A stretch of DNA of 39,231 bases. Source: Actinomycetota bacterium. Lineage in GTDB: Bacteria; Actinomycetota; Acidimicrobiia; Acidimicrobiales; JAMDDE01. Numbering within the stretch: the first letter of the stretch is position 1; every line of letters begins with the position of its first letter. The notes below the pieces were generated by a model. That model ran no database searches, had not been told where the DNA came from, and saw nothing but the letters and a program-made list of their open reading frames with translations. This document shows, piece after piece, positions 1 to 39,231 of the stretch. Location: contig JAMDDE010000063.1 of assembly GCA_023489235.1 (NCBI GenBank), forward strand, positions 1-39,231, in the 5' to 3' direction. A program made the position numbers and the translations under genes.

Positions 1-318
1 TCCTATGCTGTACTAGCTCACTCTATCAGCTCGAAAGTTCTTGAGTCGTTACATGACAAAGTACTGGCTCCGCTCATCCAAGCAGATAAGCGAGGGCATG
101 ATTATTTGACTACTTTGAATACCTATCTCGCCCGGAATTTGCACTTGAAGGAGACCGCTGCGGTACTGCATGTCCACGTAAACACCTTGAGGTATCGACT
201 AAGGAAGATAGAAGAGTTGATCGGCATGGATCTCCGCTCCAGTGAGGATCGCTTCTTGCTCGAACTTGCTCTGCATGTTGACAAAGTTCGTCGTTCTACT
301 ATCTCGCTCGATCGTTGA
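1..318 (+). CDS. PucR-family transcriptional regulator, C-terminal part (5' end outside window)
   Basis: The reading frame is open from base 1 to the TGA at 316-318, so only the last 105 residues are present. The segment with YLARNLHLKETAAVLHVHVN followed by TLRYRLRKIEELIG and a terminal LLELAL stretch is the typical C-terminal helix-turn-helix of PucR/CdaR-type activators (sequence Y-L-..N...-A-A..L-x-VH-x-NT-LRYRL-x-KIEEL-x-G). These proteins usually bind DNA near catabolic or nitrogen-related genes and carry a sensory N-terminus, which cannot be seen here, so the ligand and targets are unknown. A TTG at 106 could be taken as a start, but the frame upstream continues with plausible helical sequence, so I treat it as internal. 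Confidence 0.85.
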   Translation, partial: SYAVLAHSISSKVLESLHDKVLAPLIQADKRGHDYLTTLNTYLARNLHLKETAAVLHVHVNTLRYRLRKIEELIGMDLRSSEDRFLLELALHVDKVRRSTISLDR

Positions 319-390
319 GTCGACCAACGCCGAATCTTGTCTCCTGGAAAAACAAGCTATTACTTATACTCGACTGCGGAATACATGAGC

Positions 391-454
391 AGCTATAACT
401 TGAACAGGGACATTTGGAAGGGATATTTTTCCAAGCTTTGATAAAGTTATAGCT
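391..454 (+). promoter_or_regulatory. Nested inverted repeats in the leader of the GGDEF-EAL gene
   Basis: AGCTATAACTT at 391-401 is the exact reverse complement of AAGTTATAGCT at 444-454. Inside it, TTGGAA at 414-419 pairs with TTCCAA at 429-434. The set ends 23 bases before the GTG start at 478. It could fold as a long interrupted hairpin in the mRNA leader, or serve as paired protein-binding sites. It has no U-tract and no GEMM riboswitch core that I can recognise, so its role is open. Confidence 0.5.
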
Positions 455-477
455 AGTGCAACCGATAAAGAGCAAAG

Positions 478-2847
478 GTGTTTAAAGCTATTCCCAGCCG
501 CCGTCATTCCTCTGATTCCATGGTATCTGTATTCCACAAGAGGATACGTCGTACCACCGCGGTTGAAATTGGCTTGATTGTGATATGGATAGCGATCGAA
601 TCACTGAGCCCATTTGGCTTCATGAGACAAATCTCTCTTTTGCCAATTAGTTTATTGGCATTAATTATTATAATCTTATCTATTCGATGGCACAAGCCCA
701 CTCCTTCATGGCCGTGGTGGACGATAAGTATTGCACTATTCTTGTTTTTGGTCGGAGCAACAGCTAGGGCAGAGCTTCATACCTTGGGCAACTTCTCCCC
801 TCAGCGCTCATTCCTCCCCGATCTGCTCACCATGCCTGGATATCTGTTGCTCGGGATCGGGCTAATTGGTTTTTGGCATTCAATGAGTATCAAGACTCGT
901 TATCACGATGGAGTATTGCTCGACGGTCTGATGGCAGGGCTTGCTTTACTAGCTCTTACCTGGGCATATGTCATAGAGCCGGTGGAGAGCCACTCCATCT
1001 CTCTCGGCGTTTATCTCGTGCTCTCGTTGTACCCGGCCCTGTCTGCGTTCCTGCTCATGGTTACCGTGCGCCTTGCCTTCAGCCCGGGAACTCGAAGAAC
1101 CACTGCCTACTGGTTGTTGATGGCCACCATGGCCTCCATGCTCATTGGAGACGTCATTTATATGCTGGTGGAGACCCATCTGATCACTTTGGCGGATCCT
1201 CTTAGGGACCTTCCTTACGCTCTGGCTTACCTTGGTGGGGCCAGTACAGCTCTGTCCTACTCGATGACGAGTCTCACCCGCCCAGTAACCTTCCGAGGGG
1301 AAGTTCCTCTGTTCCCTCGAATCGTATTGGTAGCAATCAGCCTGTTCATAGCTCCCCTCTTGATCATAAAGGATACGGCTCGCCCAACGGACAGGATCAT
1401 CTTGTTCTTGATAGCCGTGGCACTCGTAGCTGTAGCCGTACTCCGGCTCGTTAAAGCACTCCACCAAGCTGAGCACTCGGAACGCCAGCTCTCCTATCAA
1501 GCTCTGCACGACCACCTGACCAACCTGCCCAATCGCATCTTTCTCCGCAGCCACTTCGAGGACACAGGCCGATATCAATGGAGCTTGCCCAGCTCATTGG
1601 CTGTGCTCTTCTTGGATCTGGACCGCTTCAAACTGGTCAATGACATGCTCGGCCATACTTTGGCCGACGAACTCCTGGTTCAAGTAGCCGAGCGTCTGCA
1701 ACAGAATGTCAGACCAGGCGACATAGTGGCTCGAGTGGGGGGCGATGAGTTCGTCATAGTATTACTGGATATCAACCAATCGGATGAGGCGTTGGCGACA
1801 GCAAATAGAATTCGTAACTGCCTACGAGTTCCCTACGTGATCCACGACGCAGAGCTGTACGTATCGGCGAGCATAGGGATCGCTTTCAGCTCCGACCACG
1901 AGGATGGGGACTTCGAGAGCTTGATCAGGGATGCGGACATCGCTATGTACCATGCCAAGCAGGCTGGGAGAGACGCTGTGTTCGTCTTCAACATGTCCAT
2001 GCATATCATGGCCACTGAGAAGGCTGAGCTGGAGAACGACCTACACCATGCCCTCGGCAAAGGTCAGCTCTACCTCTTGTACCAACCATTGGTCTCCCTT
2101 CTGAACGGTCAGGTCGATGGTTTAGAGGCGCTGGTACGGTGGACTCATCCCAAGTTCGGAGAGCTGTCGCCTACGCGTTTCATCAAACTTGCCGAGGAGA
2201 CCGGCGTCATAGCCGAACTAGGGAAGTGGGTCATGGAAGAGGCTTGTTACCAGTTCGCCGAGTGGCGCAGTGCAGGGATCGATGTGGGAAACATCCAGAT
2301 AGGAGTGAACGTATCCGCACTTCAGTTGCACGATCCGCTCTTTGTAGATCAAGTAAAGGAGACCATCAATGCCTATAACATACCCGCCAGCTCGATCTGT
2401 CTCGAGATCACCGAATCCTCGTTGATGGATGATCCCGATCATTCTATCTCTGCCCTGGCAGCACTCCGAGAGCTCGGAGTGCACTTAGCCATCGATGACT
2501 TCGGCACAGAGTACTCCTCGCTCGCTTACCTCAAACGCTTCCCAGTTGATTATCTGAAGATAGATCGCTCCTTCGTAGACAGTCTGGTGGAGACAGGTAG
2601 TGCCGATGAGAGCTTGATTGCAGCAATAGTGGCCATGGCCAAAGCACTCGGTATCTCCACCATTGCCGAAGGTGTGGAACGACCTGAACAAGTTGATCGC
2701 TTGATCGGACTAGGATGCGAGATAGCGCAGGGATTCTTTTACTCCCGCCCGGTCCACGCAAGCAGGATACCTCGGCTTATTCGTTCTCGTTCACTGAGTT
2801 CCTCGGCGGATGCGGAACACATAGCCCATGGTTCGACCCAGGTATAG
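478..2847 (+). CDS. Membrane-bound GGDEF-EAL cyclic-di-GMP enzyme
   Basis: This 789-residue protein should make and/or degrade cyclic di-GMP at the membrane. Roughly residues 25-325 hold about eight to ten hydrophobic spans, acting as an integral sensor region of unrecognised type. A diguanylate cyclase domain follows (about 340-500): the GGDEF signature is at 421-425, preceded by RPGD five residues upstream, which fits an intact inhibitory I-site. The phosphodiesterase domain (about 515-770) carries E-A-L at 550-552, then NVSALQL, EITESSL, DDFG, KIDRSF and AEGVE, so the metal-binding and catalytic set looks complete. Both domains therefore appear active. DDFGTEYSSL has Glu where Gly is usual. 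The start is GTG 478 with AAAGG immediately upstream; ATG at codon 16 is an alternative. No gene overlaps it, and the leader is structured. Confidence 0.93.
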   Translation: MFKAIPSRRHSSDSMVSVFHKRIRRTTAVEIGLIVIWIAIESLSPFGFMRQISLLPISLLALIIIILSIRWHKPTPSWPWWTISIALFLFLVGATARAELHTLGNFSPQRSFLPDLLTMPGYLLLGIGLIGFWHSMSIKTRYHDGVLLDGLMAGLALLALTWAYVIEPVESHSISLGVYLVLSLYPALSAFLLMVTVRLAFSPGTRRTTAYWLLMATMASMLIGDVIYMLVETHLITLADPLRDLPYALAYLGGASTALSYSMTSLTRPVTFRGEVPLFPRIVLVAISLFIAPLLIIKDTARPTDRIILFLIAVALVAVAVLRLVKALHQAEHSERQLSYQALHDHLTNLPNRIFLRSHFEDTGRYQWSLPSSLAVLFLDLDRFKLVNDMLGHTLADELLVQVAERLQQNVRPGDIVARVGGDEFVIVLLDINQSDEALATANRIRNCLRVPYVIHDAELYVSASIGIAFSSDHEDGDFESLIRDADIAMYHAKQAGRDAVFVFNMSMHIMATEKAELENDLHHALGKGQLYLLYQPLVSLLNGQVDGLEALVRWTHPKFGELSPTRFIKLAEETGVIAELGKWVMEEACYQFAEWRSAGIDVGNIQIGVNVSALQLHDPLFVDQVKETINAYNIPASSICLEITESSLMDDPDHSISALAALRELGVHLAIDDFGTEYSSLAYLKRFPVDYLKIDRSFVDSLVETGSADESLIAAIVAMAKALGISTIAEGVERPEQVDRLIGLGCEIAQGFFYSRPVHASRIPRLIRSRSLSSSADAEHIAHGSTQV

Positions 2848-2970
2848 TCGACCAAGTTACAGCTTGGGCATGGACAACAACTCCCATTCGTCTCGAACAT
2901 AAGATGGAGTTACTTCATAACGGTGCTGCTCCTTCCAAGTACTACCGTCATCCTGTACCATCATTCCGGC

Positions 2971-3003
2971 AAACAATGACCGTATCGTATAAAACAATGA
3001 CCG
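2971..3003 (+). repeat. Two direct repeats AAACAATGACCG, 21 bases apart
   Basis: AAACAATGACCG occurs at 2971-2982 and again at 2992-3003, exactly 21 bases apart (about two helical turns), so both copies lie on the same DNA face. They sit about 80-110 bases upstream of the SpeD-like gene. This suits tandem binding of an activator, but no protein can be assigned. Confidence 0.5.
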
Positions 3004-3024
3004 CATAGCTACACAAATTAGCTG

Positions 3025-3074
3025 GTGAAATAGCTTTTATCACTTAATGTGGTAAAATCGCTACATTTTATCAC
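3025..3074 (+). promoter_or_regulatory. Array of TTTTATCAC half-sites (putative operator) before the SpeD-like gene
   Basis: TTTTATCAC is present at 3035-3043 and 3066-3074, and the inverted form GTGGTAAAA at 3049-3057. A weaker inverted half-site starts at 3025 (GTGAAATAG). The pair 3049-3058/3065-3074 is a 9-of-10 inverted repeat with a six-base centre, ending 8 bases before ATG 3083. Repeated, oriented half-sites this close to the start argue for a specific repressor or activator of the two-gene unit downstream. Confidence 0.55.
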
Positions 3075-3082
3075 TGTTCGAG

Positions 3083-3496
3083 ATGACACTGAGTGTTTTT
3101 CGGTCTAACATGTTCGCTATGCAAAGGGATCAGTGTTTGCTCAGTGGGGGGGAGTTTCTGGATCTCGCACCCATGATTTATCGACAACGACTTGTTGTCG
3201 AAGGGAGATGCATGACATCAATAGATGCAGCATCAATTGAGAGTTATTTGTCGGAGCTTTCCAATGTATGCGGTATGCGTACCATCATGGAACCAGTGAC
3301 TCATCGCTCCGATCTTTACGGTTGGGCTGGATGGATCCATTGGGAAACCTCGGGAGCGCATTTCTACGCCTGGGAGGTACCTATCAGGTTCTTCAGTGTT
3401 GACATTTACACTTGCAAGCCATTTGATCCAAATGCCGTCGTGGAGTTCACCCAAGCATTTTTCAATGCAACCGAGATAGTGTCGAAGGAGTTCTAG
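3083..3496 (+). CDS. S-adenosylmethionine decarboxylase (SpeD)-like small protein with altered active site
   Basis: The 137-residue product, mainly residues 33-125, follows the bacterial SpeD fold: an LVVEG first strand, a helix (about 50-63), and then SGAHFYAWE (90-98) leading to VDIYTC (106-111), matching the family's ESHxSIHTWPE...VDVFTCG. SpeD proenzymes cut themselves before a serine to make a pyruvoyl group. Ser90 is at that place and Cys111 matches the catalytic Cys, but the preceding Glu is Thr, the proton-donor His (five residues after Ser) is Tyr95, and there is one extra residue before VD. It may therefore be a neofunctionalised decarboxylase, a non-processing homologue, or a partner protein. 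ATG 3083 lacks a clear ribosome site; Met31 (3173) would match the usual SpeD start. The stop is two bases before the next gene. Confidence 0.65.
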   Translation: MTLSVFRSNMFAMQRDQCLLSGGEFLDLAPMIYRQRLVVEGRCMTSIDAASIESYLSELSNVCGMRTIMEPVTHRSDLYGWAGWIHWETSGAHFYAWEVPIRFFSVDIYTCKPFDPNAVVEFTQAFFNATEIVSKEF

Positions 3497-3498
3497 TC

Positions 3499-4311
3499 AT
3501 GCCTGGATTGCACAGTAATACCTATGCCGACACATTGAGTTCTCGAGCTCTTCTCGCCATGGCAGAGGAGCTGATTGAGAGGAACGCCGAGGAGGCATTT
3601 GGGGCATACTTCTTCACCTCTAACAGTCCATTTGCCGAGTTGGCTCGTCAAGTGGAACGTTCTGTCTTCCTCGAGGCATTCGGGAATACCGAAGAGCAAT
3701 TGCACTACGAATACGATCGGTACGAACCTACAAGCGTCTTCTTTTGCATACTGGATCAGCGACGCAAGGTACCTGCGGGTATGGCTAGAATCATTCTTCC
3801 CTCTGCTTACCCTGGATTCAAAAGCTTGAACGACATAGAGCCAGTGTGGGACAGGTCAGTGGATGAACTGATTGGCCAGGATGCCTTATCTCTCTCACGT
3901 ACCTGGGATCTAGCTACCTTGGCCGTGGACAAGGCCTATCGAGGCGCAGCAGCAATGGGTCTCACCAGTCTTGGCCTTTACCAATCTATAACACGAACAG
4001 CCCAACGGTGTGGAATAGATTGGGTGGTAGCCATCCTCGACCTCGTGGTCTACAGGATGTCACGTTGGAAACTTCATACACCTTTTCGTGGTTTCAACGG
4101 TGCCCCACCACTCCCATACCTTGGATCAGCCGCCAGTCTGCCAGCATGGTGTCGACTCAGTGAGTGGGAAGAGAGGCTCAAGAAATCTGATCCAGTTTTG
4201 TGCGAAGTGATCTTCAGAGGAAGCGGTCTTGAGACAGCCTTGCGACCACTAGACGTTGATGCTGCCTGGAGAGAGATCAGTTCAATCTCAGGGATAGGGC
4301 TTACCTATTAG
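3499..4311 (+). CDS. LuxI/FeeM-like GNAT-fold acyltransferase (putative N-acyl signal or N-acyl amino acid synthase)
   Basis: The 270-residue protein resembles autoinducer synthases of the acyl-homoserine-lactone or N-acyl amino acid type. VERSVF (52-57), then E-Y-D-R-Y-E (71-76) recall the R..vF and E-x-D-x-y-D motifs of LuxI. PAGMARIILPS (92-102) matches the central strand with the conserved Arg. TWDLATLAVDKAYRG (135-149) followed by a helix and CGIDWVVAILD is the acyl-donor half of the GNAT fold, and the FRGFNG region (196-201) ends the core. The family joins an acyl chain from acyl-ACP or acyl-CoA to an amine donor, often SAM. AAGGAG (3486-3491) inside the preceding gene gives a good ribosome site, so the two genes are translationally coupled. 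The substrate is unknown; a generic acetyltransferase is the main alternative. Confidence 0.6.
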   Translation: MPGLHSNTYADTLSSRALLAMAEELIERNAEEAFGAYFFTSNSPFAELARQVERSVFLEAFGNTEEQLHYEYDRYEPTSVFFCILDQRRKVPAGMARIILPSAYPGFKSLNDIEPVWDRSVDELIGQDALSLSRTWDLATLAVDKAYRGAAAMGLTSLGLYQSITRTAQRCGIDWVVAILDLVVYRMSRWKLHTPFRGFNGAPPLPYLGSAASLPAWCRLSEWEERLKKSDPVLCEVIFRGSGLETALRPLDVDAAWREISSISGIGLTY

Positions 4312-4358
4312 AACCTGCCCTATTAGAACCTGCATACAGGTTCCTGAGGGGCAACCCC
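4304..4358 (+). repeat. 15-base tandem duplication over the stop codon, followed by small hairpins
   Basis: CCTATTAGAACCTGC at 4304-4318 is repeated exactly and without gap at 4319-4333; the first copy contains the stop codon of the acyltransferase gene. The second copy's GAACCTG (4326-4332) pairs with CAGGTTC (4337-4343), and GGGG/CCCC (4348-4351/4355-4358) forms another small stem. Together they could slow or end transcription, although no T-run follows. Confidence 0.45.
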
Positions 4359-4559
4359 CAGCCATTGGATCCAACCGCTGTCCGGCCATCGCTGGACAAC
4401 CAGGATCGGCTCCCAGAGGGCGACTACTAGAAGGTGAATATGAGGTCCTCCCCATGGCTACAGCTGAGCACCTGCGGGAGCCGGGGATTGCGGGCGTGAT
4501 CTTTGGTCATATCCATCCCCCAAAACACTATGCTTTGGAACATAGGGAAGGAGGCGGTC

Positions 4560-4739
4560 ATGCCAGCAGACACACAGAAAGAAGGAGATAGGCAGGACCA
4601 GGCTTGGAGCGAGGATGACTACGCCATCGGCGGCGATCCGGTTTGTTGGGCACATTTGCTCTGTCCCGAGTGTGGTGCCGTGATGGGGGATTCACACAGA
4701 CCAGGGTGCAGCTGGAATGGCAGAACAACAGAGAACTGA
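4560..4739 (+). CDS. Small zinc-ribbon-like protein, function unknown
   Basis: The 59-residue product starts at ATG 4560, six bases after a very strong ribosome site (GGGAAGGAGG, 4545-4554); the longer frame from 4503 is therefore unlikely. The first 25 residues are polar. The C-terminal half has CWAHLLCPECGAV and HRPGC, giving five Cys and two His in a short stretch, which suggests a bound zinc ion. Similar very small C-x2-C/H-x3-C proteins occur in actinobacteria, but I cannot name a function. It stands alone, convergent with the nar operon. Confidence 0.6.
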   Translation: MPADTQKEGDRQDQAWSEDDYAIGGDPVCWAHLLCPECGAVMGDSHRPGCSWNGRTTEN

Positions 4740-4759
4740 ACTGAGCATGACACCTGATC

Positions 4760-4858
4760 CCTGAGCGGGGTACAATCACCTAGCCAACCCGCCCCCTGAG
4801 CGGGGTATGACTACCAAGGCGATCTGACCCCTGAGCCAACCTGACCCCCTAGCCAGAT
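4760..4858. repeat. Degenerate repeats of CCTGAGCGGGGTA between convergent genes
   Basis: CCTGAGCGGGGTA occurs at 4760-4772 and 4795-4807 (35 bases apart), with decayed copies (CCCCTGAGCC, CCCCTAGCC) up to about 4853. The second copy can form a CCCC/GGGG stem. The block lies between the small zinc-ribbon gene and the end of the nar operon, where it may act as a bidirectional stop; no T-run makes this uncertain. Confidence 0.4.
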
Positions 4859-4898
4859 GTAGTCTTTCCGGGCTGCGATGAGCTGAAGGCACAAGGCT

Positions 4899-6068
4899 TT
4901 ATCGGGAGACAACAGCTTGGCTATCCTGGGAAGGTCTGTGTGCTTTGCTGAGAGCCAGTAGGCCGGCAGCTACCATCATCACCAACACTGCCACCCAGGC
5001 CAATACCCCTACCCATATCCATACCCTAGATATGTCAACCAAGAAGTCCATGTTGGTAGCTTTCCCGAAGCTGTAACAGGCGACCGTATACATGCCTAGA
5101 GGGAAAACCATGCTCCATAACCTTGGCTCATAGCTACGCGAATAATCTCGTACCACGTATCGCCATATCCCGAAGAGAACCAGCAGTGGTATCCACCAAC
5201 TACCGAAAGCCCAGAGGATGAAGGTCATCCCGGCCAAGAACGGTCGTAGGTCGTCTACTACTTGAAAGACATATCTCCCATGCAGTACAAGGATTCCAGC
5301 AGCAGCTCGGGTGCTGATAGCGGTAGCGCCCATGGCTATCCAATAAGCAGGTCCCATCTCGGCTGGAGTCACCTCTACAAGCATGAGTCTGATGAAGATT
5401 ACCACTACTATGAGTATGTACAATATGACCCCTACCCCCCATAGGCATACTGCAGCTTCGATGAACGCGTCAGCTGCACCTCGAACTACGGTAGTAGGTG
5501 CCAAGCCAGCAGCTACAATGGCTAAGGACTGCGTGCCGACTACCCAAATGAACCAAGTGCCGTTCAACTCTCGCAAAACAGGGCTTTTTGCTGAAGCTAC
5601 TATGAAAGAGGGCAGGCCATAGGTCAGCGCTATCCACACCAGGGCTGCTCCCGCACCCAAGATCAAGGTAACCAAGGGGTGGCCAGCCATCAACAGGCGA
5701 GTAGCGAGTACATCCGTCCCCGCTACCACCGTGAAATAAGCCATGGCAACAGCCGGATCACGTAAACTACGGCGAACCCAGGATGGATAGAGCACCAGTC
5801 GAGCAATGTAGGCTATGCACAGCAAAGCGAATGCCGCTTCGGTGACGTAGAGAACCACGGTGGACAGAGTAGGATAACCGAGCAGCTGAGCGCCGATGGA
5901 GACTATCCCACTAGCCATTACCCACGCAAAATATCCCGGATCCAAAGTAGCTATGGCTCGCGCCCATAACCCTGTAGGAAACTGATATGAATCAGGGTCA
6001 TTGCCCATATCCTCGGAGAACGCACCGTTCCCTAAAAGGCTTGATGATTGTGCACTGCTTTGCTGCAT
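4899..6068 (-). CDS. SLAC1/TDT-family anion transporter at the end of the nar operon
   Basis: The product (389 residues from the chosen ATG) has about ten hydrophobic spans and opens with LDPGYFAWVMASGIVSIG, the typical first helix of the tellurite-resistance/dicarboxylate transporter (TDT, TehA, SLAC1) family. These are trimeric anion channels or transporters; plant relatives conduct nitrate and chloride. It follows narI in the same direction, so a role in nitrate or nitrite movement is a reasonable inference, especially as no NarK is seen here. The frame can begin at a TTG at 6116, 15 bases after narI, but no ribosome site precedes it, while ATG 6068 has GGAG about ten bases before it. Substrate specificity cannot be read from the sequence. 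Confidence 0.85.
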   Translation of the reverse strand: MQQSSAQSSSLLGNGAFSEDMGNDPDSYQFPTGLWARAIATLDPGYFAWVMASGIVSIGAQLLGYPTLSTVVLYVTEAAFALLCIAYIARLVLYPSWVRRSLRDPAVAMAYFTVVAGTDVLATRLLMAGHPLVTLILGAGAALVWIALTYGLPSFIVASAKSPVLRELNGTWFIWVVGTQSLAIVAAGLAPTTVVRGAADAFIEAAVCLWGVGVILYILIVVVIFIRLMLVEVTPAEMGPAYWIAMGATAISTRAAAGILVLHGRYVFQVVDDLRPFLAGMTFILWAFGSWWIPLLVLFGIWRYVVRDYSRSYEPRLWSMVFPLGMYTVACYSFGKATNMDFLVDISRVWIWVGVLAWVAVLVMMVAAGLLALSKAHRPSQDSQAVVSR

Positions 6069-6130
6069 CCTGATCAGTCTCCACCGCCCTGTCCGTATTC
6101 CTACATATGTATTCAAATACTATGCATCTA

Positions 6131-6886
6131 TCAATACCTGACCCCTATCCTCCGCCAGCGTCGTCCACTTGTACCAGGCTCATTTGGTCGAGCAGCTGCT
6201 CGTTCACGATAAACCACAAACGGCCGCCATAGATACCAAAGTGGGTAGCTCCATGCATGTACCAGCCGACTGAAAGGCCATACAGCAAAGATCACCCATG
6301 CGGCTGTGGCATGAAGCTGATAGAGAAGAGGCGCATGGGCGATAACGGCAACGTTGGGGTTGCCAGTGAACAGAGAGCGGAACCAGACAGAGACGCTTTG
6401 GCGATAGTTGTAGCCCGAGCCGAGCAGATTAACCCCTACTGTCTCGGCAAAGCCAAGAGCAATGACAATAGCCAAAAGGATTAGTGCCACCCAATCAACA
6501 GGAGAGGTGGTGGCTCGCACTCGCGTGATGAAGATACGTCGAGCTGCAAGGATGATGACGCCAATGACAATTCCGACTGCAGCTGCTGTTCCAGCTCCTG
6601 CAGAGAACCAACGATAAGTACTTTCCGAGATGCCGATAGCCTTTGTCCAGCTCTCTGGAATGAGGATGCCGATCACATGCCCAGCTATGGCAGCAAAGAC
6701 AGCGTAGTGGAATACAGGTGACCCCCACTTGAGCAGACGTTTCTCCTGCAACTCGGTTGACCGGCTGGTCCAGCCGAACTGATCGTAACGCCACCGCCAT
6801 ATGTGACCTATGACGAAGGTGGCAAGTGCCAGATAAGGCAGGACAGCCCACCAAAACACCTGCCACCCTGTGACCGAGGTGTTCAT
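6131..6886 (-). CDS. narI: Respiratory nitrate reductase, gamma subunit (cytochrome b)
   Basis: This 251-residue membrane protein takes electrons from quinol and passes them through two b hemes to NarH. Five hydrophobic spans are visible. Four histidines match the known heme ligands by spacing: H60 and H70 (ten apart), and H192 and H210 (eighteen apart, in QLHATAAW and RLVHAWS). The C-terminal WSYPLWYLWRP is also typical. Its ATG overlaps the narJ stop by four bases, so the two are coupled. The C-terminal tail is short and basic. Nothing suggests loss of function. Confidence 0.95.
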   Translation of the reverse strand: MNTSVTGWQVFWWAVLPYLALATFVIGHIWRWRYDQFGWTSRSTELQEKRLLKWGSPVFHYAVFAAIAGHVIGILIPESWTKAIGISESTYRWFSAGAGTAAAVGIVIGVIILAARRIFITRVRATTSPVDWVALILLAIVIALGFAETVGVNLLGSGYNYRQSVSVWFRSLFTGNPNVAVIAHAPLLYQLHATAAWVIFAVWPFSRLVHAWSYPLWYLWRPFVVYRERAAARPNEPGTSGRRWRRIGVRY

Positions 6887-7596
6887 GACCCATCCTCACT
6901 TGTGACCGACGTTCCAGGAGTTGGGAACGAATCGAACTGGTTACCTGGCTGCATAGGTCGAGCAGGGAATCCAGGTGCTCCACGAGTTGGGAGTAGTTCG
7001 AGCCCGACTTCTTCTATGGGTGGTATAGGTGGTTCAGCCGTCTTCAGCCGTAACGAAGAGGTCAGACGATCGAACCTCCCGAACCCTACTGCATAACCGA
7101 TGGCTTCGAGTACCTTGGCGTAGCGATTCGATGCCATCTCGAGTCGATGATAAAGGGTTTGCAGCACCGATCGATACTGCGATAACACCTTCCTCCCGGC
7201 TTCGCATACAGCCGCGAACTCCAACAACGCAGGGAGAAAGTCTGGGAGCTCTCCTGGGACGAGTTGGAATCCTGCTTCGTGGTAGGCATCTACCAAGGCA
7301 GCCAGAGCCATACCTCGTTGACGGGTGTCGCCTAGTGCATGATAGGTGAGGTGAAGGGCGTGCTGATCGTTCAAATCAAAGGTGGAGACGTAGTAAGCAG
7401 CCGCTTCCTCGAGCGGTATAGAAGCTAACCAGGTACGCGTATCCATCAAACAATCACGGGCTCGACTACTGGACAGGCGGCAAAGGGCATCCTCGACGGA
7501 CAAGAGATCTTTTTCGAACTCCTGAGCAGAAGAGCCGGGATAGCTGAGCAATACGGAGGCACAGCCAAATACCACCACGGCCTCATTTCTCCTCAC
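6883..7596 (-). CDS. narJ: Nitrate reductase assembly chaperone
   Basis: The 237-residue protein belongs to the NarJ/TorD-type chaperones that help insert the molybdenum cofactor and Fe-S clusters into NarG and hold the complex until it docks on NarI. The mainly helical N-terminal 170 residues include YYVSTFDLNDQHALHLTYH, with the DL-x3-x-LHLTYH-type motif of the family, and LPDFLPALLEFAA. The last 60 residues are Pro/Gly rich and less conserved. It overlaps narH by four bases upstream and narI by four bases downstream, so it is made as part of one narGHJI message. It is not expected in the final enzyme. Confidence 0.93.
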   Translation of the reverse strand: MRRNEAVVVFGCASVLLSYPGSSAQEFEKDLLSVEDALCRLSSSRARDCLMDTRTWLASIPLEEAAAYYVSTFDLNDQHALHLTYHALGDTRQRGMALAALVDAYHEAGFQLVPGELPDFLPALLEFAAVCEAGRKVLSQYRSVLQTLYHRLEMASNRYAKVLEAIGYAVGFGRFDRLTSSLRLKTAEPPIPPIEEVGLELLPTRGAPGFPARPMQPGNQFDSFPTPGTSVTSEDGS

Positions 7597-9266
7597 GGCA
7601 TCTCACCTCCAGCAAGTTTCCAAACAGGAGATGGCGATGCCTCGCCTACCCTTAGATGTTTTCTGCCCTTCGAGTCACGGCCGAGGAACAGTCCCTTCGT
7701 TTGCTCCCCAGATCGTGATTCATGTGATTCAGCACCTCTGGACAGGATGGCTGCTCCGCCTAGGAAGTGCAGAGCCTCATCGCTCGAACTACCTGGTGAA
7801 CCCAGAGCCTCATCGCTCGAACCGCCACCACTGAAGGAATGCTGAGCAAGAAGACGTCCCGCCTCCTCTGCGTGCGCCGGCGGTATCACGAACCGGTCCT
7901 TGTAACGCGCTATGGCCAGTAAATTGAAGAGTTGATCCAGGTCGTCATAGCTGAGGCCTACTTCACTAGGGTCGATAGTCGACTCTTCCCCAAGCTGCTT
8001 GGAGCGCATAACCGTTCGCACCGTAGCCAAGCGTCGAAGGGCGTTGGCCACGGGCTCGACTTTTCCTGCAGTAAAGAGGTTGGCGAGATAGGAGAGGGGG
8101 ATGCGGAGCTTGTCGATACTGTTGAGGATGGCATCTAGCTCAGAGCCGTTGTGATTGGAGTGGTGAACACGGGTTGTGGCATCGACAATTGGGGAGAGAG
8201 GTGGGATGTACCAAACCATGGGGAGTGTGCGATACTCCGGATGCAAGGGCAAGGCAACTCGGTGACGAACTATGAGAGCATACGTTGGCGATCTGCGTGC
8301 CGCAAGGATCCAATCATGAGGAATACCTTGGCGTTCAGCTTCAGCAGCTACTTCTTCATCGTTGGGGTCAAGGAACACAGATAGTTGCGCTTGGTAGAGA
8401 TCTTGCGGATCCGGAGTTGTGGCTACGGCTGTAACCCGGTCAGCATCGTAGAGCATCAAGCCTAGATAGCGGATCCTTCCTACACACGTCTCCGAGCAGA
8501 TAGTAGGCAGACCACTCTCGATACGAGGAAAGCACAGGGTGCACTTCTCCGACTTGCCAGTACGATGATTGAAATAGACTTTCTTGTACGGACATCCCGA
8601 TACGCAAAACCGCCAACCACGACAACGATCTTGATCGACGAGTACGATACCATCCTCTTTTCTTTTGTACATGGCCCCCGAGGGACAACTGGCTACACAT
8701 GAAGGATTCAAACAGTGCTCGCAGATACGCGGCAAGTAGAACATGAACACGGACTCGAAGTTGAGCAATACCTCTTCGGCCATGGACTCGATATTTGGGT
8801 CATTCATGGCTCGTTGAGGTGCGCCTGCCAAATCGTCTTCCCAGTTGCTTCCCCATTTTGGGACCATCTCCCTTCCCGTCAAGGCTGAGCGTGCCGATAT
8901 CGAAGGTGAGCTGGTTCCAGCAGGTGCATTGATCAGTTTTGCATAGTCGTAGGAGATCGGGTCGTGGTAGTCGTCGATGGTAGGGAGATCAGGATTCCAG
9001 AAGATCGAGGCGAGGCGACGAAGTCGACTTCCGCTGCGCAATGAAAGTCGTCCTTTGCGATCAAGGGTCCATCCTCCCTTCCAGTAGGCTTGGTCCTCGT
9101 ACCTGGCTGGGTAGCCTAGACCAGGTTTGGTCTCCACATTGTTGAAGTAGACGTATTCGGTTCCCGGCCGATTCGTCCAAGTTTGTTTGCAAGTGACCGT
9201 GCAAGTATGACAACCAATGCACTTGTCCAGGTTCATGACCATGCAGACCTGGGCCATGATTCTCAT
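7593..9266 (-). CDS. narH: Respiratory nitrate reductase, beta (Fe-S) subunit
   Basis: This 557-residue electron-transfer subunit carries four Fe-S clusters linking NarI heme to NarG. Cysteine groups are visible in order: CIGCHTC-TVTC (16-26), CEHCLNPSCVASCP, then CRGWRFCVSGCP, where Trp replaces one Cys as in the [3Fe-4S] cluster of other NarH proteins, followed by CTLCF and CSETC. The final 70 residues are unusual: a duplicated SSDEALG-type segment and a charged Ser/Gly-rich tail extend the protein beyond the roughly 510 residues of E. coli NarH. The start ATG shares one base with the narG stop (TGATG). Met4 (MAQVCMVM) is an alternative start. Confidence 0.95.
   Translation of the reverse strand: MRIMAQVCMVMNLDKCIGCHTCTVTCKQTWTNRPGTEYVYFNNVETKPGLGYPARYEDQAYWKGGWTLDRKGRLSLRSGSRLRRLASIFWNPDLPTIDDYHDPISYDYAKLINAPAGTSSPSISARSALTGREMVPKWGSNWEDDLAGAPQRAMNDPNIESMAEEVLLNFESVFMFYLPRICEHCLNPSCVASCPSGAMYKRKEDGIVLVDQDRCRGWRFCVSGCPYKKVYFNHRTGKSEKCTLCFPRIESGLPTICSETCVGRIRYLGLMLYDADRVTAVATTPDPQDLYQAQLSVFLDPNDEEVAAEAERQGIPHDWILAARRSPTYALIVRHRVALPLHPEYRTLPMVWYIPPLSPIVDATTRVHHSNHNGSELDAILNSIDKLRIPLSYLANLFTAGKVEPVANALRRLATVRTVMRSKQLGEESTIDPSEVGLSYDDLDQLFNLLAIARYKDRFVIPPAHAEEAGRLLAQHSFSGGGSSDEALGSPGSSSDEALHFLGGAAILSRGAESHESRSGEQTKGLFLGRDSKGRKHLRVGEASPSPVWKLAGGEMP
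7769..7823 (-). repeat. 33-base in-frame duplication in the narH tail
   Basis: CAGAGCCTCATCGCTCGAAC occurs twice, 33 bases apart, in the 3' part of narH. The spacing is exactly eleven codons, giving repeated Ser-Ser-Asp-Glu-Ala-Leu in the protein. It points to a recent in-frame slippage or duplication in a region that tolerates length change. Confidence 0.7.
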
Positions 9267-12200
9267 CAGAAACGCACCTCCTCCGAGCGTCGCCGAATTA
9301 CGGCTACCTCATCACGTTGTGAGCCTGTAGGACCGTAGTAGTTGAAACCATAGGAGAGCTGCGCATACCCTCCGATCAGGTGCGTTGGCTTCATCACGGC
9401 TCTAGTGAGCGAGTTGTCCGTTCCGCCATGGAGCTCGGACACCTCTGATATGGGCATCTCTATATGTCGATCCACAGCGTGGTACTGAAGAACGGTCCCT
9501 GATGGCACTCGATGAGTTGTAACCGCTCGGGCAACAGTGACTCCGTTTCTGTTGTAGATCTCCACCCAGTCGTTGTCTGCTATGTTCAATCGAGAGGCAT
9601 CCATATGGTTGACCCAGACCACGGGCCCACCACGGAACAAGTTGAGCATGTGCAGGTTGTCTTGGTACTCGGAGTGAATTGACCACTTGGAGTGCGGCGT
9701 CAAGTACCGCACGACCAACTGGCCCTCCCCTGCCTCTCCCGAATCGCCGCGGAGCTGATCCTCGAAGATCGCCAACATATCCAGGGGAGGACGGTAGGTC
9801 GGCATCCACTCACCGCACTCGGCAATCCAGTCATGATCCAAGAAGAAGTGCTGACGACCGGTCAGAGTATGCCACGGCTTCAACCGTTCGACATTGATGG
9901 TGAACGGAGAGTACCGGCGCCTCTCCGACTCGCATCCTGACCATTCCGGAGAGGCGATCACTGCTCGAGGCTGGGCTATGGTGTCGACAAAGCTAATTCG
10001 GTCTCCTGCTCGCTCATGGGCTAGATCAGCCAGACGGACTCCTGTTCTAACCTCTAGGTTCTCGAAGCCAGCCACGGCCAGACGACCGTTGGTAGTACCT
10101 GACATGGCCAGGATGGCCTCGCAGAACAGATCGTCACGGTCTACGCGAGGCCTGCCATCAGCTACCCCACCATGCACTAAGCCATTGCGCGAGCGCAAGT
10201 AGTCAACCTCCTCCCCAATTGGGAGGTGAACACCCTTAGTGGTAGCACCAAGTTCTTCGACCAGTGGTCCTAGGGAACCAAACCTATCGGAGAGGTGAGG
10301 ATAGTCCCGTTCTACCACCACCAACCGAGGCATGGTCCTGCCCGGTATCGGTAAGCACTCGCCTTTGCTCCAGTCGAGAGCTTTCCCTCCTGGTTGAGCA
10401 CACTCATCGGGGCTGTCATGAAGTAGTGGAACCGCCAGTACATCTCGACGAATCCCCAGATGCTTCACTGAAAGGCGCGAGAAGACGGCAGCCAGGTTGG
10501 AGAAGATGTCGAAGTCTGTTCGGGCCTCCCACGGAGGAGCAATAGCAGGGTTGAAGGAGTGGACGAAGGGATGCATGTCCGTGGAGGATAGATCGTGTTT
10601 TTCGTACCAAGTAGCTGCTGGTAGAAGGACATCGGCATAGATGCCGGTAGAGGTCATACGAAAATCGATGTCCACCAGGAGGTCGAGCTTGCCTACTGGA
10701 GCCGGCTCCCTCCAGATGAGTTCGGATGGTCGAGATCCTTCAGGACTTTCTCCAGCGGCAACAGCATTCTCGGCACCGAGGAGATGGCGCAGGAAGTACT
10801 CGTGACCTTTCCCAGACGAGCCGAGCAGGTTGGAGCGCCACACGGTAAGAACTCGAGGGAAGTTGACCGGGTTATCAGGATCGCTTGCAGCGAAATGTAG
10901 CCTTCCAGCTTCAAGCTCTTCTACTACGTAATCGCCGATCTCCTTGCCAGCTTTGCTTGCCTGATCGGCCAATTCCACTGGATTACGATCGAATGCAGGG
11001 TGAGAGGCTACCCAGCCCAACCTAGCTGCGTAAGCATTGAGGTCAGCAACGGTGCGTCCTCTGAATCGCCCGTCCCCCAATGGGGAGGACAGCGACTCCG
11101 CCGTAGCTCTCTCGTAACGCCATTGATCGGTAGCCAGATACCAGTACGGAGTGGAAGGCATATGACGAGTAGGGCGCACCCAGTCATAGGCGAAGGCGAG
11201 AGTAAACCAACCAGTGAACGGTCTCACCTTCTCTTGACCTACATAGTGAGCCCAACCTCCTCCGTTCACTCCCTCGCACCCACATAGCATGAGCAGGGAG
11301 AGGAAGGTTCTATAGATCTGGTCGGAGTGGTACCAGTGGTTGGTGCCTGCCCCCATGGCAATCATGGAACGACCACCGGATCTCTCCGCGTTGCTGGCGA
11401 ACTCCCGGGCTATTCTTACTACCGTAGAAGAAGGCACCGAAGTGATCGACTCTTGCCATTTGGGAGTATATGGAACCGAAGGGTCCTCATAGGACGAAGG
11501 CCAAGTACCCGGGAGTCCTTCCCGACTTACCCCATAATTGGCCATTACTAGGTCGAACACGGTGGTGACCCACTTACCGGCTATCTGTAGAGCAGGTACT
11601 CCCCTGTGCAGTATCCCGCCCCCTGCACCTTCTCCCTGGTCGAATCGGGGCAGGTCAACCAAAAGGGCCTTCCAGCCACTGCGACCATACAAGCTGAGAC
11701 TTGGTTGGATGCCGCCGAGGTCAAGGTTCCATCGACCCTTGCCCTCTTCACTCCAGCGGAACCCTACTGACCCATTAGGAACGACTGGCTCTCCGGTAGC
11801 GGAATCCAGCATAGTGGTCTTCCAATCCGCCCCCTCGCCCTCATCCCCGAGATCAGCAGCGGTGAGGAAGTGCCCGGGCACATATGCACCCTCTCTCTCC
11901 TCCAAGGTTACAAGAAACGGCAAGTCAGTATAGGTACAAGCGTAGTCTTCGAAGTACTTGACCCTACGTTCTCGGTAGAACTCGTTCAGTATCACATGCC
12001 CCATGGCCATGGCTAGGGCTCCATCGGTACCCGGCGCCGCAGCCAGCCATTCGTCGGCAAACTTGGTGTGATCGGAGTAGTCAGGAGAGACTACTACGAC
12101 CTTTTGTCCCCGGTAGCGAGCCTCGGTCATGAAGTGAGCATCAGGAGTCCTGGTCATAGGCAGGTTGGTGCCCCAAATGATCAGGTAACTGGCATTCCAC

Positions 12201-12949
12201 CAGTCTGCTGACTCGGGTACATCCGTCTGGTCGCCAAAAACCTGGGGCGACGCTATCGGAAGGTCAGCATACCAATCGTAAAAGGATAGAATCACCCCAC
12301 CCAAGAGAGAGTAGAACCGGGTTCCTGCTGCATAGGAGGCCATGGACATAGCTGGTATCACTGTGAATCCAGCCGTACGATCAGGCCCATAGGTAGCAAT
12401 GGTGTGAACATGAGCAGCAGCTATCAGCTCGAACACTTCCGACCATGACGCTCTCACCAAGCCACCTTGTCCACGTGCTCGTTTGTAGCGAGAGGATAGC
12501 TCGGGATCAGAGGTTATCTCTGCCCAGGCTTCCACCGGATCCCCAAGTCGCTTCTTGGCTTCTCGGAAGGCATCCAACAGCACCCCGCGCACATAAGGAT
12601 AACGAACCCTGGAGGGAGAGTAAGTGTACCAAGAGAAGGAGGCTCCTCTTGGACAACCCCTCGGTTCGTACTCCGGAGAGTCAGGGCCAACCGAGGGATA
12701 GTCCACTGCTTGGGTCTCCCAGGTGATGATTCCATCCTTGACGAACACCTGCCAAGAGCAAGAGCCTGTACAGTTCACCCCATGAGTCGAGCGCACCACC
12801 TTGTCGTGGCGGTATCGCTCCCGATAGAACTCCTCGGCTCCTCTCCCTCCACGACGGTGAAGCTCGCGACCATCGTTGGAAACAGTACCGGGTAGGATAT
12901 ACTTGGCTCTCCGAACAAGACCGCTGTCAGCAACCTGGTTTGATTTCAC
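9266..12949 (-). CDS. narG: Respiratory nitrate reductase, alpha (molybdenum) subunit
   Basis: The 1227-residue catalytic subunit reduces nitrate to nitrite at a Mo-bis-MGD centre. H56-x3-C60-x3-C64...C99 is the His-coordinated FS0 cluster of NarG (HGVNCTGSCSW, then RGCPRG). QTDVPESADWWN places the likely Mo-ligand Asp at about 243. The rest follows the family over the full length, including the C-terminal domain with VWVNHMDASRLNIADNDWVE. This is the membrane-bound, cytoplasm-facing Nar type, not periplasmic Nap; no Tat twin-arginine leader is seen. Start GTG 12949 is chosen as the first in-frame start; its ribosome site is weak. A promoter and operator lie about 110 bases upstream. Confidence 0.97.
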   Translation of the reverse strand: MKSNQVADSGLVRRAKYILPGTVSNDGRELHRRGGRGAEEFYRERYRHDKVVRSTHGVNCTGSCSWQVFVKDGIITWETQAVDYPSVGPDSPEYEPRGCPRGASFSWYTYSPSRVRYPYVRGVLLDAFREAKKRLGDPVEAWAEITSDPELSSRYKRARGQGGLVRASWSEVFELIAAAHVHTIATYGPDRTAGFTVIPAMSMASYAAGTRFYSLLGGVILSFYDWYADLPIASPQVFGDQTDVPESADWWNASYLIIWGTNLPMTRTPDAHFMTEARYRGQKVVVVSPDYSDHTKFADEWLAAAPGTDGALAMAMGHVILNEFYRERRVKYFEDYACTYTDLPFLVTLEEREGAYVPGHFLTAADLGDEGEGADWKTTMLDSATGEPVVPNGSVGFRWSEEGKGRWNLDLGGIQPSLSLYGRSGWKALLVDLPRFDQGEGAGGGILHRGVPALQIAGKWVTTVFDLVMANYGVSREGLPGTWPSSYEDPSVPYTPKWQESITSVPSSTVVRIAREFASNAERSGGRSMIAMGAGTNHWYHSDQIYRTFLSLLMLCGCEGVNGGGWAHYVGQEKVRPFTGWFTLAFAYDWVRPTRHMPSTPYWYLATDQWRYERATAESLSSPLGDGRFRGRTVADLNAYAARLGWVASHPAFDRNPVELADQASKAGKEIGDYVVEELEAGRLHFAASDPDNPVNFPRVLTVWRSNLLGSSGKGHEYFLRHLLGAENAVAAGESPEGSRPSELIWREPAPVGKLDLLVDIDFRMTSTGIYADVLLPAATWYEKHDLSSTDMHPFVHSFNPAIAPPWEARTDFDIFSNLAAVFSRLSVKHLGIRRDVLAVPLLHDSPDECAQPGGKALDWSKGECLPIPGRTMPRLVVVERDYPHLSDRFGSLGPLVEELGATTKGVHLPIGEEVDYLRSRNGLVHGGVADGRPRVDRDDLFCEAILAMSGTTNGRLAVAGFENLEVRTGVRLADLAHERAGDRISFVDTIAQPRAVIASPEWSGCESERRRYSPFTINVERLKPWHTLTGRQHFFLDHDWIAECGEWMPTYRPPLDMLAIFEDQLRGDSGEAGEGQLVVRYLTPHSKWSIHSEYQDNLHMLNLFRGGPVVWVNHMDASRLNIADNDWVEIYNRNGVTVARAVTTHRVPSGTVLQYHAVDRHIEMPISEVSELHGGTDNSLTRAVMKPTHLIGGYAQLSYGFNYYGPTGSQRDEVAVIRRRSEEVRF

Positions 12950-13066
12950 GACCGCCTACCGTCTCAGTTGTCCTTACCACCATGCACCTTCGATGAGAAG
13001 GCCGAACAGTACCCGCCCTCTATACACTTATATCTACTATGACCTGCTGGCCTTGCACCGAAGAAA

Positions 13067-13110
13067 ACTTTACTGGCAGTATATTTCCAATGTCAAACAG
13101 AAATATACTG
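13067..13110 (-). promoter_or_regulatory. Putative narG promoter inside a 10-base inverted repeat
   Basis: CAGTATATTT (13077-13086) and AAATATACTG (13101-13110) are exact reverse complements, 14 bases apart. Read on the minus strand, TTGACA (13096-13091) lies in the spacer and TAAAGT (13072-13067) follows 18 bases later, a good -35/-10 pair pointing to narG. One arm is upstream of the -35 and the other lies between -35 and -10, so a bound dimer would cover the polymerase site; this fits repression. Confidence 0.6.
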
Positions 13111-13212
13111 TGCCTCAGCAGTCAGTTGTCCGGAACGCTTCTGGTGGAATGTCAGCTACACACAGCTAACCTGGCGTCTACCTGGACGATGGCATGAGAT
13201 ACAGGAGACCTC

Positions 13213-13256
13213 AGCCATCGTGATGGCTTAAACTATGCTTTAGCGAGCAGTTTAAG
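13213..13256 (+). promoter_or_regulatory. Two inverted repeats upstream of the ligase gene
   Basis: AGCCATC-GT-GATGGCT (13213-13228) is a perfect palindrome with a two-base centre. Directly after it, CTTAAACT (13227-13234) pairs with AGTTTAAG (13249-13256) across 14 bases. They end 55 bases before ATG 13311 and are candidate operators for the ligase/hydroxylase unit. They could instead form stems in the RNA. Confidence 0.45.
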
Positions 13257-13310
13257 TCTTGCTCTGTCCACATAGAGCTTTACGACAGGGCTTGAGAGGA
13301 GGGGGAGAAG

Positions 13311-14903
13311 ATGAACTTGGCACAATTGTTGTCCTGGACAGCAGAGAGGCGTCCCTCTCGACGTGCGGTTGGGGGTCCTTATCCACTTACTTATCGAGAG
13401 TGGGATGCTTGGACCAATCAGCTGGCTAGGGCATTGACTATGCTTGGCGTGAAGACAGGTGATCGAGTGATAGCGTTCATGGCTGGTGGAGAACCTCTAG
13501 CCTCTCTGCACTTGGCCCTCCAGAAACTAGGCACAACTACAGTACCTCTGTCTACTCGTTACAGCGTCGATGAAGTAGCTTACTGTATTGGAGACGCAGA
13601 AGCCGTCCTCGTAGTGGAGGATGAGACAACTGCTCCAGTGGTTGAAGATGCGATGACGAAGTTGGAGAGGATTCCTGCCCGAGCCCATCTCAGCCTTTCA
13701 GCTCAGCTAGTATCGACAGGAGGAACTACCGAACATAGAAGCCCCTCCTATGCAGCTGGAGTAACCGATCTTTCCGCTATTGCTCTCGAGCAAACAGATG
13801 CCCCGCTTGGGGTTAACGTTGAAGACAACTACGTCAGCGTGATGCTGTACACCTCGGGTACTACGGGCAAACCCAAAGGCGTCCCTAGGACCCATAGGAA
13901 CGAGATGGCCGCCAGCATTGCTCACGTCATCCAGGCCAACTACTCAGATGGTGAGGTCTCCTTGGGAGCTATGCCGTTGTTCCATACCATGGGTATGCGC
14001 TCCCTTCTCTCCAGCATCATCGTCAGTGGCACCTGGGTACCTCAAGCTCGCTTCCAGGCAGAGGAGGCATTGGAGTTGATTGCCAAGGAGCGGATAAGCG
14101 CTTTGTATCTAGTTCCCACTGCTTACTGGTCCTTGCTGCACACGGACAGGCTGGGTGAGGCCACTACCGTCCGTAAGATTGCCTATGCTGGAGCAGCGAT
14201 GACCCCTGCGCTATCGGAACAGCTCGCAGCAGTTCTGAACCCGGAGGTCTTTGTCAATCACTTTGGCTCTACAGAGGTGTACACCTTCACCATCAACCCG
14301 GACGCTCGTGCTAAACCAGCTTGTGCAGGACGTGCTGGAGTGTTCACACGAGTACGAGTTGTCTCCCCAGAGGAGTCTGCTGGACCAGATGATCTGGTCA
14401 CTCAAGGGGAACAAGGCCAGGTCATTGTCTCGCTCGCCTCCGACGAGGCCTTCTCCGGTTACTGGCATCGTCCGGATGCTGACGCCAAGGCGCTCCGAGG
14501 TGGCTGGTACTTCACCGGAGACTTGGCCCATGCCGACCAAGATGGAGATCTCTGGGTCGTTGGCAGGGTGGACGACATGATCAACTCCGGGGGAGAGAAC
14601 ATCTACCCGAACGAGATCGAGGATGCCCTTGCTCGATGTCCTGATGTTGCAGACGTGGTAGTGGCAGGTCTTCCCGACGAGAAGTGGGGGCAGATCGTCA
14701 CTGCATTCATCGTACCTAGCCATCCCGAAGATGCTCGGGGTACCGTAGCCAGAGTTGAGGAATTCGTGCGGAACAGTTCAGGACTGTCCTCGCTGAAGCG
14801 ACCGAAGAAGATCATCTTGGTAGAGTCCATCCCCAAATCTGCGGTAGGCAAGATATTGCGGCGAGAGCTGACGGCGGGCAACTACAAGACAGTGAGCGGC
14901 TAG
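13311..14903 (+). CDS. AMP-forming acyl-CoA ligase
   Basis: This 530-residue enzyme of the ANL superfamily should activate a carboxylic acid with ATP and CoA. YTSGTTGKPKGVP (about 180-192) is the phosphate-binding loop; HFGSTEVY is the A5 motif; YFTGDLAHADQDG with GRVDDMINSGGENIYPNEIE is the hinge region; PKSAVGKILRREL carries the catalytic Lys near the C-terminus. The overall layout resembles 4-chlorobenzoate- and long-chain-acyl-CoA ligases, and the substrate (fatty or aromatic acid) cannot be fixed by eye. The start is certain: ATG follows GAGGAGGGGGAG by a few bases. The next gene begins one base after the stop, suggesting that the ligase and the molybdenum hydroxylase serve one pathway. 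Confidence 0.93.
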   Translation: MNLAQLLSWTAERRPSRRAVGGPYPLTYREWDAWTNQLARALTMLGVKTGDRVIAFMAGGEPLASLHLALQKLGTTTVPLSTRYSVDEVAYCIGDAEAVLVVEDETTAPVVEDAMTKLERIPARAHLSLSAQLVSTGGTTEHRSPSYAAGVTDLSAIALEQTDAPLGVNVEDNYVSVMLYTSGTTGKPKGVPRTHRNEMAASIAHVIQANYSDGEVSLGAMPLFHTMGMRSLLSSIIVSGTWVPQARFQAEEALELIAKERISALYLVPTAYWSLLHTDRLGEATTVRKIAYAGAAMTPALSEQLAAVLNPEVFVNHFGSTEVYTFTINPDARAKPACAGRAGVFTRVRVVSPEESAGPDDLVTQGEQGQVIVSLASDEAFSGYWHRPDADAKALRGGWYFTGDLAHADQDGDLWVVGRVDDMINSGGENIYPNEIEDALARCPDVADVVVAGLPDEKWGQIVTAFIVPSHPEDARGTVARVEEFVRNSSGLSSLKRPKKIILVESIPKSAVGKILRRELTAGNYKTVSG

Positions 14904-14904
14904 T

Positions 14905-17331
14905 GTGGGAACAGTGGCTAATAGGTTGGTTGGGACATCTGAGTTACGCGTAGAAGATGCAGCTCTTCTGAGTGGACACGGTCGCTTCTTGGGTGATACG
15001 AATCCGTTTCCGGATGCTCTCGAAGCTGCCATCGTTCGTAGCCCTTACCCGCATGCAAGGATAACTGGCTTTGACGCCAGCGAAGCCCTCGAGATGGATG
15101 GGGTGGTCGCAGTGATCGGCCCAGAAGAAGTTCGATCGGATCTCAAGCCGTTTCCTCTCTCCATGCGCACCTCACTGGAGTACTTTCCTGCAGCAGTGGA
15201 CAGAGTCCGCTACGTTGGTGAACCAGTGGCAGTGGTCGTGGCCTCCAGTCGTGCATTGGCCGAGGACGCCGCCGAGATGGTAACGGTCTTATATGATCCT
15301 CTCCCTCCGGTGACGAACGTGGACTCTGCTATGGCAGAAGGTGCCACCCTTCTTCATCCAGGGGTTAGCAGCAACGTGGTCTCCGACCGCAGTTTCAGTT
15401 TTGGCGACCCTGACGATGCTTTTGCTCACGCAGACAAAGTTGTGAGAGGTTCCTACCGCTTCCCGCGTTACTCTTCAACCCCTATGGAATGCTATGTGGT
15501 TATAGCCAACTGGCAAGAGCACTCGGATGGCCCCCTGGTAAGTATCCATGCCAACTTCCATGGACCCTTCACCATGGTGCCAGTGGTAGCAGGTGGACTA
15601 GATCTTCCCTTGGATCGACTACGTATAGTGGTTCCTGCCGATATCGGAGGCAGCTTCGGTATCAAATCAGGAGTGTACCCGTACATGGCATTGATAGCCC
15701 TTGCCTCCAAGTACGCTCACAAGCCCGTTAGGTGGATAGAGGATCGCATCGAACATCTCCTGGCATCATCTGCTGGCAATGACAGAGTCATGCATTTCGA
15801 GGCTGCAGTCAAGGATGATGCCACTATTACGGCTCTACGTGTAGACCTGATTGACAATGTCGGGGCATACATGCGTCCACCTGAACCAGCCACGCTCTAT
15901 CGTTGCTTCGGCAATATAACCGGTCCCTACCGTATCGACTCCTTATCCATCAGAGCACGTGCAGTAGTCACCAACCAATGCCCCACTGGTCTCAATCGCG
16001 GCTTCGGTGGTCAACAACTGTACTTTGGCTTGGAAAGAACCGTAGACAAGGTGGCAGTGGCTTGTGGCATTGATCCAGTAGAGGTGCGCCGTCGCAATTT
16101 GTTGACCTCCGAGTCTTTCCCCTATTCGACCCCTACTGGTGGAATTTATGACTCAGGTGACTACCACCGTGCTCTGGACATGCTCCTCAGCAATGGAGAG
16201 TACGAGAAACTTCGACAACAACAAAGGGACAAAAGAGAGATGGGTCGTCTCTACGGAATTGGTCTCGCAACGATAGTTGACCCATCGGCTACCAATATCG
16301 GTTATGTGAGCTTGGCGACTCCTGCAGAGGAACGTCGGAAAGGCAGGGACAAGTCCGGCTCCACTGAGCATGTGCGCATCAGCGTGGATCCTTTGGGAAC
16401 AGTGACTGTACTACTAGGCAGCGTTCCCCAAGGACAAGGTCATGCCACTGTAGCCCGTCAGGTAGTAGCCGACAGATTGGGCCTGCCTTTGTCCATGGTC
16501 AAAGCAATCGTGGAGATGGATACAGCAACTACTCCCTGGACGGTAACAACTGGCAGCTACTCCTCTCGTTTTGCCCCCTTGGTAACCTCTGCTCTGGTAG
16601 CAGCTGCTGATACGATTGCCACCAGAGTGAAGGCTGCTGCCTCTGTGATCATGGACGTGGATCCAGCCGAACTAGAACTGGCAGACGGCTTGGTAAGATC
16701 TACGCTTGATCCTTCTAGGGCAGTACTTTTCAGGCATGCAGCAGGGATGATCCACTGGGATCCTACTTCACTGCCTCCTGGGACAGAACCAAGTCTGTAC
16801 GTAGAAACGGCTTACTCCCCCGTACAAGCCCGTGCTGCCCAACCTACGGACACTATCGACTCGTCTTTGTGCTATGGATTCGTCGGCGACCTAGTTGCCG
16901 TAGAGATCGATCCCGATACCCTTGAGGTTCGAATAGACCGTGCTGCTAGCGTTCATGACTCGGGAACCATCTTGAACCCTGCTCTCTATGAAGGACAGAT
17001 ACGTGGTGCAGTAACTCATGGAGTTGGCGGAGCACTATACGAAGAGTTCGTATACGATGATGAGGGCCAGCCACGTTCATCTACATTCATGGACTATCTA
17101 TGCCCAACCGCAGCAGAGATGGACTTTCCTTTCAACAGCTATCACCTCGCAACGCCATCACCATTCACCGCCCTAGGGGCCAAGGGGGTTGGAGAAGGGT
17201 CCAGCATGAGCTTCCCAGTGGCTTTGGCCAATGCCATAACCGATGCGCTAACCCCATTCGAAGTGGAGATAGACCGACTGCCCGTTCATGGGGGAGTAAT
17301 CCATGACCTGCTCAACGAACAGACAAAGTGA
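14905..17331 (+). CDS. Molybdenum hydroxylase large subunit (xanthine dehydrogenase/CoxL family)
   Basis: The 808-residue protein is the Mo-cofactor-binding subunit of the xanthine/aldehyde/CO dehydrogenase family. The N-terminal a/b-hammerhead domain (about 15-130) begins LVGTSELRVEDAALLSGHGRF. DIGGSFGIKSGVYPY, LNRGFGGQQLYFGLER and QGQGHATV line the cofactor, and GAKGVGEGSSMS contains the catalytic Glu. The active-site loop is NRGFGG, not the AYRCSFR of true form I CO dehydrogenase, so it probably hydroxylates an aldehyde, aromatic or heterocyclic compound. The FAD and [2Fe-2S] subunits normally present are not next to it; they must lie elsewhere. GTG 14905 follows the ligase stop by one base; GTG 14914 is an alternative start. 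Confidence 0.9.
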   Translation: MGTVANRLVGTSELRVEDAALLSGHGRFLGDTNPFPDALEAAIVRSPYPHARITGFDASEALEMDGVVAVIGPEEVRSDLKPFPLSMRTSLEYFPAAVDRVRYVGEPVAVVVASSRALAEDAAEMVTVLYDPLPPVTNVDSAMAEGATLLHPGVSSNVVSDRSFSFGDPDDAFAHADKVVRGSYRFPRYSSTPMECYVVIANWQEHSDGPLVSIHANFHGPFTMVPVVAGGLDLPLDRLRIVVPADIGGSFGIKSGVYPYMALIALASKYAHKPVRWIEDRIEHLLASSAGNDRVMHFEAAVKDDATITALRVDLIDNVGAYMRPPEPATLYRCFGNITGPYRIDSLSIRARAVVTNQCPTGLNRGFGGQQLYFGLERTVDKVAVACGIDPVEVRRRNLLTSESFPYSTPTGGIYDSGDYHRALDMLLSNGEYEKLRQQQRDKREMGRLYGIGLATIVDPSATNIGYVSLATPAEERRKGRDKSGSTEHVRISVDPLGTVTVLLGSVPQGQGHATVARQVVADRLGLPLSMVKAIVEMDTATTPWTVTTGSYSSRFAPLVTSALVAAADTIATRVKAAASVIMDVDPAELELADGLVRSTLDPSRAVLFRHAAGMIHWDPTSLPPGTEPSLYVETAYSPVQARAAQPTDTIDSSLCYGFVGDLVAVEIDPDTLEVRIDRAASVHDSGTILNPALYEGQIRGAVTHGVGGALYEEFVYDDEGQPRSSTFMDYLCPTAAEMDFPFNSYHLATPSPFTALGAKGVGEGSSMSFPVALANAITDALTPFEVEIDRLPVHGGVIHDLLNEQTK

Positions 17332-17411
17332 GCAAACGCATGGGGAGTGACACTCTCTCCACCTCACGGTAGATGGAGCTCATCTGGACCGGTCAGGTCC
17401 TCTCCAGCCTT

Positions 17412-17430
17412 GGATCAAGGTACTTGATCC
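17412..17430 (+). promoter_or_regulatory. 19-base inverted repeat before the enolase-superfamily gene
   Basis: GGATCAAG (17412-17419) and CTTGATCC (17423-17430) are perfect reverse complements around GTA, 56 bases before ATG 17487. It is typical of a dimeric regulator site. Downstream, TTGGCT (17451-17456) and TAACCT eighteen bases later could be a promoter giving a very short or absent leader. Confidence 0.5.
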
Positions 17431-17486
17431 CTCGGCTCTCGATAGATTACTTGGCTGTCGGTTGTTCAAAAGTCTAACCTACATTA

Positions 17487-18620
17487 ATGCGCATAGAACG
17501 AGTAGAGGTATGGGCATGCCACTACCCATTGACCAATGTGTTTTGGCCGTCTTGGACCCCTTCCATTCCAACCAATAGTTGCTCTGCCACAATCTTTCGC
17601 TTGATCACCGAGGAGGGCATAGAGGGTGTCTCCGGCGGCTTGCTCGTCGCCGATGAAGTAGCCGGAGTGGCTGACTTGCTCAAGGCTTACTTGGTAGGTA
17701 GAGATCCTACCAACGTTGAAGCTTTGACAAGGGTATTGCGCACCTCTGCACGAGTTCTTGGTATGCGTGCTTGGCATCTGGAGCCTGCCTTGTGGGACAT
17801 TATCGGTAAAGCCGCCAACATGCCGATATGGAAGCTCTTAGGTGGAGCACAGGACAGGTTGATGGCTTATGCCTCATTCGGGGAACTGAGGAGTCCTGAG
17901 CAAAGAGCAGAGGATGCCTTGGCAGCAAGAGAGGTCGGTTTTCAAGGAATAAAGCTACGTTGCCGCTTCCCTTCCTTGAAAGAGGACATAGCAGTCGTAC
18001 AGGCAGTTCGAGAAGCCGTGGGAGATTCCTTGGCTGTCATGGTCGACGTCAACCAAGGATGGCGAGTGGATCTATTCGATGAAGTGAGGTGGGATTTCAA
18101 GCGCGCCCTGAGCTTCGCTCGGGCAATGGAGGAGTTCAATGTAGCCTGGTTGGAAGAACCACTAGACCAGCATGATTACCTCGGTTATGCTCGATTGCGT
18201 TCTGCCACCACCACCCCAATAGCCGGCGGTGAGATGCTCTCGGATATTCACGGGTTTCGTGATCACCTCCTCAACGGTGGAGTTGACATCATCCAACCCG
18301 ATGTCACTTTTTGCGGAGGAATTCTGACCTCCAGGAAGATAGCGGCTATGGCTGAAGCATTCGATGTTGGTTTCGGACCCCACACCTGGACTCACGGCCT
18401 GGGCCTAGCAGCCAACATGCAAGTGATGGGGGCATCGCCCAACTGTAAATGGGCAGAGTACCCCTATGATCCTCCCAGCTGGACGCCGGAGGCTAGAGAT
18501 TTCATGTTGAGCACGCCAATAACCATCACTGACGACGGCTACCTACACCTTTCAGAGCTACCTGGGCTTGGAGTGGAACTTGATTGGGAGAAGATACGGT
18601 CAGTAGGCCATCAGTTTTGA
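17487..18620 (+). CDS. Enolase-superfamily enzyme, mandelate racemase type
   Basis: This 377-residue protein abstracts a proton next to a carboxylate, using Mg. It has the N-terminal capping domain (about 1-120) and a TIM barrel. Metal ligands appear at D187 (VDVNQGW), E223 (WLEEPL) and E249 (GGEML). The general bases are K156 in K-L-R (156-158) on one face, and the D272/H299 dyad (GPHTWTHG) on the other, which defines the mandelate racemase subgroup. It could be a racemase or an acid-sugar dehydratase; the second residue of the K-x-K motif is Arg, and this affects substrate choice. No ribosome site precedes ATG 17487, so the message may be leaderless. It probably shares a catabolic role with the ligase and hydroxylase upstream. 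Confidence 0.9.
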   Translation: MRIERVEVWACHYPLTNVFWPSWTPSIPTNSCSATIFRLITEEGIEGVSGGLLVADEVAGVADLLKAYLVGRDPTNVEALTRVLRTSARVLGMRAWHLEPALWDIIGKAANMPIWKLLGGAQDRLMAYASFGELRSPEQRAEDALAAREVGFQGIKLRCRFPSLKEDIAVVQAVREAVGDSLAVMVDVNQGWRVDLFDEVRWDFKRALSFARAMEEFNVAWLEEPLDQHDYLGYARLRSATTTPIAGGEMLSDIHGFRDHLLNGGVDIIQPDVTFCGGILTSRKIAAMAEAFDVGFGPHTWTHGLGLAANMQVMGASPNCKWAEYPYDPPSWTPEARDFMLSTPITITDDGYLHLSELPGLGVELDWEKIRSVGHQF

Positions 18621-18811
18621 TGTCGCATGACAACTAATCGAACCCATCTCTGCTACGTATACCTCAGGTATGTCCCCGAGGAGCCATGCCGTGAGCTTCC
18701 TGGTCACCAATCGAACCTCTCTACCAGGTAGCTTAACCCACCTTTATTATCTTCTTTCATTCGAGCTATGGTCAATAGTAGGTAGAACTTTGACGAAAAA
18801 GGAGGTCAGAG

Positions 18812-19819
18812 ATGAGTCCCGGAGCGCAATCCTCTTCTCGACAACCAGTACATGTGGCGGTAAGCGGTGCGGCTGGTCAAATTGGCTATGCATTGGTCTT
18901 TCGTATCGCTTCGGGTCAAATGTTAGGCGAGGATCAGCCATTGGTCCTGCATTTACTGGAGATAGAGCCAGCAATGAAAACCTTGGAGGGAGTGGTGATG
19001 GAGCTGGATGACTGTGCCTTCCCCCTTCTCAGAGATGTCATCGCCACCTCGGATCTCAAAACGGCCTTCGATGGCGTGTCCTGGGCACTGCTAGTTGGTT
19101 CGGTCCCCAGGAAGGCAGGAATGGAACGAAAGGATTTGCTTGGCGTCAACGGAGGCATATTCAAGCCTCAAGGACAAGCCATAGCAGCGCATGCAGCCTC
19201 GGACATCAGAGTGTTGGTAGTGGGCAATCCATGCAACACAAATTGCTTGATTGCTCGCAGCAATGCTCCAGAGGTCCCTGCAGAGCGTTGGTTCTCCATG
19301 ATGAGGCTGGATCAGAATAGAGCTCAAACCCAGTTGGCCCGTAAAGCAGGGGTCCATGTAACGTCAGTGACCAACGTGGCGGTATGGGGCAACCACTCTT
19401 CCACCCAGTTCCCCGACTTTGCCCATGCTCTCATAGACGGTAAGCCTGCTCCCGAAGTCATAGGGGATCAAGAATGGTTAGAGGGCGAGTTCGTAAAGAC
19501 AATCCAACAGCGTGGCGCTGCTGTGATCCAGGCTAGAGGAGCATCTTCGGCAGCATCTGCAGCAAGTGCCATTATCGATACCGTGGTGAGCATCAGAACT
19601 CCAACCCCCGAAGGAGATTGGTTCTCCGCCTCGGTGCCCAGCGTCGGTCTTTATGATGTACCGGAAGGAATTCAGTTCGGCTATCCGTTGAGGTCTGATG
19701 GCAACAACTGGGAGGTGGTAGAGGGGTTGGAGCACAGCGAATATGCAAAAGCCGCCATCAAGAAGACAGCCGACGAACTGCTTGAAGAACGTTCTGCCAT
19801 TTTGGACTTGTTAAAATAA
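18812..19819 (+). CDS. mdh: Malate dehydrogenase (NAD)
   Basis: The 335-residue enzyme converts malate and oxaloacetate in the TCA cycle. The N-terminal nucleotide-binding fold shows [10 protein letters not shown] (about 20-29). [12 protein letters not shown] carries the substrate-specific arginines, [12 protein letters not shown] the cofactor-facing strand, [12 protein letters not shown] the third substrate Arg, and [12 protein letters not shown] the catalytic His. Length and motifs match the group of cytosolic-type MDH common in actinobacteria. The ATG follows AAAAAGGAGG, one of the best ribosome sites in the window. It is transcribed alone; a strong terminator-like stem follows ten bases after the stop. 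The usual D-H in M-x-R-L-D-H-N-R is D-Q here, a minor difference. Confidence 0.96.
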
Positions 19820-19829
19820 GCTCTCTTAC

Positions 19830-19865
19830 ATCCCGACTGACCGCTACTCTGCGGCCAGTCGGGAT
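19830..19865 (+). terminator. Terminator-like hairpin after mdh
   Basis: ATCCCGACTG (19830-19839) pairs exactly with CAGTCGGGAT (19856-19865), and CCG/CGG extends the stem inward after one mismatch. The pyrimidine stretch TCCTTCC follows. It is placed 10 bases after the mdh stop, a fitting site for intrinsic termination, though the T-run is imperfect. Confidence 0.7.
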
Positions 19866-19969
19866 TCCTTCCGGGCATCGTACCTGTAAGTCCACCAATG
19901 CGTCGACACCTGTAGAGGATGTAAGGTAGTCTCGGTCCAAGTAAGGCTCCCTCTTGTTTGGAACTGAAA

Positions 19970-19998
19970 GCGCTGCAGTTGAGGTATGACTGCAGCGC
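19970..19998 (-). terminator. Terminator-like hairpin for the small minus-strand gene
   Basis: GCGCTGCAGT (19970-19979) and ACTGCAGCGC (19989-19998) form a perfect ten-base stem with a nine-base loop. Read on the minus strand it is followed by TTTCAGTTCC and lies 56 bases past the stop of the gene at 20055-20273. Confidence 0.6.
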
Positions 19999-20054
19999 AA
20001 GAGAGTAACCTACCTGCACCTATATTTTGAGATCAAAAATTGGAGCTCAAAAAA

Positions 20055-20273
20055 TTAAGCGGTGAACACTTGAGGCGTTTCCATACCAATTCGATCAAGA
20101 TAGGCTAACTTCCTGCTCAAAGCCATGTACCAAGCCGCAAGATCCTTTTCGAAGTGGTTCCGGTCACCATCCTCATATGCATGCTCCAGCTCGTCAAAGG
20201 CAGCATCCTCAGCATCCAACAGCTCCCTGTATTGACGAAGTACATGATCATCGAAGACAGAATGAAGCGACAC
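20055..20273 (-). CDS. Small acidic helical protein, function unknown
   Basis: The 72-residue product is rich in Asp and Glu and is probably all helical (RQYRELLDAEDAAFDELEHAYEDGDRNHFEKDLAAWYMALSRKL shows regular hydrophobic spacing; shown here only as segments 13-29 and 30-57). No Cys, no membrane span and no known motif is visible. GTG 20273 follows GGAAGGGGGA by six bases, which strongly supports that start and supports it being a gene. A stem-loop terminator lies downstream. It lies between mdh and the transporter on the opposite strand to mdh, and nothing nearby tells its function. Confidence 0.6.
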   Translation of the reverse strand: MSLHSVFDDHVLRQYRELLDAEDAAFDELEHAYEDGDRNHFEKDLAAWYMALSRKLAYLDRIGMETPQVFTA

Positions 20274-20502
20274 GCCTATCCCCCTTCCAGTTGGGAACGG
20301 TAGTTACACTGATTCTCATCATAACCTGTAGACGAAAAGTTGACCATACCCAACCTCAAACCGTCCCTAGATTGCAAAGAAGAACAACTAACCATATGCA
20401 CCTGTCCATGGCTTGTGTCCCAAAAAAAGATGCCATATCCAACCATTGACAAGGCATAAGCCAGAGATTAGCCAGTACTTCGTAGTCGGAGAATGGATAT
20501 AA

Positions 20503-22206
20503 CTAGCTGGTTTCCTGTTCCAGCGAGCGCTCCTTGGCGATCTTGGCCAACTCTTCTTGGACATAGCGATTGTGCTCCTCTTCGTCCCTTCTTGCCCTGG
20601 CGGGGCTCCATCTACCTTTCATCAAGAAGGTAAGAGGAATGAACACAATGATTCCAATAAAAGCTACCCACAGCCAATGTTGCCATTCGATAGGAGATTT
20701 GTTAGTGGCTTGTTGCAGGGCAAGAAGGTGCGGACCCACTTTTTGCAAGAAGGTCAGCTGAGGTTTGATGGCATTGATCGCCAACAAGTTCTTTACACCT
20801 CCTGCATCGTGGATGGCTTTGAGCAAAAGAGCCGGCGGTATTTGAGAGGGTGATTTGTAAGTAGCCAAGCGATCAAAAAGTGCCTGGTGTTGTTGGACAA
20901 TTTTGATAAGAGGTCCATATTTTTCCTCGATAGCAAGGGCTTTAGGAACATCAGGAGCATATGCTTGGTTATTGACCACCGTACTAGCTGAGGTGACTAC
21001 GAAAGGAATGGTGAACACTGTTGCTGCTGCTATCAAACGCAGCATGCCTCCCCACACGGCTAGCCCAGTAGCAACAAGGGCTGGGTTATGAGCTTCTACT
21101 GTTTCAGTGAACCCTGCCATCCAAGTGGCATAAGCCATAGCACTAAAGGCCAACCAAATAGCTAAGATCCAAGCCAAAGTGTAGTAGCCAGTATTAGCAT
21201 GAGAGGTCTGCTCTATGAGAACTACGGTCATGGCAGCTGTACCGGCAGCTCCTATGAGCATGAATGGTTTACGGACGCGTAATAAGTCTGAGGCTATGCC
21301 AAAAATTACTAGTCCTATGCAATCGGCTGCCCACCCCCAAGTGTCTATACCATTCACCTGGGGAAGGGTAAAGAAGTGCTCACCGTGGTGAAAGGCAGTG
21401 GAGAGATAGATGACGAAGAATCCGCTGGATGTATAGAAGTAAATAAGGAAGACGCAGACAGCAAAGGCAGATGCGATGACATCCAGTCGAAGTATCTGGC
21501 GCCAAGGATGTTCGGTGAGGTGTTTGACATCTATATGAGAGGCTCGTGCCTTTATAAGTGCTAGATCGGCTTCGGTAACCATTAGTTGGTCCCTCAATCT
21601 AGGAGACAACTCTTTCAAGAACCCGAGTGATATAGCCCAAAGAACCAACCCTACTATCCCGGAGATGATGAACTCTCGCTGCCAATCCATGGAGGTTGCA
21701 CCGATGGTGTGCATGGTGACCAAGCTAGCGGTCAGTACTCCTGCAACAGGTCCAAGCGTCCAGAAGCCCATCGCTGATGCTCTGCCCAGTTGAGGAGTGA
21801 AGTCGCGCACAAGAGCGGGGGTAGCTACAAGAATTGTGCCTTCGAAAAGCCCTACTGCTGCCACCTCTGCAAACAGCAGATTGGAGGAGTTGGCATTGGG
21901 AATGGCAACGCTTTGCAGGAGGCTGACGATGAGGATCCCCCATATGACTATGTTGGCCCTGCCTATCCTATCTGCTAATCCACCTACCAGCGCAGCTGCA
22001 ATACCTGCGATGTTCGATACCACGATGATGTTCACGTAGTACCTAAAGGATATGTGAAAGTGTTCTATCAGCAGCGTTGCAACGCTGGTGGGTACATAGT
22101 ATTGATACCAAAGAGATATCGAGCCGAGGACTACTATCGCTAAGAGGAAGTACCGTCTAGCAGTGGACGGATACCCATCTAGCGTACGATAGAATATCGT
22201 TCTCAA
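20503..22206 (-). CDS. Major facilitator superfamily transporter with a large loop before the last helix
   Basis: The 567-residue membrane protein has twelve hydrophobic spans. GGLADRIGRANIV after span 2 is the MFS signature loop, and GIASDLLRVRKPF repeats it in the second half. It resembles proton-linked symporters for organic or aromatic acids. An unusual feature is about 110 residues (roughly 400-510, hydrophilic with YAPDVPKALAIEEKYGPL and KSPSQIPPALL) between spans 11 and 12, and a charged C-terminus ending in a Glu/Arg/Lys-rich helix. TTG 22206 follows GGGAGGGT by five bases. The neighbouring catabolic genes suggest it may import their substrate, but this is only inference. Confidence 0.9.
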   Translation of the reverse strand: MRTIFYRTLDGYPSTARRYFLLAIVVLGSISLWYQYYVPTSVATLLIEHFHISFRYYVNIIVVSNIAGIAAALVGGLADRIGRANIVIWGILIVSLLQSVAIPNANSSNLLFAEVAAVGLFEGTILVATPALVRDFTPQLGRASAMGFWTLGPVAGVLTASLVTMHTIGATSMDWQREFIISGIVGLVLWAISLGFLKELSPRLRDQLMVTEADLALIKARASHIDVKHLTEHPWRQILRLDVIASAFAVCVFLIYFYTSSGFFVIYLSTAFHHGEHFFTLPQVNGIDTWGWAADCIGLVIFGIASDLLRVRKPFMLIGAAGTAAMTVVLIEQTSHANTGYYTLAWILAIWLAFSAMAYATWMAGFTETVEAHNPALVATGLAVWGGMLRLIAAATVFTIPFVVTSASTVVNNQAYAPDVPKALAIEEKYGPLIKIVQQHQALFDRLATYKSPSQIPPALLLKAIHDAGGVKNLLAINAIKPQLTFLQKVGPHLLALQQATNKSPIEWQHWLWVAFIGIIVFIPLTFLMKGRWSPARARRDEEEHNRYVQEELAKIAKERSLEQETS

Positions 22207-22366
22207 AGAACCCTCCCGTTCACACTCACCCCCCTAGCTGGATGAGCTCTAGTGCTCCATTGAAAGTCAGTCAGTTGGTTACTTAGACCTCTGCGCTGTT
22301 GTCACTGGTTGTCTTGATTGATACTACTACTTGCTTTGACTTGCAAGCATAGCAAGCTGTGACGTG

Positions 22367-22774
22367 CTAGTCCTCCATTTCCAACAATCTGTGGAGTACC
22401 TCGGCAATAACGATGCTCACCTTGGTTAATACTGCCAGGTTGCCTCTCAGCTTTATAAAGCCTTCCAAAAGAGCTTGATAAGGATCTATCTCTCCTTTTG
22501 CTAATGCCAAGGCAACACCATAGCTGGTCGTTATCCATAGGTCTGGGTCTTTGGCCCTACCTCTCTGAATGTCTGTCCCACCTCTATGGATCCTGATCGA
22601 GTACTCAAGGGTTGCTCCACCGCTAGGTACATCTTTGATTAGGTGTTGCACAACAACTGGTTCATGTTCCTCGAGTGACTCCCCGGAACTCTCGAATAGA
22701 TCCATCGGAAGTTCGACAGCAGATAACTTGGCCTGCATCTTCTCGAACCACTCATCACTCAAGAACAAGGCCAT
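22367..22774 (-). CDS. SCP2-like sterol/lipid-binding domain protein
   Basis: The 135-residue protein matches the sterol carrier protein 2 fold: EYSIRIHRGGTDIQRGRAKDP, ITTSYGVALALAKGEIDPYQ and LLEGFIKLRGNLAVLTK are the characteristic final strands and helix (regular motif: DxxLxxxYxxALALAxGExxPxxALxxGxIxxxGDLxxL). Such domains hold hydrophobic ligands such as acyl chains or sterol-like lipids in the cytoplasm. ATG 22774 is preceded by AAGGTGA at suitable distance. It lies between sdhB and the transporter, all on the minus strand, with gaps of about 140-160 bases, so it may be separate from both. No enzymatic residue is expected. Confidence 0.8.
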   Translation of the reverse strand: MALFLSDEWFEKMQAKLSAVELPMDLFESSGESLEEHEPVVVQHLIKDVPSGGATLEYSIRIHRGGTDIQRGRAKDPDLWITTSYGVALALAKGEIDPYQALLEGFIKLRGNLAVLTKVSIVIAEVLHRLLEMED

Positions 22775-22911
22775 TGGTTCACCTTAGTCCCCGGATCGAC
22801 ACCGTTCCATGGAATAAGATCTGATATCCTCCCATGGATATAAGCCTGAGACTTGCGGAGCAGTTCGATCAAGTTATTGCACTCTCAAGGGATGGAGAAC
22901 CTTGGAGTGAG

Positions 22912-23763
22912 TTATGCCTTCGCTTTTGCCTTCTTGGCATCTCCATGACCATCTGCCAGTTCACTCAAAGGAGTGGTTACTATGGCAGAGGCTTGAGCTT
23001 CCTCAGCAGGCAAAGGTCGCTTCCGACGAGCAATTTTTCTTATGATGAACGCCAATGGATCGTAGGTGGCATCTACAGCTCTTTCCTTCAGAGGAATGAT
23101 TGCATTATCCGTAATATGGATCTCCTCAGGACATACTTCGGTGCAGCACTTGGTAATATTGCACATCCCCAACCCCATCCGCTCCTTCAACAAGAGACGG
23201 CGGTCGTTGGTGTCCAAGGGGTGCATTTCCAACTCGGCAAAGCGAACAAAAAAGCGCGGTCCTGCGTAACGAGCCTTATTCTCTTCATGGTCTCGTATTA
23301 CATGACAAACATCTTGGCAGAGGAAGCACTCTATACACTTATGGAACTCTTGTGCTCTGTCTATATCCTCTTGGAACATACGATAGGTACCATCGGGTTG
23401 CCTAGGTGGAGGAGCAAACGGCGGTACGCGTTTGGCCACTTCGAAATTGAATCGCACATCGGTTACCAAGTCCTTCATGATTGGGAAGGTACGCATTGGT
23501 GCAATGGTTATGGGCTGATCGAGAGGTAGTTCTGCCATACGAGTCATACACATGAGTCGAGGTTTGCCGTTCACCTCGGCACTGCAGGATCCACACTTAC
23601 CCGCCTTGCAATTCCACCGTACAGCCAAATCCCCAGCCTGAGTAGCCTGTATGCGATGCACTACATCCAGTACCACCTCACCTTCCTGGGCAGGGACTCG
23701 GTACTCCTGGAAACTGCCTCCATTGGCATCACCTCGCCAGAGACGCATGATAATCTCACTCAT
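22912..23763 (-). CDS. sdhB: Succinate dehydrogenase iron-sulfur subunit
   Basis: The 283-residue subunit moves electrons from the flavin to quinone through three Fe-S clusters. WNCKAGKCGSCSAEVNGKPRL-MC is the N-terminal [2Fe-2S] group; CIECFLCQDVCHV and CNITKCCTEVCPEEI are the C-terminal [4Fe-4S] and [3Fe-4S] groups. The last 45 residues are Ala/Lys rich and probably disordered. The frame also has a TTG at 23790, but ATG 23763 follows GAGGAG (within the longer frame) at good distance, and begins MSEIIMRLWRGD like other family members; I chose that start. It is the third gene of sdhCAB. Confidence 0.94.
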   Translation of the reverse strand: MSEIIMRLWRGDANGGSFQEYRVPAQEGEVVLDVVHRIQATQAGDLAVRWNCKAGKCGSCSAEVNGKPRLMCMTRMAELPLDQPITIAPMRTFPIMKDLVTDVRFNFEVAKRVPPFAPPPRQPDGTYRMFQEDIDRAQEFHKCIECFLCQDVCHVIRDHEENKARYAGPRFFVRFAELEMHPLDTNDRRLLLKERMGLGMCNITKCCTEVCPEEIHITDNAIIPLKERAVDATYDPLAFIIRKIARRKRPLPAEEAQASAIVTTPLSELADGHGDAKKAKAKA

Positions 23764-23845
23764 GTCTAGATGACTCTCCTCTGTTCGCAACTCTCAATAG
23801 GATGACGCTTATGCACACCTAACACATCTGATCTACTTGGCGAGC

Positions 23846-25660
23846 TCAATGTTGCTGCTCCTCGAAGAGTGCCTTCAGTTCGTCGGGCATCTCCGGAATT
23901 GGCTCAGGGGTTACGCTCATCTCTCCCCTGAATGGCGGTTCACCTGAGAACCTAATGACCATATTGAGCTTGCCTAATTCAGGATCTGGCTGAGGATAGT
24001 CATCCCGGGTATGCCCGCCGCGACTCTCTTTGCGTTCCAGGGCCGCCATGGTCACTGCTGTAGAAACGGTGAGCATGGACTCCAGGTCCAAGGCCATATG
24101 CCACCCCGGGTTGAACTGGCGATTTCCCTCGATTGACACTCGCCCTAGCCTTTCCTTGAAACGAGCTAGATGCTCCTCTGCTTGAACCAACTCATCATGG
24201 GTCCGAATTATGCCAACCAATGACTGCATCATATCTTGCAGCTCAGCATGGATAGTATAGGGGTTCTCCCCTCCCTCGCTGGAGAATGGAGAGAGAGCTG
24301 CAGTAGTGATCTCCTCTATCAACTTGTCACTGAAAGTCGCAAGGTTGCGTTGTTTGGCATAGTTGGCTGCTGCCAGACCAGCTCTACGACCGAAAACGAC
24401 AAGGTCGGACAGAGAGTTACCGCCTAGGCGATTAGCTCCATGCATTCCCCCAGCTACTTCCCCTGCAGCAAACAGCCCAGGAACAGTGGTTGCTGCGGTC
24501 TCAGCATCAACCCTCACTCCACCCATTATGTAGTGGCAGGTGGGTCCCACTTCCATGGGATCCACAGTTATATCGACATCTGCAAGCTCTTTGAATTGCT
24601 TGTACATGGAGGGCAAGCGACGCTTTATGTAGTCTGCACTTCTCCGACTGCCTATGTCCAAGAACACCCCTCCATGAGGACTGCCCCTGCCAGCCTTCAC
24701 CTCTGCATTAATTGCTCTGGCTACTTCGTCACGGGGCAATAGATCCGGTGGACGTCTAGCACCTTGACGATCGGTGTACCATCGCTCGGCCTCTTCTTCT
24801 GTATCAGCAGTCTCAGCTGCGAACATGGGAGGAATGTAGTCGAACATGAAACGCTTGCCATCTCGATTGCGCAGCACTCCCCCGTCACCCCGTACTCCTT
24901 CGGTGACAAGCAGACCCCTGACGGAGGGAGGCCACACCATCCCGGTGGGGTGGAACTGAACGAACTCCATGTCTATCATGTCTGCCCCCGCCCAGATGGC
25001 TAGAGCATGTCCATCACCAGTGGACTCCCACGAGTTGGAGGTGATCTTCCAGGACTTCCCTACCCCGCCGGTAGCGAGTACGACTGCTTTGGACCGAATC
25101 ACGATGAAACGTCCGGACTCCCGCCAGTAGGCCACTGCTCCAGATACAGTGCCATCATCATCTTTGAGTAGACGATATACTTTGCACTCCATCATTACGT
25201 CAATCCCGGACTGCACTGCTCGATGCTGCAATGTCCTGATCATCTCGAGACCAGTTCGGTCCCCTACGTGGGCAAGTCGAGCGTAACGATGGCCACCGAA
25301 GTCCCTCTGCAAGATACGACCATCCGCAGTCCGGTCGAATAGCGCTCCCCACTCCTCCAGCTCCATGACTCGATCAGGCGCCTCTTGAGCATGTAGCTGT
25401 GCCATACGCCAGTTGTTGATCATCTTCCCGCCGCGCATGGTATCCCGGAAATGGACCTTCCAGTTGTCCTCTGGGTAGACATTACCCATGGCAGCCGCTA
25501 TGCCACCTTCTGCCATCACGGTATGTGCTTTGCCTAGAAGAGACTTGCAGACGAGACCTACGCTCACCCCCTCGGTGCGGGCTTCAATAGCAGCCCGCAG
25601 GCCTGCCCCTCCCGCTCCTATGACCAAGACATCGTAGTCGCGTTGTTCGTAATCAGCCAT
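23846..25660 (-). CDS. sdhA: Succinate dehydrogenase/fumarate reductase flavoprotein subunit
   Basis: The 604-residue catalytic subunit oxidises succinate to fumarate. DVLVIGAGGAGLRAA (9-23) binds FAD; KAHTVMAEGG (44-53) contains the His that usually carries covalent FAD; HPTGMVWPPSVRGLLVTEGVRGDGG and THYIMGG-type (CHYIMGGVRVD) and GEVAGGMHGANRLGGNSLSDL are the family's active-site segments. Length and motif order are normal. Its ATG overlaps the sdhC stop by one base (TAATG), indicating coupled translation. The order C-A-B with no separate SdhD matches the Bacteroidetes/actinobacterial arrangement with a single long cytochrome anchor. The direction of the reaction in this organism cannot be told. 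Confidence 0.96.
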   Translation of the reverse strand: MADYEQRDYDVLVIGAGGAGLRAAIEARTEGVSVGLVCKSLLGKAHTVMAEGGIAAAMGNVYPEDNWKVHFRDTMRGGKMINNWRMAQLHAQEAPDRVMELEEWGALFDRTADGRILQRDFGGHRYARLAHVGDRTGLEMIRTLQHRAVQSGIDVMMECKVYRLLKDDDGTVSGAVAYWRESGRFIVIRSKAVVLATGGVGKSWKITSNSWESTGDGHALAIWAGADMIDMEFVQFHPTGMVWPPSVRGLLVTEGVRGDGGVLRNRDGKRFMFDYIPPMFAAETADTEEEAERWYTDRQGARRPPDLLPRDEVARAINAEVKAGRGSPHGGVFLDIGSRRSADYIKRRLPSMYKQFKELADVDITVDPMEVGPTCHYIMGGVRVDAETAATTVPGLFAAGEVAGGMHGANRLGGNSLSDLVVFGRRAGLAAANYAKQRNLATFSDKLIEEITTAALSPFSSEGGENPYTIHAELQDMMQSLVGIIRTHDELVQAEEHLARFKERLGRVSIEGNRQFNPGWHMALDLESMLTVSTAVTMAALERKESRGGHTRDDYPQPDPELGKLNMVIRFSGEPPFRGEMSVTPEPIPEMPDELKALFEEQQH

Positions 25661-26496
25661 TAAAAGAACCTCGGATCATGTATCCAGCCTGCTGCTACCA
25701 GGCGTATATAAAGATCAGTGAAAGCCACCCAGAACAGGCTCAACCAGGCAAAGAGCATGTGGTGCTTGTTGAGTGGGGTTATCTTGTCCCATAACCAATA
25801 CCGAATTCGGTGCGTATGGAAGGAGCGAAGTTGCCCTCCCAGGAGGTGGCGACAGGAGTGACAAGAAATAGTGTAAAGCGAGAGTAGGACCCCGTTTATA
25901 CAGAGGATCAGTGTTCCCAATCCCATGCCGATTCCCCCAGAGAATCCTCGGAAAGCAGCTACGGCATCGAAGATGTTGATACCCGCAAATATCGCGCCAA
26001 TATAGAAGAACCACCTGTGGGCATTCTGCAGAATCAAAGGGAAGCGAGTCTCTCCTGTATAGCTTCTATGAGCATCAGCAACCGCACATGCAGGGGGTGA
26101 TCCCCAATAAGAACGGTAATATGCTTTCCTGTAGTAGTAGCAAGTAAGCCGCAGGCCCAGAGGAAAGATCAAAACAGCAATTGCGGGGGATATGGACCAC
26201 CAGGACCCCAACACAGGTCCCCAAACATATTTACAGTTCTGAGCTAAACATGGTGAGTAAAGAGGGGACAGATAGTCCCGATGCATTGCTGGACCCACGT
26301 AATAATTAGCATTTTGGAAAGCTGCCCAGGTAGCGTAGACTACGAAGACCAATAGTCCAGATGCTGTAGCAAGTGGCTGGAGCCACCATCGGTCAGTCCT
26401 TAGGGTCTTCTTGTTCGGTCCTCCTCTGACCCCCCCTAAGATGACCGGGGTTTCATGCCCGGCAGGCTGCGCCGCTGTTACCGACTGTGCGCTCAA
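25660..26496 (-). CDS. sdhC: Succinate dehydrogenase cytochrome b/membrane anchor subunit
   Basis: The product (about 278 residues) has five hydrophobic spans, beginning WLQPLATASGLLVFVVYATWAAF. Histidines in HRWFFYIGAIF, CHSCRHLLGG and NKHHMLFAWLSLFW are suitable heme ligands or near the quinone site. It resembles the single large anchor of the SdhCAB type seen in actinobacteria, for example the M. tuberculosis Sdh1 anchor. Three starts are possible: TTG 26517, GTG 26514 and TTG 26496; only the last is preceded by AGGAGG at six bases, so I chose it. It leads the operon; its stop overlaps sdhA by one base. Confidence 0.87.
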   Translation of the reverse strand: MSAQSVTAAQPAGHETPVILGGVRGGPNKKTLRTDRWWLQPLATASGLLVFVVYATWAAFQNANYYVGPAMHRDYLSPLYSPCLAQNCKYVWGPVLGSWWSISPAIAVLIFPLGLRLTCYYYRKAYYRSYWGSPPACAVADAHRSYTGETRFPLILQNAHRWFFYIGAIFAGINIFDAVAAFRGFSGGIGMGLGTLILCINGVLLSLYTISCHSCRHLLGGQLRSFHTHRIRYWLWDKITPLNKHHMLFAWLSLFWVAFTDLYIRLVAAGWIHDPRFF

Positions 26497-26517
26497 TTGC
26501 TGCCTCCTCTGCACCAA

Positions 26518-26926
26518 TTCCGATCGTTCTGTCTACCACTAAAGGGCGACTTGCTGCCTCTGCTATCTTTCACCCAATGAATCACAGAAGTTAAATCGAT
26601 AGGTTAACAAGGAAAAATGAAAGACGCTAACTTCCTAGTGAACGTGAAGACTACACGAACATGAGAGTTTATTGGATCGAGCGTTACATTTTCGTATCAA
26701 GTGAGAGAGGAGAGAGGCCAAGTGAGAGCAAGATCAGGGAACGCAGTGAGATTAGCAGGAGGGAACAGTAGACCAAGCTTTGACGCGCAAAGTGTTAGAT
26801 CGGCTACAGATAACTTGCATTAGTGATATTCTTGAGTAAGAATAGCATTAGTGTAATTACACGCATATCACACGTGCGCAGCAATAGGACAGCCAGCTGG
26901 GATGAGCCATGGAGGAGGACTCGAAT
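26518..26926. promoter_or_regulatory. 409-base divergent region between sdhC and whiB
   Basis: No gene is seen. The first part (26518-26700) must hold the sdhCAB promoter and includes GTTAA/TTAAC at 26590-26608. Two copies of CAAGTGAGAG occur near 26699 and 26720. The second part has a compact set of palindromes around 26817-26862 that is described separately. Confidence 0.5.
26817..26862 (+). promoter_or_regulatory. Palindrome cluster over a putative whiB promoter
   Basis: GCATTAGTG repeats at 26817-26825 and 26845-26853. Between them TATTCTT-GAGT-AAGAATA (26827-26844) is a perfect inverted repeat. GTGTAATTACAC (26851-26862) is a perfect 12-base palindrome. TTGAGT (26832-26837) and TAATTA (26854-26859), 16 bases apart, could be the -35 and -10, so each palindrome would cover one promoter element. 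Confidence 0.55.
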
Positions 26927-26986
26927 ATGAGAGCTGCTTTCACTATCATCGTCGGACTGGCGGTATCTAAGGAGGGGGATGGATGA
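26927..26986 (+). CDS. 19-residue leader ORF coupled to whiB
   Basis: ATG 26927 is preceded by GGAGGAGGAC at six bases and opens a 19-codon frame (MRAAFTIIVGLAVSKEGDG). Its TGA (26984-26986) overlaps the whiB ATG by four bases (ATGA), and the whiB ribosome site (AAGGAGGGGG) lies within its last codons. This is the usual layout of translational coupling. The peptide has a hydrophobic centre and no obvious run of regulatory codons, so attenuation by amino acid supply is not evident. Confidence 0.5.
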   Translation: MRAAFTIIVGLAVSKEGDG

Positions 26987-27240
26987 GCTTGGTTGCAGAG
27001 CTACAGCTAGGAAAGGACAGAGGCTGGAAGTCGAAGGCTAATTGCGCCGGCGTAGAGCCAGACCTGTTCTTCCCGGAACGAGGGACCTCGACCAAGGAGG
27101 CTAAAGAGGTTTGCAAAGGGTGCGTAGTCAAGGAGAAGTGTCTAGAGTTCGCTCTGACCAACGGAGAGCGCTTTGGCATATGGGGGGGGCTGAGCGAGAG
27201 GGAGAGACGACAACTTCGTCGTCATAGATTTACTGCTTGA
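26983..27240 (+). CDS. WhiB-family iron-sulfur transcription factor (first copy)
   Basis: The 85-residue protein has the four cysteines that hold the [4Fe-4S] cluster (C21, C44, C47 and C53, with C-x2-C-x5-C), the GIWGG turn (65-69) and a basic C-terminus (SERERRQLRRHRF) that contacts DNA. WhiB proteins bind the principal sigma factor and respond to redox signals, NO or oxygen in actinobacteria. ATG 26983 follows AAGGAGGGGG by a few bases. Adjacent sdhCAB and nearby nar genes make redox control a reasonable guess, but targets are not visible. It converges on a second whiB. Confidence 0.94.
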   Translation: MSLVAELQLGKDRGWKSKANCAGVEPDLFFPERGTSTKEAKEVCKGCVVKEKCLEFALTNGERFGIWGGLSERERRQLRRHRFTA

Positions 27241-27389
27241 AACGAAATAGTAAGGTAGCCGTTTATCTCGACAGTGGCCTCTGTCGTCTCTGAGCTCCTG
27301 AGACCCTCTTTGTGGTTGAAGCCATAAAAGCTATGAACATGAAAACTATGGAATTGCAGGCATAGAGGAAGGAACAATGCTCGACTAGA

Positions 27390-27635
27390 CTAACCCATTG
27401 CTTGATTGGCAGCTAGACGACGTCTTCTTAGAATTCTACGACGCTCCCGCTCTGAGGTACCTCCCCATACCCCGTGGTCTATTCGATAAATTAAAGCATA
27501 CTCCAAGCACTGTGATCGGACAGGGCAGTCTGCGCATATACGACGTGCAATTTCCACACCCACTCCATCGCTAGGAAAGAAGGTGGATGGATGCATATCC
27601 TTACACTTTCCCTGTACCATCCATTCAGTATCCAT
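27390..27635 (-). CDS. WhiB-family iron-sulfur transcription factor (second copy)
   Basis: The 81-residue product carries C11, C34, C37 and C43, the GVWGG turn (55-59), and an Arg-rich end (SERERRRILRRRRL), so it is a complete WhiB protein. It differs from the first copy over much of its length, so it is not a recent duplication. ATG 27635 follows GGGAGGAAAC at a few bases. It is transcribed towards the first whiB and divergently from the gene at 27746 across about 110 bases, which probably hold both promoters. Tail residues AANQAMG are not conserved in the family. Confidence 0.94.
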   Translation of the reverse strand: MDTEWMVQGKCKDMHPSTFFPSDGVGVEIARRICADCPVRSQCLEYALIYRIDHGVWGGTSERERRRILRRRRLAANQAMG

Positions 27636-27745
27636 GTTTCCTCCCGTACACTGTAGGTTAACAGAAATTTGTTACGATGTGCGCGCTTGGCAGTGATTTG
27701 GCGGTCAGCACAGGTTATTTGTTTAAATGCAGTTCTTTAGGATAA

Positions 27746-28036
27746 ATGAGAGAAGAGAGCATGTCGGAAGTATTTAGCAATGATAATAGAGCGCCTCGTG
27801 CACGAGCACGGATCGTTTACCTGGGCCCTGTTGCTCCTCACTGGGATATCCAAGGAGAGGCTGGGGACCCAGAGTTGCTGGAGGAGTTCGCCCAGAGAGC
27901 TCAAGCACGCTTGGTCCTGCTCCCTCCCCATGATCCTCAGTTCAGACGCAATAAAGAGAGGATAGCCAGAGACGCTGAGAGAGAGGGTATCGTGCTCGAA
28001 TGGGTGATTGACGAGAATTATGCTCGCGAGCTATAG
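27746..28036 (+). CDS. Small conserved-looking protein of unknown function
   Basis: The 96-residue protein has a compact, mixed a/b-looking core: ARIVYLGPVAPHWDIQ (20-35), then GDPELLEEFAQRAQARLVLLPPHDPQFRRN, and a final strand VLEWVIDE. It has no Cys or membrane span. I do not recognise a family or function. Its regular hydrophobic pattern and codon use resemble the neighbours. ATG 27746 is preceded by AGGA at five bases; ATG 27761 is an alternative, with a weaker purine stretch. It lies divergent from the second whiB and may share its regulation. Confidence 0.65.
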   Translation: MREESMSEVFSNDNRAPRARARIVYLGPVAPHWDIQGEAGDPELLEEFAQRAQARLVLLPPHDPQFRRNKERIARDAEREGIVLEWVIDENYAREL

Positions 28037-28190
28037 CTTGCAAATGTGAGCTCCATCGAAACGAATGGTCTCCAATGTGAAAAAGCTGCTTACAGCCAAG
28101 ATCTATGAACACAAGCTCAGCAACTAGATATAGGAGCGAGTCAACTGCCCACAGTACCTGTCAACTGCTAGCTAGGTGAGGAGAATACCT

Positions 28191-29438
28191 TTAGGTATCC
28201 AGATTAATTCTCTCCAACCATAGTCCTGGTGCTTCTAGTTCGGCTGGCGTAGGGAAATGACCGGGTTCAGACCAAAGACGTATCAACATTTCCTCGCCGC
28301 CTCTATCTTTAACTCCTTTAATGAAGGCTGTAGCTTTTGCTAGCATCTCCATGCTGAGATCCATTCCAAAGATTCTCTCTGCCATCCTGGAAAGGACCCC
28401 CCTTTCCATACGCGCTCTACGGGATGCCTCACTGATCGGTGTGTAAGTCCCTATCAATTGTTTGCCTGCCTGCTCTGCAATGTCAGCTACGTATGCCTGC
28501 ATGGTAGCCACCACGGTGTCAAGCTTGCGACGTATATAACGCTGCTCTTCAGTCTCTATCTTGTCAAGAAATGCAATAGGATCTTCGATGGCCGCCGCCA
28601 TGGAGTCCATGTCGGTAAAGTCATAGCTGCTCAGATCGCCGAATATCTCCGGGTTGACCCTTTCCGACTTGAAAGCACTTACATAGGAGCGAATCAAGTC
28701 ATCCAACTCTGTCCTTACGTGGTCCTTTGCCATAATTGTCTCGAATGTTGTTTCTGTGAGGCAGACCCATAACATGACGTCTTCTAGTTGGAGGCTCCAC
28801 TGTTCAGCAAATGCATGCACATTGCTAGTGACAACCACCAGCTCTCCCTTGTTCGGCCGTGGTATGGGAAGCAAGTCGTATTGCCCTAAAGATTCTCTGG
28901 CCAAGTAACCTATTGCAGAGCCAAGCTGGAGGCTTATCAGTGCGGGTGCCATCGCCGTCATCCACTGGCTAGCTAGGAAGGAGAGCTGATCTGCTCCGGT
29001 CAAGTACTCTTCCCCGGTTAGCTCTGCTGGTAAAGAACCAGCTTCACCTCCTTGTTTCGCACCTGTGTCCAGCAGGGAAGTTGCCATGATCTCGAACAAA
29101 CTCTTCCAAGCTTCTATCGTCCTCCACGTCCACTCAGAACGTGTAACAGTAACAACCTCCAAACCATGAGGATAGCCCGGCAGGCCTGTCAGCTGGGATA
29201 CATGGAGTTCCGCTAAATGGGCTAGCTGCTCCCAACGAATTCTCTCTAGAGGATCTGTGTTGGTCTCTTCCTTCCCGTCAGTTGCGATGCTATAAGCCAG
29301 CTGCCTGAGTAGGTCTAGCTGCAAAGGGTTCTTGTTGTTGACCAATTTGAGCAGGTTACCTAGTAAGCTTTGCAAGAACTGAGAGCCACTACCACTTGAC
29401 CAATTCTCTCCTGAGAAAGGGGGTAACTCTGATGCCAT
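28191..29438 (-). CDS. DUF2342-type metalloprotease homologue with lost HExxH site
   Basis: The 415-residue product aligns with the actinobacterial zinc-dependent 'putative hydrolase'/F420-associated group (DUF2342): SFLASQWMTAMAPALISLQLGSAIGYLARESLGQYDLLPIP (151-191) and SNVHAFAEQWSLQLEDVMLWVCLTET (205-230) are its landmarks. In the family the last stretch reads LHExTH, providing the zinc-binding histidines. Here the same place is T228-E-T-T-F232: both His are replaced and only Glu stays, so zinc hydrolysis is not expected. The rest of the helical fold appears intact, suggesting a binding or scaffold role. It is the second gene of a two-gene unit after an HtrA-like protein that is also catalytically altered. 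ATG 29438 is the first in-frame start. Confidence 0.8.
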   Translation of the reverse strand: MASELPPFSGENWSSGSGSQFLQSLLGNLLKLVNNKNPLQLDLLRQLAYSIATDGKEETNTDPLERIRWEQLAHLAELHVSQLTGLPGYPHGLEVVTVTRSEWTWRTIEAWKSLFEIMATSLLDTGAKQGGEAGSLPAELTGEEYLTGADQLSFLASQWMTAMAPALISLQLGSAIGYLARESLGQYDLLPIPRPNKGELVVVTSNVHAFAEQWSLQLEDVMLWVCLTETTFETIMAKDHVRTELDDLIRSYVSAFKSERVNPEIFGDLSSYDFTDMDSMAAAIEDPIAFLDKIETEEQRYIRRKLDTVVATMQAYVADIAEQAGKQLIGTYTPISEASRRARMERGVLSRMAERIFGMDLSMEMLAKATAFIKGVKDRGGEEMLIRLWSEPGHFPTPAELEAPGLWLERINLDT

Positions 29439-29498
29439 ATCATTTACCTGCTGCTATTCTTATGTCCTGTAAAAATTATTGACTTTACTTTATTGACT

Positions 29499-30914
29499 TT
29501 ACTTGCCTGGCTGAGCAGACAAAGCAGTCGTCAAAGTAAGCCACTGACCACCACGCTCTACCCAGAGTACCACTGGAGTATTTGGTTTCAGTATATACAA
29601 CTCCTCTTGCAAACCAACCATAGAGTTTACCTGATGACCATCGAGTCCTCTTATTATGTCGCCAGGCATGAGACCTGCAGTAGCCGCAGCACTACCAGCT
29701 ACTACCGAATCGACGCGAACGCCGTTTGGTTGCGAGGAGCCCGCTAGGTCTACATTTGATCCCTCGATACCCAGCCACCCATGGCTGACATGTCCACTGG
29801 CAACCAACTGTCTGGCTACACCTAAGGCAAGTATCGCCGGTGTGCATATAGAAGTAGCGAAGGAACCATGATGAACCACATAATCCACCACTCCTATAAC
29901 TTTCCCATCACTGTTGAGGAGCACACTCCCCTGGGCATTCAATGGAGGAGGAGTATCCGTCTCGAAGACGTCTATCAGGGGCGAGTTGTCCACATCCCCC
30001 ACACGTTGACTGGCCGCTGTGACCGTTCCTATAGCCACACTGGCGGGACTGCCTTTGCCTGGCAAGGCAGCTACTTCCTCGATGAATTGACCGAGGCGTG
30101 GACCACGAGTCAGATCGAAAGTTGCATTCGGAACAGCTAGATCAGGAATCCTCAGCACGCTGATTCCAGAGGATGGATCGCTTGCCACTACCGTAGCTGG
30201 AACGTAGCTGTTATTAGGAGTGAACGCTGCAATCTTAGAGGCATTCCTGGTAAGCGCTCGTGTAGTCATGACTAGATCTTCTTGAGCAAAGACGACCCCT
30301 GATCCACGCACTGTACAGTTCTTATGACTCTTGTTACAGTTACGTTTGGTGACAACCAACGAGACCATGGACGGCCTTATGGATGCTGCTAGCTTCACCA
30401 CTCCCGAACCAGCCTTCACCAACGGTCCTGAATTACCACCATTGGCAGACTGTCCAGAACCTAGGCCTTGCCCACTTGAAGGCACTTCTTCGCTTCCTCT
30501 ACCCCTAGTATTTGTTTGTTTCGAGTAAGGAAGCCGGGTGAACATTATGTCGCTTGCAGTACTTGTTTGTACACGGTTATGCAGTCGTATTCCTAAAGGA
30601 AGCGCATTGAAGGTACTGCTGGCCAAGAGGAGGGCGGTAGCTACAGCTGCTCCGGCTGCGCTTCCAAGAATGGCTGTACTCCATTGATGACGGTGGTGGG
30701 TGGCAGCCTTCCCTTTGTTGAGCAGCGATCCACTCGAGCCTGCTAGTTCAGGTAGCTCCCTACTAGGACCCCATTGGGACAACTCAGAGGGGTGTCGCCA
30801 TAAACGATCATCTGGAGGGACAGGCAATGAACTACCCAGCTCGAAAGGATCCTCCTCTTCATCGTAAGGATCATCTTCACTGAAGAAGTCCGGGAACTCG
30901 TTCATACCGTCCAT
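29499..30914 (-). CDS. Membrane-anchored HtrA-like PDZ protein lacking the catalytic triad
   Basis: The 471-residue protein has an acidic cytoplasmic start (1-30), DDRLWRHPSEL (35-45) typical of actinobacterial HtrA-like proteins, one membrane span (79-100), a Ser/Gly-rich linker, a trypsin-like domain (about 172-370) and a PDZ domain (about 378-465). The trypsin fold keeps its frame but the triad is gone: where active HtrA has TNNHVV, here MTTRALT places Ala220 for His; TDLAVLK becomes SGISVLR with Gly250 for Asp; GNSGGPL becomes NAQGSVLL with Ala327 for Ser. It should bind peptides via PDZ at the outer membrane face but not cut them. It precedes the altered DUF2342 gene by 60 bases. Confidence 0.85.
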   Translation of the reverse strand: MDGMNEFPDFFSEDDPYDEEEDPFELGSSLPVPPDDRLWRHPSELSQWGPSRELPELAGSSGSLLNKGKAATHHRHQWSTAILGSAAGAAVATALLLASSTFNALPLGIRLHNRVQTSTASDIMFTRLPYSKQTNTRGRGSEEVPSSGQGLGSGQSANGGNSGPLVKAGSGVVKLAASIRPSMVSLVVTKRNCNKSHKNCTVRGSGVVFAQEDLVMTTRALTRNASKIAAFTPNNSYVPATVVASDPSSGISVLRIPDLAVPNATFDLTRGPRLGQFIEEVAALPGKGSPASVAIGTVTAASQRVGDVDNSPLIDVFETDTPPPLNAQGSVLLNSDGKVIGVVDYVVHHGSFATSICTPAILALGVARQLVASGHVSHGWLGIEGSNVDLAGSSQPNGVRVDSVVAGSAAATAGLMPGDIIRGLDGHQVNSMVGLQEELYILKPNTPVVLWVERGGQWLTLTTALSAQPGK

Positions 30915-31378
30915 TGCTATCGAGGATACTTATATATAACGTGCTAGTAGCGTCAGCCATGCAAAAATAAAACCATTTCGTAAAATTTCGTTCTTGTAGT
31001 TCTTGTTCATTACAGCCATCCGAAATGATGTCCATGCAAAAATAAAACCATTAGGTTGCGCTTGGTTCCTCTCAGTGGGAAGAGGTGATTCGGTAGGTAC
31101 AACCAATGAACTAGCCTGCCCACTTTGTCTTCGGCAAGAGGAGAGGGCGGTGTACTCCAAGAGGTTGCTTCTAGCTTCTCGGCCTAGAGAAGCAAGAGAA
31201 GACTCAGGCGGAGAGGGCGGTGTACTCCAAGAGGCTAGTTATAGACCAAGGAGAAGATAGACACGCTAACAACTGCAGATATGGTATGAGGTGATGTTAT
31301 CGTCTCCATCTCTGTATGGTGTATTGGACAGTGGCAACTATGTGTGTGATTAGGTGCTAACGGCAAGGGAGGACTCTT
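30915..31378. promoter_or_regulatory. 464-base divergent region with two pairs of direct repeats
   Basis: No gene is convincing. CCATGCAAAAATAAAACCAT at 30957 and 31032 (75 bases apart, continuing one base further) and GAGAGGGCGGTGTACTCCAA at 31141 and 31211 (70 apart, continuing to 24 bases) are perfect direct repeats. A hairpin GCTTCTC/GAGAAGC lies at 31174-31193. Promoters for the HtrA-like gene and for mreB should be here. Confidence 0.55.
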
Positions 31379-32383
31379 CTGGCTAGGGAATTGGCAATTG
31401 ACATGGGGTCTGTGACCACCCGGGTCTATATGTCCGGTAAAGGAGTGGTATTCAACGGTCCCAGCATTCTGGCTGTTGACTCAAGGGCTGAGGATGTAAT
31501 AGCCATAGGACATGAAGCTGTAGAGGTAATAGGGAAAGTCCCTGGATACGTGGTAGCAGTGAAACCATTCAAGCACGGTGTCATATCCGAGCTCGACATA
31601 GCGGAGCAGATGCTCAAGACTTTGTTCAAGGTGGTAGGTGTACCACGTTTTCACAAGCCAAAGCTCATATTGACAGTAGCGTCCACCAGTACCATGGTGG
31701 AACGTCGTGCTTTTCGAGAAATTGGGCGACGAGCTGGTGCTGGAGATGTTTACCTGCTGGACAAGTCCTTGGCCGCTGCCCTAGGAACAGGTATCGGCTT
31801 CAGTGAACCTTTTGGAAGCATGTTGGTGGATATAGGGGGTGGATCGACCAGTGCAGCGATCCTTGCTACAGGAGGAGTTGTTACCGCAAAGACAACACAT
31901 ACTGGGGGAACTGATCTCGATACAGCGGTACAGTCATATCTACGTCAAGAGTATGGCATTACGGTAGCCGACCAAACAGCAGAGCAAATCAAGTTAGCCA
32001 TTGGAACGGCACGACCCTTGGCGCAGGAGCCGAGGGCAGAGGTGGTTGGAAGAGATGCACTCACCGGTACTGCGAGAACGATCGTCCTGTCAGCTACCGA
32101 GGTTCGACATGCCTGGAAAGAGCAGTTGTCGAACATCGTAGGGACTGCGGTTCGCTGTTTAGCTGAAGCACCTCCAGAGCTAGGGCAGGATGTACTGGTC
32201 AACGGAGTATGCCTACTAGGAGGGGGAGCACAACTCACCGGTATGAAGGAGGTGATCGAAGAGGCCGTCTCAGTTCCCGTAAGACTAACTGAGCATCCTT
32301 CAGAGTCAGTTATCATCGGCGCAGGACGATTCTTGGAGGAGTTCAGCTCTCTAAAAAGCCTGTTGCTTGGCGCATCAAGATAA
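31379..32383 (+). CDS. mreB: Divergent MreB-like actin homologue, probable CTG start
   Basis: The 334-residue protein is an actin-fold ATPase of the MreB type that should form membrane-bound filaments guiding wall synthesis. It begins LARELAIDMGSVTTRVYM, matching the usual M-A-R-x-L-A-IDLGT-A-N-T; DIGGGSTSAAI and GGGAQLTGM are the phosphate and adenosine motifs. The frame has TTG at 31391, but AAGGGAGGA (31365-31373) is five bases before CTG 31379 and seventeen before TTG, and homology also needs the earlier residues, so CTG is likely the start. The nucleotide loop differs from standard MreB (DMGSVTT), and no mreC/mreD follows. The next gene overlaps or abuts, forming an operon with the PDZ-Lon and DivIVA genes. 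Confidence 0.82.
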   Translation: MARELAIDMGSVTTRVYMSGKGVVFNGPSILAVDSRAEDVIAIGHEAVEVIGKVPGYVVAVKPFKHGVISELDIAEQMLKTLFKVVGVPRFHKPKLILTVASTSTMVERRAFREIGRRAGAGDVYLLDKSLAAALGTGIGFSEPFGSMLVDIGGGSTSAAILATGGVVTAKTTHTGGTDLDTAVQSYLRQEYGITVADQTAEQIKLAIGTARPLAQEPRAEVVGRDALTGTARTIVLSATEVRHAWKEQLSNIVGTAVRCLAEAPPELGQDVLVNGVCLLGGGAQLTGMKEVIEEAVSVPVRLTEHPSESVIIGAGRFLEEFSSLKSLLLGASR

Positions 32384-32396
32384 CCAAGTGAGCCAA

Positions 32397-33497
32397 ATGG
32401 CAATGGAAGGGAAAGGAGCGACTATTCGTTTTACTGGACCGAAGTGGGCAAACATCCTCGCTGGAATAGCAGTGGTTGTCTTGGCGATAGTCGTGGTCGC
32501 TTCTTTCATAAGAATCCCTTACTATGCAATGTCGCCGGGGAAAGCTCAACCAGTTAGCCAGTTACTGACCTTGCCAACCGACCTTGTCCATAAGCCCAGA
32601 GGTTCCGTCCTGCTCACTGATGTCTCCGTTTCCGATCGACCCATTCGTCTTATAGACCTGATTCCTGACTGGCTTAGTTCCAATACCGTCCTGGTCAAGG
32701 CCGCAGATCTGCTCGGACCCACTCCAGCCAATGAACTAGCTGCCCAGGGAGCATGGGAGATGGAAACATCCAAGCTGTCCGCTACTGCCGCAGCACTATC
32801 AATGCTTGGATACCCGGTTGCAGAGAAGAACCAAGGGGCCGTGATCGTGGTTGTTCTACCTCATTCACCAGCATCACGAGCGCTGAGAGTAGGCCAAGTG
32901 ATAGTAGCAATGAACGGCCACCCAACCCCTACAGCACAACAGTTAAGCAAGTATATTCGCGCGGCAAGACCTGGGGAGCGGGTAAAGCTATTGGTGGGAA
33001 GGGTTGGCTCGAATAAGGTACACAACATAGAGGTAACCCTTGGAACTAGAGCAAGAGCACCGTACTTGGGGGTGTTGATAACCACGCAGCATAGCTTCAC
33101 CTTCCCTTTCAAGGTAGGAATTCGTTCCGACCAAATTGGTGGTCCTTCTGCCGGTCTTGCCTTTGCTCTGGGAATTATCGATGAGTTGTCTGGAGGACAG
33201 CTCACAGGAGGGAAAGTAGTAGCAGCTACTGGTACTATCACTGCAAGTGGAGCTGTAGGTCCAGTAGGGGGGGTTGCCGAAAAAACCATAGCCGTAGAGC
33301 GTGCTGGTGCTCAAGTGTTCATAGTCCCTAAGGAAGAATATAAACAAGCACTTTCCAAGGCCACACCTCGACTCGCTGTTTATCCGGTCTCATCTCTGAC
33401 AGGGGCGATCGATGTCTTGAAAAGCCTAGGAGGCACTCTGAAGCTACGAACCTATCACTTAAATTTGTCCAATAAGTATCCAGTAAGGCGCGAATAG
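32397..33497 (+). CDS. Membrane PDZ-Lon (S16) protease
   Basis: The 366-residue protein has an N-terminal membrane anchor (about 17-38), a PDZ domain (about 140-210) and a Lon-type protease domain (about 225-350). The Ser-Lys dyad is visible: S251 in GGPSAGLAFALGI and K296 in GGVAEKTIAVERAG, so, unlike the nearby HtrA-like protein, it looks active. It corresponds to the YlbL/SdrC-like group that trims membrane or secreted proteins. ATG 32397 is chosen; a TTG at 32367 lies inside mreB, and ATG 32403 is another option. It starts 13 bases after the mreB stop and the DivIVA gene follows in 16, supporting one transcript linked with the cell wall. Confidence 0.88.
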   Translation: MAMEGKGATIRFTGPKWANILAGIAVVVLAIVVVASFIRIPYYAMSPGKAQPVSQLLTLPTDLVHKPRGSVLLTDVSVSDRPIRLIDLIPDWLSSNTVLVKAADLLGPTPANELAAQGAWEMETSKLSATAAALSMLGYPVAEKNQGAVIVVVLPHSPASRALRVGQVIVAMNGHPTPTAQQLSKYIRAARPGERVKLLVGRVGSNKVHNIEVTLGTRARAPYLGVLITTQHSFTFPFKVGIRSDQIGGPSAGLAFALGIIDELSGGQLTGGKVVAATGTITASGAVGPVGGVAEKTIAVERAGAQVFIVPKEEYKQALSKATPRLAVYPVSSLTGAIDVLKSLGGTLKLRTYHLNLSNKYPVRRE

Positions 33498-33513
33498 CCG
33501 TAGTCTTTACATC

Positions 33514-35595
33514 ATGCCGGACGATCATTCTGTGACTATCTCTTCCAGCTCGCTTACTCCAGATGCAATCATGCACAGGAGCTTCCGTACCGTTCGCAAG
33601 GGCTTCGATCCAAATGAGGTAAGAGCATTCCTAGAGGTTGTCGGACGTGAGTTGAGAGGACTGATCGACAAGGAACGCGAGTTGCTCTCAGCATTGACAG
33701 ATGCTGAACGTAGAGCAGCAAACCCCGTCCTTGACGATGCAACCCTAACAGCTGCGCTTGGCCAGGAGGCAGCAAGGGTACTGAGTGCTGCACACGATGC
33801 AGCTAAGGAAGTTCTAACCAGAGCTGAAGAAGACGCCAGTCGACTGAGGTCTGAGACTGAGGCAGAAACAGCTCAAATACGACACGAGGCTCTTGGCTTG
33901 CTTGCCGAAAAGCGGGAAGAAGCAGAGATGATGGTAGCAGAGCTACGTAGCTCTGCAGAACAGGAGGCCCACGACATCTTGGAAACCGCAAGAGAAGAGG
34001 CAGCTCTCCTCAGGGCGGAAGCGCAGAGGGATGCAGAGGCGTTGATAGCAGAAGCCAAAGAGTCGAGGGTTTCCATCTTGTCAGATCTGTCCAAGCGACG
34101 TCAGGCGATCCAGTTGCAGATTGAGCAGTTGAGAGCGGCAAGAGATAGTCTCATCCACTCGTTGGACAAATCGCGTCAAGCGTTCGAGGAATCGGCCATG
34201 CTACTCAATACCGCTGACGAGACTGCTCGACAAGAGGCCAACAAGGTTATCCGCGAAGCAAAGGAGGCTGAGGAGGAGGGAGGGAAAGAGGAATCGTCCC
34301 CCTTCATTGGTGCAAACATGGAGGAGGGTGAGCCTTCCATGAAAGACTCTCCTGATCCAAAGATCGCTGCAACCACTCCACTACCACCACCAACGGGTGA
34401 GCCTTCCATGAAAGACTCTCCTGATCCAAAGATCGCTGCAACCACTCCACTACCACCACCAACGGGTGAGCCTTCCATGAAAGACTCTCCTGATCCAAAG
34501 CGACATTTGGAAGATGTATTTGCTCGCTTACGTAGCAGTGTTATGTCCCAAGCGGCTAAGCCTAGAACAACCTCCAAAGAATCTGTTCCTGAAGGTAGTG
34601 CAACTGTCGAAAGACTCTCTGCCTCGGTTATCCAGTTTGAGCGTCACTCCGCTCACGAGGCTGAATCGACAAGTTCAGCAAGTAACAGGGATGAAAATCC
34701 CTCTTCAACAGATCTAGCCAGCGAGTTGGCTGGGACGACCACAAAAGAGAACGGATCGGTTGGCACAGTTGGTGACGTTCGTCACTACGAGAGTACGGTT
34801 GATGACACCTCTCCAGCTCATGAAGAAACAGAAATCGATCCAACAGTTGCAACAACTACTGCAGTGGACGAAGATCGCCTCGAACTAGCCTCCCAGAAGG
34901 ACGATGGTTCAGGGGAGGATGGTTCAGGGGAGGAAGCCTTGCTGCGCAGGAATGAAGCACTCGATGTGTTAGTAACCGGCCTAGTACGCAAACTGAAGAG
35001 AATCTTGCAGGATATCCAGAACGAGCTATTGGACAACCTCCGGGTATGGGCTGGACAATCCTCTTCTAGCAGCACTGATCTGTTAGTCATTGGCGAACAA
35101 TACTTGGAGCAGTTGCACGGTGCCGCCTCTGCCTATCTGACAGAAGCAGCTAACGCTGGTGCCAGGTTCTTTGGTTACAAGGACGCTGCCACAACGGTAG
35201 AGCTATCTAGCTTATGCGATGAGTTGGCTCGGGCAGTAGCAGATCCCCTCAAGGACAAGTTGGACGAACTAATTGCTGATAGCGGAGATCAAGTCACAGA
35301 CGAGTCCAACCTCGCTGATCAAGTAAGCGCTATCTTCCGTGATTGGAAAGGGGACCGTTTGGACGAGATCGTCACCGATCATTTGATCACAGCATTCTCC
35401 ATGGGATCCTTGTCCTCGGTTGGACAACAAGCATTCGTAAGATGGATCGTCGACGATGGAGCGTCGAGATGTCCCGATTGTGATGACAACGCTTTAGCTG
35501 GTGCTCTACCTATTGGAGAAAGTTTTCCTACCGGCCATGCTCATCCACCAGCACATGCTGGGTGCAGGTGTCTACTAGTGCTCGAATCATCCTAG
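33514..35595 (+). CDS. DivIVA-domain protein with internal repeats and a phage-minor-head-like C-terminus
   Basis: The 693-residue protein opens with a DivIVA domain (about 20-55, FRTVRKGFDPNEVRAFLEVV), then a long coiled coil to about residue 260 (regular Ala/Glu/Arg heptads), which would bind curved membrane at poles or septum. Next come perfect tandem repeats (272-329) and an acidic, probably disordered linker to about 480. The last 190 residues are folded and end with CPDC (653-656), GHAHPPAHAGCRC (674-686): Cys/His spaced as in the C-terminus of Mu gpF-like minor head proteins, probably a metal site. This combination is unusual. DivIVA in actinobacteria directs polar growth, fitting the mreB and PDZ-Lon neighbours. 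Confidence 0.82.
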   Translation: MPDDHSVTISSSSLTPDAIMHRSFRTVRKGFDPNEVRAFLEVVGRELRGLIDKERELLSALTDAERRAANPVLDDATLTAALGQEAARVLSAAHDAAKEVLTRAEEDASRLRSETEAETAQIRHEALGLLAEKREEAEMMVAELRSSAEQEAHDILETAREEAALLRAEAQRDAEALIAEAKESRVSILSDLSKRRQAIQLQIEQLRAARDSLIHSLDKSRQAFEESAMLLNTADETARQEANKVIREAKEAEEEGGKEESSPFIGANMEEGEPSMKDSPDPKIAATTPLPPPTGEPSMKDSPDPKIAATTPLPPPTGEPSMKDSPDPKRHLEDVFARLRSSVMSQAAKPRTTSKESVPEGSATVERLSASVIQFERHSAHEAESTSSASNRDENPSSTDLASELAGTTTKENGSVGTVGDVRHYESTVDDTSPAHEETEIDPTVATTTAVDEDRLELASQKDDGSGEDGSGEEALLRRNEALDVLVTGLVRKLKRILQDIQNELLDNLRVWAGQSSSSSTDLLVIGEQYLEQLHGAASAYLTEAANAGARFFGYKDAATTVELSSLCDELARAVADPLKDKLDELIADSGDQVTDESNLADQVSAIFRDWKGDRLDEIVTDHLITAFSMGSLSSVGQQAFVRWIVDDGASRCPDCDDNALAGALPIGESFPTGHAHPPAHAGCRCLLVLESS
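34327..34500 (+). repeat. 69-base perfect tandem repeat in the DivIVA gene
   Basis: Two full copies (34327-34395, 34396-34464) and a 36-base partial third (34465-34500) encode a 23-residue unit, GEPSMKDSPDPKIAATTPL then PPPT. The DNA copies look identical, so the expansion is recent or homogenised. The unit is a multiple of three and can vary in copy number without frameshift. Confidence 0.9.
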
Positions 35596-35923
35596 CCGGT
35601 TCCAGTATGTAGACCAAGACCTATGTCCACAAGACCTCCACCGAGGACAGGTTGCAAGATTTCAAGTAAATCACCTGTACGCCAAGAGCGCCTCGCCAGA
35701 CCTTGGCTTGCATACGGGGGAGGAGGGCAAACTCAGGGACGCGCCCTGTTGTAGTGCTCTTTGCGCTATTGTCAAAGTTGATGGCGTACTATCCCCTCCT
35801 GCTTAGGACGCTACCCAGCATAACCGAAGGCGACGGAATCCACAGCTTTTGCATCTTCCAGCTCGAACCAGACATCAGCTGGTTGCGCTGTCCGTCGCTG
35901 TGGGCGACTGCATAGGTTACCCC
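35596..35923 (+). other. 328-base region without clear gene or signal
   Basis: Between the DivIVA and UPF0182 genes I see no convincing gene, terminator or strong palindrome. The UPF0182 frame is open back to a TTG at 35849, but the residues there look unlike a protein start of this family. The UPF0182 promoter is presumably inside. Confidence 0.5.
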
Positions 35924-38900
35924 ATGCGAAGCACCACTAACATGCCCGAGAGAAGTCGCATGCCATTACGAAGACTATGGGTAATAGCTGCTCTCTTAAT
36001 AGTACTTCTACTCATAGTCTCCATAGGTTCTCTTGCCACGACATATACGAACTACTTGTGGTTCAATTCGGTACACCTTACCCAGGTATTCGATGGGTTG
36101 ATGGAGATAAAACTCGTGCTAGCAATTATATTCATTGGTATATTCTTCGCAGCCCTGCTGACCAGTTGGACAGTTGCAGACAGCTTCGCCCCCAAATTCC
36201 ATTTACCAGGTCCAGAGGATGAGCTGATCTCCAGATACAGAGTCTTGATGAATAGACGAGGCCTACTTATTAGAATTATAATTTCATTTCTTGTAGCACT
36301 CGTAATAGGCTCTCGTGCAATTGGAGAGTGGAAGGCATGGATACTATTTTCCAATGCACAACGCTTCCCCGCTACTGACCCGCAGTTCCACCACAATATT
36401 GGCTACTACATATTTACTTTGCCATTCGAGTCATTCTTAGTTGGCTGGGCATTCCTGGCATTAGTGGTCATCTTCATATTGACCGTCATTGTGCAATACT
36501 TGAATGGTGGGATCAGGCCACAGGGCCCAGCTCCACGTCTAGCTCCACAAGTAAAAGCACAGATATCCGTCATTCTAGGCTTGATGGCTGCAGACAAAGC
36601 CGTTGGATATTACTTACAGAGATTTACCCTCAATTACTCACAGTTGGGTATAGTCGAGGGAGTCGGGTATACCGATGTGCACGCTCGTATTCCGGCTATA
36701 ACTCTCTTGTTCTGGATATCAATAATCTCCTGTATTGTATTTATTATTAATGTACAACGCAAAGGTTGGCTACTTCCAGTACTTGGTGTAGGACTATGGG
36801 CTTTTATAGCTTTTTCTATAGGTGTAATTTACCCCACACTATTAGCTAAGCTTAAAGTTGATCCTGCTCAAAGTGTACTAGAAGAACCTTATATTGCGCG
36901 GAATATAGCCGCTACACGTACAGCCTATAACTTGACAAAGATAAAAGAAGAACCATTTGCTGATAGCCATAATCTAACTGCAGCTACTGCGTCAGCTGAT
37001 GCACAAACCTTAAGTGATGTAAGGTTGTGGGACCCTAGTATGACAGCTGACACATATCAAAAGCTACAAGACATAAGATCCTACTATCACTTTACAACTC
37101 TTGCTGTGGATCGTTATACAATTAATGGGGTATTAACACCAGTAATCATTGGCGTACGTCAGGTAAATTCAAATAATTTGCCTGCACAATCGTGGGTCAA
37201 TAAGCATCTACAATACACGCATGGATATGGAGCTATAGTTTCACCAGCTAATCTAGAAAGTTCAGATGGAAATCCCGAGTTCGATATTCAAGACGTCCCA
37301 TTAACAGTTGCCAGTGGATCACCTACTATCAGCAACCCCCAGGTTTATTATGGACCGGATAGTCCTGGATATGTAGTAGCCAATACTCGCCAGCCTGAAC
37401 TAGATTACCAACTCCCGAATGGTACGAACGTTGAGGGTCACTATAAGGGGACAGGAGGAGTAGTACTCAATTCTGTATGGCGCCGCATGGCTTTTGCAAT
37501 CAGGTTTTCTAATCTAAACCTCTTAATTTCTAACTTAATTACCTCACACTCACGCATCATGTTCGAACGAGGCATATTGACAAGGGTAGAAAAAGCTGCT
37601 CCATTTTTAAAGTTTGGTTCTAATGTGTATCCAGTGATAATGAATGGCAATATTTATTGGGTAGTCAATGGGTACACTACCTCAACACACTACCCTTACT
37701 CTCAACCATTCTATGCTAATGGTCTTGCACTCCCACCATCATTACAGCAACCTATCAACTACATAAGAAACTCTGTCAAAGTCACTATAAATGCCTACAA
37801 TGGCAAAATGACATTTTACGAATGGGATCCATCCGATCCTATCATTCGTGCCTATGCCCAGGCCTTTCCCCATATGTTTGTTCCTGCCTCTAAAATGAGC
37901 TCTACGCTGCGGCAACACCTTAGGTACCCAGTATCTTTGCTTTCGATCCAATCCTCTATGTTCGGGAGATACCACATTACCAATGCATCTGCATTCTACA
38001 GCGCAGGTGATGCATGGAGCCTGGCTCAACAACCTGGTAGCACCGTGCTGGGTAGTTCTTCGCAAAACAATGGCAATCCTCCCGCTAGGACAGCCGTTGT
38101 ATTCGGTCAATCAGGATCGGCGCAAAGAATGCAGCCTAGCTATGAGGTTATGAGTTTGCCCGGCCAATCCGATCCCAACCTTGACTTGTTGGAACCATTC
38201 GTTCCTCTCTCCAAAAACGATCAGATCCAAACCTTGGCAGGATTTATCGTTGCTGAAAGCGGACCTCGGAACTATGGTCATTTGATTGCTTACGTCACAC
38301 CTAGAGGCAAGGCTCTCGACGGGCCAGCTCTCATAGACTCACGAATCAAGGCAGTAGCTTCCATCTCTCGCGAGATCAGTCTTCTCAACGTTCAAGGATC
38401 TCGAGTGAGCTTGGGAAGTGTAATGATGGTGCCAATAGGACAGTCCATTCTCTATGTGAGGCCTCTGTATGTAGCTGCCTCCAACAACGCTTTGCCTGAG
38501 CTCAAGAAGGTCATAGTAGTTTACGGCAAGAATGCTGCCATGGAAGATACACTGCCAGAAGCATTGAGTGCAGTATTGCACGGTCCTGTACTGGGCGTTA
38601 CTCCAAGCAGTACCTCATCGAGTTCTACCACTAGTTCTGCACTGAATCCCACCGTGCAACAGTTGCTGAAAGAGGAAGCGTCTCTTTACAACCAAGCAAT
38701 TGCTGCCTTGAAGGCTGGTAATCTCGGTGAGTACCAAAACTTTGTCAACCAAATAGGAGATTTGACCGAAGAAGCACTAAAAGTATATGGAGGAGGCTCT
38801 CCTGGTAAATCTACTCAAAGTACGTCCTCCAAGAGTTCCTCTGGAACCTCTAAGAGAAGCGTTTCATCCTCTGGGTCCAGTGGATCAAGCACTTCTCAAG

Positions 38901-39094
38901 AAGGAACGACCCTGCACTCCTCTGTTTATTCACCCTCTTCGTCTTCGAGCAGCTCTGGGGGAGGTGGATCTGGAAACGGCTCTGGGGGACAGCCACCGGC
39001 TAAAAACACAAATTCTCCTGGATCTTCTAGTGGGTCAGCTAACAATAGTGGATCCAGTGATGTAGACGGTGCATTCCCGCGCAATGAGGCATGA
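35924..39094 (+). CDS. UPF0182 family membrane protein with Ser/Gly-rich tail
   Basis: The product, 1056 residues from the chosen ATG, belongs to the UPF0182 group widespread in actinobacteria, whose function is unknown. About seven hydrophobic spans fill the first 320 residues (starting WVIAALLIVLLLIVSIGSLA, then NYLWFNSVHLTQVF). A large presumably extracellular domain follows, with FATEY-type regions such as LWDPSMTADTYQKLQDIRSYYHF and YVRPLYVAA. The last 110 residues are a low-complexity Ser/Gly tail (SSSSSSGGGGSGNGSGG). The DNA of about 36700-37700 is visibly richer in A and T than the rest of the window. The longer frame from TTG 35849 is unlikely; ATG 35942 and 35960 are other starts. 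Confidence 0.88.
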   Translation: MRSTTNMPERSRMPLRRLWVIAALLIVLLLIVSIGSLATTYTNYLWFNSVHLTQVFDGLMEIKLVLAIIFIGIFFAALLTSWTVADSFAPKFHLPGPEDELISRYRVLMNRRGLLIRIIISFLVALVIGSRAIGEWKAWILFSNAQRFPATDPQFHHNIGYYIFTLPFESFLVGWAFLALVVIFILTVIVQYLNGGIRPQGPAPRLAPQVKAQISVILGLMAADKAVGYYLQRFTLNYSQLGIVEGVGYTDVHARIPAITLLFWISIISCIVFIINVQRKGWLLPVLGVGLWAFIAFSIGVIYPTLLAKLKVDPAQSVLEEPYIARNIAATRTAYNLTKIKEEPFADSHNLTAATASADAQTLSDVRLWDPSMTADTYQKLQDIRSYYHFTTLAVDRYTINGVLTPVIIGVRQVNSNNLPAQSWVNKHLQYTHGYGAIVSPANLESSDGNPEFDIQDVPLTVASGSPTISNPQVYYGPDSPGYVVANTRQPELDYQLPNGTNVEGHYKGTGGVVLNSVWRRMAFAIRFSNLNLLISNLITSHSRIMFERGILTRVEKAAPFLKFGSNVYPVIMNGNIYWVVNGYTTSTHYPYSQPFYANGLALPPSLQQPINYIRNSVKVTINAYNGKMTFYEWDPSDPIIRAYAQAFPHMFVPASKMSSTLRQHLRYPVSLLSIQSSMFGRYHITNASAFYSAGDAWSLAQQPGSTVLGSSSQNNGNPPARTAVVFGQSGSAQRMQPSYEVMSLPGQSDPNLDLLEPFVPLSKNDQIQTLAGFIVAESGPRNYGHLIAYVTPRGKALDGPALIDSRIKAVASISREISLLNVQGSRVSLGSVMMVPIGQSILYVRPLYVAASNNALPELKKVIVVYGKNAAMEDTLPEALSAVLHGPVLGVTPSSTSSSSTTSSALNPTVQQLLKEEASLYNQAIAALKAGNLGEYQNFVNQIGDLTEEALKVYGGGSPGKSTQSTSSKSSSGTSKRSVSSSGSSGSSTSQEGTTLHSSVYSPSSSSSSSGGGGSGNGSGGQPPAKNTNSPGSSSGSANNSGSSDVDGAFPRNEA

Positions 39095-39141
39095 TCGCTG
39101 ACATTCTCCTCATGGCTTTAACAAGGGCTTGCGGGACGCGT

Positions 39142-39168
39142 TTGGTCAAACGGTACATGTGGTATAGT
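39142..39168 (+). promoter_or_regulatory. Putative promoter of the initiator tRNA
   Basis: TTGGTC (39142-39147) and TATAGT (39163-39168), 15 bases apart, with TGTGG just before the -10, lie 14 bases before the tRNA. Position and sequence fit a housekeeping promoter with slightly short spacing. Confidence 0.55.
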
Positions 39169-39181
39169 CTCTCCATATCGG

Positions 39182-39231
<50 letters not shown>

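Follow-up and report, generated by a model that had tools for sequence, protein, structure and literature searches.

A SpeD-like gene coupled to a LuxI/FeeM-type acyltransferase gene: a strong candidate for a chemical-signal system not yet described in bacteria

Why should a gene for a SpeD-like protein lie directly ahead of a gene for a LuxI/FeeM-type acyltransferase, close to a gene for a c-di-GMP enzyme? This arrangement occurs in the window, the whole 39,231-nt stretch of an Actinomycetota genome that was analyzed here. An earlier note had proposed that the two genes form an undescribed small-molecule pathway. We find that the pair is a strong candidate for a bacterial system of chemical signaling that has not been described before. 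In our main reading, the two proteins, which are occasionally fused, act as one enzyme that produces an N-acylated small molecule, and an adjacent membrane receptor senses this product; we give this reading a probability of roughly 0.47.

The SpeD-like protein (137 aa; 3083-3496, forward strand) was assigned by the PF02675 profile, its predicted fold and residue alignment. Two nucleotides separate its stop codon from the start of the gene for a LuxI/FeeM-superfamily N-acyltransferase (270 aa; 3499-4311, forward strand), which was assigned by family profiles, predicted fold and residue alignment; both reading frames are located where the earlier note had put them. The conserved core of the SpeD-like protein, like most of its homologues, begins at about residue 27; translation may therefore really start downstream of 3083. 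A palindrome (TTTATCAC-N5-GTGGTAAA; TTTATCACTTAATGTGGTAAA) at 3036-3056 ends 26 nt before the SpeD-like start, and TTTTATCACT from this palindrome is found again at 3066-3075, also before that start. Judged from sequence, the palindrome and its repeated TTTTATCACT are a possible operator; the chance expectation of the palindrome is 0.02 per window, for a pattern that was chosen only after being seen. Direct duplications were observed at 2971-3006, where AAACAATGACCG(T/C)AT occurs twice with 21-nt spacing, and by eye at 4304-4333, where CCTATTAGAACCTGC occurs twice across the acyltransferase stop codon. Elsewhere in the window, a nitrate reductase-type cluster (NarG/H/J/I-like by eye) occupies 6131-12949 on the opposite strand, downstream of the pair, and at 33514-35595 there is a DivIVA-like open reading frame (by eye) whose central part carries the tandem peptide repeat GEPSMKDSPDPKIAATTPLPPPT.

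In order to survey the pair elsewhere, one genome per GTDB species was scanned with the SpeD-like alignment, which yielded 134 relatives, 80 of which were kept for counts. The hosts of these 80 loci are Acidimicrobiia, Geodermatophilaceae, Micromonosporaceae, Actinotalea and other Cellulomonadaceae, Cryobacterium, a Mycolicibacterium, and several Saccharibacteria MAGs. The acyltransferase gene lies directly downstream of the SpeD-like gene in 78/80 loci (77 on the same strand by the scan, and L044 by profile), a co-occurrence far beyond chance that answers the survey called for by the earlier note. The two genes usually overlap or lie within 5 nt of each other (gap mostly -7 to +5 nt). Distances among the SpeD-like proteins correlate with those among the acyltransferases (r = 0.82; permutation maximum 0.10), and in one locus (L003/G005) the two are naturally fused into a single 388-aa protein. 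Searching 395 genomes of the class by profile, independently of the scan patterns, gave 14 matches: 12 with the partner, one at a contig end, and one distant relative. Thus, 12 of the 13 class members found by profile carry the acyltransferase, the 13th being cut by the contig end. A phylum-wide sample gave four matches in 397 genomes, and the small number of matches in both samples indicates that the distribution of the pair is patchy. A search baited with the acyltransferase alone retrieved no related loci; the conserved SpeD-like alignment did. Phage or viral relatives were searched for, and none were found. Absences in a PF02675 search of the window's own genome were not used as evidence, because that search misses even the SpeD-like gene of the window. 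Many of the genomes are MAGs; the Saccharibacteria synteny is repeated in independent bins, with some contigs exceeding 240 kb. The conserved operon, the co-variation and the natural fusion bear out the functional coupling that had been suggested for the SpeD-fold and LuxI/FeeM-like proteins, and we are nearly certain that the two act together.

Departures from this arrangement were also observed. In G615 (L129, about 7945-10935), a SpeD-like gene of the family has no acyltransferase nearby and is followed by an amidohydrolase-like gene (by eye). In a Saccharibacteria locus (L080:4000-7560), a protein encoded on the opposite strand, which weakly matches LPG_synthase_C, stands in place of the usual acyltransferase.

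The SpeD-like protein matches AdoMet_dc (PF02675; E 3e-10; 40.8 bits vs a cut-off of 25), as do 53/53 family members tested, and its score against the TIGR03330 equivalog is below cut-off (17.2 vs 75.65 bits). The best PDB match of its AlphaFold model is Thermotoga maritima AdoMetDC (E 3e-7; TM 0.77 by target), and 1tmi and 1vr7 are the top fold matches of this AF2 model, which points to a class 1b AdoMetDC fold. Ser90, the counterpart of the pyruvoyl-forming Ser63 of T. maritima, and Cys111, the counterpart of the catalytic Cys83, are present in 76/76 aligned members. The position of T. maritima His68 is occupied by Tyr95 in all 76; the canonical Ser55 is replaced by Ala and Glu62 usually by Thr. 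His74, His93 and Glu40 are likewise invariant and would form a putative active site with Ser90, Cys111 and Tyr95. The invariance of Ser90, His93 and Tyr95 is partly selected for, since the peptide patterns of the scan contained these residues; Cys111, Arg34, Arg36, Glu40, His74 and Asp107 lay outside the patterns, and profile and tblastn searches recovered distant relatives that also keep the Ser/Tyr/Cys set. T. maritima SpeD requires Ser63, His68 and Cys83, with His68 being essential for self-processing, and neofunctionalized SpeD relatives include SpeDA (ADC) and SpeDC (ODC) (PMC10407285). The present family shares its fold and the conserved Ser63 and Cys83 positions with AdoMetDC/SpeD, SpeDA and SpeDC, but differs from them in the His68-to-Tyr change in every member, in its acyltransferase partner, and in having no spermidine synthase partner in 20 genomes. 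None of these 20 pair-bearing genomes has a spermidine synthase over the speE cut-off (four have weak matches); this cut-off is strict (of 10 control genomes that have matches, only four exceed it), and the absence is therefore likely, short of proven. It argues against spermidine biosynthesis. To our knowledge, no function has been assigned to SpeD homologues in which both His68 and the spermidine synthase partner are missing.

A wider SpeD-like family was also observed (L108:1498-1854 on the reverse strand, L109:4995-5351, L110:4995-5357 and L111:4995-5351), 34-38% identical where aligned, with the consensus DLxPxIxRQRLLIEG...SGIxxYxW...YTCK and the same His68-to-Tyr change. Its hosts are Halioglobus, Nostoc and Acaryochloris plasmids, and another genome of the window's class. 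Its members have no LuxI-like partner, and the Acaryochloris gene is placed after a tandem GNAT gene. The plasmid matches belong to this distant family.

With His68, Ser55 and Glu62 replaced across the family, self-processing of the SpeD-like protein is not assured, and the protein could be non-catalytic; these residues do not support a standard pyruvoyl enzyme. The alternative that survives best builds on this. It holds that a catalytically dead AdoMetDC fold serves as subunit or regulator of the acyltransferase, which by itself makes an N-acyl amino acid, and the AdoMetDC prozyme of trypanosomes is a precedent for such a role. The 1:1 operon and the fusion are compatible with a complex of this kind, and the lack of a spermidine pathway, as judged from the speE search, would fit as well. 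Against it, Ser90, Cys111, Tyr95, His74, His93 and Glu40 are all invariant, and Ser/Tyr/Cys are kept at 34-38% identity in proteins without a LuxI-like neighbor, which is unlike a decayed pseudoenzyme. We regard this alternative as unlikely. The retention of Ser90 and Cys111 together with the change of His68 to Tyr95 suggests either a pyruvoyl enzyme with another helper residue or a fold retained for another role; we put the chance of active decarboxylation by the SpeD-like protein at slightly short of even.

A c-di-GMP enzyme directly upstream of the pair, also part of the earlier description, was confirmed by Pfam (GGDEF 154 bits, EAL 250 bits). This 789-aa protein (478-2847, forward strand) has intact GGDEF and EAL motifs and about eight N-terminal transmembrane segments (hydrophobic, residues 26-325), and is a candidate receptor and output. 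In 39/80 loci, a homologue whose membrane domain is related is found no more than 500 bp from the pair, being convergent downstream in 23, co-directional upstream in 13, divergent upstream in two (L018 and L024) and co-directional downstream in one (L026); neighboring genes were defined by simple gene calling with some starts wrong, and the L018 orientation was read by hand. The GGDEF-EAL gene directly follows the fusion gene in G005, is convergent in G045, and is divergent upstream of the SpeD-like gene without an acyltransferase in G615. With nine GGDEF genes in the 2.17-Mb window genome and roughly 2,000 genes in all, we estimate a chance adjacency of about 1% per genome. Gene order is inherited among close relatives, so the loci are less independent than their number implies, and the four orientations across separate clades of the tree are the stronger argument. 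The GGDEF-EAL sensor domain is present also in relatives without the pair.

In place of the GGDEF-EAL protein, a 7TM-GAF-histidine kinase is encoded downstream in 9/80 loci (eight Saccharibacteria and Mycolicibacterium sphagni). It consists of a multi-TM N-terminus followed by GAF-HisKA-HATPase, with a Pfam HisKA_7TM match in M. sphagni, and a response regulator gene lies upstream in several of the Saccharibacteria loci. In L080, one of these loci, the kinase follows the SpeD-like gene that has no usual partner, and the multi-TM domain and histidine kinase are separate genes. The idea of one sensor swapped between GGDEF-EAL and histidine kinase outputs was rejected, as no relationship between the membrane domains of the two could be detected. 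Some Actinoplanes have a Ser/Thr kinase downstream, and we weighed it as a third type of receptor; where directly adjacent, it has no clear membrane segment. Neither receptor type lies beside most of the Actinoplanes/Paractinoplanes and Cryobacterium pairs. Gene order at the 39 GGDEF-EAL and nine histidine kinase loci shows a genetic linkage of the putative synthase to a candidate receptor. LuxM-LuxN is a known pair of autoinducer synthase and receptor. As in LuxM-LuxN and LuxI-LuxR, an acyl synthase lies here beside a candidate receptor, in Saccharibacteria a multi-TM histidine kinase, but the LuxI SAM-site residues are missing, there is an extra SpeD-like subunit, and the commonest receptor candidate is a c-di-GMP enzyme. 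A 2020 survey describes LuxI homologues adjoining sensory kinases in CPR genomes and predicts pairs of synthase and kinase (PMC7567580). These resemble the present loci in combining synthase and kinase in candidate-phyla bacteria, but the survey's passages on such pairs mention neither SpeD nor GGDEF-EAL/c-di-GMP. Its 18 cases may overlap the Saccharibacteria loci found here.

The same neighborhoods bear on a second alternative, namely that the pair makes an envelope aminolipid or other structural N-acyl compound, while the GGDEF-EAL protein or kinase regulates the pathway or the biofilm matrix and no product is sensed. Enzymes of the FeeM fold also make lipids, and many Actinoplanes-type loci have no receptor. 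Moreover, the best NCBIfam match of the acyltransferase family, in 31/50 members (best E 4e-10), is exosort_acyl (TIGR03694), the PEP-CTERM/exosortase-associated acyltransferase, which is not a signal family; the window protein matches it at E 2e-6, with 27.5 bits vs a 112-bit cut-off. The recurring neighbors are nevertheless membrane sensors, rather than envelope, export or lipid genes, and Saccharibacteria, which make few lipids of their own, retain the pair together with a sensor kinase. A structural product is, in our judgment, improbable.

A placement of the second protein among unrelated acetyltransferases, which the earlier note had named as a refutation, was not borne out by the family profiles and the fold comparison. 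Its Acetyltransf_5 score is sub-threshold (18.5 vs 22.4 bits). Among 50 family members, 10 match Autoind_synth (PF00765) at E <= 0.1, all sub-threshold with a best value of 2.8e-5 and the window protein not among them, and five match FeeM (PF21926) at E <= 0.1. The acyltransferase model (pLDDT 92.9) has FeeM 2g0b as its best PDB match (E 8e-8; TM 0.74-0.75 by target); LasI, BjaI, TofI and EsaI come lower among the best 50 fold matches, amid general GNAT acetyltransferases. Glu53, Phe57, Tyr72, Asp181 and Tyr207 are invariant family-wide. LuxI enzymes have eight invariant residues, including Arg24, Trp34 and Arg100. By LasI alignment and column counts, only Phe28 and Arg68 of these are strictly kept, two are conservatively changed, and four are replaced (Arg24 by Glu, Trp34 by Asn, Arg100 by Thr/Ser, and Asp45 mostly by Gly). 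With half of the LuxI invariants absent and the fold closest to FeeM, SAM use and AHL production are unsupported, and a reaction as in FeeM/TyzA, in which an amino acid or amine is N-acylated, is the better model. The partner is in all likelihood an N-acyltransferase. A true LuxI-type AHL synthase with a SAM-handling SpeD partner, which the LuxI-like fold and the sub-threshold Autoind_synth matches might recall, is disfavored as highly improbable by these replacements and by SpeD processing residues that are not all kept. TyzA (Rv2336), an actinobacterial enzyme, N-acylates Tyr/Phe, and its structural neighbors match those of the window acyltransferase (PMC10404671). FeeM and the TyzA of the mycobacterial tyz cluster share the LuxI-type GNAT fold with the present protein, and TyzA is likewise actinobacterial and clustered with tailoring enzymes; its partners, however, are a nitroreductase or cyclase, in contrast to the SpeD-fold partner and adjacent membrane sensor seen here.

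Our main reading of an N-acylating enzyme with an adjacent receptor starts from the observed gene pairing, fusion, predicted folds, conserved residues and neighborhood, from which we infer decarboxylation, acylation, a product, and sensing of that product by the neighbor. The SpeD-fold protein would provide or modify the amine moiety; most likely it would decarboxylate an amino acid through a Ser-derived pyruvoyl group, with Tyr as helper instead of His. The FeeM/LuxI-type partner would then move an acyl chain from acyl-CoA or acyl-ACP onto the amine, and the neighboring multi-pass membrane protein would sense the product. Sensing would alter the c-di-GMP level where the neighbor is the GGDEF-EAL protein; in the lineages with the 7TM histidine kinase, it would instead alter how far a response regulator is phosphorylated. 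Whether the product is a signal for the neighboring receptor we consider an even bet. The fullest version is doubtful. It would be a new signaling class, common to actinobacteria and Saccharibacteria, in which an N-acyl amine autoinducer is the joint product of a pyruvoyl (Ser/Tyr/Cys) enzyme derived from SpeD and an acyltransferase of the FeeM/LuxI type, and is sensed at the membrane by interchangeable receptors (8TM GGDEF-EAL or 7TM histidine kinase). We take Acidithrix to belong to the Acidimicrobiia. Acidithrix sp. C25, an acidophilic iron oxidizer, secretes the infochemical 2-phenethylamine, which leads to aggregation of Acidiphilium (PMC7142476). This compound might give a clue to the amine chemistry, although nothing points to the pair as its source.

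No published description of the SpeD-acyltransferase pair was found in open-licence literature, in keeping with its proposal as undescribed. The parts are known folds, and their combination and wiring appear to be new. The pathway first suggested for the locus thus stands in its coupled pair, its c-di-GMP link and its lack of prior description; it is not supported in its SAM substrate, for which the missing LuxI residues, the His68 replacement and the speE result leave no support in either protein, and neither is a reading of the SpeD-like protein as a standard pyruvoyl enzyme.

According to a 2016 review (PMC4748050), Actinobacteria have no established autoinducer of the LuxI or acyl-amide type that is matched to a receptor. 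The present family would add a branch of SpeD neofunctionalization beyond ornithine and arginine decarboxylases. It also offers culturable test cases (Blastococcus, Actinoplanes and Cryobacterium) in which to study a new signal chemistry that may be connected directly to c-di-GMP. Saccharibacteria live on actinobacterial hosts, and the presence of the pair in them raises the question of signaling between epibiont and actinobacteria.
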